Of a DNA stretch of 64,000 nt, positions 1 to 64,000 are shown piece after piece. How positions within the stretch are numbered: the first letter of the stretch is position 1; each line of letters begins with the position of its first letter. The notes beneath the pieces are model-generated. The model searched no databases. It worked only from the letters and a program-made list of their open reading frames with translations, and had not been told where the DNA came from. Source of the DNA: Nitrospirota bacterium (GTDB lineage Bacteria > Nitrospirota > Thermodesulfovibrionia > UBA6902); the NCBI GenBank assembly GCA_016234115.1, contig JACRHD010000021.1, positions 1-64,000 of the forward strand, written 5' to 3'. The translations under genes were made by a program, and so were the position numbers.

Positions 1-117
1 CACGGAGGCACAGAGTTAAAAAATAAGAGAAAAGGCCAATATGAATCATTCACCTAAGTGATGAAGCAAAATTATTCGATAACCTCTTGTTTTCTCAGTG
101 TCTCTGTGCCTCTGTGG
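1..117. repeat. Inverted repeat of CACAGAG-type words
   Basis: The left arm cacggaggcacagag (1-15) is matched by the complementary arm ctctgtgcctctgtgg (102-117). The same wording (ccacagagg / cctctgtgg) recurs at 11.2 kb and 57.0 kb. The stretch 1-297 contains no gene I can support; apart from this repeat I see nothing in it. Confidence 0.7.
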
Positions 118-297
118 TAAATGAACTGCTGTTTTTAGGTTCATAAACTATGGGAGGTATGATTCAAAAACATGCTGCTGCAATCCCTGGTCCGGAATTT
201 TCGCGCGGGGTAAAAAGTGCACTCTATCAGACGGCCAAAAGCAGGCGGGCGTTACTGAATGGGCAGGGGCACGGACAAGCCGCGCCCCTGCTGCGGG

Positions 298-894
298 TTA
301 CTTCTCTATAATCCTGACCTTCATCTCGGTCCTCTCGTTGGGATTATCACGTTTGTCCCTGGGCTGGCTGACTATCTTGTCCGCCACCTCCATGCCGGAG
401 ACCACCTCGCCGAAGACCGTATATTTTTTATTGAGGAACGGCGAAGGGGCCACACAGATAAAGAACTGCGAACCCGCGCTGTCGGGATGACCCGACCTTG
501 CCATTGAAAGCGTTCCCCTGTTGTGGGGCTTATCATTAAATTCAGCCTTGACGGCATACCCCGGACCTCCTGTGCCGTGTCCGGCCTTGTCCGGGTTCTT
601 CGAGTTCGGGTCCCCTCCCTGTATCATAAAGCCGGGGATTACACGGTGGAAAGTTGTCCCATCGTAAAATCCCTTTTTGGCCAGCTCGATAAAATTGTTT
701 ACGTGGTTGGGCGCGACATCCGGGAAAAACTTCAGCTCGATATTTCCGAACTTTGTTTCAATAACCGCTCTTGTTTCAGCCATTTTCGTTGTCTCCTCTT
801 TTGTAAATTTTTTGTTCTTTATTTCCTCGGAATAAGCGGAAACGGCAAGACTTAATGTAATCACAAAGATCAGGCAGGTCCTGAAGATATTCAT
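298..894 (-). CDS. Periplasmic cyclophilin-type peptidyl-prolyl cis-trans isomerase
   Basis: This 198-residue protein should catalyse proline cis-trans isomerisation during folding of exported proteins. Residues 1-22 form a signal peptide, so it acts in the periplasm. The cyclophilin fold is shown by FHRVIPGFMIQGGDP in the middle and by GTLSMARSG and SAGSQFFI further on, which are the classical active-site segments including the catalytic Arg and the Phe/Gln positions. It starts at an ATG behind a strong gaaggagg ribosome site. It stands alone, with an extended -10 promoter upstream. The family identity is secure; the exact paralogue (PpiA-like or another) is not resolved. Confidence 0.93.
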   Translation of the reverse strand: MNIFRTCLIFVITLSLAVSAYSEEIKNKKFTKEETTKMAETRAVIETKFGNIELKFFPDVAPNHVNNFIELAKKGFYDGTTFHRVIPGFMIQGGDPNSKNPDKAGHGTGGPGYAVKAEFNDKPHNRGTLSMARSGHPDSAGSQFFICVAPSPFLNKKYTVFGEVVSGMEVADKIVSQPRDKRDNPNERTEMKVRIIEK

Positions 895-936
895 TTACTC
901 CTCCTTCAATTAAATTTCATTGTTACAATGCGCTTA

Positions 937-945
937 ATTATAGCA
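937..945 (-). promoter_or_regulatory. Extended -10 promoter of the cyclophilin gene
   Basis: Read on the minus strand the site is TGCTATAAT, a TG-n-TATAAT extended -10 box with no good -35. It lies about 40 nt upstream of the ATG. A 13-nt inverted repeat cattgttacaatg (918-930) sits between it and the ribosome site and could be an operator. Confidence 0.5.
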
Positions 946-1009
946 AAGTATAGAGTTCAGAGTATAGGGATTAGAGGTGGTCGCTAAACTCCGAATTCCA
1001 TCGTCTCAG

Positions 1010-1693
1010 TTACGGCAAAGTTATTGTGAAGCAGCCGCCTCCGTACTCACCGCCGTTGCTCAGGGCGATGGACCCTTCCCTGCCTTTATTCTTATGCATA
1101 GCGGCAAGCAGGGACGCGAAATAAAGGCCGAGTCCCGTGCTGCCGGTCCTGAAGTTGACCCCCGTAGCGCCGACGTCCTCGCCCAGCATCGAGGCCGGAT
1201 AGCCTCCTCCATCATCTTCTATGCTCAGGACGAGCCGGCCTTTGTCTTCAACGGCCCGGATTTTGATTCTGGTCTTCGCGTACCGGAAGGCATTGTTAAG
1301 CACGTTGTTGACGACCCCGGAGACAAGTTCGCGGTCAAAGAACCATATCAGGTCCTCATCGCATTCGGTAACGAGCTCGATCCCCTTGAAATCAAGCAGG
1401 GGTCTGTTCTGCAGGACAGTCTCTCCGATAAGCTCTGCGACCGGATATTGGGAGATATTGACGCTGAACTGGTCATTGTCCATCTTATATAAAGTCAGCA
1501 ACTGAACGAGATTGTTGGTCACGCGCGTGGCCTCGTACTGGATCTGTGTAAGATGCCTGTGTGACGGGCAATTGTCGGCTTTACAGACGTCGGTAACTTC
1601 ACCCAATGTATTCAGCAGCATGCCGAGCGAATTCTTCATGTCGTGGGCCATCGACGCCAGAAACGCCGGGAAGTCTATCATCTTTTTAGTCAT
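1010..1693 (-). CDS. Small soluble histidine kinase without sensor domain
   Basis: This 227-residue protein has only the kinase core. An H-box with His17 (MAHDMKNSLG) opens it directly, followed by an N-box (NNVLNNAFRYA), a G1 box (EDDGGGYP) and a G2 box (GSTGLGLYFA). There is no membrane segment, PAS or GAF domain, so the signal must come from a partner protein. It follows the receiver-TPR gene by 21 nt on the same strand, and the two almost certainly form one operon and a cognate pair. The TPR array of the partner may act as the sensory or scaffold part. The target process is unknown. Confidence 0.88.
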   Translation of the reverse strand: MTKKMIDFPAFLASMAHDMKNSLGMLLNTLGEVTDVCKADNCPSHRHLTQIQYEATRVTNNLVQLLTLYKMDNDQFSVNISQYPVAELIGETVLQNRPLLDFKGIELVTECDEDLIWFFDRELVSGVVNNVLNNAFRYAKTRIKIRAVEDKGRLVLSIEDDGGGYPASMLGEDVGATGVNFRTGSTGLGLYFASLLAAMHKNKGREGSIALSNGGEYGGGCFTITLP

Positions 1694-1714
1694 TTCAGTA
1701 TGGACCCTTCCTCT

Positions 1715-3346
1715 TCATGCCTGAGGCTTCGCCCCGGCAGTCATTAATTTTTCATACACGTCCAGCAGCTCCTTATATCTGTCGTAAGAGGGGTCGATCT
1801 TCCTGATCCTGTCGAGATACTGTGAAACCTTATAAAGATGCTTGTCGTTCCTGCCGTTCTTTTTTATGTGCATAATAAGCACCTGCGCCGCATTTGCGTT
1901 TACAATCTTGTTGTCGGGGAATACCCTTACGGCCTTTTCAAAATATTCTATGGCCTCTTCAAGCTTCCCCTCCTCGGCAAGCCCGACACCCTTGTTATTG
2001 AGTTTCAGGAGCTCCGTCTTCGCGGCTATAATAAGATCTTCCCCTTCTTTCTCTAAATTCGCCTCCTTAAAAACATCCCTCACCATCTTCACGACTTTGT
2101 CGTTGTCGTGATTGTTCCGCATAACATTTTGTATGAATTTAAGACCCGCTTCTTTTTCTCCGAGATCAAAGCATACCTTTGCCAGGTCCATGGTCGCTTC
2201 CAGGGGGATACTGCCGGAATAACCGTCCATAAGCTTACTCGCCTCCTGCACTGCGTTCCTGGCGTCTTCTTCGCGGTTCATCTTCTTGAACACAAGCCCT
2301 TCGGTAACGGCCGTCTGAAGCATGGCGTCGCTGTCTCCCTTGAATTCTTTACGCGCCTCGCCGAGGACCGAGAGCGCCTCGCCGGAGGAGTCCTTATTTA
2401 CAAGTGTCTTTGCAAGGCCGGTATAATCGGACGGGCTCTTGAAACATGAGTGTTTTCCGATCGAAATAGCCGACTTGAAAGCCTGCCCGGCTGTGTCATA
2501 ATCTTCGATCCGATAAGAAATCTTACCTATGGCCTGGTGTCGCAATATGGCCTTAGGCGATATCTCGGTGGCCGAGATAAGCACCTTTTGCGCCTCTTCC
2601 AGAGACCCCATCGCCTCCAGGGTCTTTGCCAGCCAGTCGTAAGCCTCCATCAAAGTCTTGTTCTCTTCAACGAGAGACTGGAAAATCTCCTTTGCCCTGA
2701 CATGCTCCCCTGAGAGGAAATACACCTTGCCCAATCCCATCCTGGCCCAAAGGATGTCCCTCATGGAAAGCACTTCCTCAAAGACGGCAGTGGCCTCGCT
2801 GTAACGCCCCGTGGACAGATAGAGGTCGCTCTTCACCCGCAAATACTCCAGTCTGTTTTTCGGGTTCTTCAGGATGAGCTCATCGCACAGTGCGATTGCG
2901 CGCGTGTACTCATTTTTGCGGATCGCCCTTTCGATAACTTCCGAGTCCTCCTTCCTCCTGATGTTCTTTTCCAGCCTCAGCGTCAGGATCTCTTTGGTAA
3001 TAGGTTTGATCAGATAGTCGTCGGGCTGATATTCAACCGCCCCCATTACCATGGGCATTGTGTTTTCAGCGGTAAGCATTATGAAGACAGTGGAATAGCG
3101 GACCAGCCCGCGATGTTTGGCCTCTTCAAGTATCTGCTGTCCGTCTTTTTTGCCGTATCCGAGATTATAATCGCAGAGGATGATGTCGTACGCCTTTGTC
3201 TTCATCTTCTGGATGGCGATTTCGCCGCCGGAGGCGTCGTCGATGTCCCTTACGCCTAATGATTCGAGCATCCTCCTCATCAGGCGTCTGAATTCGGAAA
3301 AGTCATCGACGACCAGGAATTTCTTGTTCTTAAAATCAATTGACAT
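1715..3346 (-). CDS. Response regulator with receiver domain and TPR repeats
   Basis: This 543-residue protein begins with a CheY-like receiver: acidic pair D14-D15, phospho-acceptor D59 in ILCDYNLG and the lysine in YLIKPI. From about residue 150 to the end it is a chain of tetratricopeptide-like helices, seen in segments such as LEEAIEYFEKAVRVFPDN. It has no DNA-binding or enzymatic output domain, so phosphorylation probably alters protein-protein contacts made by the TPR part. It lies directly upstream of the sensorless histidine kinase. No ribosome site is obvious before the ATG. Confidence 0.9.
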   Translation of the reverse strand: MSIDFKNKKFLVVDDFSEFRRLMRRMLESLGVRDIDDASGGEIAIQKMKTKAYDIILCDYNLGYGKKDGQQILEEAKHRGLVRYSTVFIMLTAENTMPMVMGAVEYQPDDYLIKPITKEILTLRLEKNIRRKEDSEVIERAIRKNEYTRAIALCDELILKNPKNRLEYLRVKSDLYLSTGRYSEATAVFEEVLSMRDILWARMGLGKVYFLSGEHVRAKEIFQSLVEENKTLMEAYDWLAKTLEAMGSLEEAQKVLISATEISPKAILRHQAIGKISYRIEDYDTAGQAFKSAISIGKHSCFKSPSDYTGLAKTLVNKDSSGEALSVLGEARKEFKGDSDAMLQTAVTEGLVFKKMNREEDARNAVQEASKLMDGYSGSIPLEATMDLAKVCFDLGEKEAGLKFIQNVMRNNHDNDKVVKMVRDVFKEANLEKEGEDLIIAAKTELLKLNNKGVGLAEEGKLEEAIEYFEKAVRVFPDNKIVNANAAQVLIMHIKKNGRNDKHLYKVSQYLDRIRKIDPSYDRYKELLDVYEKLMTAGAKPQA

Positions 3347-3552
3347 TTGTTTATTTCAATCACCAGTTCAAAACAGATGATATTTTATAGTACTCTCCAT
3401 GTAAAATAAAGGTGTCCGCTGCGAGGACCGCTCCGGAACGGGCGGGGCCCCCTGAGCTTGTCGAAGGGTCCCCGTGACCCGACATAACTGAGGGGTCGCA
3501 CAAAACAGTAACCGCTCACAGTTATGTGGATACAGGTTATATGTGCCGAAGC

Positions 3553-3692
3553 CTGTCATTCCCGCAGTCAGTAAGCGGGAATCCACCCTTTGTCGTGGCA
3601 GATTTGACACGTAACTTGTCGATCCATGGATGCCCGATTAAGCCTGCCCTCGAAGGTCTTAGTCGGGGGAACTTCGGGCATGACAGTTCTTT
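3553..3692. repeat. Bipartite double-hairpin repeat with enlarged second loop
   Basis: The element starts tcattcccgcagtcagtaag and closes its first hairpin with gcgggaatcca. The second half starts tggatgcccga and ends cgggcatgac, but it carries extra sequence compared with the compact copies at 33470 and 48967. The gene-free stretch 3347-3822 otherwise holds only GC-rich inverted words near 3420-3480 and the resB promoter. Confidence 0.65.
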
Positions 3693-3753
3693 GAGGTCGA
3701 GCATGCAGCATTATCCACAATAACTGCGGGGTCACACCAAAACTGTAATAGTA

Positions 3754-3783
3754 TTGACTAAATAATTTATGAAAAGCTATATT
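3754..3783 (+). promoter_or_regulatory. Sigma70-type promoter of resB-ccsA
   Basis: A -35 box TTGACT (3754-3759) is followed after 18 nt by a -10 box TATATT (3778-3783). The start codon of resB is 40 nt further on, behind gggagg. Spacing and matches are good, but transcription has not been shown. Confidence 0.6.
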
Positions 3784-3822
3784 TAATGCTGTTGGTTTTT
3801 TACGGTTTTTACGGGAGGTTTT

Positions 3823-5280
3823 TTGGCGGAGAAAGATAAGAAGGACCTATTCGAGACAATTTGGAGTATGCTTGCATCAGTGCAGCTTGCCGTTGCCGTT
3901 TTTATCGTTTTAGCGCTTTCCTCCATCATCGGCACGATCGTTGAACAGCAGGCGGAGCCGGCAAAGAACCTGGCCCTTCTGGCCAAATTCTTCGGCGATT
4001 CCGCGGCCCCTACGGTATACAACATATTCGCGAAACTCGGGTTTATGGATATGTACCGTTCATGGTGGTTCGTCAGCTTCCTCAGTCTGTTCAGCATCAA
4101 CCTCATCGTATGCTCCATAGACAGGTTCCCTAAGACCTGGAAGCTCGTCAACCTACCTTTTAAACCCCTGGCCGAGCACGTCATCAAGACCCTGCCGGTG
4201 AAAAAGGAAATAAAATTCAGGACCGCCTCCTCCGCTGCCGTAAAAGATGAGTTCCTCAACAGCCTGAAGGCGTCGAGGTACCATGTCCTCGAATCGACTG
4301 AAGACAATGCCACGCAGTTGTACTGCCAGAAGGGTAAATACTCCCGTCTGGGAGTGTACGTGGTGCATCTTAGCATTATCCTGATATTCGTCGGGGCGAT
4401 AATAGGCGCCCGCTTCGGATTCGGCGGGCATCTGAACCTCCCGGAGGGGCAATTCTCGGATGTTGCGTATACTTCGGACGGCGGGGAGATACCTCTCGGG
4501 TTTACCGTAAAGTGCAACTGGTACGAGACTTCATACTATGAAGGGCTGGACACCCCGATGGAATTCCAGAGCGAGCTTGTTGTTATTGAGAACGGGAGGG
4601 AAGTCCTGACGAAGGCCATTCAGGTAAACGACCCTCTTACATACAAGGGCATCACATTTTATCAGTCGAGTTACGGCATGCTCCCCAATGCAAGAGGCCA
4701 GTTTATTATTACCGTTACCCCGAGCGGCGGTCGTCCTGAAACCCTGCGCCTCATGTTCGGCGACAGTTTTGAAATCCCAGGCACGGGAATTTCAGGGACA
4801 ATTGATGATTTTTCACCCGCCCTTGGGTCCGACAGGCGCACAGGCAACCTGACGACGTATTCCGAAAATATGGTCAATCCCGCCGTAGGCGTAATTTTCA
4901 ACATGCCCGGACAGGACGCCTTCAAGGGATGGATCTTCAAAAGATACCCGCAGACGGGCATGCTGCAGGGCGGGCATTCAATAAGGTTCGACGATTACTG
5001 GGGGGCCGAATATACCGGGCTGCAGGTCTCAAGGGACCCGGGGGTATGGCTCATTTACATTGCCTGTATCATTATGGCAATAGGCCTGTATGTCGCCTTC
5101 TTTATGAGTCACAAAAAAATCTGGGTCCATGTCGCCCATGAGTCTCCCGGCGGCAAAGGGCCGGTCAGGATATCATTAGGGGGAAATACGAGCAGGAACA
5201 AATTCGCCTTCGAGAAGGAAATAGACCATATTTTTACCAGGGCGTCACAGGCTGTCGAAGCCAGGCAGGCAAAAAAATGA
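3823..5280 (+). CDS. resB: Cytochrome c biogenesis protein ResB (Ccs1)
   Basis: This 485-residue membrane protein belongs to system II cytochrome c maturation, in which ResB and CcsA carry haem across the membrane and attach it to apocytochromes. Hydrophobic segments lie near residues 20-40 and 80-98, a third follows (VHLSIILIFVGAIIGA), and a last one is close to the C terminus (WLIYIACIIMAIGLYVAFF). A large extracytoplasmic domain lies between the last two. The start is a TTG four nt behind gggagg; no better ATG lies near. ccsA follows after 51 nt. The family call is firm. Confidence 0.93.
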   Translation: MAEKDKKDLFETIWSMLASVQLAVAVFIVLALSSIIGTIVEQQAEPAKNLALLAKFFGDSAAPTVYNIFAKLGFMDMYRSWWFVSFLSLFSINLIVCSIDRFPKTWKLVNLPFKPLAEHVIKTLPVKKEIKFRTASSAAVKDEFLNSLKASRYHVLESTEDNATQLYCQKGKYSRLGVYVVHLSIILIFVGAIIGARFGFGGHLNLPEGQFSDVAYTSDGGEIPLGFTVKCNWYETSYYEGLDTPMEFQSELVVIENGREVLTKAIQVNDPLTYKGITFYQSSYGMLPNARGQFIITVTPSGGRPETLRLMFGDSFEIPGTGISGTIDDFSPALGSDRRTGNLTTYSENMVNPAVGVIFNMPGQDAFKGWIFKRYPQTGMLQGGHSIRFDDYWGAEYTGLQVSRDPGVWLIYIACIIMAIGLYVAFFMSHKKIWVHVAHESPGGKGPVRISLGGNTSRNKFAFEKEIDHIFTRASQAVEARQAKK

Positions 5281-5331
5281 AACGACATAATAACCGCAGA
5301 GTAAATATTTTTATATCGAGGAGTAAATAAC

Positions 5332-6438
5332 ATGAGCAGTTCAGCTTTTTTCAATATATCGGCAGGCGCATATATAGCAGCTCTGGTGATTTACGTAATT
5401 TATCTCGTTACCAGGAACAAAACCGTAGGCGTTTCCGCCACCACAATGACGATCTTCGGCTTCGTAAGCCAGACCATAGCGTTTCTGATCAGGTGGTCCA
5501 ATTCTTATACCTTCTGGATGACGTCCAATCCTTCATCAGGGCTTGTCGAAGCGCTTTTAAGGGCCGCCCCCCTGAGGAACCTCTACGAGTCACTGATATT
5601 TTTTGTATGGTCCCTGATAATGATTCACCTTATTATTGAATTCAAATACAAGATCCGCTCTCTTGGCGCCTTCGTGACGCCGATTGCGGCGCTGGCCCTG
5701 CTTTTTATCGATATCTCCGGGACCTCAAAGGAAATTCAACCCCTCATCCCGGCCCTCCAGTCCAACTGGCTGCTCTTTCATGTGCTGCTGGCCTTTTTAG
5801 GCTATGCCGCCTTTGGGGTGTCTTTCGGGGCCGCGGCGGCCTACATAGTTATGGTCACGGAATCCAGAAAGGAAAAGACTTATATCTTCTGGAGCCTCAT
5901 TATCGGTATATTCATCATAGTGCTTGTCGCAATGGGTATCGATTTCATGAGCCTGTCGGCCGACGAACGCAAGAATTTGATACAGAGCCATTTCCTGAAG
6001 AGCACCTTCAGGAGCGAATCGGGCGGGGTGGTCGCAGCGAGCGTGGTCATTTCAATAGCGTTTCTCTTTGCCCTCTGGCAGATGGGTTTCGGGCTGAAGA
6101 AGGTCCTGGCCTCGCTCTCCGTAACTACCACGATGTTGGAGGAAATCGAATATAAAAGTATCGCTATAGGCTTCCCGTTATTCACCCTCGGCGGGCTGCT
6201 TATGGGCGCTATCTGGGCCAACAGCGCGTGGGGGAAATACTGGAGCTGGGACCCCAAAGAGACCTGGTCTCTCATAACATGGTTTGTTTACGCCCTTTAC
6301 CTTCACGCAAGGTTTATAGGCGGCTGGAGAGGGAAACGGGTCGCCATCCTCTCAGTCATAGGGTTTGTGGCCGTCATCTTCACATACCTCGGCGTCAATC
6401 TCGTACTGTCCGGACTGCACGCTTACGGCAGCGGTTAA
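5332..6438 (+). CDS. ccsA: Cytochrome c biogenesis protein CcsA (ResC)
   Basis: This 368-residue polytopic membrane protein is the haem-handling partner of ResB in system II. The tryptophan-rich WWD signature WGKYWSWDPKETWS lies near residue 305, with several hydrophobic segments before it and two after it. Histidines such as the one in LSGLHAYG at the C terminus are candidate haem ligands. The ATG has a gaggag ribosome site. With resB it forms a two-gene operon, implying c-type cytochromes made outside the cytoplasm. Confidence 0.94.
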   Translation: MSSSAFFNISAGAYIAALVIYVIYLVTRNKTVGVSATTMTIFGFVSQTIAFLIRWSNSYTFWMTSNPSSGLVEALLRAAPLRNLYESLIFFVWSLIMIHLIIEFKYKIRSLGAFVTPIAALALLFIDISGTSKEIQPLIPALQSNWLLFHVLLAFLGYAAFGVSFGAAAAYIVMVTESRKEKTYIFWSLIIGIFIIVLVAMGIDFMSLSADERKNLIQSHFLKSTFRSESGGVVAASVVISIAFLFALWQMGFGLKKVLASLSVTTTMLEEIEYKSIAIGFPLFTLGGLLMGAIWANSAWGKYWSWDPKETWSLITWFVYALYLHARFIGGWRGKRVAILSVIGFVAVIFTYLGVNLVLSGLHAYGSG

Positions 6439-6441
6439 TTA

Positions 6442-6576
6442 ATCCGCAGATTACGCAGATTTCACAGATATTTTTTAGGAATGAAAAGTCGCGGCTGTAA
6501 AAGAATTCATATATCATAGGTTCCCTTTTTACGCGTTTCTGTGTTCTGATCTGTGAAATCTGTGTAATCTGCGGAT
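6442..6576. repeat. Inverted repeat of CAGATT-type words upstream of recN
   Basis: Left arm 6442-6469 (atccgcagattacgcagat...) and right arm 6549-6576 are complementary at 27 of 28 positions. The wording matches the inner part of the elements at 11.2 and 57.0 kb. The right arm runs into the recN -10 box. Confidence 0.8.
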
Positions 6577-6581
6577 ATAAT
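6553..6581 (+). promoter_or_regulatory. Candidate recN promoter embedded in repeat arm
   Basis: A consensus -10 TATAAT (6576-6581) lies five nt before the recN ATG. The hexamer 17 nt upstream, GTGAAA (6553-6558), matches the -35 consensus at four of six positions and lies inside the repeat. Transcription would begin at or next to the ATG, giving a leaderless message, which fits the absence of a Shine-Dalgarno site. Confidence 0.4.
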
Positions 6582-6586
6582 AGAAT

Positions 6587-8284
6587 ATGCTGCGCGTTCT
6601 ACATATCAAGAACTTCTCCATAATCGAAGACGCGACCATAGAATTCGCAGAAGGGTTCAACGTCCTCACAGGTGAAACAGGGGCAGGGAAATCCATTGTC
6701 ATAGACGCGCTGTGCCTTGCCCTTGGCGAAAGGGCGGCAGGCGACCTTGTCCGAAGCGGTGAGAAAGAGGCGGTCGTCGCGGCTTTTTTTGATATATCTC
6801 CGGACCTCCTTAATCCCGTTACGAACCGGTTCCTTAAGGACTTCGGGATCAATATTGAAGACGGTCTCATCCTGAAGAGGATCATATCTTCCCAGGGCAA
6901 GAGCCGCGCCTTCGTCAACGGCTCCATGGTCAGCGTACAGACCCTCTCGGACATCAGCAGGAGCATAATCGACGTTCACGGACAATATGAGCACCAGTCC
7001 CTGCTCTCAGCCGACAACCAGTTGGACCTGCTCGACTCATACGGAGGGCTCCTTTATGAGAGACAGGAAGTAAAAAATATTTATGACGCGCTGTCCGCCC
7101 TGAAAGACCGGATAGCGGAGCTTACACTTAAAGAAAATGAGAGGGACCGGAAAGTCGACCTTCTCGGGTTCCAGATTAATGAAATCGAGTCTGCAAGGTT
7201 GACCCCCGGCGAGGAAGAGAAGCTTTCGGATGAGCTTAAGGTCCTGAGCAGTTCAGTCCGTCTTGCGGAACTTGCGGGCGCGGCTTATGACTCCCTTTAT
7301 TCGTCAGATTCATCCTGCATAACGGGGCTGTCACGCATACTCGCTTCCCTCCGTGAAATATCCGTAATCGATCCGCGCGCGGACGACGCGGTCAGGTCCG
7401 TCAGTGACGCTCTGCCGCTTCTTGAAGATGCCGGATATTTTCTCAGGGATTATAAGGAGAATATAAATAATGACCCTCAGCGACTTGAACAGATACAGCA
7501 GCGGCTTGAGCTCATAAAGGGGCTGGAGCGAAAATACGGCGGCAGCGTCGCGGAAATTCTTGCTTATATGGACAAAGCAGGGGCCGAGCTCGAGGCGCTT
7601 GAGCGCGCCGGGGCAAGCCTGGAGGAATCGGCAAAGGAACTCGATAGACTCAGGGGCGGCCTGACGGAGAAGGCCCGGGAGCTTTCAAAAAAGAGGAAGG
7701 CCGTGTCAAAAAAAATAGAGTCCGGGGTCCTGTCGCAGCTTTCGGAGCTGTCCATGTCCGGCACGAGATTCTCGATCTCTTTGACGCAGGAAACCGGCGA
7801 TGACACAAGTGACGGATTCACGGCCACGCAGAAGGGGATTGACTGTATCGAATTTCTCATCTCGCCGAATATCGGCGAAGACCTGCGACCCCTGTCGAAG
7901 ATAGCGTCCGGCGGGGAGCTTTCAAGGATCATGTTAGCATTAAAGAGCATTATGGCCAGAGGAGATAATATCCCTGTCCTTATCTTCGACGAGATCGACG
8001 CGGGGATCGGGGGAACAACGGCGGAAAGGGTCGGCCGGAAACTGAAAAATCTCTCATCGACGCACCAGGTAATATGCATCACCCACCTTCCACAGGTGGC
8101 AACATACGCCGACAGGCATCTGAGGATTGAAAAAAAGATCAAGAAAGACAGGACAATTGTCGAAATAAATGTTATTGAAAAAGATGAAAGGGCCGCTGAG
8201 ATCGCGCGCATGTTAGGCGGAGAGATTTCAGAGGTCTCGTTAAAACACGCAAAAGAAATATTGAGGAAGGGGAAGATACAATGA
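6587..8284 (+). CDS. recN: DNA repair protein RecN
   Basis: This 565-residue SMC-like ATPase acts in double-strand break repair. It has a Walker A site GETGAGKS (residues 29-36), a long charged coiled-coil middle, the ABC signature ASGGELSRIMLA and a Walker B VLIFDEIDAGIGG. Length and domain order are normal for RecN. The start codon follows a consensus -10 box by only five nt with no ribosome site. The stop overlaps the next small gene by four nt (ATGA). Confidence 0.95.
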   Translation: MLRVLHIKNFSIIEDATIEFAEGFNVLTGETGAGKSIVIDALCLALGERAAGDLVRSGEKEAVVAAFFDISPDLLNPVTNRFLKDFGINIEDGLILKRIISSQGKSRAFVNGSMVSVQTLSDISRSIIDVHGQYEHQSLLSADNQLDLLDSYGGLLYERQEVKNIYDALSALKDRIAELTLKENERDRKVDLLGFQINEIESARLTPGEEEKLSDELKVLSSSVRLAELAGAAYDSLYSSDSSCITGLSRILASLREISVIDPRADDAVRSVSDALPLLEDAGYFLRDYKENINNDPQRLEQIQQRLELIKGLERKYGGSVAEILAYMDKAGAELEALERAGASLEESAKELDRLRGGLTEKARELSKKRKAVSKKIESGVLSQLSELSMSGTRFSISLTQETGDDTSDGFTATQKGIDCIEFLISPNIGEDLRPLSKIASGGELSRIMLALKSIMARGDNIPVLIFDEIDAGIGGTTAERVGRKLKNLSSTHQVICITHLPQVATYADRHLRIEKKIKKDRTIVEINVIEKDERAAEIARMLGGEISEVSLKHAKEILRKGKIQ

Positions 8285-8427
8285 AAAAGACGGTCTTGGT
8301 TTTCGTTACGGCGCTCTTTCTTGCCGCAAGCTGCACGGTCCCTCCGGGACAGATCAAAAAACAGACAGCGCCTGGACAAATAAAAAAGGTAACAGGAGAA
8401 AATCCGGCTTCAGGCAAAAAGAAATAA
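8281..8427 (+). CDS. Tiny lipoprotein with repeated PGQIKK motif
   Basis: This 48-residue product has a lysine-containing N terminus, a hydrophobic stretch and a lipobox ending LAASC, so it should be a membrane-anchored lipoprotein. The mature part is short and basic and contains PGQIKK twice, eleven residues apart, before a lysine tail. The ATG overlaps the recN stop (ATGA), so it is probably translationally coupled to recN. A GC-rich hairpin follows it. Function unknown; its reality rests on the lipobox, the coupling and the internal repeat. Confidence 0.72.
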   Translation: MKKTVLVFVTALFLAASCTVPPGQIKKQTAPGQIKKVTGENPASGKKK

Positions 8428-8440
8428 TCAACACTTTAGC

Positions 8441-8487
8441 TCCCCTCCCTTGACGGGCCTGTCCCGATGACTTTTTCGGGGAGGGGA
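8441..8487. terminator. GC-rich hairpin after the recN operon
   Basis: Arms tcccctccc (8441-8449) and gggagggga (8479-8487) pair perfectly; an inner stem may add to this. The run of T expected of a textbook intrinsic terminator is missing on the plus strand, so it may be only a repeat hairpin. Confidence 0.4.
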
Positions 8488-8510
8488 TTAATGGGAGGGT
8501 GGATATAAAG

Positions 8511-8870
8511 ATGACAGAAGGAATTAACTGGTCAAACAGCCTCAGCAGCGCCGTCGAATCCGCGAAAAAAGAAAACAAACTCGTCCTGGTTGATTTTTAC
8601 AGCCCGACCTGAGGCGCCTGTCAGAGAATGGAAACAGGTACGTTTCCGAATGAAACGGTACAGAAGTATATCAGGGATTATTTTATTCCGGTCAAATATG
8701 AATCCGGCAGGGATGCCGAGCAGTTTACGAGGTTCGGCGTGTTCTCCATCCCGTCCTTCTTCATCCTTGATGCCGGCGGCGAAGTGGTATACCGTATGGT
8801 GGGATACTTCAGCCCCGAGGATTTTATCACCCAGTTTATAAGCGCGCTCCAGATCGCGGCGAAGTTGTAG
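8511..8870 (+). CDS. Thioredoxin-like protein, candidate selenoprotein (in-frame UGA)
   Basis: Read through, this is a 119-codon thioredoxin-fold protein of the Thioredoxin_7/DUF255-like type. It has the usual N-terminal sequence for the group (AKKENKLVLVDFYSPT), then an in-frame TGA at 8610-8612 (codon 34), then GACQRMETGTFPN and the cis-proline segment FSIPSFFILD. The TGA falls exactly at the first catalytic position of a CxxC site, giving U-G-A-C. The frame is open on both sides and family sequence is intact after the TGA, as expected for selenocysteine insertion. Two hairpins follow the TGA. No sel genes are in the window. The alternative is a recent TGT/TGC to TGA nonsense mutation or a sequencing error. 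Confidence 0.65.
8616..8661 (+). promoter_or_regulatory. Candidate bacterial SECIS hairpins
   Basis: Two folds lie just after the UGA. The first pairs GCCTGT (8616-8621) with ACAGGT (8634-8639). The second pairs GTACGTTT (8638-8645) with AAACGGTAC (8653-8661) through one bulged G, with a seven-nt loop starting 33 nt after the UGA. That distance lies in the range known for bacterial SECIS elements. Neither loop meets every consensus rule. Confidence 0.35.
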
Positions 8871-8933
8871 AGGCGCAGGGGCGAACGGCCGTTCGCCCCT
8901 GCCATAATCTTCGATATTTGTGAATAATCCGGG

Positions 8934-9509
8934 TTAAAACTTGATCTTCGGCGCTGCCGCTTCTCCCTCGGGTATTTCATAATACTCGGCGCTTGTGACC
9001 CCGGCCAGGCCCGCAAATATCCGTCCGAATACCGTCCTGATGTACGTATTAAGAGTGCGTACCGCTTCGTTGTATCTCATCCTCTCGACGGATATCCTGT
9101 TCTCCGTGCCTTCGAGGCTGTCCTGGAGTTTCAGGAACGACTCGTTGGCCTTGAGTTGGGGATAATTCTCCTGAAGCAGAAGCAGCCTGGACAGGGACCG
9201 TTCAAGGTCGCCCGAGGCCTGTATCTTGTCTTTCACGGAGCCGGCCTGAAAATATTTGGTCCTCGCGTCCGCGATGTGCTCGAAGAGCTCTTTTTCATGT
9301 GCCGCGTATCCCTTGACCGTCTCGACAAGGTTAGGTATAAGGTCATACCTCCTCTTCAACTGGTTCTCCACCTGCGCCCACTGAGATTTTACCTGTTCAT
9401 CCATGGAGACCACATTATTGTATCCACCGATTATCCATTTCCCGAACACAAGACCGGCGACAATCAAAACACCTAAAACAATCAGAGTGATTTTTAAGCC
9501 CTTTGACAT
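8934..9509 (-). CDS. lemA: LemA family membrane protein
   Basis: This 191-residue protein has one N-terminal transmembrane helix (residues 5-25) followed by a helical cytoplasmic or periplasmic domain with the LemA signature segments YNNVVSMDEQVKSQWAQVEN and QLKRRYDLIPNLVETVKGY. I chose the ATG at 9509 rather than the upstream TTG because aaggaggg lies directly before it. A strong promoter is placed 48 nt upstream. LemA proteins often neighbour TPM-domain proteins, but none is here. Biochemical function of the family is not settled. Confidence 0.93.
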   Translation of the reverse strand: MSKGLKITLIVLGVLIVAGLVFGKWIIGGYNNVVSMDEQVKSQWAQVENQLKRRYDLIPNLVETVKGYAAHEKELFEHIADARTKYFQAGSVKDKIQASGDLERSLSRLLLLQENYPQLKANESFLKLQDSLEGTENRISVERMRYNEAVRTLNTYIRTVFGRIFAGLAGVTSAEYYEIPEGEAAAPKIKF

Positions 9510-9556
9510 GGACCCTCCTTTCAAGACCGAATTTTTCGATAAATTGCCGAAGAACT

Positions 9557-9585
9557 ATTTTACACGAATTTATTTTAATTGTCAG
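9557..9585 (-). promoter_or_regulatory. Promoter of lemA
   Basis: Read on the minus strand: -35 CTGACA (9585-9580), 17-nt spacer, -10 TAAAAT (9562-9557) preceded by TG. Five of six positions match in each box. This is one of the clearest sigma70-type promoters in the window. Confidence 0.68.
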
Positions 9586-9634
9586 AGGGCGGTCAATGTA
9601 TCGGGCCGGACGCCGACTACCGGGCTCCTCTTCG

Positions 9635-10864
9635 TCATTCGTATCTCAATGCGTCTATGGGATTCAGAAGCGACGCCTTGTAAGCCGGATAGAACCCGAA
9701 GAATATCCCTACAAGGCCTGAAAACCCGAAGGCGAGGAGTACCGATGAAAGAGACACTATTGTAGTCCACCCCGCCAGCGCGGAAAGTATTTCCGAGGTC
9801 GTTATCCCGGCTATGATGCCGATGAGGCCGCCCGTGAAGGACAGTATAAGCGCCTCGATCAGGAACTGAAGCCTGATGTCACGGGTCTTTGCGCCTATGG
9901 CCATTCGTATTCCTATCTCTCTCGTCCTTTCGGTCACGGACACGAGCATTATGTTCATAATGCCGATCCCTCCGACGAGCAGCGAGACCGAGGCTATAGC
10001 GCCCAACAGTATAGTCATGACCCTTGTGGACTGCTCCGCTGCCTGCATCATCTGCGTGAGGTTCCTGACTGTGAAATCATCCTCTTCCTTCCGGCCTATG
10101 CGGTGCCTCTGCCGGAGAAGGCCCGCTATCTGTGTCTCAGCAAGTGAAAGGACCTCTGTGCCTTTTGCCTTCACCATGATGATCCTTATCATGCCGGGCC
10201 TGGCCGTGCCGAAGAGTTTTTTCTGCGCGGCGGTCACCGGAACATATATTGTATCGTCCTGGTCCTGCCCGGTCGGCGACTGCCCCTTTGTTTCGAGCAC
10301 GCCTATTACCGTAAAGGGTATCTTTTTTATCCTGATGACTTTCCCGATGGGGTCTATGCCCGCAAAAAGGTTATCGACGACGGTCTGCCCCAATAAAGCT
10401 ACCTTGACGGCGCTCTTGACATCCTGGTCCGTAAAAGGTCTTCCCGCGGACAACCTCCAGTCCCTGACGGTCAGCATACCCGGGGTCGTCCCCGCTACGC
10501 TCGTGGACCAGTTCTGATTTCCGTAAACAACCTGCGCGACACCGCTGAGTATGGGGGCGACGTCGGACACCGTGGGGCATTCCCTTACGATAGCTTCCGC
10601 ATCATCAAGCGTCAGTGTTGACTGGCTCCCGCCGCCCATTCTTATGCCTCCGGATGTTGTAGACCCCGGAAGGACCATAAGGAGATTGCTCCCGATGCTT
10701 GAGAGCTGCTGCTCCAGCATACGGCTTGCGCCTGTGCCTACCGCCAGCATTGCTATGACGGCGCCGACGCCGATAATGACGCCGAGCATCGTCAGCACGG
10801 AGCGCATTTTGTTGACTTTTAGCGCCCTGAATGAGATTATTAATGTCGAAGGTATGTCGATCAT
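9635..10864 (-). CDS. MacB/FtsX-type ABC transporter permease
   Basis: This 409-residue permease has an N-terminal membrane helix (residues 20-45), a MacB-type periplasmic core domain and three C-terminal helices of the FtsX fold, with the typical segment IGIRMAIGAKTRDIRLQFLIEA written partly here. It ends in the family-typical NPIDALRYE. Such permeases drive export or lipoprotein-related mechanotransmission together with a separate ATPase and often a membrane fusion protein. Neither partner lies next to it in this window, so the substrate cannot be inferred. LolC-type identity is less likely because of the MacB-like periplasmic domain. Confidence 0.88.
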   Translation of the reverse strand: MIDIPSTLIISFRALKVNKMRSVLTMLGVIIGVGAVIAMLAVGTGASRMLEQQLSSIGSNLLMVLPGSTTSGGIRMGGGSQSTLTLDDAEAIVRECPTVSDVAPILSGVAQVVYGNQNWSTSVAGTTPGMLTVRDWRLSAGRPFTDQDVKSAVKVALLGQTVVDNLFAGIDPIGKVIRIKKIPFTVIGVLETKGQSPTGQDQDDTIYVPVTAAQKKLFGTARPGMIRIIMVKAKGTEVLSLAETQIAGLLRQRHRIGRKEEDDFTVRNLTQMMQAAEQSTRVMTILLGAIASVSLLVGGIGIMNIMLVSVTERTREIGIRMAIGAKTRDIRLQFLIEALILSFTGGLIGIIAGITTSEILSALAGWTTIVSLSSVLLAFGFSGLVGIFFGFYPAYKASLLNPIDALRYE

Positions 10865-11058
10865 TACGCGCCAGTGAATCCGGACCTTTGTGCAATTATC
10901 TTAACACAAGGGAGGCGACGTGTCTTGTTGTCTCCCCAGGGGTCTGTTTCAAAGGCCCATAGCGAAATAGTGAAAACAGACCGTCCCGGAAGGCGACTAT
11001 TGCCGGTCCCGGCATGCAGGCAAGGCGTCGGCCCGGGATTTTGGGGAAAGGAGTATCG

Positions 11059-11223
11059 ATGAATAAAACAGCGACCTTCATCAGCTTATTAATAATCCTC
11101 GGTATATTATGCGTGTCCGGCTGTAAAAAGGACGAAAAGACCGGCGCCGGGAAGAAAGAAGGAGCTTCACGGACGCAGCCGACGGAGCCCGCGCCTGTGC
11201 CTGAGGGGACGCCTCCGTATTAG
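11059..11223 (+). CDS. Small lysine- and proline-rich lipoprotein
   Basis: This 54-residue product begins with a signal sequence ending in the lipobox VSGC, so the mature chain is about 34 residues anchored by lipid. The mature part is rich in Lys, Gly, Pro and Glu and looks disordered. The ATG is preceded by ggaaaggag. The 190 bases upstream (10870-11058) hold GC-rich inverted words but nothing I can identify as a riboswitch. Function unknown. Confidence 0.65.
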   Translation: MNKTATFISLLIILGILCVSGCKKDEKTGAGKKEGASRTQPTEPAPVPEGTPPY

Positions 11224-11224
11224 T

Positions 11225-11406
11225 CCAGAATCCACCACCTAACCACAGAGGTCACAGAGAAAAGATTAATTTATCCGCAGATTACACTGATTTCACAGAT
11301 TGAAATAATATTTCTAAATACATCTGTGTTAATCAGTGTAATCTGTGGATTAATATTTATTTTTTTCCTCTGTGGTCTCTGTGGTTTGTCTCTTGATGGT
11401 GAATCA
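11225..11406 (+). repeat. 182-bp dispersed palindromic element, copy A
   Basis: This block starts ccagaatccaccacctaacc and ends gatggtgaatca. It is itself an imperfect palindrome built from cacagag and cagattt words. A near-identical copy in the opposite orientation lies at 56903-57102. The two differ by three single-base changes, one short variant stretch and 18 nt of extra 9-nt units in copy B. Confidence 0.9.
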
Positions 11407-11481
11407 GGGTAGTCCACTTGTTTTTTTAGAGTATAACGTGGTATTCTGTTGATAGTTTTTGCACACCTCTGGAGTCTTAAC

Positions 11482-11505
11482 AAAGAGTGGGTCTTCCCAC
11501 TCTTT
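11482..11505 (+). promoter_or_regulatory. Leader hairpin upstream of rimP-nusA
   Basis: Arms aaagagtggg (11482-11491) and cccactcttt (11496-11505) form a perfect 10-bp stem with a four-base loop, followed by T-rich sequence. Similar hairpins precede rimP in many bacteria and are thought to act in attenuation of the nusA operon. It could equally be a plain terminator of upstream transcription. Confidence 0.55.
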
Positions 11506-11574
11506 TGCTTTTATGGAGCCGGGGGTAATTCGGGATAAAAAGGGACACGCTGTTTTAGAATTATGGCATGACAT

Positions 11575-12054
11575 ATGCCGGAGCATGATATGGGTACTGA
11601 AGAGATAAGGACCAGGATTGCGGAGATAATAGGACCTGTTATTAATTCCCTCGGGGTCGAACTCGACAGCGTGGAGTTCAACAGGATGGGAGGAAGGGGT
11701 CTCTTGAGGGTCTTTATAGAAAAAGAGAGCGGCGTGACGCTTGATGATTGTGAGCGGGTGAGCCGCGAGGTAGAGGCGGCGCTCGACGTTGAAGACCCCG
11801 TTCCGTATGCATATGTCCTTGAGGTGTCGTCGCCCGGCCTCGACAGGCCGCTCAGGCAGCCTAAGGATTTTAAGAAGTTTACCGGCAAAACAGCGAGGGT
11901 TGTGACCCTTGGACCGATAGACAATCAGACTTTTTTTGTCGGCATGATCGAGTCCGCGGGGGACCGGGAGATATCTCTTCTTCTTCCCAACGACAAAAAA
12001 ATTGTTATACCGTACGAAAACATTTCAAAGGCAAGGCTGGAGGTGGAAATATAA
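11575..12054 (+). CDS. rimP: Ribosome maturation factor RimP
   Basis: This 159-residue protein helps assemble the 30S subunit. The N-terminal RimP domain shows VINSLGVELDSVEFN and the junction segment YVLEVSSPGLDRPLR, followed by an SH3-like C-terminal domain (KFTGKTARVVTLGPID). The start is uncertain: ATG at 11575 or 11590 both lack a good ribosome site. nusA follows immediately with no spacing, the usual rimP-nusA arrangement. Confidence 0.93.
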   Translation: MPEHDMGTEEIRTRIAEIIGPVINSLGVELDSVEFNRMGGRGLLRVFIEKESGVTLDDCERVSREVEAALDVEDPVPYAYVLEVSSPGLDRPLRQPKDFKKFTGKTARVVTLGPIDNQTFFVGMIESAGDREISLLLPNDKKIVIPYENISKARLEVEI

Positions 12055-13182
12055 ATGAGCAGAGAACTGATTCATATAATCGAACAGATGAGTAAAGAGA
12101 GAGGCATCCCGAAGGAGTCCATCATCGGGACTCTTGAATCTGCCCTTTTGTCCGCCGTAAGGAAGAAATACGGTATTAAGGTCGAAATAAATATAAAAAT
12201 CGATCCTAAGACGGGCGATATCGTAATCACCGCGCTGAAGAAAGTCGTTGAAAAGGTCACAAACCCGATGGAGGAGATATCGCTGAAAGAGGCGCGGAAT
12301 TCGGACCCCTCGAAACAGATTGATGATATGGTGGAGTCGTCCATAGCAGTTGAAGACTTCGGCAGGATCGCGGCCCAGACGGCAAAGCAGGTGCTTTTTC
12401 AGCGGGTGAGGGAAGCTGAAAAAGAGGCCATATTCGAGGAGTATAAGGACAAGGCGGGGCAGATAGTAAGCGGCGTGGTAATACGCAAGGAAAAGGGGTG
12501 TTACTTTGTGGCCCTTGGGAGGGCCGAGGCCACCCTGCCGATAAAATCGACTCTGCCCACCGAAAACCTGAAAAGGGGTGAGACGGTCCGCACATATATC
12601 GAGGAAGTAAAGGTGACGCCGAAGGGGCCGATCATTCTCCTGTCAAGGACCCATCCGAACTTTGTAGCGGAGCTTTTCAAAATGGAGATCCCCGAGATAT
12701 ATGAAGGGCTGGTCGTCATAAAGAATATTGTCAGGGAAGCGGGGGACCGGACCAAGCTTACGGTCTTCTCAAAGAATTCCATGGTGGACCCTGTAGGGGC
12801 GTGCGTGGGGATGAAAGGCACCCGCGTGCAGTCCATTGTGCGGGAGTTAAAAGGGGAGCGGATTGATATCATCCCCTGGACTGACGACCCGCGCGTGCTG
12901 ATTGCAAAGGCGTTAAGTCCCGCCGCCATAGAAAGCATCGGAATCGGGGAAGACGAGAAATCTGCAATCGTTGTAGTGAATGATCAACAGCTTTCCCTGG
13001 CTATCGGCAAAAAAGGACAGAACGTACGGCTTGCGATGAAGCTTACAGGGTGGGACATCGAGATATTCAGCGAGACCGAATATAACAAGATGAGAAAGGG
13101 CGACGCCGAGGCCAAACTTGAAGAAGCCCGTGAGAGCCTGGAGAAGCGGGAGAACCCTGAAGCAGGGAGTAAAGAAGAGTAA
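12055..13182 (+). CDS. nusA: Transcription termination/antitermination factor NusA
   Basis: This 375-residue protein binds RNA polymerase and RNA and controls pausing, termination and antitermination. It has the N-terminal NusA domain, an S1 domain around residues 130-200 (AGQIVSGVVIRKEKGCYFV) and two KH domains (DPVGACVGMKGTRVQ and LSLAIGKKGQNVRLA). It lacks the C-terminal acidic repeats of enterobacterial NusA, which is normal outside Proteobacteria. The common downstream genes (ylxR, infB) do not follow; a heptamer repeat and recG do. Confidence 0.96.
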   Translation: MSRELIHIIEQMSKERGIPKESIIGTLESALLSAVRKKYGIKVEINIKIDPKTGDIVITALKKVVEKVTNPMEEISLKEARNSDPSKQIDDMVESSIAVEDFGRIAAQTAKQVLFQRVREAEKEAIFEEYKDKAGQIVSGVVIRKEKGCYFVALGRAEATLPIKSTLPTENLKRGETVRTYIEEVKVTPKGPIILLSRTHPNFVAELFKMEIPEIYEGLVVIKNIVREAGDRTKLTVFSKNSMVDPVGACVGMKGTRVQSIVRELKGERIDIIPWTDDPRVLIAKALSPAAIESIGIGEDEKSAIVVVNDQQLSLAIGKKGQNVRLAMKLTGWDIEIFSETEYNKMRKGDAEAKLEEARESLEKRENPEAGSKEE

Positions 13183-13183
13183 C

Positions 13184-13261
13184 GAGTTATGAGTTATGAG
13201 TTAAGCGAAAAAAACTTGCTGATTATTTACTTCTTAACTCTTGACTCTTGACTCTTAACTC
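13184..13261. repeat. Heptamer-arm inverted repeat, aactctt family
   Basis: The left arm has gagttat and gagttaa words (13184-13205) and the right arm the complementary cttaact / cttgact words (13233-13261). It fills the whole nusA-recG gap and starts one base after the nusA stop. Confidence 0.85.
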
Positions 13262-13278
13262 GGTTTCCATAATAACCG

Positions 13279-15405
13279 ATGGAAAAGGTCAAGACCCTTA
13301 CCCGCAATAATAACTCTGCTGGAAGCGCCCACATAGCAAAAGACACCCCTGCCCAGTTTGTAAAAGGAGTCGGCCCCGCCCGGGCCAGGATGCTTGAGCG
13401 CCTGGGCATAAAGACCCTCGAAGATATGCTCTTCTGTTTCCCGTGGCGCTATGAAGACAGGAAGGACCTCAAAAAGATCTGCGACCTGAGATACGGGAAC
13501 ACCGAGACGACGATATGCGAGGTAGTGTCGTCGGGAATAATTACCACGCCTAAAAAGAGGATGAAGATCTTCGAGCTCACGGTCACCGACAAGACGGGAT
13601 ATCTGAAATCCAGGTGGTTTAATCAGCCCTATCTCGAGCGGTATTTCAAGAAGGGACAGAAGGTCATTCTGAGCGGCGTCGTAAAAGGCAATCCGTATTC
13701 CATGACAGGCGCCGAGATGGAAAATCCCGATTATGAGCTGGTCGGAGACGAAGATACATTTATACATACGTCGAGGATGGTCCCCGTTTATAAAGCCACT
13801 GAAGGGATATCGCCGAAACAGGTCAGGACCATTATGTTTAATGTCGTAAATAACTGTTCGTCCATTATAGAAGATTATTTGCCGGCCGGGGTCCTCGAGA
13901 GAAACTCGCTGATACCTCTGCAGAAGGCGGTGAAAGAGGCGCATTTCCCGGAAGAATTCACTGACGCAGCCGCACTGAACCAGGGAATAAGCCCGGCGCA
14001 CAGGCGTCTTGCCTTCGATGAATTTTTCCTTCTCGAACTCGGCCTTGCGGTCCTGAAAAAAAGAGAGACCATTGAGGAGGGGATAAGCTTTGAGGATAAA
14101 GGCGTTCTCGTAACAAGGTTTCTTCAGGTACTCCCCTTTGAACTTACCGCTGCTCAGAAGCGTGTGATAGCGGAGATCAGGCAGGATATGCGGAGGCCGC
14201 TGCCGATGAACAGGCTTGTTCACGGAGACGTGGGCTGCGGCAAGACGGTTGTCGCGCTCGCGTCTATGCTCATTGCCGTTGAAAACGGTTACCAGGCCTG
14301 CCTCATGGCGCCGACCGAGCTCCTGGCGGAGCAGCATTTCATAAATATACACAGGATGGTCGAGGCGTCAGGCGTCAACATCGCCCTTGTCACGTCCGGC
14401 AGCAAAGGTAAATCCGGCGATATGGCACAGGGGACCGCGCAGATCGCAATCGGCACGCACGCGCTCATACAGGAGCATGTGAAATTCAGGAAGCTCGGGC
14501 TGGCGATTATAGACGAGCAGCACAGGTTCGGGGTCGTCCAGAGGGCCGATCTGAGGCGCAAGGGTTCCAGTCCGGACATACTTATTATGACGGCAACCCC
14601 GATACCGAGGACCCTGGCGCTGACATTATACGGAGACCTCGACATATCCATAATAGACGAGCTCCCTTCCGGCAGGAAACCGATAATCACAAAGGTGTTT
14701 TTTTCAAGTCAGAAGGAGAAGGTCCTCTCTCTTATAAAAGAGGAGCTCTCCGGAGGCAGGCAGATTTACATTGTGTATCCGCTCATAGAAGAGTCCGAAA
14801 AGCTCGATCTCAAATCAGCGGTCGAAGGGTTTGAGGCGTTCAAAAGGATTTTCCCTGAAAGGAAGATCGGCCTGGTCCACGGCAGGATACCGCGCGATGA
14901 ACGGGAAGACGTAATGGCAAAGTTCAAGGCCGGCGAGATCGATATTCTTGTGGCGACAACGGTCATTGAAGTGGGCATAGACGTGCCTAACGCCTCTGTC
15001 ATGCTCGTCGTCCATGCCGAAAGGTTCGGACTTGCTCAACTGCACCAGCTCAGAGGGAGAATAGGCAGGGGCGGGCACGATTCACATTGCCTGCTTATGG
15101 CATACCCGCCATTCGGAGAAGAAGCGAAAAGAAGGCTCAAGGCCATGGAGTCCACATGCGACGGATTCAGGCTTGCGGAAGAAGATCTGGACATCCGCGG
15201 CCCCGGCGACTTCTTCGGCACCCGCCAGTCGGGCATACCCGACTTGAAAATTGCTAATATAGTAAGGGACATCAAGTTGCTCGAGGCCGCCAGAAGAGAG
15301 GCCTTTGATATAATTGAGGCAGGGCCTGATCTGGGGAGTTATCCGTTACTGAAAGAGACCCTGATGAAGAAATGGATGGGAAGGCTGGAACTTATTAAGA
15401 GTTAA
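13279..15405 (+). CDS. recG: ATP-dependent DNA helicase RecG
   Basis: This 708-residue helicase remodels stalled replication forks and Holliday junctions. An N-terminal wedge/OB region (TTICEVVSSGIITTPKKR) binds branched DNA. The helicase core has Walker A GDVGCGKTVV, a DEQH box (IIDEQHRFGV), motif III TATPIPRT and motif VI QLRGRIGRG. Length is normal. The last codons and the TAA stop are written in heptamer-repeat sequence (taagagt taagagt). Confidence 0.96.
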   Translation: MEKVKTLTRNNNSAGSAHIAKDTPAQFVKGVGPARARMLERLGIKTLEDMLFCFPWRYEDRKDLKKICDLRYGNTETTICEVVSSGIITTPKKRMKIFELTVTDKTGYLKSRWFNQPYLERYFKKGQKVILSGVVKGNPYSMTGAEMENPDYELVGDEDTFIHTSRMVPVYKATEGISPKQVRTIMFNVVNNCSSIIEDYLPAGVLERNSLIPLQKAVKEAHFPEEFTDAAALNQGISPAHRRLAFDEFFLLELGLAVLKKRETIEEGISFEDKGVLVTRFLQVLPFELTAAQKRVIAEIRQDMRRPLPMNRLVHGDVGCGKTVVALASMLIAVENGYQACLMAPTELLAEQHFINIHRMVEASGVNIALVTSGSKGKSGDMAQGTAQIAIGTHALIQEHVKFRKLGLAIIDEQHRFGVVQRADLRRKGSSPDILIMTATPIPRTLALTLYGDLDISIIDELPSGRKPIITKVFFSSQKEKVLSLIKEELSGGRQIYIVYPLIEESEKLDLKSAVEGFEAFKRIFPERKIGLVHGRIPRDEREDVMAKFKAGEIDILVATTVIEVGIDVPNASVMLVVHAERFGLAQLHQLRGRIGRGGHDSHCLLMAYPPFGEEAKRRLKAMESTCDGFRLAEEDLDIRGPGDFFGTRQSGIPDLKIANIVRDIKLLEAARREAFDIIEAGPDLGSYPLLKETLMKKWMGRLELIKS

Positions 15406-15475
15406 GAGTCAAGAGTTATGAGTCAAGAAAAAGGCAGGCTTAACTCTTAACTCTTAACTCCAAACTCTAAACTCT
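15396..15475. repeat. Heptamer-arm inverted repeat supplying the recG stop
   Basis: Units taagagt, taagagt, caagagt, tatgagt run from 15396 to 15423 and their complement (ttaactc, ttaactc, caaactc) from about 15439 to 15475. The recG stop codon at 15403-15405 is the first triplet of the second unit. Confidence 0.85.
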
Positions 15476-15489
15476 GCACCGGAGGTGCC

Positions 15490-15804
15490 ATGATAGACAG
15501 GATACGGAGGAGTTTAAACAAGGGGCTTGACCAGGTCAGGTGGGTCGGGACATTTCTTGCGGAGAGGACCAAGGCCGAGACGGAGATCGCCAGGCTTCTT
15601 TTTGAGAGCACTAAAATCGAAGGCAAAATTGAAGACCTCCACAGGGACATCGGCAAGAGGGTCGCGGAGCTCAATGAAAAAGGGGAGAAATCCGTGATGA
15701 AGGATTTTATAATCAGAAAGGCCCTCGATGATATAAAGCATTTGAGGGAAGCCTCGGATGACTTTAAAAACCAGGCAAGGGAGCTGAGCAGGCTGCCGGA
15801 ATGA
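15490..15804 (+). CDS. Small helical coiled-coil protein
   Basis: This 104-residue protein is almost entirely charged and helical, with likely coiled-coil segments around residues 30-60 (ERTKAETEIARLLFESTKIE) and 75-100. There is no signal peptide or membrane segment. It has an ATG behind ggaggtgcc, and its stop overlaps the start of the prepilin peptidase gene (ATGA), which points to a linked role or merely to coupling. I do not recognise the family. Confidence 0.75.
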   Translation: MIDRIRRSLNKGLDQVRWVGTFLAERTKAETEIARLLFESTKIEGKIEDLHRDIGKRVAELNEKGEKSVMKDFIIRKALDDIKHLREASDDFKNQARELSRLPE

Positions 15805-16586
15805 TCTTCTATGTCTTCATCTTCATTTTAGGCGCGGTAATCGGCTCTTTCCTCAATGTTTGCATATACCGCATGCCGCAGGGTTTATCCATAGCGCGCC
15901 CTTCTTCACGATGCCCTTCATGCGGAACGCCGATAAGGTTTTACGACAATATCCCTCTCATCAGTTATTTATTGCTTGGCGGAAGGTGCAGGCAGTGCAA
16001 GGCTCAGGTGTCTGCCAGATATCCTCTTGTGGAATTTCTGAATGCCGCATTATATGTTGTTATACTGAGCAGCTTCGGTCCTGACGCCCCCTGGACTTTA
16101 TTAGTCTATTGTATATTCGTCTCATCCCTTGTCGTGATCTTCTTTATCGACCTCGACCACCAGATCATCCCCGACAGCATAACCCTGCCGGGGACTGTCC
16201 TTGCCGTTATCCTTGGGTCTACCATACTTCCTGACCCGTTTTTGCGGGGCGGGATGCTGGGAGTCAAATCTTCAATCATCGGGGCACTGGCTGGAGGCGG
16301 CTCGTTTTATCTGATAGCCGTCATCGGCAAGGCGATACTGAAGAAAGACGCGATGGGATTAGGGGACATAAAAATGATGGCAATGGTGGGCGGGCTGTTA
16401 GGCTGGAAGGGAGTAATTCTTACGACTTTCCTCGGAAGCCTGTTCGGCTCGGTCGTCGGGGTTTCGCTGATAAAGTTAAAAGGCAGGGAATGGGGTGGGA
16501 GAATCCCGTTCGGCCCGTATCTTGCAGCCGGGGCGCTGATAAGCCTTCTGTTGGGTGAGGATATCTTGCGGTGGTATTTAGGGTAG
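15801..16586 (+). CDS. pilD: Prepilin leader peptidase / N-methyltransferase
   Basis: This 261-residue integral membrane aspartic protease (family A24) cleaves and methylates type IV pilin-like precursors. The N-terminal region has GSFLNVCIYRMP and the zinc-type pair CPSC / CRQC of the bifunctional enzyme, so methylation is expected. The catalytic aspartates lie in FIDLDHQIIPD and GLGDIKMMA. About eight hydrophobic segments are visible. No pilin or secretion genes lie nearby; substrates must be encoded elsewhere. Confidence 0.94.
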   Translation: MIFYVFIFILGAVIGSFLNVCIYRMPQGLSIARPSSRCPSCGTPIRFYDNIPLISYLLLGGRCRQCKAQVSARYPLVEFLNAALYVVILSSFGPDAPWTLLVYCIFVSSLVVIFFIDLDHQIIPDSITLPGTVLAVILGSTILPDPFLRGGMLGVKSSIIGALAGGGSFYLIAVIGKAILKKDAMGLGDIKMMAMVGGLLGWKGVILTTFLGSLFGSVVGVSLIKLKGREWGGRIPFGPYLAAGALISLLLGEDILRWYLG

Positions 16587-16640
16587 CCTCCTTACTTCTT
16601 AAAGTATATAATCAAAACAGTCGAAAAGTTTATAAAAACT

Positions 16641-17996
16641 ATGCAGCAAAACAGTCTTGTCAGGAATTTATCGCTCTTCTTTTTTGTCTCCCTCGGATTG
16701 TTCATCGGCATAGTCCTCGTGTTTGCGGCAGGGAGTGCCGGGAAACAGTTCAACAGCGGGGTCCTTGTCCTGCTGATTTCAGCGGCGGCCTTTTCAGCCG
16801 CGGCCGGGTACATCTTCAAAAAGAAAAATACCCTTATGTCATCTGAAGGTTTGAAAGAGCGCTCGGAGGTCGGGTTTGTAGTCGATACCTTTCATGATGT
16901 TGTGGGCAAGCTCAGGGAGAAGGAGAAAGAGCTTGAGAGACTCAGGGCCTTCGCGGAAGACAGGGCGGTCCGCATTGAGGCATATAACGAGAACATCCTG
17001 CAGAGCGTTCCGAGCGGCGTCGTCAGTATCGATAACGAATTGAAGATCAGGAGCATGAACCAGGCGGCGGAGCATATCCTCGGCGTCAGAGTCAGGGACG
17101 TGATGGACCGTCCGTTTACCATGGTGTTCAACGAACCCCTGACCGCCATCATGAAGGAGAACAGGGCCGTTTCACGGGCTGAATATTCATATGAAACAGG
17201 GGACGGCAGGCACATCTGGTTAGGCATCACTACCTCGGAGCTGAAAAGCTCGGCAGGTGAAAAGCTCGGCTTTATTTCCGTGTTCACGGACCTGACCGAT
17301 ATAAAGGCCCTGCAGGCGCAGGTGGAGCTCAAGGAGAGGCTCAGCCAGTTAGGAGAGATGTCTGCGGGCATTGCCCATGAATTGAGGAACTCGATGTCTG
17401 TAATTGCGGGATACGCCAGGCTGTTAGGTAAAAAGGTCGCCCCGTCAAACATCGTTACCGTGGACGCGATATCGAACGAGATAAAAGTTATGGACAGGAC
17501 CATATCCGAGCTCCTCGCATTCGCAAGGCCTTCTGTCCCGGACCTGAAGCAGGTGGACCTTTATAATCTGATTGCAGATACGGCATCCGCGGTCCTTGGA
17601 GACAATGAAAGGGTCCCGGTATCGGTAAAAGCAGAGTCCCCGGTATCGATCATTGCCGATGCGGGCCTCTTAAGACAGGCCCTGTCAAATCTCATCATCA
17701 ACGCGGCGGAGTCGATGCCGGACGGCGGGCCTGTGGATATAGAATTGAAACGCGCGGAGGACAGGGTAAAGATACTCATCAGAGACACAGGCTGCGGTAT
17801 CCCCCGGGACATCATGCGGAAGATATTTCTGCCCTTTTATACGACAAAACCTCAGGGCACGGGGTTTGGGCTTGCTCTTGTGCAGAAGACGGTCATTTCC
17901 CACGGGGGGAGCATTGAAGTTGAAAGTGAAGAAGGAAAGGGCGCTACGTTTATACTAAACCTGCCGGATGCGGATACGGCCGCTCGTAATGAGTGA
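16641..17996 (+). CDS. Membrane-bound PAS histidine kinase (NtrB/PilS-like)
   Basis: This 451-residue kinase has two N-terminal transmembrane helices (residues 10-60), a linker coiled coil, a PAS domain (ENILQSVPSGVVSID...), a HisKA domain with the phospho-acceptor in GIAHELRNSMS and an ATPase domain with a G1 box RDTGCGIP and a G2 box GTGFGLALV. The order resembles NtrB/PilS kinases that act on sigma54 regulators, but no such regulator is adjacent. Its position after pilD allows a pilus-related role. Its TGA stop lies inside a small inverted repeat. Confidence 0.9.
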   Translation: MQQNSLVRNLSLFFFVSLGLFIGIVLVFAAGSAGKQFNSGVLVLLISAAAFSAAAGYIFKKKNTLMSSEGLKERSEVGFVVDTFHDVVGKLREKEKELERLRAFAEDRAVRIEAYNENILQSVPSGVVSIDNELKIRSMNQAAEHILGVRVRDVMDRPFTMVFNEPLTAIMKENRAVSRAEYSYETGDGRHIWLGITTSELKSSAGEKLGFISVFTDLTDIKALQAQVELKERLSQLGEMSAGIAHELRNSMSVIAGYARLLGKKVAPSNIVTVDAISNEIKVMDRTISELLAFARPSVPDLKQVDLYNLIADTASAVLGDNERVPVSVKAESPVSIIADAGLLRQALSNLIINAAESMPDGGPVDIELKRAEDRVKILIRDTGCGIPRDIMRKIFLPFYTTKPQGTGFGLALVQKTVISHGGSIEVESEEGKGATFILNLPDADTAARNE

Positions 17997-18051
17997 TGCG
18001 TTATGGGAAGAGGACAAAACACATGAAACTCATCGCAAGTCACGCATTACG
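17985..18051. repeat. Heptamer-word inverted repeat supplying a stop codon
   Basis: Units cgtaatg, agtgatg, cgttatg (17985-18005) are matched by the complementary arm catgaaactcatcgcaagtc... (18022-18051). The kinase stop TGA is at 17994-17996 within the left arm. Confidence 0.75.
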
Positions 18052-18066
18052 GATTACAATGAACTT

Positions 18067-19284
18067 ATGATCAAGAAAATTAAAGTGGAAGACCTGAAAA
18101 TCGGGATGTACATCCATGATTTCAACTACGGATGGCTGAACCACCCGTTCCTGACCAACAGCATGCTTGTCAGCGGCGAGGAGATCATCAGTAAAGTAAC
18201 CGATTACGGCATCCGCGAATTGTACATCGACACGGACAAGGGGTATGACGTCGCCGGCGCTCCTACTGCGGACGAGGTGAAGCAGGAAATCCAGGCTGAA
18301 ATCAACAGGGTCGCTGAAGAGGAGAAAACAGACAGGAACCCTGTCCCCCTTCAGGAAGAATACGTCAAGGCAAAAGAGATAAAGGAAGAGGCCAAGAAGA
18401 CCATCCATAATATCATGGAGGAAATAAGGTTCGGCAAACAGATCGAAACGGAGAAAGTCGAGCACGTCGTAGACGATATGATCGATTCGATATTCCGCAA
18501 CCAGGACGCCCTTATCAGCCTCGCAAGGATCAAGGAAAAGGATGAATATACATACATGCATTCAGTAAGCGTCGGCGTGCTGATGATATCTTTCGGTAAA
18601 TACCTCGGGTTCGGCTCTTCGCTCCTGAGAGATGTCGGCATGGGCGCCATACTGCACGATATCGGGAAAATGATAGTGCCCCAGACAGTGCTCAACAAAG
18701 AGGAAAAGCTCTCTGTGGAGGAATTGAAGCTCATGAAAAAGCATGTGGAATACAGCCGCATGCTTCTTGAACAGACTAAGGGCATCAGCGAAATCGCAAT
18801 GATAGCGGCCTCCCAGCACCATGAGAGGGTGGACGGCTCAGGATATCCCGCAGGATTAAAAGGCGACGAGATATCCTATTATGCAAAAGCCGTCGCTATC
18901 GCCGACGTATATGACGCTATGACTTCCAGGAGGTGCTACCAGGACAGGTTCCTGCCTACCGACGTGCTGAAAAGGCTTTTCGAGTGGAGCTCTTATCATT
19001 ACGACAAAGACCTGGTGCAGCAATTTATTCGGTGCGTCGGCATCTATCCCATCGGCACACTGGTGCGCCTGGAGAGCGGGAACGTCGGCATTATCGTCAA
19101 ACACGGCGAGAAGAGCCTTCTTCATCCGGTGGTCCGCATCGTGTATAACATAAAGACCCGGAGATATCCAAGGGTCCCTTTTGACCTCGACCTTTCAGAC
19201 CCCTCCGGAAAGGGCGCGAGGGAAAAGATCATAAGCTACGAGTCTCCCGAGAGGCTGGGGATTAAGCCGGAGGTGTATCTGTAG
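18067..19284 (+). CDS. HD-GYP cyclic di-GMP phosphodiesterase
   Basis: This 405-residue protein has an N-terminal DUF3391-type domain (IKKIKVEDLKIGMYIHDFNY) and an HD-GYP domain with HDIGKMIVPQ and the HHERVDGSGYPAGL motif. Such proteins hydrolyse cyclic di-GMP and usually lower biofilm and raise motility. I place the start at the ATG at 18067 because the upstream in-frame codons are repeat sequence and family similarity begins here. It may be co-transcribed with the PAS kinase upstream. Confidence 0.92.
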   Translation: MIKKIKVEDLKIGMYIHDFNYGWLNHPFLTNSMLVSGEEIISKVTDYGIRELYIDTDKGYDVAGAPTADEVKQEIQAEINRVAEEEKTDRNPVPLQEEYVKAKEIKEEAKKTIHNIMEEIRFGKQIETEKVEHVVDDMIDSIFRNQDALISLARIKEKDEYTYMHSVSVGVLMISFGKYLGFGSSLLRDVGMGAILHDIGKMIVPQTVLNKEEKLSVEELKLMKKHVEYSRMLLEQTKGISEIAMIAASQHHERVDGSGYPAGLKGDEISYYAKAVAIADVYDAMTSRRCYQDRFLPTDVLKRLFEWSSYHYDKDLVQQFIRCVGIYPIGTLVRLESGNVGIIVKHGEKSLLHPVVRIVYNIKTRRYPRVPFDLDLSDPSGKGAREKIISYESPERLGIKPEVYL

Positions 19285-19300
19285 GCGCATTCCCCCCGAC

Positions 19301-19696
19301 TCATGATCGTTTGGGTCTTTTTCTGACCCGGTCCCCGGGCTCAACTCCAAACCGCGGGTCATTCATTCTGATCCTCAGGACAATCTCCGAGGACACTGCC
19401 TCAAAATCATCCGACGCCTCGGGCAAATAGAGCCATTTCTTCAAGACGGGATGCTGAACGATATTGCTGAAGTCCTGACGGATACTATCATGAAATTCAT
19501 GCTCAGTCGGGATCAATAACCCGTTCCAGGGCTCTTCCCCGGAAGACAACAGAAGAGAAAGCCGGCCATGCATATAAACCGCAAGACACCCGAACATCGG
19601 CTTTTCCAGATAGCTGGGCTCGTCCATCAGATCTTCCACTACCCAATGGAGAGGATACGATTTCTGTTTCTTTTTCTTTTTTGGAGATGAAGCCAT
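19301..19696 (-). CDS. Conserved hypothetical protein, possibly TfoX-like fold
   Basis: This 131-residue soluble protein begins with a lysine-rich tail (KKKKKQK) and continues MFGCLAVYMHGRLSLLLSS and PEASDDFEAVSSEIVLRIR. The pattern resembles small proteins annotated near the TfoX N-terminal fold, but I see no decisive motif. It is convergent with the HD-GYP gene, with only 16 nt between the stops. Function unknown. Confidence 0.7.
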   Translation of the reverse strand: MASSPKKKKKQKSYPLHWVVEDLMDEPSYLEKPMFGCLAVYMHGRLSLLLSSGEEPWNGLLIPTEHEFHDSIRQDFSNIVQHPVLKKWLYLPEASDDFEAVSSEIVLRIRMNDPRFGVEPGDRVRKRPKRS

Positions 19697-19700
19697 GTTT

Positions 19701-19901
19701 TAAAGTTCCCCTCTTGAGAGGGGATCAAGGGGTGTGTTTCTTTCTGGAGTGTCTCCTTATCTACTCTTCAATTCCCGCCATAACCCCTTCAATGTTAATC
19801 ATCACATCATCGTCTTTATCTTATCATACTTACCCCTGACTCCCTCAACCTTCCCACTTAAAAAGCAACACACCCCTGCACCCCTCTCAAGAGGGGAATT
19901 C
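19701..19901. repeat. 200-bp inverted-repeat element
   Basis: The left arm ttcccctcttgagagggg... (19701-19740) and the right arm ...ctctcaagaggggaa (to about 19901) are near-perfect complements, including the shared aacacaccc/gggtgtgtt ends. The interior is AT-rich without a gene. It separates the hypothetical gene from the restriction remnant and may bound a mobile or inserted segment. Confidence 0.75.
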
Positions 19902-20007
19902 AGCTTATATGCGCTTGACGGTCGCGTAATATTTTCTTGTTGTTTAGAGCGATTTTGGTTAATATTAATCGTTCGATTTCTAATCGGGGGGTGGAAGAGC
20001 CGGATAC

Positions 20008-21433
20008 ATGGAACAACAATAATTCTTGGATGACTTGGATAAGAAGCTCTGGAACGCTGCGGACAAGCTCCGGTCTAATCTTGATGCGGCCGTCTACAAG
20101 CATGCAGTCCTCGGGCTCATTTTTTTAAAGTATGTTTCCGATTCGTTCGATGAGCGACGTCTTGAGCTGGAGGCACAATTCCGCGATCCAAAGCATGATT
20201 ACTATCTCGGCGATGATGTTGATGAACTTATAAAGGAAGAGCTTGAAATCCGCGACTACTACACCGAGAAGAATGTCTTTTGGGTGCCTGCGTTGGCCCG
20301 GTGGAAGACTCTGCAGGACAGCGCGAAATTGCCGATTGGAACCGGGATTGAGGTCAAGAATGGGAAGAAGAGTGTCTATAAAATAACAAGCATAGGCCGT
20401 TTGATTGATGACGCTCTGGATGCTGTTGAAAAAGAAAATGAAAAATTAAAAGGTGTTCTCAACAAGACATACACCCAATTACAGATTGAGCCTGCCAAGC
20501 TCGGAGAGCTCATTGACCTGATCGCTACAGTCCCCTTTAAGCATGCAACTCTCAAATCCAAAGACATCCTCGGCCATGTTTATGAATATTTTCTCGGGCA
20601 GTTCGCATTGGCAGAAGGCAAGAAAGGCGGCCAGTATTTTACGCCTAAGGCAATCGTCACACTTATTGTCGAAATGCTCCAGCCGTTCAAGGGGCGTGTG
20701 TATGACCCTGCGATGGGATCAGGCGGATTTTTCGTTCAAAGCGAACGATTCATAGAAGAACACGGAGGTAAGCTGGGGAATATCTCCGTCTATGGTCAGG
20801 AATCAAATCCTACTACGTGGCGACTGGCTGCAATGAATATGGCAATCCGGGGAATTGATTTTAACTTCGGCAAGGAACCGGCAAACAGCTTTACCAATGA
20901 CAAGCACCCGGACCTGCGCGCCGATTTTGTCATGGCCAATCCGCCTTTTAATATGAAGGAGTGGTGGGATGGCAAGCTTGAAGGTGACCCACGATGGAAA
21001 TACGGCACGCCTCCACAGGGCAACGCCAACTTTGCATGGATGCAGCACATGATATACCACCTTGCTCCAAATGGATCGATGGCGCTGCTGCTTGCCAACG
21101 GCTCCATGAGCTCCAATACCAGAGGAGAAGGCGATATTCGTAAAAATCTGCTAAAAGCCGATCTTGTTGAATGCATGGTTGCGCTGCCCGGACAGCTTTT
21201 CACCAATACCCAAATCCCGGCTTGTATATGGTTTCTGACTAAAAATAAAAAAGCACGACTACGTCCTCACCCCTGGCCGTTACGTTGGCGCACCTGATGA
21301 AGTGGATGATGTAGAACCTTTTGCCGATAAAATGAGACGGCTCACAGGGCAGCTCAAAGAGCAGTTTGCACAGAGTGCGGAGTTGGAGGAGAAGATTAAG
21401 AAAAATCTGGCGGGGATAGGGTATGAGCTCTGA
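20008..21433 (+). pseudogene. hsdM: Broken type I restriction methylase subunit HsdM
   Basis: From 20026 the frame encodes 423 residues of HsdM, with the N-terminal helical domain (KLWNAADKLRSNLDAAV) and the methylase motifs (YDPAMGSGGFF, ANPPFN). The family-like start ATG at 20008 reads MEQQ and meets a TAA, so translation would need the TTG at 20026. After IWFLTKNK about 70 family residues are missing, and the true tail (KHDYVLTPGRYVG to GIGYEL, 21251-21433) continues in another frame. The catalytic motifs remain, but the subunit is probably nonfunctional. Confidence 0.85.
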
Positions 21434-22484
21434 TCTGTTAAGGGATAATGAGTATAAAGCCTGGCTTACGGACATCAAGAGCAGAATCCGTAATGTTCAG
21501 ATAAAAGCGGCGATAAAAGTAAACACCGAACTCCTCAGTTTCTATTGGGAACTCGGAGCTGATATCGTAGTCAGGCAGGAAAGAACCTCCTGGGGTGATG
21601 GTTTATTGTCGCAACTCAGTAAAGACTTGATGGCTGAATTCCCGGAAATGAAAGGGTTTTCCCGTACAAACCTTTTATATATGCGTAAATGGTATTTATT
21701 TTATCGGGATGAATCCGGAAATGTCCCACAAGTTGTGGGACAAATGGGACCCTTAAAGTTTAAGGAGATTCTTCAAATACCCTGGGGACACAACAGGGAA
21801 ATTATCAGTAAATGTAAAACACGGGCTGAGGCCATATATTATGTTCAAAATACACTCAATCACAACTGGAGCCGGAGCGTCCTTGTCCATCAGATAGAAA
21901 GCGGTCTGTATCAGCGCGAGGGGAAAGCCGTTAATAATTTTACCGTAACACTCCCGAAAGAGCAGTCCGATCTTGCGAAACAGACACTCAAAGACCCTTA
22001 CATCTTTGACTTTTTGAGTATGACCAAAGAATATACGGAGCGCGATCTCGAAAAGGGGCTTATCACGCATATCACCCATTTTCTGCTGGAGCTCGGCGCC
22101 GGATTTGCCTTTGTCGGCAAACAGGTGCCGGTGCAGGTGGGAGAGAAAGAGTTTTTTATCGATCTGCTTTTCTATCATGTCAGGCTTCACTGCTATGTTG
22201 TCGTTGAATTAAAGACCGTAGACTTTGAACCTGAGCATGCCGGGAAACTCAACTTTTATATTAAGGCAGTAGACACTCAGCTCCGCAGAGAAGGCGACCA
22301 GCCGACCATCGGCATACTGCTTTGCAAAAACAAGGATAAACTGGTTGCCGAGTACGCGCTAAGCGATATTCATAAACCTATCGGCGTTTCAGAATACCAG
22401 CTCACCCACAGCCTGCCGGAAGAGCTGAAAGGGAGCCTTCCGACGGTTGAGGAGATTGAGGCGGAGTTTGGGGGTGGGGAGTGA
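21423..22484 (+). CDS. YhcG-type PDDEXK nuclease family protein (DUF1016)
   Basis: This 353-residue protein has an N-terminal helical DUF1016 domain (LLSFYWELGADIV, FPEMKGFSRTNLLYMRKWY) and a C-terminal nuclease-like domain whose PD-(D/E)xK core is seen in FFIDLLFYHVRLHCYVVVELK (written in two parts in the frame). Full family length, no disruption. It sits between the hsdM and hsdR remnants, where such genes often occur as cargo. Its start overlaps the hsdM tail by 11 nt. Role unproven; possibly DNA cleavage or mobility. Confidence 0.88.
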   Translation: MSSDLLRDNEYKAWLTDIKSRIRNVQIKAAIKVNTELLSFYWELGADIVVRQERTSWGDGLLSQLSKDLMAEFPEMKGFSRTNLLYMRKWYLFYRDESGNVPQVVGQMGPLKFKEILQIPWGHNREIISKCKTRAEAIYYVQNTLNHNWSRSVLVHQIESGLYQREGKAVNNFTVTLPKEQSDLAKQTLKDPYIFDFLSMTKEYTERDLEKGLITHITHFLLELGAGFAFVGKQVPVQVGEKEFFIDLLFYHVRLHCYVVVELKTVDFEPEHAGKLNFYIKAVDTQLRREGDQPTIGILLCKNKDKLVAEYALSDIHKPIGVSEYQLTHSLPEELKGSLPTVEEIEAEFGGGE

Positions 22485-22526
22485 GGCGTGGATGATTAAA
22501 AAGAACTTGGATTTTGAACCCAATGA

Positions 22527-24437
22527 CTAACTGCGCGTATCGGCTCTCTTACAGCAAATAAAGAGAGATTCATGCCCTGGCGGACGATTCGGAATGAAGA
22601 CGACAAACCTTTGCTGGAATATGAACTCGAAAAGGTTGTTAAAGGGTTCTTTAACCGGGAACTCCTGCTTGATTACCTTCGCTACTTTGTATTGTTCGAG
22701 AAAGACGGCGATGATGTTATCAAAAAGATAGCGGGATATCATCAGTTTCACGCTGTGCGCGAAGCAGTGCGTGTCACCGTGATTGCTTCAAAGATCCCTG
22801 ATGTGGTTAATGATCAAAGAGCGATTTACGGAAAAAATGTGATTCCCGGTTCACGCAAGGCAGGCGTCGTATGGCATACACAGGGTTCGGGAAAGAGCAT
22901 CTCCATGGTCTGTTACACAGGGAAACTCCTCCAGCAACCGGAAATGAACAATCCGACGATAGTCGTTGTCACAGACCGGACAGACCTTGACGGGCAGCTC
23001 TTCCAGACCTTCAGCAATTTGCAGGAGTTTCTCAAGCAGACACCTCTTCAGGTCGAAAGCCGCGAGGAGCTGCGCAAAGAATTGGACGCCCGGCAATCAG
23101 GCGGGATTATATTTACCACAGTACAGAAATTCACTTTACTTGAAAAAGAAGAAAGTCATCCGGTTTTAAATATACGCTCCAATATCGTTGTGATATCAGA
23201 CGAAGCACATCGCATAAAAATTGTTATTGTCCGGGATATGTGGCTTACCGGCTTTGACGTGCCATGTGCGCATACCATGTATGTCGATAAGCCGATGAGG
23301 GGGCACAGCCTGATGCAGGCAATCGCCCGTGTAAACCGTGTGTTCAAAGACAAGCCGGGCGGTCTCGTCGTGGATTATATCGGGATTGCGAATGAACTTA
23401 AACATGCTCTCAAAACATACATCGATTCACAGGGCAAAGGCCGGCCGGCCAATCTTGCGCAAGAGGCATTTGCCGTGCTCATCGAAAAAATGGATATAGT
23501 ACGGGGGATGTTTCAGGGATTTGATTACAGTGAATTTGAAACAAAGGCGCTGAAACTCTTAGTCCCGGCAGTAGACCATATACTGAAACTGGATGGCAAT
23601 AAAAAGAAGAAGGAGCGGAAAAAGGAATTTCTCGATGCCATGGTCAATATCAACGCGGCCTTTGCATTGTGCGGCACGCTGGACGAGGCCATACCGCTGC
23701 GCAAAGAGATTGCATTCTTCTCAGCCGTTAAGGCGGCCATTACAAAATATACGACTGTAGATAAGAAAAGGACAGAGGAAGAGAAAAACTCAGCGCTTAA
23801 ACAGATCCTCGACAATGCCATTGTAGCTGAGGGTGTTGAGGACATTTTTAAATTGGCAGGGCTTGAGAAACCGAATATAGGATTGCTCGACGATGCCTTT
23901 ATGGAAGAAGTGCGTAACATGAAGAGCAGGAATCTGGCCGTGGAATTATTGGAGAAGCTGCTGCGCGATGAAATAAGGGCAAAGACACGAATGGACGTTG
24001 TGCAGCAAAAGAAATACGGAGATCGCTTACTGGAAACCCTGCGCAAATATCATAATCGCGCCATTGAAACCGCCCAGGTTATCGAAGAGCTCATAACGAT
24101 GGCAAAAGATTTTCAGGAGGCCATGAAGAGGCATGAAGACCTCGGTCTCAATCCCGATGAAGTGGCCTTCTATGATGCCCTGGCCAATAATGAGAGCGCT
24201 GTCCGAGAGCTTGGTGACAAGATACTGAAGAAGATCGCTCAGGAATTAACGGACAAATTACGCAAGAGTACAAGCGTCGATTGGCAGGTGCGTGACAGCG
24301 TCAGGGCCAGACTGCGCAACCTTGTGCGGATCACGTTACGCCGGTACAAGTACCCGCCGGACAAACAGGACGAGGCGATCAATTTGGTTTTGCAGCAGGC
24401 CGAAAGGCTGTCAGAAGAGTGGAGTTCGGCTGCTTAA
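22527..24437 (+). pseudogene. hsdR: Truncated and internally deleted restriction subunit HsdR
   Basis: Family sequence begins at 22527 ([19 protein letters not shown]), just after an in-frame stop at 22524, so the whole N-terminal nuclease domain is gone. The helicase part keeps Walker A (WHTQGSGKS) and the DEAH box (ISDEAHR). At about 23213 it jumps from DEAHR to [14 protein letters not shown], losing the central helicase motifs, yet the frame stays open to 24437. The C-terminal helical region looks normal. An ORF of 621 codons from 22572 could still be expressed but could not restrict DNA. Confidence 0.85.
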
Positions 24438-24543
24438 ATTAATGTGGGCGCGTGAACACTGGCAGCAGCACGGCAGAAGCGAAAAGTGGATACAGCAGCA
24501 GCGGATGATGGGGCAGGAAACCCGTAGCGAATCTACTTCTTGA
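24430..24543 (+). pseudogene. Short remnant resembling the C terminus of a phage BRO/antirepressor-type protein
   Basis: In one frame the bases encode WAREHWQQHGRSEKW and QQRMMGQETR, which resembles the tail of BRO/KilA-like proteins carried in mobile regions. It has no start of its own and overlaps the end of nifS on the other strand. The assignment is from memory of the pattern and is weak. Confidence 0.3.
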
Positions 24544-25699
24544 CTTCCCTCCCGTACGGGCTCAACTCCCTCAGCTCTTTTATAACGCCCGGCATTATCT
24601 TAAGCACGAGGTCGATATCTTCATCGGTATTATTGACGCTGAGGGAAAACCTGACGGAGCCGTGGATCATGGTGAAGGGGACGCCCATGGACCTGAGCAC
24701 GTGCGAAGGTTCGAGGGAGCCGGAGGTGCACGCGGAGCCAGAGGACGCGCAGATATTGTATTCGTTAAGCCGTAAGAGAATGGCTTCGCCTTCGACGAAT
24801 TCAAAGCTTATGTTTGAGGTATTGGGCAGCCTGCTTTCAACGTCGCCGTTCACCCTTGAATCGGGGCACGTCTTCAGGAGTCCCTGCTCAAGCCTGTCTC
24901 TTAATGCGCGCACTTTTGTGTTTTCATCGGGCAGGTATTTTTTCGCGAGCTCGCATGCCTTGCCAAACCCGACAATCGAGGCGACGTTTTCCGTTCCCGC
25001 CCTCCTGCCGCCTTCCTGGTGGCCGCCGATAATGTACGGGGAAAACCGCGTTCCCCTTTTGACATAGAGGGCGCCCACGCCTTTTGGGGAATGGATTTTA
25101 TGGCCTGAAAAGGACATCATGTCAACCGGGAGCTTTCTGACGTCAAGGGGCAATTTCCCGGCGGTCTGAACAGCGTCGGTATGCAGGACCACACCCCTCG
25201 ATTTCACGATGTCGGCGATTTCATTCAGCGGGAAGATTACACCGCTTTCATTGTTGGCGTGCATGATGGATACGACCGCCGTATCATCCGTAATCGACGA
25301 CTTCAGGTCTTCCAGGTCCAGCCTGCCTGACTTGTTGACCGGCAGGAAGGTTATCTTGTAGCCCTTCCTGTACATCGCCTTGCAGAAATTCAGGACTGCG
25401 GGATGCTCTACCCTTGTGGTCAGGATGTGCTTTTTCTGGGGCGCGAATTCAAGCGCGCTCATAAGGGCGGTATTATCGCTTTCCGTGCCGCAGCTCGTGA
25501 ATATTATCTCGCCCGGCTCCGCGTTGATCAGGGCCGCGACCTGTTCCCTGGCGACCTCTATGTGCCGGTGCACCTGGCCGCCGAAGGTATGCATGCTCGA
25601 CGGGTTGCCGTAGAGCTCCGTCAGGAAAGGCATCATCGCCTCCCTTACTTCATCGGCAATCCTTGTCGTGGCGTTATTGTCCAGGTAGACAACCTTCAT
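24533..25699 (-). CDS. nifS: Cysteine desulfurase NifS
   Basis: This 388-residue pyridoxal-phosphate enzyme takes sulfur from cysteine for iron-sulfur cluster assembly. It has the N-terminal YLDNNATTR, the PLP-binding lysine in SGHKIHSPKG and the active-site cysteine in SSGSACTSGSLEPSHVL. The start codon overlaps the nifU stop by four nt, so the two are translationally coupled. No nitrogenase genes are present, so this is probably the general or anaerobic Fe-S assembly pair rather than a diazotrophic system. Confidence 0.95.
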   Translation of the reverse strand: MKVVYLDNNATTRIADEVREAMMPFLTELYGNPSSMHTFGGQVHRHIEVAREQVAALINAEPGEIIFTSCGTESDNTALMSALEFAPQKKHILTTRVEHPAVLNFCKAMYRKGYKITFLPVNKSGRLDLEDLKSSITDDTAVVSIMHANNESGVIFPLNEIADIVKSRGVVLHTDAVQTAGKLPLDVRKLPVDMMSFSGHKIHSPKGVGALYVKRGTRFSPYIIGGHQEGGRRAGTENVASIVGFGKACELAKKYLPDENTKVRALRDRLEQGLLKTCPDSRVNGDVESRLPNTSNISFEFVEGEAILLRLNEYNICASSGSACTSGSLEPSHVLRSMGVPFTMIHGSVRFSLSVNNTDEDIDLVLKIMPGVIKELRELSPYGREVKK

Positions 25700-26526
25700 T
25701 CAGCCTCCACAACGAGCTCTTCACTTACCAATTCTTTTAATTTCTTTTCGATATTTTTCGCGGTGACGTCCGCCATAAGGCATTCCCTGCACATCCCTCT
25801 CAACGACACGATCACGATGTTGCCGTCAACGTCCACCAGCTCCACGTCGCCGCCGTCGGACTGAAGGAGGGGCCTGATTTCCTTTTCAATGATTTCCTTT
25901 ATTAATGAAATCTTCTGGATATTCGTCAAACGCTTTTTCGGCTTGCCCTCTTCGATTATTTTTTCAGACCATATCTCTTTAAGGATTTTTTCAATCTCCG
26001 GGACGCATCCCCCGCACCCCCCGCCGGCCTTCGTGTAATTCGTTACGTCTTCGACTGTGCGCAGTTTGTTCTCCATGATCACGTGTTTAATCTTCTGGTC
26101 CGTGATCCCGTAACACTGGCATATGATCTCCCCCTCTTCGGCCTCGCGCGGTTTTCCCCCCCTGTAATTCGCCACAGCCGCTTCAAGCGCCTCGCGTCCC
26201 ATTACAGAGCAGTGCATCTTCTCGCGCGGCAGTCCGCCCAGGAAGTCAGCTATGTCCTGGTTGGTGACCTTCAGGGCCTCGTCAAGGGTCTTGCCTTTTA
26301 TTATTTCAGTCAAGGCCGAGGAAGACGCTATGGCGCTGGCGCAGCCGAAGGTCTGGAACGTCGCGTCAGTGATCCTGTTTGTTTCTTTATCGACCTTGAG
26401 GAAGAGTTTTAACGCGTCGCCGCAGACTATGCTGCCTACTTCCCCGACGGAATCGGGCTTCTCTAACTCGCCGACGTTTTTGGGGTGGAGAAAAAGGTCT
26501 CTGACCTTATCGGTATATTCCCACAT
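25696..26526 (-). CDS. nifU: Modular iron-sulfur scaffold NifU
   Basis: This 276-residue three-domain scaffold starts with the IscU-like domain (residues 1-130; cysteines in VCGDA, FGCASAIASSS and KMHCSVM). A central BFD-like [2Fe-2S] domain (CQCYGI and GGGCGGC) and a C-terminal NfU domain with GMCREC (residues 190-276) follow. It receives sulfur from NifS and passes clusters to apoproteins. A -35/-10 pair lies just upstream and would give an almost leaderless message; no ribosome site is visible. Confidence 0.95.
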   Translation of the reverse strand: MWEYTDKVRDLFLHPKNVGELEKPDSVGEVGSIVCGDALKLFLKVDKETNRITDATFQTFGCASAIASSSALTEIIKGKTLDEALKVTNQDIADFLGGLPREKMHCSVMGREALEAAVANYRGGKPREAEEGEIICQCYGITDQKIKHVIMENKLRTVEDVTNYTKAGGGCGGCVPEIEKILKEIWSEKIIEEGKPKKRLTNIQKISLIKEIIEKEIRPLLQSDGGDVELVDVDGNIVIVSLRGMCRECLMADVTAKNIEKKLKELVSEELVVEAE

Positions 26527-26535
26527 GGTGCTTAT

Positions 26536-26564
26536 TTATTAACACAGCGTTTTTTTCTTGTCAA
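26536..26564 (-). promoter_or_regulatory. Promoter of nifU-nifS
   Basis: Read on the minus strand: perfect -35 TTGACA (26564-26559), 17-nt spacer, weak -10 TAATAA (26541-26536). The ATG of nifU lies ten nt past the -10, so the 5' leader would be only two or three bases. Confidence 0.5.
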
Positions 26565-26666
26565 GGCGGGTGGGTTTAAACTGCCTGCCATATCTGTTAC
26601 AATAAGGTTTAATTTTATGGCACGGTAGGCTTAAATTTATTTAATTAAAAAAGGACTGAAATTTTC

Positions 26667-27587
26667 ATGCGCTGCATCTTCGTCATCTTAGCACTGCTTT
26701 TTGCAAACACGGCCCTGGCGTCGGTTGATTACGGCTTCAACGGGGGCAAGGCCGCCTACATGCTCGGCAGGGAGTTTGATCTGAAGGGTATCAGCGACGG
26801 GGCAGCGTATGATTCATCACGGGAGACCGGGACCTTTGCAGTCTCTGAAAGCCTTCAACTTGGCAATGACAGGGACACTGAACAGGGCACTCTGATAAAA
26901 TTCTCTGGTACGAAGGCGGCAGAGGACTCCCGCGACTGGAAAGGCATAAAAAGGGACACTCTTTATTTTATGGGTTATCAGTTTGCCGTTATCGGGGCGC
27001 TGTATGTTGCGCCGGAAAGTGTGTCCTCATGGTCGAATGAGCAAAAAAAGGCATACAGTTTAAGCAGGTGGTGGGACAATATCACCAGTCCCCGTATGGA
27101 CCCGGACAGGTGGTGGCTTAATTATATCACGCATCCCTATTGGGGCGCGACGTATTATGTGCGCGCCCGCGAGCGCCATTTCGACGAGTTTGATTCGTTT
27201 AAGTATTCATTGCTTCTGTCAAGTATTTTTGAATTCGGGATAGAGGGTCTTTTTGAAAAATTGTCCATCCAGGATATCATCGTGACGCCTGTCGTCGGAT
27301 CGCTTGTCGGTACTTATTTTGATAAGGCGAGAAAGACGATAAAAGGCAGGGGCCGGTCGCTTTGGTACGACGATATTGTGATTTTTGCGACCGATCCGCT
27401 CGGAGAAGTCAATAAGGCCATGGACAAGCTGCTTGGAATCAATGCCAGCGTGGAGATAAAATCCATCCAGCCCCTGTACAATCTGAATGAACCGCTCCAT
27501 TTTGAACCCGCCGCGCAGCAAGGGAAACCGCGCCCGAGGCAGACCGCAATGACTTATCCCGGCATTGAGCTGAAGGTCAACTGGTAA
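26667..27587 (+). CDS. DUF3943 protein, exported
   Basis: This 306-residue protein has a cleavable signal peptide (residues 1-18, ending ALA). The DUF3943 signature is seen as NYITHPYWGATYYVRARER followed by IFEFGIEGLFEKLSIQD and a glycine-containing helix VTPVVGSLVGTYF. Hydrophobic segments suggest membrane or outer-membrane association. It is divergent from nifU with a shared 140-nt gap, and archease follows on the same strand. The biochemical role of the family is unknown. Confidence 0.85.
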   Translation: MRCIFVILALLFANTALASVDYGFNGGKAAYMLGREFDLKGISDGAAYDSSRETGTFAVSESLQLGNDRDTEQGTLIKFSGTKAAEDSRDWKGIKRDTLYFMGYQFAVIGALYVAPESVSSWSNEQKKAYSLSRWWDNITSPRMDPDRWWLNYITHPYWGATYYVRARERHFDEFDSFKYSLLLSSIFEFGIEGLFEKLSIQDIIVTPVVGSLVGTYFDKARKTIKGRGRSLWYDDIVIFATDPLGEVNKAMDKLLGINASVEIKSIQPLYNLNEPLHFEPAAQQGKPRPRQTAMTYPGIELKVNW

Positions 27588-27717
27588 GCAACCGTTCAAG
27601 GTGTTCAAACCGCTCAAACTGTTGTACCGTTATGCTGTCCTGCCTTTGCCAAAGACCGATTGATGAAAGGGCTAAAGATTGTTATAGTCTTACTGTTGAC
27701 TTTCAGGGTGAATTAAA

Positions 27718-28179
27718 TTGGAAAAATATGAGCAGATAGACATCTCCGGTGACGTAGGGTTACGGGTAAGAGGACATTCCGTTACCGAGCTTTTTGTCAA
27801 CGCGGCTGAAGGGATGGGGGAGCTCATTACGGACACGTCTCTCATAGACGTTAAAGAAGAAAAGGAGGTCGCGCTGACGTCCGACGGCACGGAGGGCCTC
27901 CTTATACAGTGGCTTAATGAGCTTATATTCCTCTTCGATACGCATGGCTTTATCGGGAAAATATTTCGTGTCGATATAACCGGGGGGCAAGGGTCAGGGG
28001 GCAAGGGGCAAGGGGACAGAGGTCGGGATGAGGTTAAATTGACCGCAAAAATTTCAGGTGGTCTCTTTGATCAGGGAGTCAACGAAAGCCGGCTGCTCCT
28101 GAAGGCCGCGACGTATCATGATCTGTCGATCAGACAGGTTGGGTCATATTGGGAAGCGGAGGTGATTTTTGATATATAA
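27718..28179 (+). CDS. Archease with an in-frame heptamer insertion
   Basis: This 153-residue protein is the activator of the RNA ligase RtcB, encoded next on the same strand. Family segments are ISGDVGLRVRGHSVTELF, LLIQWLNELIFLFDTHGF, KAATYHDLSIRQ and the C-terminal VIFDI with its metal-binding acidic end. Between the FRVDIT and VKLTAKISGG strands lies a glycine-rich insert (GGQGSGGKGQGDRG) written by six 7-nt repeat units. The start is a TTG with a weak ribosome site. The insertion falls in a loop region, so the protein may still work. Confidence 0.9.
   Translation: MEKYEQIDISGDVGLRVRGHSVTELFVNAAEGMGELITDTSLIDVKEEKEVALTSDGTEGLLIQWLNELIFLFDTHGFIGKIFRVDITGGQGSGGKGQGDRGRDEVKLTAKISGGLFDQGVNESRLLLKAATYHDLSIRQVGSYWEAEVIFDI
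27983..28024 (+). repeat. Six-unit heptamer block inside the archease gene
   Basis: The units are gggggca, agggtca, gggggca, aggggca, aggggac, agaggtc: 42 nt, a multiple of both 7 and 3, so the reading frame is kept. The same word family forms intergenic blocks at 32871, 44157 and 56581. Confidence 0.85.
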
Positions 28180-28201
28180 GAGGGTGAAAGGAACAGAAGG
28201 C

Positions 28202-28288
28202 GTAGTTAGTAGTTAGTAGTTAAGGGAGGCACTTCAAGAATCCCCCCTTAACTACTTGCTACTAACTACTTACTACTTACTACTTAAT
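28202..28288. repeat. Heptamer-arm inverted repeat, taactac family
   Basis: Left arm words gtagtta / gtagtta are matched by a right arm taactac, ttgctac, taactac, ttactac. It occupies the gap between archease and rtcB. From 28289 to 28394 I see only a possible -10 TATAAT at 28365. Confidence 0.85.
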
Positions 28289-28394
28289 CGGGCCGCCTTC
28301 GTGCCGGTAACAGGCGAAGCATTCTCAAGCACTCATCCCTCTTTCAATCAGTTTGATAATGCCCTATAATTAGAACACCAGTTTGAAAGGTGAA

Positions 28395-29840
28395 ATGACC
28401 ATCGAAGGATTGCACAGAATCGACCGCGACAGGCTTGAGGTCCCCAAGGGCTACAAATCCGGGATGAGGACCAATGGGATCATCTATGTCGATGAGGCCC
28501 TGGAAAAAGAGCTTGAGAAAGACGCCATTGATCAGGTCGCGAATGTGGCCACGCTGCCGGGAATTGTCGGCTCGTCCCTTGCAATGCCGGATATCCATAC
28601 AGGATACGGTTTCAGCATAGGAGGGGTGGCGGCGTTTGATCTGAAAGAAGGCATTATCTCCCCCGGCGGCGTAGGTTACGACATCAACTGCGGGGTCAGG
28701 CTTCTGAGGACCACTCTTGTCAGAGAAGAAGTCCTCCCTAAAATAAAAGAGCTTATTGAGGGCTTTTACAGGGACATCCCTACAGGAGTGGGATCTAAAG
28801 GGAAACTGCGTCTTGATTCCGCTGAGCACAGGAAAGTCCTTCTCAGGGGCGCGCGGTGGGTCGTGGAGCAGGGCTTCGGGGAAAAAGAAGACCTCGACCA
28901 TACCGAATCTCACGGCTGCATTGAGGGCGCCGACCCCGAACTCATCAGTGAAAAGGCGTATGAGCGCGGAAAAGCGCAGCTTGGGACCCTCGGCTCCGGC
29001 AATCATTTTACAGAGGTCCAGTACGTGGATGAGGTGTACGACGAGAAAATTGCGAACAGCCTCGGCCTGTTCAGAAACCAGATAACCGTGATGATCCATA
29101 CCGGCTCTCGCGGCTTCGGCCATCAGGTCTGCACGGATTTCATCGAAGTGATGCAGAAGGCAGTGCAGAAATACGGAATAGAGCTCCCGGACAGGGAGCT
29201 TGCGTGCACGCCCTTTAACAGCCCCGAAGCGCGGGACTACCTGGCGGCAATGAGGGCTGCCGCGAATTTTGCATGGGCGAACAGGCAGCTTATCATGCAC
29301 TGGGTAAAAGAGTCATTCATGAATATTTTCAGGACCGGGCCGAAGGCGCTCGGAATGGGCCTCATATACGATGTCGCGCATAATATAGCCAAAATTGAAG
29401 ACCACACGGTCGGCGGGCGGGAGGTGAAGCTCGTTGTCCACCGTAAAGGCGCGACAAGGGCCTTCCCCCCGGGACATCCCGAGCTTCCTGATGTTTATAA
29501 ACATGTGGGCCAGCCTGTTATAATACCCGGTGACATGGGAAGGGCGTCTTTCGTGCTCATCGGCACTGAAAGAGGGATGAAGGAATCCTTCGGCTCCACC
29601 TGCCACGGCGCCGGCAGGCTGATGTCGAGGCATCAGGCCATAAAGAGGGCCAAAGGCAGGTCGATCTGGAGAGAGATGCAGGACCTGGGAATCACCGTGA
29701 GGGCCACTGGAAGGGGCACTCTCGCCGAGGAGATGCCGGAGGCCTACAAGGATGTTGCAAATGTTGTAGACGTCGTGCACAGCGCGGGGTTATCGAAGAA
29801 GGTGGCAAAGCTCAGACCGCTTGGAGTGATAAAAGGATAA
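28395..29840 (+). CDS. rtcB: RNA-splicing ligase RtcB
   Basis: This 481-residue GTP-dependent, Mn-dependent ligase joins 2',3'-cyclic phosphate and 5'-OH RNA ends in repair or tRNA processing. Metal and guanylate-binding segments are visible: MPDIHTGYGFSIGG, GGVGYDINCGVRLL, GTLGSGNHFTEVQ, MIHTGSRGFGH and the guanylated histidine region STCHGAGRLMSR. I chose the ATG at 28395, six nt behind aaaggtga, over the upstream TTG. With archease it forms an RNA repair pair. Confidence 0.96.
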   Translation: MTIEGLHRIDRDRLEVPKGYKSGMRTNGIIYVDEALEKELEKDAIDQVANVATLPGIVGSSLAMPDIHTGYGFSIGGVAAFDLKEGIISPGGVGYDINCGVRLLRTTLVREEVLPKIKELIEGFYRDIPTGVGSKGKLRLDSAEHRKVLLRGARWVVEQGFGEKEDLDHTESHGCIEGADPELISEKAYERGKAQLGTLGSGNHFTEVQYVDEVYDEKIANSLGLFRNQITVMIHTGSRGFGHQVCTDFIEVMQKAVQKYGIELPDRELACTPFNSPEARDYLAAMRAAANFAWANRQLIMHWVKESFMNIFRTGPKALGMGLIYDVAHNIAKIEDHTVGGREVKLVVHRKGATRAFPPGHPELPDVYKHVGQPVIIPGDMGRASFVLIGTERGMKESFGSTCHGAGRLMSRHQAIKRAKGRSIWREMQDLGITVRATGRGTLAEEMPEAYKDVANVVDVVHSAGLSKKVAKLRPLGVIKG

Positions 29841-29917
29841 GCTCTCAGCGATCATCTTTCAGCAGTCGGCATATCATTTTTCTCAGGATGAGCGCTGACG
29901 GCTGAGAGCTGACTGCT
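29839..29917. repeat. Inverted repeat of agctgac-type heptamers
   Basis: Left arm gctctcagcgatcatctttc and right arm gatgagcgctgacggctgag... (words agctgac, ggctgag) face each other between rtcB and mqnA. It abuts the rtcB stop. The same words recur at 60772-60832. Confidence 0.8.
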
Positions 29918-29927
29918 ATTAGTGATC

Positions 29928-30785
29928 ATGGAAAAAGAACAGTTAAAAATCGGCAGGATCCCTTACGCGAACTTTTACCCGATATTTTACTATTTCGATA
30001 AAGAGTGCAAAAATTCGGCATATAAGTTTGTAAAAGGCGTTCCTTCAAAGGTCAACAGGATGCTGAGGGAGGGCGAACTTGATATAAGCCCGTCATCATC
30101 CATCGAGTTTTTGCGAAACAGGAGCGAATATCTCATACTGCCCTGGTTTTCCATCAACTCCTCCGGGTGCATCAACAGCATCCTCCTGTTTTCGCAGTGC
30201 CCCATACAGGAGCTCGGAGGGAAGGACATAGCGCTTTCTTCGGAATCCGAGACATCCGCCGCGCTGCTGAGGATTATACTGAAAGAATTTCTTTCCCTGA
30301 AATGCAGGTTCAGCCCGGTCCACAGGCGGAGCGTAAAAAATATCCTCTCCTCCTTCTCAGCGGTCCTCCATATCGGGGACACGGCGATGAGGGAAGCGAA
30401 GAAATTAGAGTCAAGAGTCAAGAGTCAAGAGTCAAGTGTTCTTAACTCTAAACTCCTGACTCTTAACTCTATCTATGTTTACGACCTGGGGGATCTGTGG
30501 TTTAAATATACGGGGCTCCCCTTCGTGTTCGCCTTATGGATAGTCAGGAAAAACGCCGCTTCTGAAAAAGATGAGCTTGTCAGGCAATTCGCGTCAGACC
30601 TGCTGAAGGCGAAAAAGTATGCGAGGAGGCAATTCCCTCTGATAGCCGGTGAGACGCCCCAGAGAAAATGGCTGAGCGAAAAAGAACTCATTGATTACTG
30701 GAAGACGATCTCTTATGATTTCACAGAAAAACAGATGGAGGGGCTCAACCTGTTCGAGAAATATTTGAAGAAATTCAGGCAATGA
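29928..30785 (+). CDS. mqnA: Chorismate dehydratase MqnA with heptamer insertion
   Basis: This 285-residue enzyme makes 3-enolpyruvyl-benzoate from chorismate, the first step of the futalosine menaquinone route. The periplasmic-binding-like fold starts KIGRIPYANFYPIFY; ISPSSSIEFLRN and the YDLGDLWFKYTGLPFVFALW segment are typical. Between AVLHIGDTAMREAKK and IYVYDLGDLW lies about 21 residues of repeat-encoded sequence (ESRVKSQESSVLNSKLL...). I use the ATG at 29928; a GTG at 29922 is possible. Other mqn genes are not in the window. Confidence 0.93.
   Translation: MEKEQLKIGRIPYANFYPIFYYFDKECKNSAYKFVKGVPSKVNRMLREGELDISPSSSIEFLRNRSEYLILPWFSINSSGCINSILLFSQCPIQELGGKDIALSSESETSAALLRIILKEFLSLKCRFSPVHRRSVKNILSSFSAVLHIGDTAMREAKKLESRVKSQESSVLNSKLLTLNSIYVYDLGDLWFKYTGLPFVFALWIVRKNAASEKDELVRQFASDLLKAKKYARRQFPLIAGETPQRKWLSEKELIDYWKTISYDFTEKQMEGLNLFEKYLKKFRQ
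30407..30469 (+). repeat. Nine-unit heptamer hairpin block inside mqnA
   Basis: Four agagtca units, one agtgttc and then ttaactc, taaactc, ctgactc, ttaactc make 63 nt, nine units, and keep frame. Left and right halves are complementary and would form a hairpin in the mRNA. This is the same aactctt family as the blocks at 13184, 15396, 34253 and 41715. Confidence 0.92.
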
Positions 30786-30844
30786 TAAAAAGTAACAAGT
30801 GACGGGCAAATACAGACAGGGCCTAATATCTGAGTCCCATCGCC

Positions 30845-31696
30845 TTAAAAGCGATAAGTCACATTAACCACCCCGGTAAATATCTGCGTCCGGCTGTCGG
30901 GGAACACGATGTCCCGCCTTGAAATTATATTCCCGTGCTGAGTAATCTCCCGCTTGACTTCACTCTCGTTGAGATCAATAAGCGTATAACTGCCGCCCAG
31001 GTAAAGCCCTGTTTCACCGGTTATCTCCCGCATTACGCCTATGCCCGCGTCAAAGCATATCCCGTCCGTATCGAACACCAGTCCGCGATGGCTGCTGTTT
31101 CTTACGTCCCCGTCGAAGTAATAGGAATATGCCGCCCTTATATCGGCGGCCCATTTGCCGAACTTATATCCTGAGCCGACTCCGGCCCCGGTCCGCCATA
31201 AACTGAAATCTTCTGTAATGACGTCCCCGGCCCTGGAACCGTCGCTTGCAGTAAAATTCTTTCTCCTGAAGTGGATCCCGTCCCATCCGCCTGAGAGATA
31301 CGCCCTGTAATATAAACGGCCGAGACTGTTTTTATACCCGAACCTGAGATCGTAAAACTGGCCGAAAACACTCACATCATTTGTCTGAATCCGGACATCA
31401 TCTTCTTTCCATTCTTCTTCACCTTCAAGCCCGACGGTAAAGTCTGTCACAAGCCCGGTATAAAAATTATTCAGCTTAACAAAAGAATACTCCCCTGAAA
31501 ACCCGAAAAGGACCGTATTCAGTGTCGTTTCCGATTCAATGACCTGCCCGAAGACATCGGTGTTTTCTTCATATTTCAACACGCCGTAGCCCGCGTGAGA
31601 GCCGACCCCGAAGTTGCCGGCATAAGCACTCCCCGCAAGAAACAGGTAAACAACGACACACAGAATATATGTCAACTTAAGATTTTTCTTTCTCAA
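30845..31696 (-). CDS. Outer-membrane beta-barrel protein
   Basis: This protein of about 283 residues has a signal peptide (hydrophobic ILCVVVYLFLAGSAYA) and then alternating amphipathic strands ending in a C-terminal aromatic YRF, the signature for outer-membrane insertion. Features such as GFSGEYSFVKLNNFYTG and FTGVVNVTYRF fit a barrel of perhaps 10-12 strands. I favour the TTG start at 31696 behind a gagg; the ATG at 31726 lies in repeat sequence. No specific family recognised; ligand unknown. Confidence 0.8.
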   Translation of the reverse strand: MRKKNLKLTYILCVVVYLFLAGSAYAGNFGVGSHAGYGVLKYEENTDVFGQVIESETTLNTVLFGFSGEYSFVKLNNFYTGLVTDFTVGLEGEEEWKEDDVRIQTNDVSVFGQFYDLRFGYKNSLGRLYYRAYLSGGWDGIHFRRKNFTASDGSRAGDVITEDFSLWRTGAGVGSGYKFGKWAADIRAAYSYYFDGDVRNSSHRGLVFDTDGICFDAGIGVMREITGETGLYLGGSYTLIDLNESEVKREITQHGNIISRRDIVFPDSRTQIFTGVVNVTYRF

Positions 31697-31721
31697 AATG
31701 TACCTCAGATATAGTGAGGAA

Positions 31722-31797
31722 GCCATGAAGTGCGGAAGCGATGAAGTAAAAAGACGGATAAATGCCGTCGTTATACCCTCACTCCATCACTTCATCG
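31722..31797. repeat. Inverted repeat of gatgaag-type words overlapping the ald stop
   Basis: Left arm agtgaggaagccatgaagtg... is answered by ccctcactccatcacttcat. The ald stop codon (31787-31789) lies inside the right arm. It separates two genes transcribed in the same direction. Confidence 0.75.
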
Positions 31798-32863
31798 AAT
31801 CGGCAACCGCCCTGTTCATGACTTCCCCTCTGTATGTATTGAGCGCGCTCCTCAACGTTTTATGGTCCGTAACTGCTCCTTCTATTCCGGCGTTTGCAAT
31901 CATGGCAATATATTTAATGCTCTCCGAGGTAAGCGCCAGGGTGGACGTCCTCGGATAGGCCCCCGGCATATTTGCAACTGAATAATGAATTACCCCTTCT
32001 ACGCTGTAAACCGGATTGCCGTGGGTCGTAGGCCTTGTGGTCTCCACACAGCCTCCCTGGTCCACGGAGACGTCGACAATGACCGCCCCCTTTTTCATTC
32101 GTGATACAAGTTCCCGCGAGACCAGTTTCGGCGTCCTCGCCCCGGTAATGTAAACTGCGCCGATCAGCGCGTCCGCCGCTACCGCCTCAGATTCTATCAG
32201 CTCTCTTGCTGCCGCGAGCGTTTTCACCTTGCCGTGATAAAGTTCATCAATCCGTTTAAGCTTCTCCATCCCCCTGTTTATGACCGTAATGTCCGCGCCC
32301 ATGCCGTGGGCGACTTTCAGGGCGCTCATGCCGACAATCCCGGCCCCTAATATGAGGACGCGGGCCGGAGAGACCCCGGCGGCCCCCGTCAAAAGCAGTC
32401 CTGAGCCTCCGTGTATTTTCTGCATGTAGTACGCCGCCATGACCGGGGCCATCTTGCCCGCGATTTCGCTCATGGGCTGAAGAAGGGGCAGCGCCCCGCC
32501 GGCCTCAAGGGTCTCATACGCAAATCCCGTTATGTGTTTTTCCAATAAAATTTTTACAAGCCCGGGGTTTGAGGCGAGATGAAGGAACGTAAATAAGGCC
32601 TGCCCTTTTTTGAGGAGGGAATATTCCGAAGGCAAAGGCTCTTTTACTTTTACAATAAACTCTGAAGCGGCGAATACGGTCTCCCTGTCCGAAATCTCCG
32701 CGCCCGCATTAAGGTACTCTTCATCGGAAAAGCCGCTCCCCATGCCTGCGGATTTCCCGACGATTACCCGGTGTCCTTCCCTGATGAGTTCAGCGACCCC
32801 CGACGGCGTTGCGCCGACCCTGTATTCATGCTCCTTTATCTCTTTTGGAATGCCGATTATCAT
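31787..32863 (-). CDS. ald: Alanine dehydrogenase
   Basis: This 358-residue NAD-dependent enzyme interconverts L-alanine and pyruvate plus ammonia. N-terminal catalytic segment GIPKEIKEHEYRVGATP, the substrate site KVKEPLPSEY with TFLHLA, and the nucleotide-binding Rossmann motif ILGAGIVGMSALKVA are all present. Length is normal (about 360-370). The start is an ATG. Upstream lies a gggtcaa heptamer tract with no clear promoter. Confidence 0.95.
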   Translation of the reverse strand: MIIGIPKEIKEHEYRVGATPSGVAELIREGHRVIVGKSAGMGSGFSDEEYLNAGAEISDRETVFAASEFIVKVKEPLPSEYSLLKKGQALFTFLHLASNPGLVKILLEKHITGFAYETLEAGGALPLLQPMSEIAGKMAPVMAAYYMQKIHGGSGLLLTGAAGVSPARVLILGAGIVGMSALKVAHGMGADITVINRGMEKLKRIDELYHGKVKTLAAARELIESEAVAADALIGAVYITGARTPKLVSRELVSRMKKGAVIVDVSVDQGGCVETTRPTTHGNPVYSVEGVIHYSVANMPGAYPRTSTLALTSESIKYIAMIANAGIEGAVTDHKTLRSALNTYRGEVMNRAVADSMK

Positions 32864-32870
32864 AAAAGAA

Positions 32871-32901
32871 AAGGGTCAAGGGTCAAGGGTCAAGGGTCCG
32901 G
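32871..32901. repeat. Single-arm gggtcaa heptamer tract
   Basis: Four tandem agggtca units lie just upstream of the ald start on the complementary strand. No opposing arm is visible nearby. Confidence 0.8.
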
Positions 32902-33003
32902 CAAATGAATGTATCCGGAAGTAGGTAAAAACATGCTCCGGTAACCATGTCAGCAATAATTTGAAATATCTGATAATCAATAACATGAAAGGTTGCCGGC
33001 TAC

Positions 33004-33336
33004 TCAAAACCCGGGGAAGACCTTTATTTCAAGGGGGGTCCCGTTACCGGGGAGATACGCTGCCTTTAATATCCCGCCTTCCACATATGAGAGGCTGAAG
33101 TTTCCGAACCCTTCCCTTACAACACTTTTGGCATTGGAAGGGCATCCGGCCTCACAACCCGCTACTCCCCTGATCATCCGGGGGATAAGCTGATCTATCC
33201 TGAGGTCTATTATGTCTATTCCCTTGTCTTTTACGAAGTCGATTACACTTCTAATTACTTGTGAGAGGTCAACACGGTGAGGGTTTTCAATATTGATCGT
33301 TACAGATTCTTTTCCAACGCTGATGTCGATGTCCAT
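33004..33336 (-). CDS. Conserved hypothetical protein with CEAGC motif
   Basis: This 110-residue soluble protein has an N-terminal alternating beta pattern (VGKESVTINIENPHRVDL) and a C-terminal part with GVAGCEAGCPSNAKSVVREG and FSLSYVEGGILKAAYL. The paired cysteines CEAGC might bind a metal or cluster, but this is only suggestive. The ATG at 33336 lies six nt behind ggagg. I do not recognise the family. It is flanked by repeats and stands alone. Confidence 0.75.
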   Translation of the reverse strand: MDIDISVGKESVTINIENPHRVDLSQVIRSVIDFVKDKGIDIIDLRIDQLIPRMIRGVAGCEAGCPSNAKSVVREGFGNFSLSYVEGGILKAAYLPGNGTPLEIKVFPGF

Positions 33337-33381
33337 CAATATCCTCCGGCAAACAGGATTTGCTGTAACAAAGTTTTATAT

Positions 33382-33395
33382 TACCAAATTTGGTA
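33382..33395. promoter_or_regulatory. Perfect 14-bp palindrome, possible operator
   Basis: The sequence TACCAAATTTGGTA is its own complement and lies 46 nt upstream of the CEAGC gene. Symmetry and AT-rich surroundings suggest a dimeric regulator site, but no promoter boxes are clear. Confidence 0.3.
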
Positions 33396-33469
33396 TGACT
33401 TATAAAATAGCGGCCGGCGATCAGCTTTTGTCCCATCCTGAAATACAAAAGCTGAGTATCATAGTTTGT

Positions 33470-33543
33470 CATTCCCGCAGTTAGTAAGCGGGAATCCAGA
33501 AGGCTGAAAGCCTGGATGCCCGATAAAAAACCTCGGGCATGAC
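33470..33543. repeat. Bipartite double-hairpin repeat, compact copy
   Basis: Hairpin one: attcccgc ... gcgggaat; hairpin two: tggatgcccgataaaaaacc ... cgggcatgac. It lies between the CEAGC gene and rdgB. Nearly the same unit occurs at 48967-49042. Confidence 0.85.
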
Positions 33544-33570
33544 GGACAAGGTGTTGTACTTATAAACTGA

Positions 33571-34179
33571 TTAGAGAGCCAGCCCTTTTTCCCCGATATA
33601 TCTCTGAAGCTCTCTCAGCGCTTTTCCCCTGTGGCTTAAGGCGTTCTTTTCATCGTCACTCATCTCGGCAAAGGTCCTGTCGTGCCCTTCGGGATAGAAG
33701 AGGGGGTCGTAGCCGAACCCTTTCGTTCCCCGCATCTGCGTCCCTATTCTCCCTTCCACACGACCGAAAAAGGTCCGCACAGCGCCTTTCACCGCAAGCG
33801 CCATGCAGCAGACAAAGCGCGCGCTCCTTCTTTCACGAGAGACATCCTTCATTTCTATCAGGAGCTTTTCATTATTCGCAGTATCGTCCGCGTCTTCTCC
33901 GGCAAAGCGCGCTGAAAAAACACCGGGGGCCCCGTTGAGCGCGTCGGCCTCAAGGCCGGAATCGTCGGCTATCGCGGGCAGACCCGTGCATTCCGATATA
34001 TACCGGGCCTTCTTGACGGCATTTTCCTCAAAGGTCTTTCCGTCCTCTTCCACCTCGCGGCACTGAGGGAAATCATCCGGGACCAATATATTAATATCAG
34101 CTCCGGAGATCGCTTCACGCATTATCTTCTTCATTTCCTCAATCTTCTTTTTATTCCGTGTTGCAAGAACGATGTCCAT
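33571..34179 (-). CDS. rdgB: Non-canonical purine NTP pyrophosphatase RdgB
   Basis: This 202-residue enzyme hydrolyses dITP, ITP and XTP to keep deaminated bases out of nucleic acid. The N-terminal ATRNKKKIEEMKKIM, GLPAIADDSGLEADAL, GVFSARFAG and the C-terminal GFGYDPLFYPEG with SHRGKALREL are classical. Length is normal. The start is an ATG in AT-rich sequence. It lies upstream of nothing on its strand and downstream of pdxA with repeats between. Confidence 0.95.
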   Translation of the reverse strand: MDIVLATRNKKKIEEMKKIMREAISGADINILVPDDFPQCREVEEDGKTFEENAVKKARYISECTGLPAIADDSGLEADALNGAPGVFSARFAGEDADDTANNEKLLIEMKDVSRERRSARFVCCMALAVKGAVRTFFGRVEGRIGTQMRGTKGFGYDPLFYPEGHDRTFAEMSDDEKNALSHRGKALRELQRYIGEKGLAL

Positions 34180-34196
34180 GTAAATTATTGTTTACA

Positions 34197-34235
34197 AAAT
34201 CCCCCTTCATCCCCCTTTTACAAAGGGGGAAAGAT
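34197..34235. repeat. Short aaatccccc / gggggaaag hairpin repeat
   Basis: Words tcccccttcatcccccttt and caaagggggaaag pair with each other. The same element recurs at 46083-46125 and 46776-46822. It lies between rdgB and the pdxA heptamer array. Confidence 0.8.
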
Positions 34236-34252
34236 ATTTTCATGCCCCTGCT

Positions 34253-34329
34253 TAACTCATAACTCATAACTCATAACTCATAACTCATAACTCTTAACTC
34301 TTAACTCTTGACTCTTGACTCATAACTCT
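34253..34329. repeat. Eleven exact heptamer units at the pdxA stop
   Basis: Five taactca units, three taactct, then tgactct, tgactca and taactct make 77 nt with no gaps. Unlike most blocks it has no opposing arm. The pdxA stop codon (34320-34322) and its last residues lie in the final two units. Confidence 0.92.
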
Positions 34330-35294
34330 AATCTCGCCGCAAGCTTTATCGCTTCGATCATGCTCGCGGGGTTTGCTTTGCCTTTCCAGGCGATGTCGAA
34401 GGCGGTGCCGTGGTCCGGCGACGTCCTTATGACGGGTAATCCGACAGTGACGTTTACCCCTGTATCGAAGGCTATCATTTTAAAGGGGACCAGCCCCTGG
34501 TCGTGGTACATGCATACGACCATATCGAATTCGCCGTTATATGCCCTGTGAAAGATAACATCCGGAGGGTAAGGGCCCGAGACATGGGTCCCTCCTGCCC
34601 GCGCCTTTTTTATCGCGGGGCTGATAGCAGCCGACTCCTCTTTGCCGAGAATGCCTGATTCACCCGCGTGCGGATTAAGCCCTGCCACGGCAATCCGGGG
34701 GTCTGCGACTCCGAGCATACGCATGCCTCTTTCAGCAAGGTTGATGGTCTTGCGGACCAGCTTCTCATTTATCCTTCCCGGCACATCCCGAAGCCGGATG
34801 TGAATAGTGCACAGGATGAGTTTCAATTTATCGCTCACAAACATCATCGCGAAATCTTTCGTATTCGTAAGCTCCGCCAGAAGCTCCGTATGCCCGGGCC
34901 ACTTATATCCGGCCATCTTCAGCGACTCTTTTGAGATCGGCGCGGTCACGACCGCATCGACTTCTTTGCTCAACGCAAGCCCGACCGCGCGCCTGATATA
35001 GCCGGCAACCGCTGCGCCTGCGTTCTTTGACGGGGCGCATTTTTTGAAAGGGAAGCGCGATTTGATATCAATAACATCGATCCGTCCTCTTTCGGGTTTC
35101 GACTTCGACGGGGCCGTAACGGGATTGATTTCAAGCGGCAATTTCGTGAGCCTTACGGCCTGCCTCATAATTTCCGCGCTGCCGATGACAAGCGGATTGC
35201 AGCGCCTCCTTATCCCGGAATGATAAAGCGCCCTGACAATCACCTCCGGCCCAACGCCGCCGGGTTCTCCCATGGTTATGGCGATCTTCTTCAT
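34320..35294 (-). CDS. pdxA: 4-hydroxythreonine-4-phosphate dehydrogenase PdxA
   Basis: This 324-residue NAD-dependent metalloenzyme acts in pyridoxal 5'-phosphate synthesis. Characteristic segments are ITMGEPGGVGPEVI, APISKESLKMAGYKWPGHTE (metal-binding His), GLNPHAGESG and MYHDQGLVPFKM with the following TSPDHGTAFD. Length is normal. The final residues RLEL and the stop are encoded by repeat units. Confidence 0.95.
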   Translation of the reverse strand: MKKIAITMGEPGGVGPEVIVRALYHSGIRRRCNPLVIGSAEIMRQAVRLTKLPLEINPVTAPSKSKPERGRIDVIDIKSRFPFKKCAPSKNAGAAVAGYIRRAVGLALSKEVDAVVTAPISKESLKMAGYKWPGHTELLAELTNTKDFAMMFVSDKLKLILCTIHIRLRDVPGRINEKLVRKTINLAERGMRMLGVADPRIAVAGLNPHAGESGILGKEESAAISPAIKKARAGGTHVSGPYPPDVIFHRAYNGEFDMVVCMYHDQGLVPFKMIAFDTGVNVTVGLPVIRTSPDHGTAFDIAWKGKANPASMIEAIKLAARLEL

Positions 35295-35456
35295 ATGCCG
35301 GAATTATATAATAACCGGGGAGGAATTCCCACATTCAGTCTCGTCGCCGTCTTCAGCGTGATCAGAATGGAAGCCCCCTTCACCCCTTTTTTTTCAAATG
35401 CGGGAATACGCCGTTTGACCGGGCGATTAGAGAAAACGTATGGTATTATTATCTGG

Positions 35457-36677
35457 ATGAAATTCAAATCATTGACAGCCCTGTCATACAGGAATTTCAG
35501 GCTCTTCTGGATAGGTCAGTTGATTTCGCTTACCGGAACATGGATGCACTCGGCCGCGCAGGGCTGGCTGGTCTTCAAACTCACCAACTCCCCTTTTTAT
35601 CTGGGATTGGTCGGCTCCGCAATGTCTTTCCCCATCCTCCTCTTTACCATGGCAGGCGGTGTAGCGGCGGACAGGTTCTTCAAGAGGAATATTATTTTGG
35701 CGGCGCAAATCGCCCTCATGTTCCTTACCCTGGCCCTTGCCATCATGGTGTCGAGCGGAATCATTACAGTCTGGCACGTGCTGGTAATATCGTTTCTGAT
35801 CGGCACGACGAATTCGTTCGAGATCCCCGCAAGACAGGCCTTTTTCGTCGAGATGGTCGGGAAGGAACACCTGATGAATGCCATCGCCCTGAACTCCGCC
35901 GCTTTTCACGGGGCGAGGATGATAGGGCCGACCATTGCCGGGTTCATCATGGGCTCTCTCGGGCTGGCCGCCTGTTTTTATCTCAACTCCGCGAGTTTCT
36001 TTGCCACGATAATCGGACTCCTCAGGATGCGCTTTAAACCGGAGGAGATCAGGACTTCACCGGGAACAGGGATCAGGAGTGAATTCAATGAAGGGCTTAA
36101 ATATATTTTTTCGGACTCGAAAATTTACGCGCTTATACTGTCTTCCGGGGTGATAAGTTTCTTCGGATTTCCCTATGTGACTTTTTTGCCTGTTTACGCG
36201 CGCGATATCCTCAAGACAGGGGCGACCGGGCTCGGCATCCTGATGGGCTTTGCCGGGGCAGGGGCCTTTGCCGGAGCAGTGAGCCTTGCGGTAAGGAGTA
36301 AATTTACAAATATGGGGGTTTTTCTGACGGTGTCGGGTTTCGCCTTTTCAATTGCCCTCTTCGTATTCTCAATTTCGACCACGGCATGGCTTTCATACTG
36401 TATGCTCTTTATCGTAGGGTTCGGGGCGATAAGCCAGGTGGCGACCGCCAACAGCCTGCTGCAGCTTACCGTGCCGGACAAACTCAGGGGGCGGGTGATG
36501 AGTTCATTTACCACCGTATTTTTAGGCATGACCACAATAGGAAACTTCGCCCTCGGGAGTCTCGCGCACTATATCGGCACGCAGTACGCCCTCATGACGA
36601 GCGCGGGACTCTGCCTGTTTGTCTCTATGCTGCTGGTTCTGATAAAACCGGAGATACTCAGGATAAGGGGCGGGTAA
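35457..36677 (+). CDS. MFS exporter of the EntS/MFS_3 type
   Basis: This 406-residue membrane protein shows about twelve hydrophobic helices. The N-terminal LSYRNFRLFWIGQLISLTGTW and GTNSFEIPARQAFFVEMVG are typical of the enterobactin-exporter-like MFS_3 group. I place the start at the ATG at 35457 because family similarity begins with MKFKSLTALSYRNFR; the codons upstream overlap the divergent pdxA promoter region. Substrate unknown. Confidence 0.88.
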   Translation: MKFKSLTALSYRNFRLFWIGQLISLTGTWMHSAAQGWLVFKLTNSPFYLGLVGSAMSFPILLFTMAGGVAADRFFKRNIILAAQIALMFLTLALAIMVSSGIITVWHVLVISFLIGTTNSFEIPARQAFFVEMVGKEHLMNAIALNSAAFHGARMIGPTIAGFIMGSLGLAACFYLNSASFFATIIGLLRMRFKPEEIRTSPGTGIRSEFNEGLKYIFSDSKIYALILSSGVISFFGFPYVTFLPVYARDILKTGATGLGILMGFAGAGAFAGAVSLAVRSKFTNMGVFLTVSGFAFSIALFVFSISTTAWLSYCMLFIVGFGAISQVATANSLLQLTVPDKLRGRVMSSFTTVFLGMTTIGNFALGSLAHYIGTQYALMTSAGLCLFVSMLLVLIKPEILRIRGG

Positions 36678-36704
36678 TCAAGGTCAAGGGATTAGATATC
36701 CGGG

Positions 36705-36899
36705 AGGCGCAAAGGGGAGTCTGCGGAGTAATTTCTATACGACACATTTAACAAAAAGTCGCGAGCCAGCGTAGGGGCGACCCGCAGGGTAGCCCCGGCA
36801 GTATAGAAAACAACGAAGACAAGAATAGCGCAGAAGCAAAAATTTAAATATGGTGTTTGTCTATTTTAGAAATTACTCCGCAGACTCCCCTTTGTGCCT
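36705..36899. repeat. 195-bp element with 32-bp terminal inverted repeats (MITE-like)
   Basis: The left end aggcgcaaaggggagtctgc... (36705-36736) and the right end ...gcagactcccctttgtgcct (36868-36899) are complementary at 31 of 32 positions. The 131-nt interior has no gene, only GC-rich palindromic words. Length and ends fit a nonautonomous mobile element, but no second copy is in the window and target-site duplications are not evident. Confidence 0.75.
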
Positions 36900-36917
36900 G
36901 TAAGTGTTAACTGGAAT

Positions 36918-39182
36918 TCAAGATGACTGGAATTGATAATGCCCCGCAACTGCCTGTCCCAGCGATATCCCTCCGTCATTCGGGGGCACAGTCTGGTGGA
37001 TCAAGGGAGCAAAGCCCCGCTCTTTCAGGCTTCTGAAGCTCTCTTCAAGCAGGATTACGTTCTGGAACACCCCTCCCGACAGGGCGACGGTCTTTATCCC
37101 GGTTTCATCCCTGATCAGCCCTGAAACATGCAGGACCATCGCGACAATCGTATTGTGGAATTTTCTCGCGAGCTCCTCTTTCGGGAGCCCCGCCCTCAGG
37201 TCATCCACGAGACGGTCGATGACCGGGAGATGGTAGATCATATTGTTTTTGACTATGCAGGGATATGAATCCGCAGTGTCTGATTTCAGCGCAGCCTGTT
37301 CAAGCGCGATTGCCGCCTGGGCGTGATAAGAGACCTTGTGCGCAAGACCGATCAGCGACGCGACCCCGTCAAAGAGCCTGCCCATGCTCGTCGTGACCGG
37401 AGAATTGACGCCGTTCTTCAGCATATTGATGAAGAAATCCGTCTCCTGCCGGCCCAGCGGCAGGAGATTGAGCTCCCGCGCCTTTTCCCCGAAGGCCCCG
37501 TACAAAAGCGAAAAGGCCGTCCTGCACGGCTCTTTTACCGCCTTGTCTCCGCCGGGAAGTTTATACGGCTGAAGGTGGTATGCCCTTTTGAATCCCCGGT
37601 AAGAAGCGATGAGGACCTCACCTCCCCATACGGTGTTGTCAGTGCCGAACCCGGCGCCGTCAAAGGCGAAACCGATTATTTCATTGTCCGGGGGCGTCCC
37701 GTTTTCGGTCATGCAGGACAATATATGGGAATAGTGATGCTGAACTTTGACCAGCATGTCGCCGTAATGTCTTTCACCATATTTTGTGCTGTAATATCCC
37801 GGGTGCATATCGGAGACGACTATGCCGGGTTTCACATCCAGCAACCGCAGAAGATCGGCTATCGTTTCTTCATAAAAACCCGCTGCAAGGGGAGTGTCCA
37901 GATCGCCTATATGCTGGGACAGGAATACCTTGTCATCGATGCCGACCGCTATCGTGCTGTTCATATAGGGTCCCAGCGCGAGGACGGGCTTTTTAAATCC
38001 GAAGGGGACCGTTACCGGAAGCGGGGCAAAGCCCCTGGAGCGCCTTACCGGGACCTGTCTTTCAGCCGCTATCCTGACGACCGAGTCGTCGCATCTCCTG
38101 ACTATGGCCCTGTTGTGAGAAAGAAAATAATCCGCTATGCCGGACAGGCGTCCAAACGCGTCCTCTTCATCCTTTGCCACAGGCTCATCCGTAATGTTGG
38201 CGCTCGTCGCTATAAGAGGTCGTCTGAACTTTTTCAAAATCATATGGTGAAGAGGGGTATAAGGAAGAAAGGCCCCGACCGCGCTGTTGTCCGGGGAGAC
38301 CCCTTTTGCAAGCGTCGCGGACTCCTTTTTTCTTACGATGACGATGGGTCTTTCGACGGAGCATATTGCGCGTTCTTCAGCGACATTCAGATAAGCCTCT
38401 TTTTTTATAGAGCCGATATTAGGGAACATCACCGCCATCGGTTTTTCTTCGCGGCCTTTCCTCTTTCTAAGCCTGCATACGGTCTCATCATTTTCGGCGT
38501 CGCAGATGAGATGGTATCCTCCGACGCCTTTGACCGCTATAATATAACCTTTACGCAACAGGCTGACCGCCTTTTCAAGGGCCTCTTCCTTTTCGCAGAC
38601 CGGTTTGCCGTCACAGTCGTGAAGTCTTATCTTCGGACCGCAGACGTCACATGCGTTGGGCTGGGCATGGAACCTCCTGTCCGACGGGAGGTTGTATTCC
38701 CTCTCGCACTCAGGACACATCCTGAACTCTTTCATGGACGTATTCTTTCTGTCATACGGAAGTGTGTGGATAATGGTAAAGCGCGGGCCGCAGTTTGTGC
38801 AGTTTGTAAAGGGATAGAGGAACCTCCTGTCCCTCGGGTTTGTGATGTCGCTTAAACATTCTTCGCAGGCAGAGATATCAGGAAGGATGAGGGCCCTTTT
38901 TTCCCCTTCCGCGCTGCTTTCCCGAATTTCAAATTTCTGAAAGCCGGTCTCTTCAAGGAACGCATGCCGGAGGCTGTAGATCCGGGCAAGGGCCGGTTTT
39001 TCTTTATCCGCACGGACAATGAAATCGTCGAGTGTTTCCTTAGCGCCCTCGACTTCCAGCAATACGCCTGACGCGGTGTTTGCGACATAGCCTTTCAGTC
39101 CCATCTCTTCTGCAAGCCTGTGGACGAAGGGCCTGAAGCCGACCCCCTGGACAAGACCGGTGATGTCGATTTTCAGCCGCAT
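36918..39182 (-). CDS. hypF: Carbamoyltransferase HypF
   Basis: This 754-residue enzyme makes the carbamoyl precursor of the CN ligands of [NiFe] hydrogenases. In order it has an acylphosphatase domain (GLVQGVGFRPFVHRLAEEMG), two zinc fingers (CPECEREYNL..., ACDVCGPKI), a YrdC-type domain (IAVKGVGGYHLICDA) and a Kae1-like C-terminal domain (FDGAGFGTDNTVWGG, VALSGGVFQNVIL). I use the ATG at 39182 where the family begins. It follows the diaphorase genes by 53 nt, implying a hydrogenase encoded elsewhere. Confidence 0.96.
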   Translation of the reverse strand: MRLKIDITGLVQGVGFRPFVHRLAEEMGLKGYVANTASGVLLEVEGAKETLDDFIVRADKEKPALARIYSLRHAFLEETGFQKFEIRESSAEGEKRALILPDISACEECLSDITNPRDRRFLYPFTNCTNCGPRFTIIHTLPYDRKNTSMKEFRMCPECEREYNLPSDRRFHAQPNACDVCGPKIRLHDCDGKPVCEKEEALEKAVSLLRKGYIIAVKGVGGYHLICDAENDETVCRLRKRKGREEKPMAVMFPNIGSIKKEAYLNVAEERAICSVERPIVIVRKKESATLAKGVSPDNSAVGAFLPYTPLHHMILKKFRRPLIATSANITDEPVAKDEEDAFGRLSGIADYFLSHNRAIVRRCDDSVVRIAAERQVPVRRSRGFAPLPVTVPFGFKKPVLALGPYMNSTIAVGIDDKVFLSQHIGDLDTPLAAGFYEETIADLLRLLDVKPGIVVSDMHPGYYSTKYGERHYGDMLVKVQHHYSHILSCMTENGTPPDNEIIGFAFDGAGFGTDNTVWGGEVLIASYRGFKRAYHLQPYKLPGGDKAVKEPCRTAFSLLYGAFGEKARELNLLPLGRQETDFFINMLKNGVNSPVTTSMGRLFDGVASLIGLAHKVSYHAQAAIALEQAALKSDTADSYPCIVKNNMIYHLPVIDRLVDDLRAGLPKEELARKFHNTIVAMVLHVSGLIRDETGIKTVALSGGVFQNVILLEESFRSLKERGFAPLIHQTVPPNDGGISLGQAVAGHYQFQSS

Positions 39183-39235
39183 ACGGAGCCCAGCGTGTTC
39201 TTTTTCCGCAACCTGAGTTTTAATCCCGCCCTGTC

Positions 39236-41698
39236 CTACCTCACCGCCTCCACGTTCACCGCGACGATGGGGCACTCCCCGTTTACGGCGAGATGCGTCA
39301 GCGCGTGGATCTTGGCGTGCGGGAAATGCGCGGGCACGAAGAGGGTCCCCTCGGGGACGGCGCCTGAATACTTTGCCTTGAGGAAAACCGAGCCCTGCCT
39401 GGAGGACAGCTTCACGTGGCTGTTGTCCAGTACGCCCAGCTTCTTGGCGTCATCCTCATTGATCTCAAGGAGCGCTTCCGAGATGACGAGGTCCAGGGAC
39501 CTGGAGCTGGTCGACATGCTGCCTGAATGCTGCAGGACGTCCCTGATGACGAGATTGAACGGATAAATACCCCCTGTTTCCTCGCACGGGCCGTATTCAA
39601 CGGGATTAAAAGCGCTCTTTTTTTCAGGCTCCGGCTTTGCAGTCAGCATGGCCTTGATCTCTTCCTGGATTGCCTGGAGGTTCCGGCTCCCCATTTCTTT
39701 CCCCATGATAAGCGCGAGGTTCTTGAAAATCATCCAGTCGGGCACTGACTCGCCCGAGGGATCGACTAATTTGTGGACCTGCTGCAGGAGGCCCTCCGCG
39801 TTCATGAAGGTGCCGTCCTTCTCCGCCCAGCTCGAGGCCGGCAGTACGACGTGCGCAAGTTTGGCGGTTTCCGTAAAGAAGATATCCTGCACCACGAGGA
39901 AACTCAGGGCCTTCAGTCTCCTGACGACCTGAGAGCTGTCAGGGAAGGTCACGGCCGGGTCTTCTCCCATGACGTACATCGCCTTAATGCCGGAGGCTTC
40001 ATTGTATAGCATCTCTTTCACCCCCGCTCCCGACGGCTGACCGGAAGGCCTTACCCCCATTTGATAGAGACCGAAGGTATTTGAATACTCGGCGGGTATC
40101 TGAAGTGACCGGGGATCATCACCTAAAAGATGGACCAGGTTGGCTGCGGCAAGGACTGCATCCGACCCCTTTGTGTTTTCAGACGCGCTGAGAGACAGCG
40201 AGATCATCCTGCTCTTTGCCGAGGCAAGGTCCGTTGCGGCGCTGATGATTTCGTCTTCAGGCACGCCCGTGATCTTTGAAACCTTTTCAGGGGTATAATT
40301 TTCGAGCATGGTCCTTAACGGTTTGAAGCCCGCAACATTCTCTGCATCCTTGCTGAACAGGTTCCTGTCGATAATCACTTTCATGAGTCCGTTCAGAAGG
40401 GCAATTCCTGTACCGTCCTTCAGCCTCAGCCACTGTGTGCTGTGCCTTGTCAGTTTGGTTTCCCTTGAATCCGCGACAATAAGTTTGGAACCTTCCCTCT
40501 TTGCCTGGAGTATGTTGAGGCCGAATACCGGGTGAGTTACCGAGGTATCCGATTCGATAATCAGGACAACGTCCTTGCCCAGAGGGGATTTCAGGTTTAT
40601 GGGATGGGCGTCCCCGCCGAACGCCTTTTCCCAGGCCGTCTGCACCCTGCCGTATCCGAAAGAGGCGGATGAATCGATATTGCCGGAGCCGACGATCTTT
40701 CTCATGAATTTCTGGAGGCTGTAATTGTCTTCGTTGGTGCACCGGGGCGAGCCGATCGCGCCGATGGCGTTTGCGCCGTCATGCTGAATAATCTGTTTTA
40801 AATTGTCGGAGATAAAGGTCAGCGCCTTTTCCCACGAGACTTCTACAAACTCGTTCCCCTGTTTTATAAGAGGGCTTTTGAGCCTCTTTTCGCTGTAGAT
40901 ATAATCGATGCCGAACCTTCCCCTGCCGCACAGGTTGCCGTCGTTGACGCCCTTGCCCTCAACTCCTTTTGATCTCAGTATCTTCCCTTCTCTCAATCCG
41001 AGGGTGAGGGTGCAGCCGACGCCGCAGAACGGACAGATGGTCTCTTTTTCTTCGAGAAACCATGAGCGCGCGGTAAACTTGTACGGCTTGCTCAGTATCG
41101 CGCCGGTCGGGCAAATATCGAGACATTGCCCGCAGTAATCGCATTCGAGTATCTCGCCGAAGGCAGGCTGTACAATAGTGGGAAAGCCCCTGCCGATCAG
41201 ACCGAGCGCGGCCCTTCCCTGGTGTTCGGCGCATATCCTGACGCATTTGCCGCAGAGGATGCACCTTCTCGAGGTCAGCTCGATCAACGGCCCCCTGACG
41301 TCGGGCATTGCCTGTTTCCTGTTTCTTAAAAACCGCGAGTGGGGTTTCCCGTACTCATACGCAAGGTCCTGCAGGTCGCACTCTCCTGCCTTGTCGCATT
41401 CCGGGCAGTCAAGGGGATGATGCACCAGAAGCAGCTCGATCACTGTCTGGCGCAGCTTCCTGAGTTTCGGAGTGTCGGTATTGATGACCATCCCGTTTTC
41501 AGCGGGGGATGAGCACGCGGCAAAGAGCCGCGCCTGTCCCTCTACCTCGACAATGCATAGCCTGCAACCGCCGTAGGGCCTCAGCCTCTTGTCGGCGCAT
41601 AGGTTCGGGATGTATATGCCGTTCTTCAGGGACGCCTGAAGAATGGTCGAGCCGTCATCCGCCGTAATCTGTTTACCGTTTATAGTTAAATTTATCAT
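39236..41698 (-). CDS. NuoG/FdhA-like iron-sulfur molybdopterin-fold subunit without catalytic Cys/Sec
   Basis: This 820-residue protein has an N-terminal plant-type [2Fe-2S] domain (LRPYGGCRLCIVEVEG), the His-Cys3 cluster (HHPLDCPECDKAGECDLQ), a 2x[4Fe-4S] domain (RRCILCGKCVRIC, CDYCGQCLDICP), the N7-type cluster (CPFCGVGC ... LCGRGRFG) and the molybdopterin oxidoreductase fold. The region that holds the catalytic Sec/Cys-His of formate dehydrogenases reads NIDSSASFGYGRVQ, with neither residue. It is thus a NuoG-like electron conduit or an enzyme of unknown substrate. It lies between NuoF-like and hypF. Confidence 0.9.
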   Translation of the reverse strand: MINLTINGKQITADDGSTILQASLKNGIYIPNLCADKRLRPYGGCRLCIVEVEGQARLFAACSSPAENGMVINTDTPKLRKLRQTVIELLLVHHPLDCPECDKAGECDLQDLAYEYGKPHSRFLRNRKQAMPDVRGPLIELTSRRCILCGKCVRICAEHQGRAALGLIGRGFPTIVQPAFGEILECDYCGQCLDICPTGAILSKPYKFTARSWFLEEKETICPFCGVGCTLTLGLREGKILRSKGVEGKGVNDGNLCGRGRFGIDYIYSEKRLKSPLIKQGNEFVEVSWEKALTFISDNLKQIIQHDGANAIGAIGSPRCTNEDNYSLQKFMRKIVGSGNIDSSASFGYGRVQTAWEKAFGGDAHPINLKSPLGKDVVLIIESDTSVTHPVFGLNILQAKREGSKLIVADSRETKLTRHSTQWLRLKDGTGIALLNGLMKVIIDRNLFSKDAENVAGFKPLRTMLENYTPEKVSKITGVPEDEIISAATDLASAKSRMISLSLSASENTKGSDAVLAAANLVHLLGDDPRSLQIPAEYSNTFGLYQMGVRPSGQPSGAGVKEMLYNEASGIKAMYVMGEDPAVTFPDSSQVVRRLKALSFLVVQDIFFTETAKLAHVVLPASSWAEKDGTFMNAEGLLQQVHKLVDPSGESVPDWMIFKNLALIMGKEMGSRNLQAIQEEIKAMLTAKPEPEKKSAFNPVEYGPCEETGGIYPFNLVIRDVLQHSGSMSTSSRSLDLVISEALLEINEDDAKKLGVLDNSHVKLSSRQGSVFLKAKYSGAVPEGTLFVPAHFPHAKIHALTHLAVNGECPIVAVNVEAVR

Positions 41699-41714
41699 TA
41701 TCTATCTCCCAAAT

Positions 41715-41801
41715 TAGAGTTATGAGTCAAGAGTTAAGAGTTAAGGGGGTAACCATCAGTAAGGTTATACTTGACTCTTAACTCATCACTCTTGACTCTT
41801 T
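41715..41801. repeat. Heptamer-arm inverted repeat, aactctt family
   Basis: Left arm tagagttatgagtcaagagt... (41715-41745) and right arm cttgactcttaactcatcac... (41770-41801) fill the gap between the NuoF-like and NuoG-like genes and reach the nuoF stop. Confidence 0.88.
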
Positions 41802-41802
41802 C

Positions 41803-43638
41803 TTATTTCATTGCCGGTTCCTTTTTCTCTTTAACCGCCGCCGGCCCTATCTCTATGGACCCGAATTTACATGTATCGTAGCAGGTCCGGCACTGGATGC
41901 AGAGTTCCTGGATGATCCTGTGGGGGACCTTCTTTTCCCCGACGATCGCCTTTTGCGGGCAGGCCCGTAAACACGCGCCGCAGGCCTTGCACAGCTCTTC
42001 GTTTATGTGGAAGGAGCAGAGGTTTCTGCATATCCCCGCCTTGCACCAGTGGTCTTTGATGTGGGATTCATATTCATCCCTGAAGTATCTTATTGTGGAA
42101 AGGACCGGATTGGGGGCCGTCTGCCCTAATCCGCAAAGGGAAGTAGCTATAACATCCCTGCTGAAATCTTCGAGGATCTCTATGTCGCCATCTTTTCCCT
42201 TGCCCTCGCAGATATCGGTAAGCATGTCTAACATGACGCGCGTGCCTATCCTGCACGGGGTGCATTTGCCGCAGGACTCATCTGCCGTAAATTCGAGGAA
42301 GAATTTCGCGGTGCTGACCATACAGGTGTCTTCGTCCATGACGACCATGCCGCCTGAACCCATGATCGCGCCTGTCTTGACCACGTCTTCATAGGTCACG
42401 GGAATCTCTATGAGGCCCATGGGGATACACCCGCCTGAGGGGCCGCCCATCTGCACGGACTTGAATTTCTTCTTTTTGTTTTTCATGCCCCCGCCGATGT
42501 CATAGATTATCGTCTTAAGCGGGATGCCCATCGGTACTTCGACGAGGCCGACGTTTTTAATATCGCCTGTAAGCGCAAACACCTTTGTGCCCGCGCTCTT
42601 TTCAGTCCCGAGCGTCCTGTACCATTCAGCTCCGTGCAGGATGATCGGGGAAATCTGCGCGAGGGTCTCGACATTGTTCAGGACAGAGGGTTTGTCCCAT
42701 AAGCCCTTGTGGGCAGGGAAAGGCGGCCTCGGCCTCGGCATGCCGCGCTTGCCTTCTATGGAGCGCATAAGGGCGGTCTCTTCGCCGCACACGAACGCGC
42801 CAGCGCCAAGATATATTTCAAGGTCAAAGGCGAAACCGCTGCCGAAGATGTCTTCTCCGAGGAGACCTTTTTCATGGCAATCATTGATGGCCTTCTGGAG
42901 ACGTTTTACTGCAAGCGGGTATTCCGCCCTGACGTATATTACTCCTTTGCTTGAGCCTATCGCCCTTGCGCCTATGATCATTCCTTCGATGACCGAATGC
43001 GGGTCCGCTTCCATGACGGACCTGTCCATGAACGCGCCGGGGTCCCCTTCATCACCGTTACAGAGCATGTATTTCTGGTCTGCCACAGACTTTGAAGCGA
43101 ATTCCCATTTCAATCCCGTGGGGAACCCCGCGCCTCCGCGACCCCTCAGCCCGGAGTCTTTCACTACCTTTATAATGTCCGCGGGCGTCATTTCCGTAAG
43201 GGCCTTTGCGGCAGCCATATATCCGTCCCGGGCAATGTATTCCTCGAGGCTGTCAGGGTCTATCATGCCTTTGTTCCTCAGGACCCTCAGGACCTGGTGC
43301 TTGAAGAACGGGATCTCGTTCATGGCCGGGATCGCGTGTTTCTTCTCAGGCTCCTTGTAGAGCAGTTTTTCGTAGGGACGCCCTTTCAGGAAATGCTCTT
43401 CAACTAATTTCGGCATTTCATCCACGGTCATTTTCTGATAAAAGATCCCTTCCGGGTAGACGAGCATGACCGGGCCTTCGGCGCAGAAGCCGTTACAGCC
43501 GGTGAGCACTATCTTTATCTCATCCGCAAGCCCCCTCTTTTCAAGCTCCTCCTGCAAGGCGGCCCTGACCTTTGGGGTCCCGCTCGCAACGCACCCTGTC
43601 CCGGCGCACATCAGTAAATTTGTACGAACTTTTTCCAT
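41803..43638 (-). CDS. NuoF/HydB-like NADH-binding flavoprotein subunit
   Basis: This 611-residue subunit has the long architecture of bifurcating HydB proteins. An N-terminal thioredoxin-like [2Fe-2S] domain (C11, C16, then TGCNGFC) is followed by the FMN/NADH core (GLRGRGGAGFPTGLKW, LGAGAFVCGEETAL), the [4Fe-4S] site (ESCGKCTPCRIGT) and a C-terminal 2x[4Fe-4S] domain (CKACGACLRACP, CIQCRTCYDTC). It should exchange electrons between NADH and ferredoxin-like carriers. Ribosome site aaggagaa. Partner subunits flank it on both sides. Confidence 0.94.
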   Translation of the reverse strand: MEKVRTNLLMCAGTGCVASGTPKVRAALQEELEKRGLADEIKIVLTGCNGFCAEGPVMLVYPEGIFYQKMTVDEMPKLVEEHFLKGRPYEKLLYKEPEKKHAIPAMNEIPFFKHQVLRVLRNKGMIDPDSLEEYIARDGYMAAAKALTEMTPADIIKVVKDSGLRGRGGAGFPTGLKWEFASKSVADQKYMLCNGDEGDPGAFMDRSVMEADPHSVIEGMIIGARAIGSSKGVIYVRAEYPLAVKRLQKAINDCHEKGLLGEDIFGSGFAFDLEIYLGAGAFVCGEETALMRSIEGKRGMPRPRPPFPAHKGLWDKPSVLNNVETLAQISPIILHGAEWYRTLGTEKSAGTKVFALTGDIKNVGLVEVPMGIPLKTIIYDIGGGMKNKKKKFKSVQMGGPSGGCIPMGLIEIPVTYEDVVKTGAIMGSGGMVVMDEDTCMVSTAKFFLEFTADESCGKCTPCRIGTRVMLDMLTDICEGKGKDGDIEILEDFSRDVIATSLCGLGQTAPNPVLSTIRYFRDEYESHIKDHWCKAGICRNLCSFHINEELCKACGACLRACPQKAIVGEKKVPHRIIQELCIQCRTCYDTCKFGSIEIGPAAVKEKKEPAMK

Positions 43639-43658
43639 TTATATTTCTCCTTAATAAA

Positions 43659-43756
43659 GCAAGTAGTTAGTAGTAAGTAGTTAGTAGTTAGGGGGGGCGC
43701 TGGTCTCAAATTCCCATCTTTTCCCTTAACTGCTAACTACTAACTACTTTCTACTG
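43659..43756. repeat. Heptamer-arm inverted repeat, taactac family
   Basis: Left arm of gtagtta/gtagtaa words (43659-43697), right arm of taactgc/taactac words (43724-43756). It lies between the [2Fe-2S] gene and the NuoF-like gene. Confidence 0.85.
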
Positions 43757-43759
43757 TCC

Positions 43760-44143
43760 TTAATATGTTGTCTCGCTCCCTACGACCAGGGCGTATTTTT
43801 CAACGGGATTGCCGCCGAGGACATGCTCTTTGAATATCTCCCGTATCTTCTCTTTGTTAAGGTCGCCGTATTTTACGGGCGGTTTATTAAGCAGCTCCAC
43901 CGTGACCATGGGCTCACGGGCGCAAAGACCTGCGCAGCCTGAAGTCGTGGTAATCACGTCTTCCGCCTTTGACTGGGCTATCTCATCGAGCAGCACCGTC
44001 ATGACTTCCCTCGCGCCGGCCGCGATCCCGCAGGTGCCCATATGGACGGTCACCTTTGCCCTGTAACCGCCTTCTCTAAGGGAAAAAGTGGCCTTCTGTT
44101 TGTCCTTTATCTTCTTCAGGTCTTCAATTGTCAGCCTCGCCAT
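43760..44143 (-). CDS. Thioredoxin-like [2Fe-2S] protein (HydD-type)
   Basis: This 127-residue protein has the small ferredoxin-like domain found beside hydB/nuoF in hydrogenase and diaphorase operons. It contains the segment HMGTCGIAAGAREVM and, later, TSGCAGLCAREPMV. Only three cysteines are visible (C38, C70, C74), so cluster binding is uncertain. It sits between the NuoE fusion and the NuoF-like gene. It may pass electrons or serve as an assembly part; its exact role is not established in the family. Confidence 0.88.
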   Translation of the reverse strand: MARLTIEDLKKIKDKQKATFSLREGGYRAKVTVHMGTCGIAAGAREVMTVLLDEIAQSKAEDVITTTSGCAGLCAREPMVTVELLNKPPVKYGDLNKEKIREIFKEHVLGGNPVEKYALVVGSETTY

Positions 44144-44156
44144 AAAATCTCCTTTG

Positions 44157-44238
44157 GGTCAAGGGTCAGGGGTCAGAGGTCAAGCGGCCAGGAAGTACTT
44201 TACTTCTTGACCCTTGCCCCATGACCCTTGACCCTGAC
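44157..44238. repeat. Heptamer-arm inverted repeat, gggtcaa family
   Basis: Left arm gggtcaagggtcaggggtca and right arm cttgacccttgccccatgac... face each other between the receiver-NuoE gene and the [2Fe-2S] gene. Confidence 0.85.
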
Positions 44239-44242
44239 TTTT

Positions 44243-45118
44243 TCACGCGTATTCCTTCAAAATATCCGGCACCTTCTTCGGGTTCATGGCGCCGTATGTT
44301 TCCTCGTCGATAACCATGACCGGCGCCAGCCCGCAGGCCCCGAGGCAGCGGACGGTCTCCAATGAGAATTTCTTGTCTTCCGTCACCTCGCCGACATCTA
44401 TCTTGAGGTCTTCTTTTATCCTGTTCAGGACCTCTTCAACCCTTTTTACGTAACATGCGGTGCCGAGGCAGATCCTGATATTATGGTCTCCTCTGGGCTT
44501 CATTGTGAAAAAAGAGTAAAAGGAGACGATGCCGTGTATCTCGGCCGGCGTCATGTTCAATCCCTTTGCAATTCGCTTCTGCACCTCGGGAGGGAGATAT
44601 CCGACTATTTGCTGACAGCGCTGAAGCACAGGGATGGAGCTTCCGGGTTTGCTCCTGTACTGGCTTATGACCCTGTCTATCTCCTGCAGCATTGACGGGG
44701 GCAGTTCTTCTTTCTTTTCCTTTGGCTCAAGAGGAGCTTTCTTCTCCCTTATCCAGCTTACCGCCCTCTGGGTCACATCTAACAGGACGGTCGGGGTAAA
44801 AGGCTTCGGAACATAATCTATAATGCCGAGCTCCAGGGCGTCCTTTATCGTGTCCTGGGAAGGATAACCGGTGATTATCACGACACCCGTGTCCGGTCTT
44901 TTCTGCCGGATCCATCTTATGAGGGTTATGCCGTCCACTTCAGGCATTTTAAGGTCGGTAAAGACAAGGTCGAAAGGCTGCTGTTCCATCCGGAGTATCG
45001 CGTCTTTCGCGCTCAGCAGTCCCTGGACGTTGTATCCCTCCGACTTAAGGATGCTCTCACAGCTTCTTATTATTATCGGCTCGTCGTCAACGACCAGTAT
45101 TTTTAAATCATCAACCAT
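44243..45118 (-). CDS. Response-regulator receiver fused to a NuoE [2Fe-2S] subunit
   Basis: This 291-residue protein joins two normally separate domains. Residues 1-125 are a CheY-like receiver: acidic pair at residues 11-12, phospho-acceptor D55 in VFTDLKMPE and the lysine in VPKPF. After a charged linker (about 126-142), residues 145-291 are a complete NuoE/HydC domain: IVGYLPPEVQKRIAKGLNM, GIVSFYSFFT, and the cluster ligands CLGTAC and CLGAC. NuoE works with NuoF in NADH oxidation, so phosphorylation might gate electron flow. No break or repeat lies at the junction, so this is a true fusion. Confidence 0.92.
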   Translation of the reverse strand: MVDDLKILVVDDEPIIIRSCESILKSEGYNVQGLLSAKDAILRMEQQPFDLVFTDLKMPEVDGITLIRWIRQKRPDTGVVIITGYPSQDTIKDALELGIIDYVPKPFTPTVLLDVTQRAVSWIREKKAPLEPKEKKEELPPSMLQEIDRVISQYRSKPGSSIPVLQRCQQIVGYLPPEVQKRIAKGLNMTPAEIHGIVSFYSFFTMKPRGDHNIRICLGTACYVKRVEEVLNRIKEDLKIDVGEVTEDKKFSLETVRCLGACGLAPVMVIDEETYGAMNPKKVPDILKEYA

Positions 45119-45137
45119 TTAATGTCTCCTCATTAAA

Positions 45138-45215
45138 AGGGTTCAAGGGTTAAGGGTTCGAGGGTTCAAGTGAGGGTCTTACTCGACCCCTCGAACCCTT
45201 AACCCCTTGGACCCT
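45138..45215. repeat. Inverted repeat of gggttcaa / gggttaa words
   Basis: Left arm agggttcaagggttaagggt... (45138-45170) and right arm ctcgacccctcgaaccctta... (45182-45215). Units are 7 or 8 nt. It separates the two receiver-fusion genes. Confidence 0.85.
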
Positions 45216-45218
45216 AAA

Positions 45219-45992
45219 TTAAGTCTGTTCACTTGCCAGCGGCAGCACCCTTGCCAGCCAGAGCAGCCACCCTTCCGACAGGTGGTCTTTCAGCAGGGCG
45301 ACCATTACATCGTTTGCCTTCGTATTGATTTCTCTCAGCTCTCCGCTCATGGGCGAATTCAGGTCGCTCACCGGACTGCTGCTTGCATAAAGCCTTGCGA
45401 AAGGCTTTCCGGCTTCCAGACTGTCTATATCCTGCATGAATTCCACATACACGAGATTGCCCGCCAGCATCCAGTACCTGAGGTCGCAGCCGATCTCCCA
45501 CAGACCGTCTTTGACCGGCCTGGCCCAGGTGCCTTCTTTATAGAAGATGACCGGGTTTTCCGCGTCCCTGAGGGGGGTCACGGAGTCCCTGAACTCGTCG
45601 ATGAAGGCCTGCCTCAGTATCCACCCCCGCGTGTCGAAAACCTTGTTGGCGACATTGATCATGAAGTCCGGAGTAAAGGGCTTTTCGATATATTCAAACG
45701 CGCCGAGGCGTGAAGATTCCCTCGCGTCTTCGAGGGTCGGATAGCCGGTGATGATGACAACGTCCGTCTTGGGCTTGAGGACCCGCGCCTCCTTCAGCAC
45801 GGTCATGCCGTTTATATCAGGCAGTCTTACATCCGAGATGAAGAGGTCGAAGTCTTCCCTGGCCAGCTTGTTGAGGGCGTCCTCTCCTCTTTCCGCGGTC
45901 GATATGCTGTATCCTTCGGCGCCAAGAATCCTCTTGCAGCTTAACGTCACGACAGGGTCATCGTCGAGTACTAAAATTCTCCCTTTTTCCAC
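45219..45992 (-). CDS. Receiver fused to GcvH-like domain lacking the lipoyl lysine
   Basis: This 257-residue protein has a receiver (residues 1-120; D54 in FISDVRLPD, lysine in EKPF). The second half (about 150-250) follows the glycine-cleavage H-protein pattern: WARPVKDGLWEIG, GNLVYVEFM, PVSDLNSPMSGEL, and SEGWLLWLA near the end. At the place of the lipoylated ESVKA lysine it reads ASSSP, so lipoylation is not expected. It lies between the HATPase and receiver-NuoE genes. The domain may have become a binding or sensory module. Confidence 0.85.
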   Translation of the reverse strand: MEKGRILVLDDDPVVTLSCKRILGAEGYSISTAERGEDALNKLAREDFDLFISDVRLPDINGMTVLKEARVLKPKTDVVIITGYPTLEDARESSRLGAFEYIEKPFTPDFMINVANKVFDTRGWILRQAFIDEFRDSVTPLRDAENPVIFYKEGTWARPVKDGLWEIGCDLRYWMLAGNLVYVEFMQDIDSLEAGKPFARLYASSSPVSDLNSPMSGELREINTKANDVMVALLKDHLSEGWLLWLARVLPLASEQT

Positions 45993-46082
45993 TGAGCCAC
46001 CTTTTCTGAGTGATCATGCGCCCCCCGTCGCCCCAAGGCATCGCAACGGGAAGCGGGAGATTTTGATTAAATAATTTGTTTT

Positions 46083-46125
46083 CAAAATCCCCCCGTCTCC
46101 CCCTGTTTCAAAGGGGGAAAATATG
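46083..46125. repeat. Short aaatccccc / gggggaaa hairpin repeat
   Basis: Words tccccccgtctccccctgtt and caaagggggaaaat pair. It lies between the HATPase gene and the receiver-GcvH gene. Confidence 0.8.
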
Positions 46126-46143
46126 TGCCGGTGAACTTTTGGG

Positions 46144-46695
46144 CTATTGTAGCATATTGTTTGCAATAATTAGCCATGCACTTATATCATCTTTAATAAT
46201 TTTTATTACTTCGGGGGTGTTCAGGGGAACGCCGTCCAGTTCTTTACGAATGTCGGCGATATTTAAAGTATAAACATCGTCATCCTTCCGGTGCTCGAAG
46301 ATAAAGTCGATCTCCGGGTTGGAGGCAATCAGGACTATAAGCGTATTGCAAATGTCCCCGAGCGGTTTCCTGTCCACGTGATCGCACTGAAAACAGGCGC
46401 TGATAGTCGTGCCCTTCCCTTTTTCAGTCTTGATGGTCAAATCCCCGCAGCATTCTCTCGCTGCCTGGGCCAACAGGGGAATCCCCAACCCGACCTTCCG
46501 CACTGTCTTTGTGGTAAAAAAAGGGTCTGTAATTTGTTGGACCGTCTTGCTGTCCATCCCCTTGCCGTTGTCGCTTATTTCAAGGAGAAGGAGGTTCTTC
46601 CCGGTGTCTTCAACGATCTTAATCCTGATTTCCGTAGCGCCCGCGGCTATGGAGTTTTCCGCGATGTCGAGGATGTGTAATGAAAGGTCCTGCAT
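46144..46695 (-). CDS. HATPase-domain protein of the diaphorase operon
   Basis: This 183-residue protein has an isolated histidine-kinase-type ATPase domain (N-box ILDIAENSIAAGATEI, G1 ISDNGKGMD, G2 VGLGIPLLAQAA) but no dimerisation/phospho-acceptor domain, so it is not a classical sensor kinase. Similar free HATPase proteins are encoded in clusters of bifurcating [FeFe] hydrogenases beside hydC and hydB. It is the first gene of the diaphorase run and has its own promoter. Its C-terminal part (residues 120-183) is helical and of unknown role. Confidence 0.87.
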   Translation of the reverse strand: MQDLSLHILDIAENSIAAGATEIRIKIVEDTGKNLLLLEISDNGKGMDSKTVQQITDPFFTTKTVRKVGLGIPLLAQAARECCGDLTIKTEKGKGTTISACFQCDHVDRKPLGDICNTLIVLIASNPEIDFIFEHRKDDDVYTLNIADIRKELDGVPLNTPEVIKIIKDDISAWLIIANNMLQ

Positions 46696-46706
46696 ACTTT
46701 TAAAGC

Positions 46707-46715
46707 ATTATAACA
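46707..46715 (-). promoter_or_regulatory. Extended -10 promoter of the diaphorase operon
   Basis: Read on the minus strand: TGTTATAAT, a TG-n extended -10 box with a consensus hexamer. It lies 11 nt before the ATG of the HATPase gene, so the leader would be about five nt. No good -35 is visible. Confidence 0.5.
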
Positions 46716-46775
46716 AAAAATGAAGGAGGGGTGTGAATAACCCGGGCAGCATACCTGCGAAGCCCCTAATCGCTA

Positions 46776-46822
46776 AATTCCCCCTTTGAAAAAGGGGGAT
46801 GAAGGGGGATTTTGAAATAAAG
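46776..46822. repeat. Short tcccccttt / gggggattt hairpin repeat
   Basis: Words aattccccctttg and caaaaagggggatgaagggg pair. From 46823 to 46998 the gap between the diaphorase operon and the toxin-antitoxin pair holds nothing I can identify. Confidence 0.75.
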
Positions 46823-46998
46823 GCATCTATCAGAACACCCTCTGTCCGGTTATAATGGCCACTAACGTTTTAATAGGACATCAACATCTTCATCAAGGTA
46901 GATCGAGATCAACGGACTGAAGGATGGATGATTTTATCAGATCAGAAAATTAGTTCTATCATTTCGCCTTTTTTTGTTTCTTACCTGAGATCCGTGAG

Positions 46999-47032
46999 TT
47001 GACATAGTGTAGCTTATAAGCTACACTATGTC
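46999..47032 (+). promoter_or_regulatory. Promoter and 32-bp perfect palindrome of the toxin-antitoxin operon
   Basis: A perfect -35 TTGACA (46999-47004) is followed after 17 nt by TACACT (47022-47027). A perfect palindrome with half-site GACATAGTGTAGCTTA spans 47001-47032 and covers both boxes and the spacer. The toxin ATG begins at the next base, 47033, so the message would be leaderless. This is the expected layout for autoregulation by the antitoxin. Confidence 0.65.
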
Positions 47033-47375
47033 ATGCGGGCATTTCCACTTGAACTTGAATATTATGTCAGCGCAACCGGCAAGATACCTTTTAAGGAATG
47101 GCTCGAAGGGCTTCGGGATATTTTCTGCCAGAGCTAAGATACGCGTCAGACTCGATCGCGTGAGGCTTGGCAATGTCGGTGATAACCGCGCCGTCGGCGA
47201 AGGCGTCAGTGAACTGAAGATCGACTATGGTCCAGGGTATAGAGTTTATTTTGCCCGGGAAAGTGCCCGTATCATCCTTCTTCTCCTCGGGGGAGACAAG
47301 TCGGGGCAGAAGAAAGATATTCAAACACCAAAAGAATACTGGAATGATCACAAAACGAGGAGAAAACATGCCTAA
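47033..47375 (+). pseudogene. HI1419/RelE-type toxin gene with a frameshift
   Basis: The first frame from ATG 47033 reads LELEYYVSATGKIPFKEWLEGLRD, typical of the start of HI1419-type (RelE-superfamily) toxins, but it ends in TAA at 47135 after 34 codons. The rest of the family (ARAKIRVRLDRVRLG, GVSELKIDYGPGYRVYF, LLLGGDKSGQKKDI) continues in the next frame to 47375. The shift lies near a TTTT run at about 47120. Either the toxin is inactivated, the read has an error, or a frameshift is used in translation. It overlaps the antitoxin gene by eight nt. Confidence 0.8.
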
Positions 47376-47679
47376 GACATCTTCTTATCAAAAAGACCTG
47401 ATCGAGTCGCTTAAAGACCCGTGTGAGGCCGCGGCTTATCTTAACGCTGCCATTGAGGAGGGAGACCGCTCTGTTTTCCTGCTGGCTTTGCGCAATGTGG
47501 CAGAGGCGCACGGCGGGATGGCCGCCCTCGCGGAAAAGGCAAACCTTAGCCGCGAAAGCCTCTACAGGATGCTCTCAAAAAAAGGCAATCCGGAGATCAA
47601 GAGCCTTTACACGCTCCTTCATGCCATGGGGTTGCGGCTTGCCATAGAGGCCGAGCCGAATACCTGCGAAGCCGCCTGA
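47368..47679 (+). CDS. HI1420-type antitoxin (helix-turn-helix)
   Basis: This 103-residue protein is the partner of the upstream toxin. It begins with SSYQKDLIESLKDPCEAAAYLNAAIEEGD, and its C-terminal half is an XRE-like helix-turn-helix (GGMAALAEKANLSRESLYRML ... LYTLLHAMGL). It should bind the toxin and the palindromic operator upstream. The ATG at 47368 lies behind aggaga and overlaps the toxin tail by eight nt, the order toxin-antitoxin typical of this type. The sequence is intact. Confidence 0.9.
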   Translation: MPKTSSYQKDLIESLKDPCEAAAYLNAAIEEGDRSVFLLALRNVAEAHGGMAALAEKANLSRESLYRMLSKKGNPEIKSLYTLLHAMGLRLAIEAEPNTCEAA

Positions 47680-47689
47680 CCCTTTCCGG

Positions 47690-48907
47690 CTACGCCCCGA
47701 ACTTCTTGAGCCTCAAGGCGTGGGCCAGCGCCAGGGGCATGATGTTCAATGCGGGAAGGATGCCGAGTTCGCCTTTGACGCATTCACGCTCTGAAAAGGC
47801 ACTGCAGATATTGCCTAACACATAAGGCGACTTAAGGAGGACGGGAACCGGGTGCCAGCTATGCCCCTTCATCAATGCGGGAGTCGAATGGTCGCCGGTT
47901 ATGATCAGGACATCGGGATTTAGTTCAAGCACCTGCGGAAGCAGTTTATCGAATTCCGAAATCCTCGCGGCCTTGCCCTCGAAATTACCGTCCTCGCCGT
48001 ATGAATCGACCTTCTTTACATGCATAAAGAAAAAATCATAATCATTGTATTTCTGTTTCAGGAAACTGATTTCATCTTCAACGGTCCCTTCCAGCGTCGG
48101 CGTTTCCATGCCCACGAGCTTTGCAAGCCCGCGGTACATCGGATATGTCGCAATGGCCAACGCCTTGAGCCCGAAGGCCTCGCGAAACGACGGGATGTGA
48201 GGCATGTTTGAAAAGCCCCGGGTCAGGATGAAATTGGCCTTCTCCTCATTTCGCAGGACTTCATGCGCCTTCTTTATCAGCTTCTCCGCTATCGCTGAAA
48301 CCCTTTCCGCGTTTTTTGACAACGCCGAGGGCGGCAGAGGCGCCTTTCCTTCTTTTTGCGGGTCCGTATCGGACAGCATTGCCGCGTCCGGCTTTAGGTC
48401 TCCGGGAAATCTCATGAGAACGGCAAACCTGTGCTCCATGCCCGGCGCAAAAATGAGTTCGACGTCATCTATCTTTTTTATCTCCTGCTGCAGCCTTTCA
48501 GTGAGTTTCCTGCTCTGCTCGGTAGGAACCCTCCCGGCGCGCCTGTCCGCGATGACGCCGTCTTTGATAGTCGCGTAATTGCACCTGACCGCTACATCCG
48601 TCTTTCTCACTTCGAGACCGAGACCGAGGGCTTCGAGTATCCCTCTGCCGATCTGACACTCAAGCGGGTCGTATCCGAATATGCCGAGATGCCCGGGCCC
48701 GCTTCCCGGTGTGATTCCATACGCAACAGGCACGTGCAGTCCACACGCGGACTTCCTTGCAAGCGCATCGAGGTTCGGAGTGTCGGCCGCCTCAAGCTCC
48801 GTCTTTCCGGAGGCGTCGGGAAGGCCCCCTATTCCATCCAAAACGACCATAACGATCTTCGCAGCATTGTTCTGTAAAAGCGGCTTTATCAATTCCTGCA
48901 TATTCAT
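47690..48907 (-). CDS. apgM: Cofactor-independent phosphoglycerate mutase, archaeal type (ApgM)
   Basis: This 405-residue metalloenzyme interconverts 2- and 3-phosphoglycerate. It shows the alkaline-phosphatase-superfamily pattern: VMVVLDGIGGLPD, the AADTPNLDALA segment, GITPGSGPGHLGIFGYDP around the catalytic serine, and TGDHSTPALMKGHSWHPVP for the second metal site. Length matches the archaeal-type enzyme. The ATG has gggagga nine nt upstream. The gene is convergent with the antitoxin, with ten nt between the stops. Confidence 0.95.
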   Translation of the reverse strand: MNMQELIKPLLQNNAAKIVMVVLDGIGGLPDASGKTELEAADTPNLDALARKSACGLHVPVAYGITPGSGPGHLGIFGYDPLECQIGRGILEALGLGLEVRKTDVAVRCNYATIKDGVIADRRAGRVPTEQSRKLTERLQQEIKKIDDVELIFAPGMEHRFAVLMRFPGDLKPDAAMLSDTDPQKEGKAPLPPSALSKNAERVSAIAEKLIKKAHEVLRNEEKANFILTRGFSNMPHIPSFREAFGLKALAIATYPMYRGLAKLVGMETPTLEGTVEDEISFLKQKYNDYDFFFMHVKKVDSYGEDGNFEGKAARISEFDKLLPQVLELNPDVLIITGDHSTPALMKGHSWHPVPVLLKSPYVLGNICSAFSERECVKGELGILPALNIMPLALAHALRLKKFGA

Positions 48908-48966
48908 GATTTCATTTCCTCCCGGTAGCTATTATTAAGGTTCTCATACTATCATTCCTTCATACG

Positions 48967-49042
48967 TCATTCCCGCATGCCTTTAGCGGGAATCCAGTAG
49001 TTCTTAGTCTCTGGATGCCCGATAAAAACCTCGGGCATGACG
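48967..49042. repeat. Bipartite double-hairpin repeat, compact copy
   Basis: Hairpin one attcccgc...gcgggaat and hairpin two tggatgcccgataaaaacct...cgggcatgac match the copy at 33470. It lies in the 230-nt gap between apgM and the STAS-HATPase gene, which otherwise holds nothing I recognise. Confidence 0.85.
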
Positions 49043-49139
49043 GAAAAGGCCTTGCATCCTATGAGATCCAAAGCTAATTACCGTCAGCCCGTGTCGTAAA
49101 TTATAACAGATCGGGATGCCGCCTCGCCCCTGCAGCCTG

Positions 49140-49982
49140 TCAAACCTCCGGCAGCATTATGTTGATCTGCGCGCCGGGGAAAAAAGGAAGATTCGACTCT
49201 TTCTCCTTCCCCCAGGCCCATTCAGGGATGATCGACAGCTTGGCCTTCCCCGAGCGGATCGATATTTTCCCGTTCCACTCCTTTACCAGCCTCCTGACGG
49301 CGGCGAGCCCGTGTCCCCTGCCCGCGTCTTCATATCTTGACATGCCGCAGAGGAGCGCCTTCTCAATCGCCTCGAGGTCGTTACCCACCTGAATTCTCCT
49401 GGCGAGGGACTCCCTGAAGCCTATCCCCAAATCCATCACCGCGATCTTGACGACGTTCCTGTCTATTTTATGAAAGTGATATTTCTGGATGCCTACAAAT
49501 CCCGTGTTCTCGCTGTGCTCGATGATGTTCTGGCACACCTCGGAAAGCGCGACAATGAAGGAGTTGACAGCGCGCTCGTCATAGTGAAGATGTTTGGCGA
49601 GGATCGCATGAGCGCGCTTTTTTACCCTGCCGACAATAAAATGGATATCATCCGATTTCTCAATCGGCGTAATTTCCAGAAGGACGTCCGAGCCGGGGCT
49701 CCGCAAATACCTGACCGGTATGTCCGGTCTTTGCGGCCTGACGTCAAAATACCCGCCAGCGTACCTGAAGAAATCCATCCTCTCAAGATATTTGAGCGCG
49801 TCCGCCGACCGTGGAAGCAGGAGGGTCTTTCTCTTTTGTTGAAGCGCGAGAAGTCGTCCGGTCTCCAACAGGCCGACTATCCCGTAGGGGTCGATGAACG
49901 TTACGTCGCGCAGGTCGATTGCTTCAGAGCCGGACGTCCCGGAGAGGAACAATTCAAAGGTGTCGTCGGAAAGGTGTGTCAT
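49140..49982 (-). CDS. STAS-like plus HATPase regulatory protein
   Basis: This 280-residue protein has an N-terminal STAS-like domain (SEAIDLRDVTFIDPYGIVGLLETGRLL) and a C-terminal anti-sigma-type ATPase domain (ALSEVCQNIIEHSENTGFVGI, VMDLGIGFRESLA, GRGHGLAAVRRLV). Such fusions act in partner-switching regulation, with the kinase domain phosphorylating a STAS partner. I chose the ATG at 49982, since the upstream in-frame codons are heptamer repeats and overlap lolD. Its partners are not identified. Confidence 0.83.
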   Translation of the reverse strand: MTHLSDDTFELFLSGTSGSEAIDLRDVTFIDPYGIVGLLETGRLLALQQKRKTLLLPRSADALKYLERMDFFRYAGGYFDVRPQRPDIPVRYLRSPGSDVLLEITPIEKSDDIHFIVGRVKKRAHAILAKHLHYDERAVNSFIVALSEVCQNIIEHSENTGFVGIQKYHFHKIDRNVVKIAVMDLGIGFRESLARRIQVGNDLEAIEKALLCGMSRYEDAGRGHGLAAVRRLVKEWNGKISIRSGKAKLSIIPEWAWGKEKESNLPFFPGAQINIMLPEV

Positions 49983-50022
49983 GCGAATTCTTTGCCCTAT
50001 GCGCTTTGCTCTCTGCCCTACG
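49983..50022. repeat. Heptamer tract at the lolD stop
   Basis: On the minus strand the words gcgtagg, gcagaga, gcaaagc, gcatagg, gcaaaga follow one another. The lolD stop TAG is inside the first. The tract ends one base before the next start codon. Confidence 0.7.
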
Positions 50023-50689
50023 CAATTATCATCCCGTCCCTCATTCTTATAATCCTCCCGCATCCGGCTGCGAGGGTTTCATTATGGGTCACGATGATAA
50101 ACGTTGTGCCTTTTTTGTTCAGGTCTTTCAGGAGCTGAAACAACTCTTCCCCGGTCTGAGTATCGAGATTGCCCGTAGGTTCGTCCGCCAGCACGACCTT
50201 GGGGTCGAGCATAAGAGCCCTCGCAACGGCGACCCTCTGCTGCTCGCCGCCTGAAAGCTCGCCCGGCTTGTGAGTCAATCTGCCGGAAAGCCCGACACCG
50301 GAAAGTATCTGTGAGGCCCTCTTTACGGCTTCGTCGCGATTGGTCCCCGAGATGAGCGCCGGCATCATCGCATTTTCAAGGGTGTTGAACTCCGGCAGGA
50401 GGTGGTGAAACTGAAAGACATAACCTACAGACCTGCTCCTGAAGAGGCACAGGGCGTCTTCCTTCAGCGCAAAGACGTCTTGCCCTTCATAAAAGACATT
50501 GCCTGAAGAAGGCTTATCGAGCGTTCCAAGTATATGAAGCAGTGTGCTCTTGCCGACCCCTGACGGCCCCATAAGGGCGACCATTTCTCCTCGGGGCACA
50601 TCAAAGGTAATGTCCTTCAGCACACGCAGCGCGCCGCCCGGCGTGGTAAACGTCTTGTTCAGGTCCTTAACGCTTATTAACGGTTCCAT
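50018..50689 (-). CDS. lolD: Lipoprotein-releasing ABC transporter ATPase LolD
   Basis: This 223-residue ATPase powers release of lipoproteins from the inner membrane. It has Walker A GPSGVGKSTLL, the signature LSGGEQQRVAVARAL and Walker B VVLADEPTGNLD; the length is normal. It follows the LolC-type permease on the same strand, with a short heptamer repeat between. The lipoproteins at 8281 and 11059 would be clients of this system. Confidence 0.95.
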   Translation of the reverse strand: MEPLISVKDLNKTFTTPGGALRVLKDITFDVPRGEMVALMGPSGVGKSTLLHILGTLDKPSSGNVFYEGQDVFALKEDALCLFRSRSVGYVFQFHHLLPEFNTLENAMMPALISGTNRDEAVKRASQILSGVGLSGRLTHKPGELSGGEQQRVAVARALMLDPKVVLADEPTGNLDTQTGEELFQLLKDLNKKGTTFIIVTHNETLAAGCGRIIRMRDGMIIA

Positions 50690-50692
50690 ACT

Positions 50693-50730
50693 AAAATTTG
50701 AGATTTGAAATTTGAGATTTGATATTTTTT
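50693..50730. repeat. Heptamer tract, atttgag family
   Basis: Tandem words atttgag, atttgaa, atttgag, atttgat lie between lolC and lolD. No clear opposing arm. Confidence 0.8.
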
Positions 50731-50731
50731 A

Positions 50732-51961
50732 TTATTCATACCTCAACGGCTCCACCGGATCGACTTTTGCCGCCTGCCACGACGGATAAATCGTAGCGAT
50801 AAAACTTATGAAAATCGCCGCCGCGGGGACGATGATGAAATCAAATGGGCTTATCCTCACCGGCAGATAACTCAGGTAATACACATCCGCGGGGAGATTG
50901 ATGAATTTGTACGTCTTCAGCAGCTCGCAGAGCGTGTAACCTCCCAGGACACCCGCGGCCGTGCCGCTTGTCCCTATAATGAGCCCGTGAATAATGAATA
51001 TCGACATTACCCCTCTCCTGGTCGCGCCCATGGCCTTCAGGATCGCTATCTCCCTCGATTTTTCAATAACGATCATGATGAGGTTGCTTACGATATTGAA
51101 AGAAGCCACAAGGATGATGAGCGTCAGAATGATGAACATCACGATCTTCTCAAGTTTCAGCGCCGAAAACAGGTTCCTGTTCAACTGCATCCAGTCCCGC
51201 GCGACATAAGGAAGTGAAAGCGTCTTTTCAATCTTCGCCGATATTTCCGCGGAACGGTAAGGATCGCCGACCTTTACTTCGACGGCGGTGACCGCGTCCC
51301 CCAGCCCGAAAAAATTCTGGGCCGCGCCCAGGTTTATAAACGCCAGGCTTGAATCATATTCATACATGCCGGCCTCGAAAAGGCCCGTGACTTTAAATTT
51401 CTTCATCTTGGGGATCATGCCTAACGGACCGGGCTCCCCTACAGGCGATATCACGTCGATCTCATCCCCCATGAAGGCCCCGAGATTTCTCAGCAGCTCC
51501 CTGCCGACAATAATGCCGGGAATGTCTTCGCGGGCCTTCAGGCTGCCGACGCTGCCCATCTTCAGTCTGTTGAGGATGTCCGTCGTGTCCTGCTCGATGT
51601 CGGGATCGATCCCCCTGACAACGACGCCCGAGGCCCTGCTGCCGTACCTCAGCATGACCTGGCCGTACACGACCGGCGAAGAGCCCGTGACCCCGTCCGT
51701 ACTATTGATTTTTTCCCGTACCTCCTGATAGTCCTTGATCTTTCCCTCGTAGGTCTGCACGATAATGTGGGCGTTGGCCCCGAGTATCTTCCCCTGCAGG
51801 TCCTCATGGAAACCGCTCATGACGGAGAGCACCGTCAAGAGGGTCGTCACGCCGAGGGCGACCCCGGCGATTGATATGAATGTGTTTATTGAAATACCGC
51901 CGTGCTTTTTTTTGGATTTGAAATAGCGAAGGGCGATGAAAAACTGGTAAGGGAATTTCAT
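50732..51961 (-). CDS. lolC: Lipoprotein-releasing permease LolC/LolE
   Basis: This 409-residue permease has an N-terminal helix, a periplasmic domain and three C-terminal helices of the FtsX fold. The N terminus FIALRYFKSKKKHGGISINTF and VMSGFHEDLQGKILGANAH is the classical LolC/E start, and the end DPVEPLRYE is also typical. Only one permease gene is present, so it may act as a homodimer (LolF-like). No ribosome site is evident before the ATG. Confidence 0.94.
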   Translation of the reverse strand: MKFPYQFFIALRYFKSKKKHGGISINTFISIAGVALGVTTLLTVLSVMSGFHEDLQGKILGANAHIIVQTYEGKIKDYQEVREKINSTDGVTGSSPVVYGQVMLRYGSRASGVVVRGIDPDIEQDTTDILNRLKMGSVGSLKAREDIPGIIVGRELLRNLGAFMGDEIDVISPVGEPGPLGMIPKMKKFKVTGLFEAGMYEYDSSLAFINLGAAQNFFGLGDAVTAVEVKVGDPYRSAEISAKIEKTLSLPYVARDWMQLNRNLFSALKLEKIVMFIILTLIILVASFNIVSNLIMIVIEKSREIAILKAMGATRRGVMSIFIIHGLIIGTSGTAAGVLGGYTLCELLKTYKFINLPADVYYLSYLPVRISPFDFIIVPAAAIFISFIATIYPSWQAAKVDPVEPLRYE

Positions 51962-51965
51962 AAGA

Positions 51966-52087
51966 AAAGATTAAAAGTCAAACATCAAAAATCAAAATGA
52001 CAGATTAAAATGTAAAGATGTCGGCTTGCCGCTATTTTTGAGTTTTGATTTGTCATTTTGCATTTTGATTTTTCATTTTTGAGTTTT
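51966..52087. repeat. Inverted repeat of AT-rich heptamer-like words
   Basis: Left arm aaagattaaaagtcaaacat... is matched by the right arm ...tttgagttttgatttgtcat with words such as ttttgat and ttttcat. It fills the gap between lysS and lolC. Confidence 0.8.
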
Positions 52088-53578
52088 TTATTGTTCCGGT
52101 TTTAACTGAGGAAATAGTATCACGTCCCTTATCGAAGAAGTATTCGTCAGGAGCATGAACAGCCTGTCTATGCCGATACCCTCTCCCGCGGCCGGAGGCA
52201 TGCCGTATTCGAGCGCCCTCAGGAAGTCCTCATCCATGAACGCAGCTTCCTCGTCGCCCTGCTTCCTTGCTTCCACCTGCTCGAGGAACCTTCCCCTCTG
52301 GTCGGCAGGATCGTTCAGCTCTGAAAAGGCATTTGCGACTTCCCTGCCGCCTATGAAAAGCTCGAACCTCTCAACCAGTTCAGGTTTGTCCTTCCGCCTC
52401 CTGGCAAGGGGCGAAAGCTCCACGGGATAATCAGTGATAAAAGTTGGCTGGACAAGCTTGGGCTCGACCTTCTTCTTGAATATCTCATCCAATATCTTGC
52501 CGTGGGTCGTTTTTCTGTCGACATCTATCTTATTGTCGAGGGCATACTGCCGCGCCTTTTCCACGTCCTGAAAAACAGAGGGGTCCACGCCTTCCTGCGA
52601 CATTACATCGAGCATTGTGACCCGCCGCCACGGTGGAGTAAAGTCAATCACGGTCTGGTCGCTCTCGGACTCGCCAAAAGGGACTTTCAGCCCGCCGTTT
52701 ATCTCCTTGCAGAGATAGGGGACAAGCTCCTCAGTGAATGTCATCAGGTAATTGTAATCCTCGTAGGATATATAGAACTCGAGCATGGTAAATTCGGGAT
52801 TGTGTTTTGCTGAAATGCCCTCATTTCTGAAATTTTTATTTATCTCGTAGACCCGCTCATAACCGCCCACAAGGAGTTTTTTAAGATACAGCTCAGGGGC
52901 TATCCTGAGGTAAAGGTCCAGGCCCAGGGCGTTGTGGTGCGTCTTGAAGGGGCGCGCGGCAGCTCCTCCGGGGATCTGGTGCATCATCGGGGTCTCGACT
53001 TCTATAAATCCCCTCTCATCGAAATAGTTCCTGATGGCCATTATCAGCCTGCTCCGCTTTGTGAAAAGCTCCCTGACATGGGGGTTGACGATAAGGTCTA
53101 CATACCGCTGTCTGCACCGTGTCTCTATGTCCTTGAGCCCGTGCCATTTCTCGGGCAGGGGCCTGAGCGACTTGCATAAAAATTCAATGCCGCCGACCTG
53201 GACCGTCAGCTCGTTTGTCTTTGTCCTGAACAGGCGGCCGGTTACGGCTACTATGTCTCCAATGTCGAGGTTTTTGAAAATGTCCGGATTCGAGGAGATG
53301 ACGTCCTTGGAGAAATAGACCTGTATCCTGCCGGATGAGTCCTGGATGTGCGCGAAGGCGGTCTTCCCGAAATCCCTGAATGAAATAAGGCGTCCCGCAA
53401 GCGCAACCCGGTCCTCCCGCCCCTCAAGGTCTTCCTTGCTGAGTCCGCCGAATTTGTCCGCTATGCCGGCAGCCTTGTCCTTTACGGCAAAAGGCGCCCC
53501 GTACGGCTCGACGCCGGATTCACGGAGCCGGGCAAGTTTCTTCAGTCTTTCCTGCATTAATTCGTTAGTGTCTTCCAA
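52088..53578 (-). CDS. lysS: Lysyl-tRNA synthetase, class II
   Basis: This 496-residue enzyme charges tRNA-Lys. It has an N-terminal OB-fold anticodon-binding domain (VALAGRLISFRDFGKTAFAH) and class II motifs: motif 2 NFRNEGISAKHNPEFTMLEF and motif 3 GEGIGIDRLFMLLTN. Length is normal. It may be co-transcribed with lolC and lolD downstream, with repeats in between. Confidence 0.97.
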   Translation of the reverse strand: MEDTNELMQERLKKLARLRESGVEPYGAPFAVKDKAAGIADKFGGLSKEDLEGREDRVALAGRLISFRDFGKTAFAHIQDSSGRIQVYFSKDVISSNPDIFKNLDIGDIVAVTGRLFRTKTNELTVQVGGIEFLCKSLRPLPEKWHGLKDIETRCRQRYVDLIVNPHVRELFTKRSRLIMAIRNYFDERGFIEVETPMMHQIPGGAAARPFKTHHNALGLDLYLRIAPELYLKKLLVGGYERVYEINKNFRNEGISAKHNPEFTMLEFYISYEDYNYLMTFTEELVPYLCKEINGGLKVPFGESESDQTVIDFTPPWRRVTMLDVMSQEGVDPSVFQDVEKARQYALDNKIDVDRKTTHGKILDEIFKKKVEPKLVQPTFITDYPVELSPLARRRKDKPELVERFELFIGGREVANAFSELNDPADQRGRFLEQVEARKQGDEEAAFMDEDFLRALEYGMPPAAGEGIGIDRLFMLLTNTSSIRDVILFPQLKPEQ

Positions 53579-53618
53579 TGTTCACCTTTCTTAAGTATTA
53601 AAAGCATGGTCCGACAGG

Positions 53619-53700
53619 CCCACCATGACAAGCTTGTCACCCTTTGCCTGTCGAAAGGTAGCCTGCCCAAGGGCTGGATTCCCGCCTTCGCGGGAATGAC
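53619..53700. repeat. Degenerate bipartite hairpin repeat
   Basis: Contains aggcccaccatgacaagctt, a short Gly/Cys-coding-like palindrome cctgtcgaaagg, and the end ggattcccgccttcgcggga atgac split by the hairpin gcccaagggc. It shares the attcccgc...gcgggaat hairpin with the copies at 33470 and 48967. Confidence 0.6.
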
Positions 53701-53706
53701 GACATT

Positions 53707-53976
53707 TTACTCTTCAAGGAAATTGGACAGTATCTTCGTCTTCTCCTCAATCATCCCGTCGAGGCGCTGCAGCTCCATCCTGAGCTTGAAAAGCTCGTCG
53801 GTTATGCCGAAGGCGGCCATGACCATCGCCCTCGACTGATTGATGCTGGGCGCGACGCTGTAAATCTCTTTCAATTTTTCGTCAATATACTTTGCCAGCG
53901 ATCTTATGTAGGCCTCTTCATCATCCGTCTTGATGGAATAGCTCTGGCCTAATATCTGGACCTCTACGGAACGCAT
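53707..53976 (-). CDS. zapA: Cell division protein ZapA
   Basis: This 89-residue protein stabilises the FtsZ ring. N-terminal VEVQILGQSYSIKTDDEEAYI and the long C-terminal coiled coil (LFKLRMELQRLDGMIEEKT) are typical. It follows a ZapB-like coiled-coil gene by four nt, as is common. A 6S RNA gene, often next to zapA, was looked for and not seen. Confidence 0.93.
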   Translation of the reverse strand: MRSVEVQILGQSYSIKTDDEEAYIRSLAKYIDEKLKEIYSVAPSINQSRAMVMAAFGITDELFKLRMELQRLDGMIEEKTKILSNFLEE

Positions 53977-53980
53977 GGGG

Positions 53981-54250
53981 TCAGAGCTCCACCGACTCGA
54001 GTTCTTTGATCAGGCTCTCCAACTGGGACTTTACTGTCTCGCGCTCGTTGTTAAGCTTCTCCACGTCGGTCTTCAACGCCTCGGCGCTCTTCAGATCGCG
54101 CTTAAGCGCGGCTATCTCTTCATCCCTGTCGGCAAGTTCATCCTTTAACTTGGTCATTTTAGAGGCCAAATCCGCATTTTCCTCGGACAGGGCTTTAATC
54201 CTCTCGATTACCTTTGTGATTTTCTCTTCAAGCATCTGTACTTTTTCCAC
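53981..54250 (-). CDS. ZapB-like coiled-coil protein
   Basis: This 89-residue protein is one continuous coiled coil (MLEEKITKVIERIKALSEEN, KDELADRDEEIAALKRDL). Its position directly before zapA suggests a division role like ZapB. I set the start at the GTG at 54250, which has aaggaggg seven nt upstream; longer upstream starts at 54292 and 54310 lack a ribosome site. Confidence 0.8.
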   Translation of the reverse strand: MEKVQMLEEKITKVIERIKALSEENADLASKMTKLKDELADRDEEIAALKRDLKSAEALKTDVEKLNNERETVKSQLESLIKELESVEL

Positions 54251-54356
54251 AGATGTTCCCTCCTTCGAAAAATTAAACAGTCCTTCTTGCATTAGCAAGT
54301 AAATTATCAAAACCAGGCCAAAAAGTAAACCCTTAAAGAGGGTATGGGGGAAAGAA

Positions 54357-54422
54357 TGTAGTCAGTAGTTAAGGGGGGAAGTTCTTAAAGCAATCCCTTA
54401 ACTACTAACTACTAACTACTTG
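54357..54422. repeat. Heptamer-arm inverted repeat, taactac family
   Basis: Left arm gtagtcagtagttaagg and right arm cccttaactactaactacta... lie between the lytic transglycosylase stop and the ZapB-like gene. Confidence 0.85.
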
Positions 54423-54425
54423 CGG

Positions 54426-56540
54426 CTAATTCTTCGCGGTCATCTGCGGACCCTCCAGCGGCAGGCCGTTCAGGGCGCGGTACTGCCAGTAGCTGCGAAG
54501 GACTTTTTTCACATACGACCTTGTTTCCTTATAAGGAATGTTCTCGATGAATTCAATGAGATCGTCCCTGTAATATTTCTCCTGCCATCTCTTAAGGGCA
54601 TTTTCTCCGGCGTTGTACGCCGCAAGAGCAAAGGGGACGTCCCCGAATTCGTCTATCAGTATCGACAGATAATGAGCTCCGAGCAGGACATTCTTGTCAA
54701 CGTCGTGGATTTCAGAATCATCGTCGAGACGCAAGCCCACGTCTTTCTTCAACCTGTTTGCGGTAGCAGGCATAAGCTGCATGAGCCCCATCGCCCCGGC
54801 CCAGGAGACCGCCTTCGGGTCAAAGCGGCTTTCTTCCCTGATTACAGCGGCCACAAGATACTTGTCCACGTCCTGAGAGGCCGAGGCGGCTTCTATAATA
54901 TTATCGAAGCCGAAGGGGAATGAGTAGGGAAGGAACTCCCTGCCCTCTTCTTTTTCCGCGACGGCTATTATCTTCCTGTACTCGCCTAATCCCATCGCGA
55001 TCCGGCCTAAATACAGGAAGTCGTTCCTGTTTTTATTGTGCTTCAGGGCGTCGATTATCTCACTTACCGCCTCGTCCCTCATGCCGAGCAATGCGAGGGC
55101 CTCAATCCTGTCATATGTATCTCCCTCAGGTCTTGCGGGTCCCGCAAGCTCCATCCTCTCCTGCAATGAACGCCCGGGCGAGCGCATCTTGATAAGATAC
55201 CCGTAAAAGCTCCTGTCATGGGGAAGGCCGCTGAAGAAGTCGATGCCTTCACTATCGCATGTGACGTTGTCGTCCGGCTGAGCAGATACTTTGTGTTTCA
55301 GGCATTCACTTGTCGCCCTTTCATGTGTCCTCGCCTTCCAATAGAGGTACATGTAATAGTTCCCGCTCTTTTCATATGTAGCAAGCTGTGAGAAATATTG
55401 AAGCGCCGCACTGTACCTGCCCGAAATGTAATTCAGCCAGGCGGCCCCCCAGAGGGCCTCTTCCTTCTTCGCGGGGAATTTGTCTATGACCTCGTTGTAG
55501 TTCTTTCCTGAGTCCTCAACCCGACCCCGTCTCCCAAGCTCTTCCGCCTCCATAATAAGCAGGCGGGCCAGCCTTTCATCACCCGGATATTTTTTCCTGA
55601 ATTCCTTTTTAATCTTGCCGAAATCCGCACTGTTGTCGGTCCTGTGAAAGGCCCAGCCCTTATAGTACAGCGCTTCGGCGGACTTCACCATACCGAAGGT
55701 TTCAGCCGCCCTGTCATATTGCTTCATCTTAAAGCGGCACATGCCCAGAGAGAACCTGATCCGGTCCTTCTCTGCCTTGCCGGCGAGCTTAAGGGCGCTT
55801 TCATATTCCGTCTCCGCCCTCTGAAAATTAAGTTTCTCATACAGCTTGTCGGCCCTTTTCAGGATTTCATCCTTTGTAAAGGTGTCGGACTTGAGCAGCT
55901 CCAATTCCTTCAATGCGCTGTTGGATTCGGGCACGGCATTGATATAGATGTCCTTGAGGAGCCGGACAGCCTGTTCGGACTTATCCAGGAGCACGGCAAG
56001 GGTCAGTTTATATTCCCAGTCGGAAGGATAAGCCTCAATATATTGAGACAGGACATCCCTCGCCTCTTTTTCCTTTTTCAGGGCAAGCAGGGCCTTTACT
56101 TCCGCTCTTGTCGCGCGCTGCGCCAGGAGACGGCCTTTAATCTGCCCGGCCGTACTGATTACGTTCTCGAATGTCCCGGCGTCCATGTATGTGTCGGCGA
56201 GTAATATAAGGGCGTAGTTTTTCAGCAAGGGGTAAGTATCGGCGGCCTTCAGCAGATAATTCTCAGCCTTATCAAAAGGGCCTGCTTCCCTATAAAGCCT
56301 GCCAAGCAGGAAATAAGCCTTCTGCCTTTCACCTAAACCGCTGCGCTCAATCTCCAGCAGGACATCTTCCGCATCTTTATATGACCGGGACTTGATAAGT
56401 TCCGCCGCCCCCCTGAGTCGGCCCTCAAGGTCACCGTTTCCGTCGGCTTCCGGTCCGGAAGCGATGCAAGCGCCGGACAACGCCCATAAGCCGGTAAGCA
56501 AAACCAATAGCGGTATCTTTAAATACGAAAAGATTCGCAT
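54426..56540 (-). CDS. slt: Soluble lytic murein transglycosylase with TPR repeats
   Basis: This 704-residue protein has a signal peptide (residues 1-28), a long superhelix of TPR-like helices and a C-terminal SLT domain with the catalytic glutamate in IREESRFDPKAVSWAG, then GLMQLMPATANRL and ALAAYNAGENALKRW. It cleaves peptidoglycan glycan strands, making 1,6-anhydro ends, in the periplasm. Length is near that of Slt70. A TAATAT box lies only five nt before the ATG, suggesting a near-leaderless message. Confidence 0.94.
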   Translation of the reverse strand: MRIFSYLKIPLLVLLTGLWALSGACIASGPEADGNGDLEGRLRGAAELIKSRSYKDAEDVLLEIERSGLGERQKAYFLLGRLYREAGPFDKAENYLLKAADTYPLLKNYALILLADTYMDAGTFENVISTAGQIKGRLLAQRATRAEVKALLALKKEKEARDVLSQYIEAYPSDWEYKLTLAVLLDKSEQAVRLLKDIYINAVPESNSALKELELLKSDTFTKDEILKRADKLYEKLNFQRAETEYESALKLAGKAEKDRIRFSLGMCRFKMKQYDRAAETFGMVKSAEALYYKGWAFHRTDNSADFGKIKKEFRKKYPGDERLARLLIMEAEELGRRGRVEDSGKNYNEVIDKFPAKKEEALWGAAWLNYISGRYSAALQYFSQLATYEKSGNYYMYLYWKARTHERATSECLKHKVSAQPDDNVTCDSEGIDFFSGLPHDRSFYGYLIKMRSPGRSLQERMELAGPARPEGDTYDRIEALALLGMRDEAVSEIIDALKHNKNRNDFLYLGRIAMGLGEYRKIIAVAEKEEGREFLPYSFPFGFDNIIEAASASQDVDKYLVAAVIREESRFDPKAVSWAGAMGLMQLMPATANRLKKDVGLRLDDDSEIHDVDKNVLLGAHYLSILIDEFGDVPFALAAYNAGENALKRWQEKYYRDDLIEFIENIPYKETRSYVKKVLRSYWQYRALNGLPLEGPQMTAKN

Positions 56541-56580
56541 AACCTATATTAATTCAAAAACCGTTTGTAAACAACCTCTC

Positions 56581-56648
56581 AGGGTCCAGGGGCCTGGGTC
56601 AAGGGGCCGGGGTATTTCCTCGCCCCTAACTACCGGCCCCTGGACCCT
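56581..56648. repeat. Heptamer-like inverted repeat, gggtcaa family
   Basis: Left arm agggtccaggggcctgggtc... (56581-56612) and right arm ...ccggcccctggaccct (to 56648). It lies upstream of slt, between it and the tRNA-Cys gene. Confidence 0.8.
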
Positions 56649-56722
56649 ATTGCTGCGTGGGGAAAAAGATACAAACCGAATTACGAGATTTTGAACTTTA
56701 GAAAAACACGAGAGGGCTGAAA

Positions 56723-56797
56723 TGGAGGCGGCGAGCGGATTCGAACCGCTGAATAAAGGTTTTGCAGACCTCTCCCTTGCCACTTGGGTACGCCGCC
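56723..56797 (-). tRNA. tRNA-Cys (GCA)
   Basis: The minus strand folds as a cloverleaf: acceptor GGCGGCG pairs with CGCCGCC, the anticodon loop CTGCAAA carries GCA, and the T arm reads GCGGTTCGAATCCGC. The CCA end is encoded (56725-56723). Confidence 0.95.
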
Positions 56798-56902
56798 GTT
56801 AAAGCTGTCACCTGCAGGGACATACGGCTGTTCGCCCTACAGGCAGCTTAAAGTTTACCAGATTTTGCCATTGCTTTGCCAGTAGCTGATTTAACCCGGA
56901 TT

Positions 56903-57102
56903 TGATTCACCATCAAAAGACAAACCACAGAGACCACAGAGGAAAAAAATAAATATTAATCCACAGATTACACTGATTAACACAGATGTATTTAGAAATA
57001 TTGTTTCAATCTGTGAAATCTGTGAAATCTGTGAAATCTGTGAAATCTGCGGATAAATAAATCTTTTCTCTGTGACCTCTGTGGTTAGGTGGTGGATTCT
57101 GG
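56903..57102 (-). repeat. 200-bp dispersed palindromic element, copy B
   Basis: This is the inverted counterpart of the element at 11225-11406, with the same ends (tgattcaccatc and ggtggattctgg). It has four tandem copies of a 9-nt unit (atctgtgaa) where copy A has two partly different ones, a gain of 18 nt. It lies between tRNA-Cys and tRNA-Leu. Confidence 0.9.
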
Positions 57103-57118
57103 TCAAACCGTTCAAGAG

Positions 57119-57203
57119 TGGTGCGAGAGAGGGGAGTTGAACCCCTACGGTTTTACCCACTGGATCCTAAGTCCAGCGCGTCTGCCAGTTCCGCCACTCT
57201 CGC
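57119..57203 (-). tRNA. tRNA-Leu (UAG)
   Basis: Long-variable-arm tRNA: acceptor GCGAGAG pairs with CTCTCGC, the anticodon stem CTGGA/TCCAG encloses CTTAGGA with anticodon UAG, and the variable arm contains TGGGTAAAACCG. CCA is encoded. Confidence 0.95.
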
Positions 57204-57291
57204 TTGGTTATGATTTTACAGCTATTTTGATAATTGTGTCCAGAAAGGCCGGCGCGGTGTCTTAGTCCTGAAGGACGGATGTGTTTGGACG

Positions 57292-57337
57292 AAAATAAAA
57301 AGCTATGTCATGAACCATCTCTGCTTCATGACATAGC
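57292..57337 (-). terminator. Intrinsic terminator after tRNA-Asn
   Basis: On the minus strand a 13-bp perfect stem GCTATGTCATGAA / TTCATGACATAGC with a 10-nt loop is followed by TTTTTATTTT. Confidence 0.85.
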
Positions 57338-57353
57338 CCTAAGATTCAAAAAA

Positions 57354-57426
57354 CTCCCGGGGAGGGATTCGAACCCCCGACAGGGTGGTTAACAGCCACC
57401 TGCTCTGCCGGCTGAGCTACCCGGGA
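57354..57426 (-). tRNA. tRNA-Asn (GUU)
   Basis: Acceptor TCCCGGG pairs with CCCGGGA, the anticodon loop CTGTTAA carries GUU, and the T arm reads GGGGGTTCGAATCCCTC. CCA is not encoded. A strong terminator follows. Confidence 0.95.
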
Positions 57427-57429
57427 ACT

Positions 57430-57521
57430 TTATTATTTCTTAGCCGCGAATGAACACGAATTCTCACGAATGACTTTGACATATTCTTGCAATTCGTGTC
57501 TCTTCGTGTCAATTCGCGGCT
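57430..57521. repeat. Inverted repeat of gccgcgaat / cacgaatt words
   Basis: Left arm agccgcgaatgaacacgaat and right arm ...cgtgtcaattcgcggct pair. It lies between tRNA-Asn and the porB stop. Confidence 0.85.
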
Positions 57522-57524
57522 GAA

Positions 57525-58484
57525 TTATTTGTCTTTCTCTTCTGCGCCGAAGGATGCCGCCTCTTTCTGGAGGCGCTCCCACTGTTTGTCTACATACTCC
57601 TGCGCCTGTTTCAGCATCCATTCGTTTTGAGGGCTGAACATATGTCTGAAACTTCCCTGAGGTTTCAGGAAATCCACAAGGGGTTTCTTTTCCTTCGGCC
57701 TGTAGGTAATTTTTGTGACCCCGTTCTCGATCTCATACAGCGGCCAGTAGCAGGTATCGACGGCAAGCCTGGAAAGCGCTATCGCGTCGTTTGTCTGGCT
57801 GCGCCATCCACGGTTGCACGGGGAGATGACATTCAGAAATTTCGGACCTTTGATCTCAAACGCCTTCTGGACTTTCTTCATCAGGTCCATCCAGTTGGAC
57901 GGGGACGCCTGCGCCGCATATGGAATACCGTGAGCAGCCATTATCCTTGTGAGGTCTTTTCTCTGCTGCAGCTTGCCGGGGATTGCGTCTCCCGCCGGAC
58001 ACGTTGTCGTATTTGCTCCAAAGGGCGTCGCGCTTGAACGCTGGATGCCCGTATTCATGTACGCGCCGTTATCATAGCATATGTACATCATGTCCTGACC
58101 GCGCTCCATGGCCCCTGAAAGGCTCTGAAAACCAATATCGTAAGTGCCGCCGTCGCCTCCGAAGGCGACGAATTTTACATTCCTGTCTTCAAGCCTTCCC
58201 TGTTTCACAAGGGACTTGTACATGGCCTCAATCCCGGACGCCGTCGCAGCGGCATTTTCGAATGCGCTGTGCATCCAGGGTATCTTCCACGAAGTGAACT
58301 GCTGGATACATGTGGAAACCTCAAGACATCCTGTTGCGTTCGCTGCGACAACAGGATAGTCTGTTGCCATGAGGACCTGTTTGATGATGATCGGGGCCCC
58401 GCAGCCGGAGCACATCCTGTGGCCGTGAACGAACCGTTCTTCTCCCTTTGCAAGTTCTCTTAATTTAAGTGGTTTCGCAGTCAT
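57525..58484 (-). CDS. porB: Pyruvate:ferredoxin oxidoreductase beta subunit
   Basis: This 319-residue thiamine-diphosphate subunit interconverts pyruvate plus CoA and acetyl-CoA plus CO2 with ferredoxin. It has the cluster/TPP segments CSGCGAP and ANATGCLEVST, and the thiamine motif FGGDGGTYDIGFQSLSGAME with DNGAYMNTGIQRS. It is last in the order porC-porD-porA-porB. The four-subunit form is typical of archaea and deeply branching anaerobes. A taactac repeat lies between it and porA. Confidence 0.94.
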   Translation of the reverse strand: MTAKPLKLRELAKGEERFVHGHRMCSGCGAPIIIKQVLMATDYPVVAANATGCLEVSTCIQQFTSWKIPWMHSAFENAAATASGIEAMYKSLVKQGRLEDRNVKFVAFGGDGGTYDIGFQSLSGAMERGQDMMYICYDNGAYMNTGIQRSSATPFGANTTTCPAGDAIPGKLQQRKDLTRIMAAHGIPYAAQASPSNWMDLMKKVQKAFEIKGPKFLNVISPCNRGWRSQTNDAIALSRLAVDTCYWPLYEIENGVTKITYRPKEKKPLVDFLKPQGSFRHMFSPQNEWMLKQAQEYVDKQWERLQKEAASFGAEEKDK

Positions 58485-58507
58485 TTCTCATTACCTCTCT
58501 TTTGGTA

Positions 58508-58584
58508 AAGTAGTTAGTAGTAAGTAGCAAGTAGTTAAGGGAACTGCCTCCCCCTAACTACTAACTACTATCTACTTGCTACTA
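58508..58584. repeat. Heptamer-arm inverted repeat, taactac family
   Basis: Left arm tagttagtagtaagtagcaa... and right arm ...taactactaactactatcta sit between porA and porB. It starts four nt after the porA stop. Confidence 0.85.
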
Positions 58585-58588
58585 TAAT

Positions 58589-59767
58589 CTATTCTCTTAC
58601 TCCGATATATTCTTTTACGGTCTTGACCTTTCCGGTCTTTGCAATCGTTATCAACTCATCAATGACATACTCGGCCTGATCAGGCAGGTAGTCCCTGCCG
58701 CCTAATCCGAAGATCTTGTTGGTCACGGCAGGTTTTGAGTCCATCTGCATGACCGCGCCTGCGACCTCCGAATAGAGGGGCCCCATTCCGCCGAAAGAGT
58801 CCGCCCTGTCAAGCACGGCTATGGCCTTTACATGCTTCAGGGCATCGGCCATTTCAGCAAACGGAAAAGGCCTGAACATCCTCGGCTTCAGAAGGCCGAT
58901 CCTGACTCCCTTATCTCTGTATCTGTCAATGATGTCTTTGGTCGTTCCTGCGGCGGAGCTCATGACGACAATCGCCATTTCCGCGTCCTCAAGCCTGTAT
59001 GTTTCAAATAATCCGTATTTCCTGCCGGTCATCTTTTCGAAGTCGGCGGCGACTTCAAGCACCACCCTGGGCGCCTTCGTCATTACTTCGTGCTGCGCCC
59101 TCTTGTACTCATGATAGAGATCGGTCAGGATAAGCGGGCCGTAGCTTTTCGGCTTGTCGAGATCGAGCAGCGGATGTACCGGGACGAACTTTCCCACAAA
59201 CTTCTTTACATCTGCATCATCTATATATTCCACGCGTTCAATGGAGTGGCTGACGATAAAACCGTCCATACAGACCATCACGGGAAGCCTTACGTCCAGG
59301 TGCTCCGCGATCCTGAATGCCTGAATCAAATTGTCGTATGCCTCCTGCGCGTTCTCGGAATAGAACTGCAGCCAGCCGGTGTCTCTGGCGCCCATTCCGT
59401 CGGAATGGTCGCCGTGGATGTTCAGGGGAGCTGAAAGGGCCCTGTTCACCAGCGGCATTACGATGGGCAGCCTTGTGCCCGCAGCTATATACAGCATCTC
59501 CCACATGAGGGCAAGCCCCTGTGAAGAGGTTGCAGTCGCGACCCTGCCTCCTGCTGCCGCGGCGCCTATACAGGCGCTCATTGCGCTGTGCTCACTTTCA
59601 ACAAGCACCAGCTCCGTGTCCACTTTACCGTCATTGACAAAGCTCGAAAACCGCTGCATAAGGTCCGTGGCCGGCGTAATAGGATATGCCGCGCATACAT
59701 CGGGGTTGATCTGCTTCAGGGCCTGTGCGCAAGCTTCATTTCCGGTTACCGCTACAATCTTGCCCAT
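58589..59767 (-). CDS. porA: Pyruvate:ferredoxin oxidoreductase alpha subunit
   Basis: This 392-residue subunit binds the substrate and supports the thiamine site. N-terminal VTGNEACAQALKQINPDVCA and AAYPITPATDLMQRF, the ESEHSAMSACIGAAAAGGR loop and DGFIVSHSIERVE are classical. Its start codon overlaps the porD stop by one base. The neighbouring subunits confirm the assignment to the four-subunit pyruvate enzyme; a 2-oxoisovalerate or 2-ketoglutarate enzyme is less likely but not excluded. Confidence 0.93.
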   Translation of the reverse strand: MGKIVAVTGNEACAQALKQINPDVCAAYPITPATDLMQRFSSFVNDGKVDTELVLVESEHSAMSACIGAAAAGGRVATATSSQGLALMWEMLYIAAGTRLPIVMPLVNRALSAPLNIHGDHSDGMGARDTGWLQFYSENAQEAYDNLIQAFRIAEHLDVRLPVMVCMDGFIVSHSIERVEYIDDADVKKFVGKFVPVHPLLDLDKPKSYGPLILTDLYHEYKRAQHEVMTKAPRVVLEVAADFEKMTGRKYGLFETYRLEDAEMAIVVMSSAAGTTKDIIDRYRDKGVRIGLLKPRMFRPFPFAEMADALKHVKAIAVLDRADSFGGMGPLYSEVAGAVMQMDSKPAVTNKIFGLGGRDYLPDQAEYVIDELITIAKTGKVKTVKEYIGVRE

Positions 59768-60063
59768 TATTTGCCCTCCTCTTCCATTACAATTGCCTTA
59801 TTGCCCTTTTTGCCGGGGCATTCGAGGGCGCATATCCCACAACCCTTGCAGTAGTCATAATTGAATTCCGCTCTCTTGCCTTCCGCAGTCGCCTTGATCG
59901 CCATATCAGGGCAGTACATCCAGCAGAACATGCACTGGATGCAGTTTTCTTCTATCCACCTGGGCCTCATGGAACGCCAGCCGCCTGTCTTGAACTTTGC
60001 CGAACTTCCCGCCTCAAGGACAACAGAGCCCTGAGGAAGTGTTTCCCAGAATTTCTTGCTCAT
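59767..60063 (-). CDS. porD: Pyruvate:ferredoxin oxidoreductase delta (ferredoxin) subunit
   Basis: This 98-residue subunit carries two [4Fe-4S] clusters in CIQCMFCWMYCPD and CKGCGICALECPG. It passes electrons from the thiamine site to external ferredoxin. It overlaps porC by four nt and porA by one base, so the genes are tightly coupled. Confidence 0.94.
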   Translation of the reverse strand: MSKKFWETLPQGSVVLEAGSSAKFKTGGWRSMRPRWIEENCIQCMFCWMYCPDMAIKATAEGKRAEFNYDYCKGCGICALECPGKKGNKAIVMEEEGK

Positions 60064-60635
60064 CCTTCCCTTACCTCCTCATATCCGCGCTTTGCAGCTT
60101 CAATATTACCGTCGATGATCTTCTGCGCGAATTTCTTACCGAAGCTCTTTTTGACGTTTTCCAGAAGCACGTCAAGCTTCACAACCCCTGTTGCCTTGCA
60201 CAGCGCGCCCAATATCGATGAATTCGGCAACGGTCTTCCAAAGCAGTCAAGGGCTATCTTTGTCGCGTCCACGGCGAATACCTTCTGTGTGTCTTTTGCC
60301 TTAAGTTTCAGCCGGACTTCTTTAGGGTCCTTTGATGTATTCACCAGAAAAATGCAGTCATCCGGCGAGCCCTCGGTCACATTCACGGCATCCATGAGGG
60401 TAGCGTCGGCAATGCTCACTATTTTCGGGTGCAGTACCGGCCCGTACATCCTTATGGCATGGTCACTGATCCTGTTGAACGCCCTTATAGGCGCCCCTGC
60501 CCTTTCGGGGCCGTATTCCGGAAAGGCCTGCACGTATCCGCCTTTGCTCAGGCAGGCGTCCGCGAGGACTTTTGCGGCAGTAACAGTCCCCTGGCCACCC
60601 CGGCCGTGCCAGCGGATTTCAATCATATCTCCCAT
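60060..60635 (-). CDS. porC: Pyruvate:ferredoxin oxidoreductase gamma subunit
   Basis: This 191-residue subunit has the family start IRWHGRGGQGTVTAAKVLAD and FPEYGPERAGAPIRAFNRI, involved in CoA binding. It is the first gene of the operon, with an aggagg ribosome site and a promoter about 50 nt upstream. Confidence 0.94.
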   Translation of the reverse strand: MGDMIEIRWHGRGGQGTVTAAKVLADACLSKGGYVQAFPEYGPERAGAPIRAFNRISDHAIRMYGPVLHPKIVSIADATLMDAVNVTEGSPDDCIFLVNTSKDPKEVRLKLKAKDTQKVFAVDATKIALDCFGRPLPNSSILGALCKATGVVKLDVLLENVKKSFGKKFAQKIIDGNIEAAKRGYEEVREG

Positions 60636-60677
60636 AACAATTTTCCTCCGAAATCTAATAGATAAAAGAGAGACTTA

Positions 60678-60707
60678 ATAATAGCTTATCGTTCTGAAAT
60701 TCTTCAA
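60678..60707 (-). promoter_or_regulatory. Promoter of the por operon
   Basis: On the minus strand: -35 TTGAAG (60707-60702), 18-nt spacer, -10 TATTAT (60683-60678). It lies 43 nt before the porC start. Confidence 0.55.
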
Positions 60708-60771
60708 GGGGGGGTACAATGAGGGGCAAGGGGGAAGGGTCAGAGACCCGGGGAGGGAACTCCCGGCAACA

Positions 60772-60832
60772 GCAATCAGCTAAGCCGGTCCGTCTTTTTT
60801 GAGCTGACCGCTGAGAGCTGATAGCTGAATGC
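60772..60832. repeat. Inverted repeat of agctgac-type heptamers
   Basis: The words agctgac, cgctgag, agctgat, agctgaa (60800-60830) are opposed by gcaatcagctaagccggtcc. Related to the block at 29839. The gap 60708-60874 holds nothing else I can name beyond a gggtcag tract near 60720-60745. Confidence 0.75.
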
Positions 60833-60874
60833 CGACGTCATATTCGTCAGAGACAGACCTCCGACGCGCCGGCG

Positions 60875-61402
60875 TCAGCCCGCAAAAAGGTTTACCAATT
60901 TCTGCAGGAATGAGTCGGTCCTTCCGGCCCAGAATGTCTCAACAAGACCGACCCGCCAAACGCCGTCTTCTCTTAAGACCTTCAGGGTCACCGGGTCACT
61001 TGCTTTCCTGTGCGTGATTATTATTTCCGCCTTCTGCTTATCTATAACACCCATTTCCCATTTACATTCCTCCAGGATCATGTCGGGATTAAAGGTGTTG
61101 AGAAAGGCGTTCCAGTAGCTGGTCGAGATGACCCCTGAATTTTCGAAATCCTTTATTATGTCATCCTTATTGGTCCCGCCGCCCGCCTTACGCGTCGCCC
61201 TTATAATATCGCTGATGATCGTTTCCCGGGATTTTAAAGACAGTAAATTCCAGGCGGTATTAAAGTCATTCTTCTTTAAGGATATGAAGAACCTTTCGGA
61301 TGATTCGAGGATTGCATCTTCCGGATTGCCAGTCCCATCGGGAAATGCCTCGCCGAAGCCGAAGGTAAACAGCAAGAGAAACAGAAATATCGACTTGCGC
61401 AT
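60875..61402 (-). CDS. Exported protein of unknown function (NTF2/DUF4878-like pattern)
   Basis: This 175-residue protein has a signal peptide (residues 1-19). The mature part begins GNPEDAILESSERFFISLKKNDF and ends DPVTLKVLREDGVWRVGLVETFWAG, a pattern seen in small exported NTF2-like proteins that bind lipids or peptides. No catalytic motif. It is followed downstream on the same strand by intergenic sequence only. Function unknown. Confidence 0.75.
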   Translation of the reverse strand: MRKSIFLFLLLFTFGFGEAFPDGTGNPEDAILESSERFFISLKKNDFNTAWNLLSLKSRETIISDIIRATRKAGGGTNKDDIIKDFENSGVISTSYWNAFLNTFNPDMILEECKWEMGVIDKQKAEIIITHRKASDPVTLKVLREDGVWRVGLVETFWAGRTDSFLQKLVNLFAG

Positions 61403-61421
61403 GATTCAAAAAGTCGCGGTT

Positions 61422-61481
61422 CGCAGTCAGTAGTCAAGGGAAGAAGGCATGAATAGCCTCTCCCTTAACTGCTTGACCGCT
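61422..61481. repeat. Heptamer-like inverted repeat, taactac/gtcaagg words
   Basis: Left words gtcagtagtcaaggg and right words cccttaactgcttgac pair across a short loop containing aggcatgaatagcct. Confidence 0.7.
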
Positions 61482-61495
61482 TTTCCGCTCAATTC

Positions 61496-61957
61496 TTAAT
61501 GATGATGCGACGTAGTCGTGCCGCCGCTTCCGCCTGCGGCCACGACAAGGGCCGAAGCGCCGCCGACAACGGCAGCCCCCGCGGCAATCGTGCCCACGCT
61601 GACGCCGGTCCCGACGGCCATTCCGGCTGCTGTTCCGGCTGTCGAAGCAGCGACGGATGAAGCGACCGATGTATACCCGGCGGCATTAAGCGTCGAAACG
61701 AGACTCGCCTGTTCCGCAACAACGTACCCGACGACATTGCCCGTTGCCTGGCTGACTACCGGCAGCGCAACCTGGGTGCCCGTGACTGCCGGGGCCGCTG
61801 CCCCCGCCACATATGTGCCGCCGGCCTGCGCCGCAATCTCCTGCGCGATCGCCTCCGAGGCTATGTTCGCAGTCACCGCTTCAGCGTATGAAGAGACCGT
61901 AAGCCCGAAGTTGATCAAAAAAGACAGAACAACAAATAATGTTGTGACCTTTTTCAT
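61496..61957 (-). CDS. Exported Ala/Gly-rich low-complexity protein with His-rich end
   Basis: This 153-residue protein has a signal peptide (cleavage near SYAEA). The mature chain is rich in Ala, Gly, Val and Thr with small-residue hydrophobic stretches (GTAAGMAVGTGVSVGTIAAG) and ends TTTSHHH. It lies just downstream of a yjbH gene on the same strand and is probably part of that exopolysaccharide-related group. Ribosome site aggtgg. The function is unknown; a GfcA-like small secreted partner is one option. Confidence 0.7.
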   Translation of the reverse strand: MKKVTTLFVVLSFLINFGLTVSSYAEAVTANIASEAIAQEIAAQAGGTYVAGAAAPAVTGTQVALPVVSQATGNVVGYVVAEQASLVSTLNAAGYTSVASSVAASTAGTAAGMAVGTGVSVGTIAAGAAVVGGASALVVAAGGSGGTTTSHHH

Positions 61958-61992
61958 TTTTCCACCTCTTTAAAGTTTAGATTGTTTTTATT

Positions 61993-64000
61993 TTAAAACA
62001 GCATCGTTTTTTCCCTGTCAAGAAACACTTTTGCATTCCTCCCGATGAAATCGAACAGCGTCTCGAAATGTTCGATGTCCTGACCTGTGTCTCTTGTCCA
62101 GGGGGACAAGCTGTAGTTATAGGCAGTCCGCGAATCCGTCCCTTTAAACAGCCTCAGGGGAATGGACACGCCGATTCCCTTGTCATGGTATCCCCTGTTA
62201 AACCCGTCTTCAAACCCGGAAGTGTCAGTAATGCCGTACCACGCCCGGATGGTGACCCCATTTATAAATTTCGATAAAGTGACCCTTGCGCCGTAATCGC
62301 CCGCAAGGAACCTCCCGGCCTTGACGTCCACCGCCATCCCGGTTTCAGGGACATTCAGCCGCGTATTGAAAAAAGCCGTGGTATAAAGGTCCCTGACGCC
62401 GTCGCGTTTGAATTTCAGGATATTATCGGGGTCCCTTTTTTTCACGGCGCTCCCGCTCGCTCCGAAATACACCCTCCCGTCAAAGGCAGGCGTCGCTACC
62501 TCGGCATCGACGCCGGAGTACTGGACCTCGAGATGTCCCGCGGCGAGCCTGCCATATACGTCAGGGGTCACTCTCTTTATCCAGTCGAACATCAGCCTGT
62601 TGAGCACGACACTCTTCTCTTTATAAAGCACTATATCGGACCTGACCGGGTCGGAAACCGGTTCATTAACAGTGGAAATATTATTCAGCGGATACGTCAC
62701 GAGGCCCGTAATCAAAGATAACCCCTTCAGCGGCTGATAATTTATCCAGCCCTGGACGCCCAGCCTGTATTTAAAAAAACCCGAAGGGTCATTTAAAAAT
62801 GTCTCCAGGGCGGGCCTGACGCCGTAGCTCCAGGACGCCTTGCGCCCGACGCGCGTCTCCGGCGCCCCTGTTACAACGGTCCTGAATTCCGAAACAGCCA
62901 GAAAGTCGTCAAGCGACATCCTGTCCGCATACAGCTCGGCTATATCTCTTCCGGCGCACTCGAATTCCATGACGGGGATGCCTCTCTCAGTCAGTATTAT
63001 ATGTACCCGGCCGGCATACGCCGGATTGATGTCGGCAATTATTCTCAGGACTTTCCCGACCGCCCTGCTGTTGAGAAAATACTTATCATTGTGCGCCGTG
63101 ATCCGCAATTCGTCATCCCCGACAGTCACCCCTACGTCGCTGAAGCCCGAACCGGACATGGCCCTGGCGATCCTCGTGAGTTCCGGGTCCGTCTTTTCAG
63201 AAGGGCCTTCCTGATAACTCCGGTCGTACAGCGGAACAAGCGGGACGCCGATATCGAAGGCAACAGAGGCATTGACGCCGAACTGGTTGCCTCTCTGCCA
63301 GCTCATCCCGACCTCCGACCATTTCGAGGGTTTGTACCGCAGGCCGAAATTATATTTTGACGGCGCCGGCGAGGTAAAATATTTTTCCCGGGCCGGGTCC
63401 GTCTGGACGTGATATTTTATCGGGCTATATTCAAGCATCAGGGCATATTTCTCCGAAGGCGCAAATTGTATGCCCCCGAAAAACAGGGAATCCTCCAGCC
63501 AGCCTCTTGGGTCGGTGATGATCTCCAGTTTCAGATTACCCGTCTGGGCGCTGAGGGGCCTTTTGCCGAACCTCCCGTTGCCGAAACCCATCGTAAAATC
63601 GAAAGGGTATATTTGCTTGCTGACGGAGATATACTGGGCCGCGTAACGCCTGGTGCCGTGAGGGTCCATAATGCCTAACGCCACTGCGGGCAAATACTTC
63701 CCTTCGGGGATGAACTGATATTTTAAATCCACGGCCTTGTCCTTATAATCACCGTACCCCTGAAATGTCGGGTTAATTACGTCGACGCCCAGGACCTCGG
63801 TTATCCTTCCCGTAATTTCGAGCCCCTTAAGCGGGCTTATCGCGCCGTAATAATATCTGTACGGCGTTACCTGGCTGATTCCTAAGCGGTAGCTGTTCTT
63901 TCTCATCACCCTTGCAGTCGGGACCTCCATAAGGCCCGTATCTCCGCGGTTTGAAGGATAAGTGAAAGGCTCGTCACCGGCGCATGCGTCAGAGAAAGCA
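61993..64000 (-). CDS. yjbH: YjbH-family exopolysaccharide-related outer-membrane protein, partial
   Basis: The frame runs 668 codons from the window edge to its stop at 61993 and continues beyond the edge, so the N terminus is missing. The start visible in the ATG at 63930 is internal: upstream codons DEPFTYPSNRGDTGLMEVP are family sequence. YjbH/GfcD proteins are large lipoprotein or beta-barrel components of polysaccharide export; here alternating strands and segments such as GLEITGRITEVLGVDV and YRYYYGAISPLKG match. A C-terminal phenylalanine ends the chain. The partner genes may lie past the edge. Confidence 0.87.
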   Translation of the reverse strand, partial: AFSDACAGDEPFTYPSNRGDTGLMEVPTARVMRKNSYRLGISQVTPYRYYYGAISPLKGLEITGRITEVLGVDVINPTFQGYGDYKDKAVDLKYQFIPEGKYLPAVALGIMDPHGTRRYAAQYISVSKQIYPFDFTMGFGNGRFGKRPLSAQTGNLKLEIITDPRGWLEDSLFFGGIQFAPSEKYALMLEYSPIKYHVQTDPAREKYFTSPAPSKYNFGLRYKPSKWSEVGMSWQRGNQFGVNASVAFDIGVPLVPLYDRSYQEGPSEKTDPELTRIARAMSGSGFSDVGVTVGDDELRITAHNDKYFLNSRAVGKVLRIIADINPAYAGRVHIILTERGIPVMEFECAGRDIAELYADRMSLDDFLAVSEFRTVVTGAPETRVGRKASWSYGVRPALETFLNDPSGFFKYRLGVQGWINYQPLKGLSLITGLVTYPLNNISTVNEPVSDPVRSDIVLYKEKSVVLNRLMFDWIKRVTPDVYGRLAAGHLEVQYSGVDAEVATPAFDGRVYFGASGSAVKKRDPDNILKFKRDGVRDLYTTAFFNTRLNVPETGMAVDVKAGRFLAGDYGARVTLSKFINGVTIRAWYGITDTSGFEDGFNRGYHDKGIGVSIPLRLFKGTDSRTAYNYSLSPWTRDTGQDIEHFETLFDFIGRNAKVFLDREKTMLF

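Follow-up and report, generated by a model that had tools for sequence, protein, structure and literature searches.

The gene considered here lies in a window of 64,000 nucleotides (the whole stretch of DNA that was analysed), in which an open frame extends from ATG 8511 to a TAG stop at 8868–8870. As the initial annotation had proposed, its sole in-frame interruption is the TGA at 8610–8612, and 85 sense codons follow that TGA, the number originally given. With TGA read as selenocysteine (Sec, U), the predicted 119-aa product would begin MTEGINWSNSLSSAVESAKKENKLVLVDFYSPTUGACQRMETGTF..., and the codons immediately after the TGA are GGC GCC TGT (Gly-Ala-Cys), giving an active site U34-G-A-C37; the 'GAC' first described as following the TGA is therefore right as a string of amino acids, giving the motif U-G-A-C, but not as a codon. 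Standard-code calling finds only 8628–8870 (80 aa) in this frame, just the truncation that had been foreseen, so that routine annotation of the gene would lose the active site. The features to which we refer are as follows.

8441–8487, + strand: inverted repeat TCCCCTCCC/GGGAGGGGA, 5' of the selenoprotein gene (sequence), possibly a terminator or leader hairpin
8493–8499, + strand: Shine-Dalgarno-like GGGAGGG 5' of ATG 8511 (sequence)
8511–8870, + strand: predicted thioredoxin-like selenoprotein gene, 119 aa, TGA as Sec34, TAG stop (open frame, Pfam, orthologues, AlphaFold)
8610–8612, + strand: TGA predicted to encode Sec34, the first residue of UxxC (all 17 Sec-form orthologues have TGA here, and the Cys-form ones TGC)
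8619–8621, + strand: codon for the putative resolving Cys37 of UGAC (invariant in the 22-row alignment)
8630–8647, + strand: predicted bacterial SECIS apical hairpin GGAAAC-AGGUAC-GUUUCC, arms 8630–8635 and 8642–8647, loop 8636–8641 (conservation, covariation)
8875–8902, no strand assigned: inverted repeat of 14 nt without mismatches, lying where the selenoprotein and LemA genes converge and perhaps acting as a terminator in both directions
8934–9524, – strand: LemA family gene, convergent neighbour (Pfam PF04011, 1.2e-57), adjoining the gene in 10 relatives
15439–15475, 27984–28015, 30407–30436, 32871–32898, 34253–34328, 43662–43691 and 50696–50727: 7-base tandem arrays

Neither of the neighbours, RecN and LemA, points to a pathway for the selenoprotein. 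The LemA gene is convergently downstream of the orthologue in ten relatives (nine with the Sec form and one with the Cys form), so these are syntenic orthologues. Two other observations on the window deserve mention. Immediately after the recN stop, on the + strand (8282–8428), there is a putative 48-aa lipoprotein with an AASC lipobox and repeated PGQIKK, which had no Pfam or NCBIfam match; and scattered through the window are many short tandem arrays with differing 7-base units (CTTAACT, AGAGTCA, AAGGGTC, TAACTCA x10.9 and others).

The 119-aa protein belongs, on its sequence, to the thioredoxin family: it matches Thioredoxin_2 (PF13098; 3.3e-15, 56.7 bits) and Thioredoxin_7 (PF13899; 1.6e-14, 54.2 bits), both above the curated cut-off of 27, and it does not reach that of the classical thioredoxin model TIGR01068 (37.3 bits, cut-off 96.8). 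AlphaFold confidently predicts a thioredoxin-like fold (pLDDT 90.9, pTM 0.84), in which residue 34 comes immediately before a helix formed by residues 35–44. Thioredoxin homology begins at about residue 7–18, and no signal peptide is apparent, which makes a cytoplasmic thiol-disulfide role the most likely one. A scan of genome contigs with this protein turned up only distant classical-type thioredoxins, mostly CGPC, with Cys at the Sec position.

Can this organism make selenoproteins? The machinery was queried family by family in the assembly to which the window belongs (3.5 Mb in size and 97% complete), and all four of the genes that the initial annotation had suggested looking for are present: selA (617.7 bits), selB (359.5 bits) and selD (325.5 bits) each exceed their curated cut-offs, as does selC, the tRNA-Sec (72.5 bits), which ARAGORN also calls, with anticodon TCA (UCA). 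The selD gene (contig C33; L119:1672-2745, minus strand) has an in-frame TGA of its own (MKPVRLTEKVTAGGU...), so recoding of UGA probably serves more than one gene in this genome; shortly 3' of that TGA is an inverted repeat, AGGUC-CGGCG-GACCU, that also looks SECIS-like. Among 24 genomes carrying a gene of the selenoprotein family, selB was over its cut-off in 21 and selA in 22, and both Sec-form and Cys-form genomes are represented among those with a missing match. One genome of the same genus (G007) has two full-length selB matches above the cut-off, on contigs C118 and C214, possibly through duplication or contamination.

Orthologues were sought in 150 relatives and then by a phylum-wide profile search. 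Sixteen other genomes have an orthologue (alignment identity 47–65%) with exactly one in-frame stop, which is always TGA and always at aligned codon 34; the remaining orthologues among the 150 relatives have TGC there, and the profile search added three Cys forms, bringing these to eight. Thus, with the window gene, 17 loci have TGA and eight have TGC at the same column, a distribution that rules out chance, gene decay and sequencing error alike; in particular, the recurrence of TGA in 16 further genomes means that TGA 8610 is not a misread TGT or TGC. Every aligned orthologue has either Cys or Sec at this position, in keeping with the prediction made from the window sequence. The TGA-bearing orthologues come from two neighbouring families of a single order. 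Invariant residues in a 22-row alignment are W7, F29, C/U34, C37, M40 and P81, the last being, we presume, the position of the expected cis-Pro. In comparisons of orthologues within the genus, pN/pS was 0.20–0.31 for the C-terminal part, below the 0.28–0.81 obtained for the N-terminal 32 codons (which contain about 20 synonymous sites), a difference that weighs against the selenoprotein reading.

In a phylogenetic tree that is only moderately resolved because the protein is short, all eight short-form Cys orthologues make up one clade (100/99), which is nested within the Sec forms (enclosing group 97/95), with the Sec paralogues outside. From this, there was probably a single change from Sec to Cys in the short-form family. 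In seven of the eight Cys forms there is a third Cys (CEACxxMxxC) where the window protein has Gly43, in the part of its gene that holds the SECIS loop.

The consensus of the Sec orthologues contains a single hairpin, at 8630–8647, with a 6-bp stem and a 6-nt loop starting A-G-G-U, the loop beginning 23 nt after the UGA (and not about 33 nt, as at first supposed). Its geometry agrees with the published bacterial SECIS rules and consensus (PMC13188914, Fig. 2A) in its 6-bp stem, its 6-nt loop with G second and another G following, and its distance of 23 nt from the UGA. Every one of the 17 Sec-form loci is fully paired (6/6), and only one to three of the six positions pair in the five Cys-form loci tested for pairing (the Cys-form loci, which lost the hairpin, are L100, L104-L107, L126, L138 and L140). 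In a 23-row alignment that includes a longer paralogue family, 98.6% of cells in the hairpin are paired, and in seven rows the pair formed by columns 24 and 35 is U-A in place of A-U, five of these rows keeping all six pairs; these seven are related sequences from one subfamily, the paralogous Sec family, so the compensatory change may be a single inherited event. The five have GAT (Asp) coupled with TAT (Tyr), and elsewhere the codons are GAA (Glu) and TTT (Phe). The covariation score of 0.302 was reached by none of 500 shuffles (mean 0.174), and was at most 0.092 when the hairpin was slid along the alignment. Synonymous codon choice across the hairpin is nearly frozen (ACA 15/16, GGT 14/15, ACG 15/15, TTT 17/17), conserved residues outside it mostly using two to five codons; third-position entropy is 0.41 bits over the hairpin versus 1.41–1.43 in the N- and C-terminal parts.

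The isolated 20-nt hairpin folds at –7.3 kcal/mol, slightly above the published threshold of ≤ –7.5 kcal/mol (PMC13188914), with orthologues ranging from –4.6 to –8.9; a 57-nt region folds at –11.9 kcal/mol, in another shape than the SECIS hairpin, and the fold of the region 3' of the TGA is no better than those of shuffled sequences (z –0.49). An Rfam search of the region matched no family, SECIS or other, so the assignment of the hairpin depends on the published rules and on conservation. The initial annotation had described two hairpins 3' of the TGA, and two that fit the description (CCUGU/ACAGG, 8617–8638, and CGUUUC/GAAACG, 8641–8657) can indeed form here, both overlapping 8630–8647, but neither is conserved and neither is the SECIS element. 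When the hairpin region was turned into a covariance model, just two places in the genome matched, the selenoprotein gene and its paralogue on contig C51; as close relatives of these two had supplied the model, differently shaped SECIS elements may exist elsewhere.

An in-frame stop can be read in other ways. Its being single, and the truncated frame returned by a standard caller, would suit a pseudogene, in which a nonsense mutation or sequencing error had interrupted an ordinary CxxC thioredoxin, but orthologues contradict this: the TGA is fixed at the same codon in frames otherwise intact in the 16 other genomes, a conserved RNA hairpin with frozen synonymous codons lies directly 3' of it, and the C-terminal part is under purifying selection (pN/pS about 0.2–0.3). 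We therefore rejected this reading, which is extremely improbable. Hardly better, still very improbable and likewise rejected, is the idea that the gene is merely an 80-aa C-terminal fragment starting at ATG 8628, the frame upstream being untranslated. That ATG (Met40) is in frame and conserved across all Sec orthologues, but it sits at the foot of the SECIS; residues 1–39 contain the conserved W7, F29, Cys37 and the Sec/Cys column, as well as the beginning of the thioredoxin homology, and the Cys orthologues read through this part without a stop.

A genome-wide reassignment of TGA to an amino acid, for which nothing speaks beyond the in-frame TGA itself, has a vanishingly small probability, and was rejected because TGA ends ordinary genes in the window, as had been pointed out from the start (recN, for example, ends with TGA 8282–8284); there is, moreover, a complete Sec machinery with a UCA tRNA-Sec. 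Finally, UGA might be read as Sec, yet serve chiefly as a switch that responds to selenium, in which case mRNA control or a truncated 33-aa product would outweigh the full-length enzyme. In its favour, Sec codons are as a rule read through inefficiently; conservation of the full-length fold across genera, and the retention of the enzyme by Cys forms without a recoding site, leave it only a minute chance of being correct.

It is thus almost certain, on comparative sequence evidence, that the gene specifies a thiol-disulfide oxidoreductase of thioredoxin fold, presumably cytoplasmic, with a Sec-Gly-Ala-Cys site, UGA 8610 presumably being decoded as Sec by means of the hairpin at 8630–8647; the U-G-A-C selenoprotein originally proposed is borne out by the machinery genes, the conserved Sec codon, the Cys/Sec column and the conserved and covarying predicted SECIS. 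We envisage that the hairpin would recruit SelB with Sec-tRNA(Sec), which would insert Sec at the UGA. The Sec34 selenolate, placed where the first active-site helix begins, would then attack an oxidized substrate, a disulfide or another, and Cys37 would resolve the resulting selenenylsulfide. With 17 Sec and eight Cys orthologues, a conserved neighbour, and Sec machinery in most genomes of both groups, the family offers a natural series suited to the study of Sec-to-Cys change accompanied by loss of the SECIS.

The paralogue on contig C51 (C51:113669-113989; L118:933-1604, minus strand) is a second predicted selenoprotein gene, longer than that in the window, with a Thioredoxin_2 domain, the active site NPGUIGCQQM, a TPR-like C-terminal tail and a SECIS hairpin of the same type (GGAUGC-AGUUAC-GUAUCC). 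Its TGA-bearing homologues are widespread in the class, and no NCBIfam model fits it above cut-off. The chances seem to us about even that the UGAC and NPGUIGC families are uncurated selenoprotein subfamilies of this phylum, with coding constrained by the SECIS (Glu/Asp and Phe/Tyr tracking the pair swap), and with replacement of Sec by Cys in one lineage that mostly kept the machinery.

How do these proteins relate to known systems? We found nothing specific in the literature on this family in Nitrospirae or Thermodesulfovibrio. The best NCBIfam and Foldseek resemblances are to DsbD-gamma (the C-terminal domain of DsbD) and the DsbD part of TsoB, with thioredoxins and 2KUC also among the Foldseek and profile matches, but the window protein has no membrane or rhodanese domain and is far under the cut-offs of those models (TsoB, NF045694: 43 bits against 805); likewise, it scored 26 bits against 275 for VPGUxxT and 21 against 300 for trx7_PDZ, the short UGAC family satisfying no NCBIfam model. 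The closest solved sequence relative, 2KUC (5.1e-20 with the profile), a putative disulphide-isomerase of Bacteroides thetaiotaomicron, is about 28% identical in a structural alignment, and its CGPC site has Cys where the window protein would have Sec. Sec-containing thioredoxins (PF00085, UxxC) share the fold and the placing of Sec at the first active-site position, but the window protein is in the Thioredoxin_2/7 branch and is not a classical thioredoxin. Nearest in kind are the PF13098 UxxC thiol:disulfide interchange selenoproteins, already catalogued as high-confidence predictions (representative WP_011366075.1; PMC13188914, PMC9312934). These too are predicted from sequence, and have the same top Pfam family and Sec first in UxxC, the likeness being one of domain and motif; the window protein is a stand-alone 119-aa domain without an evident signal peptide. 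Since such selenoproteins are already in reviews and no NCBIfam model fits, the window gene is best regarded as a further member of a known group.
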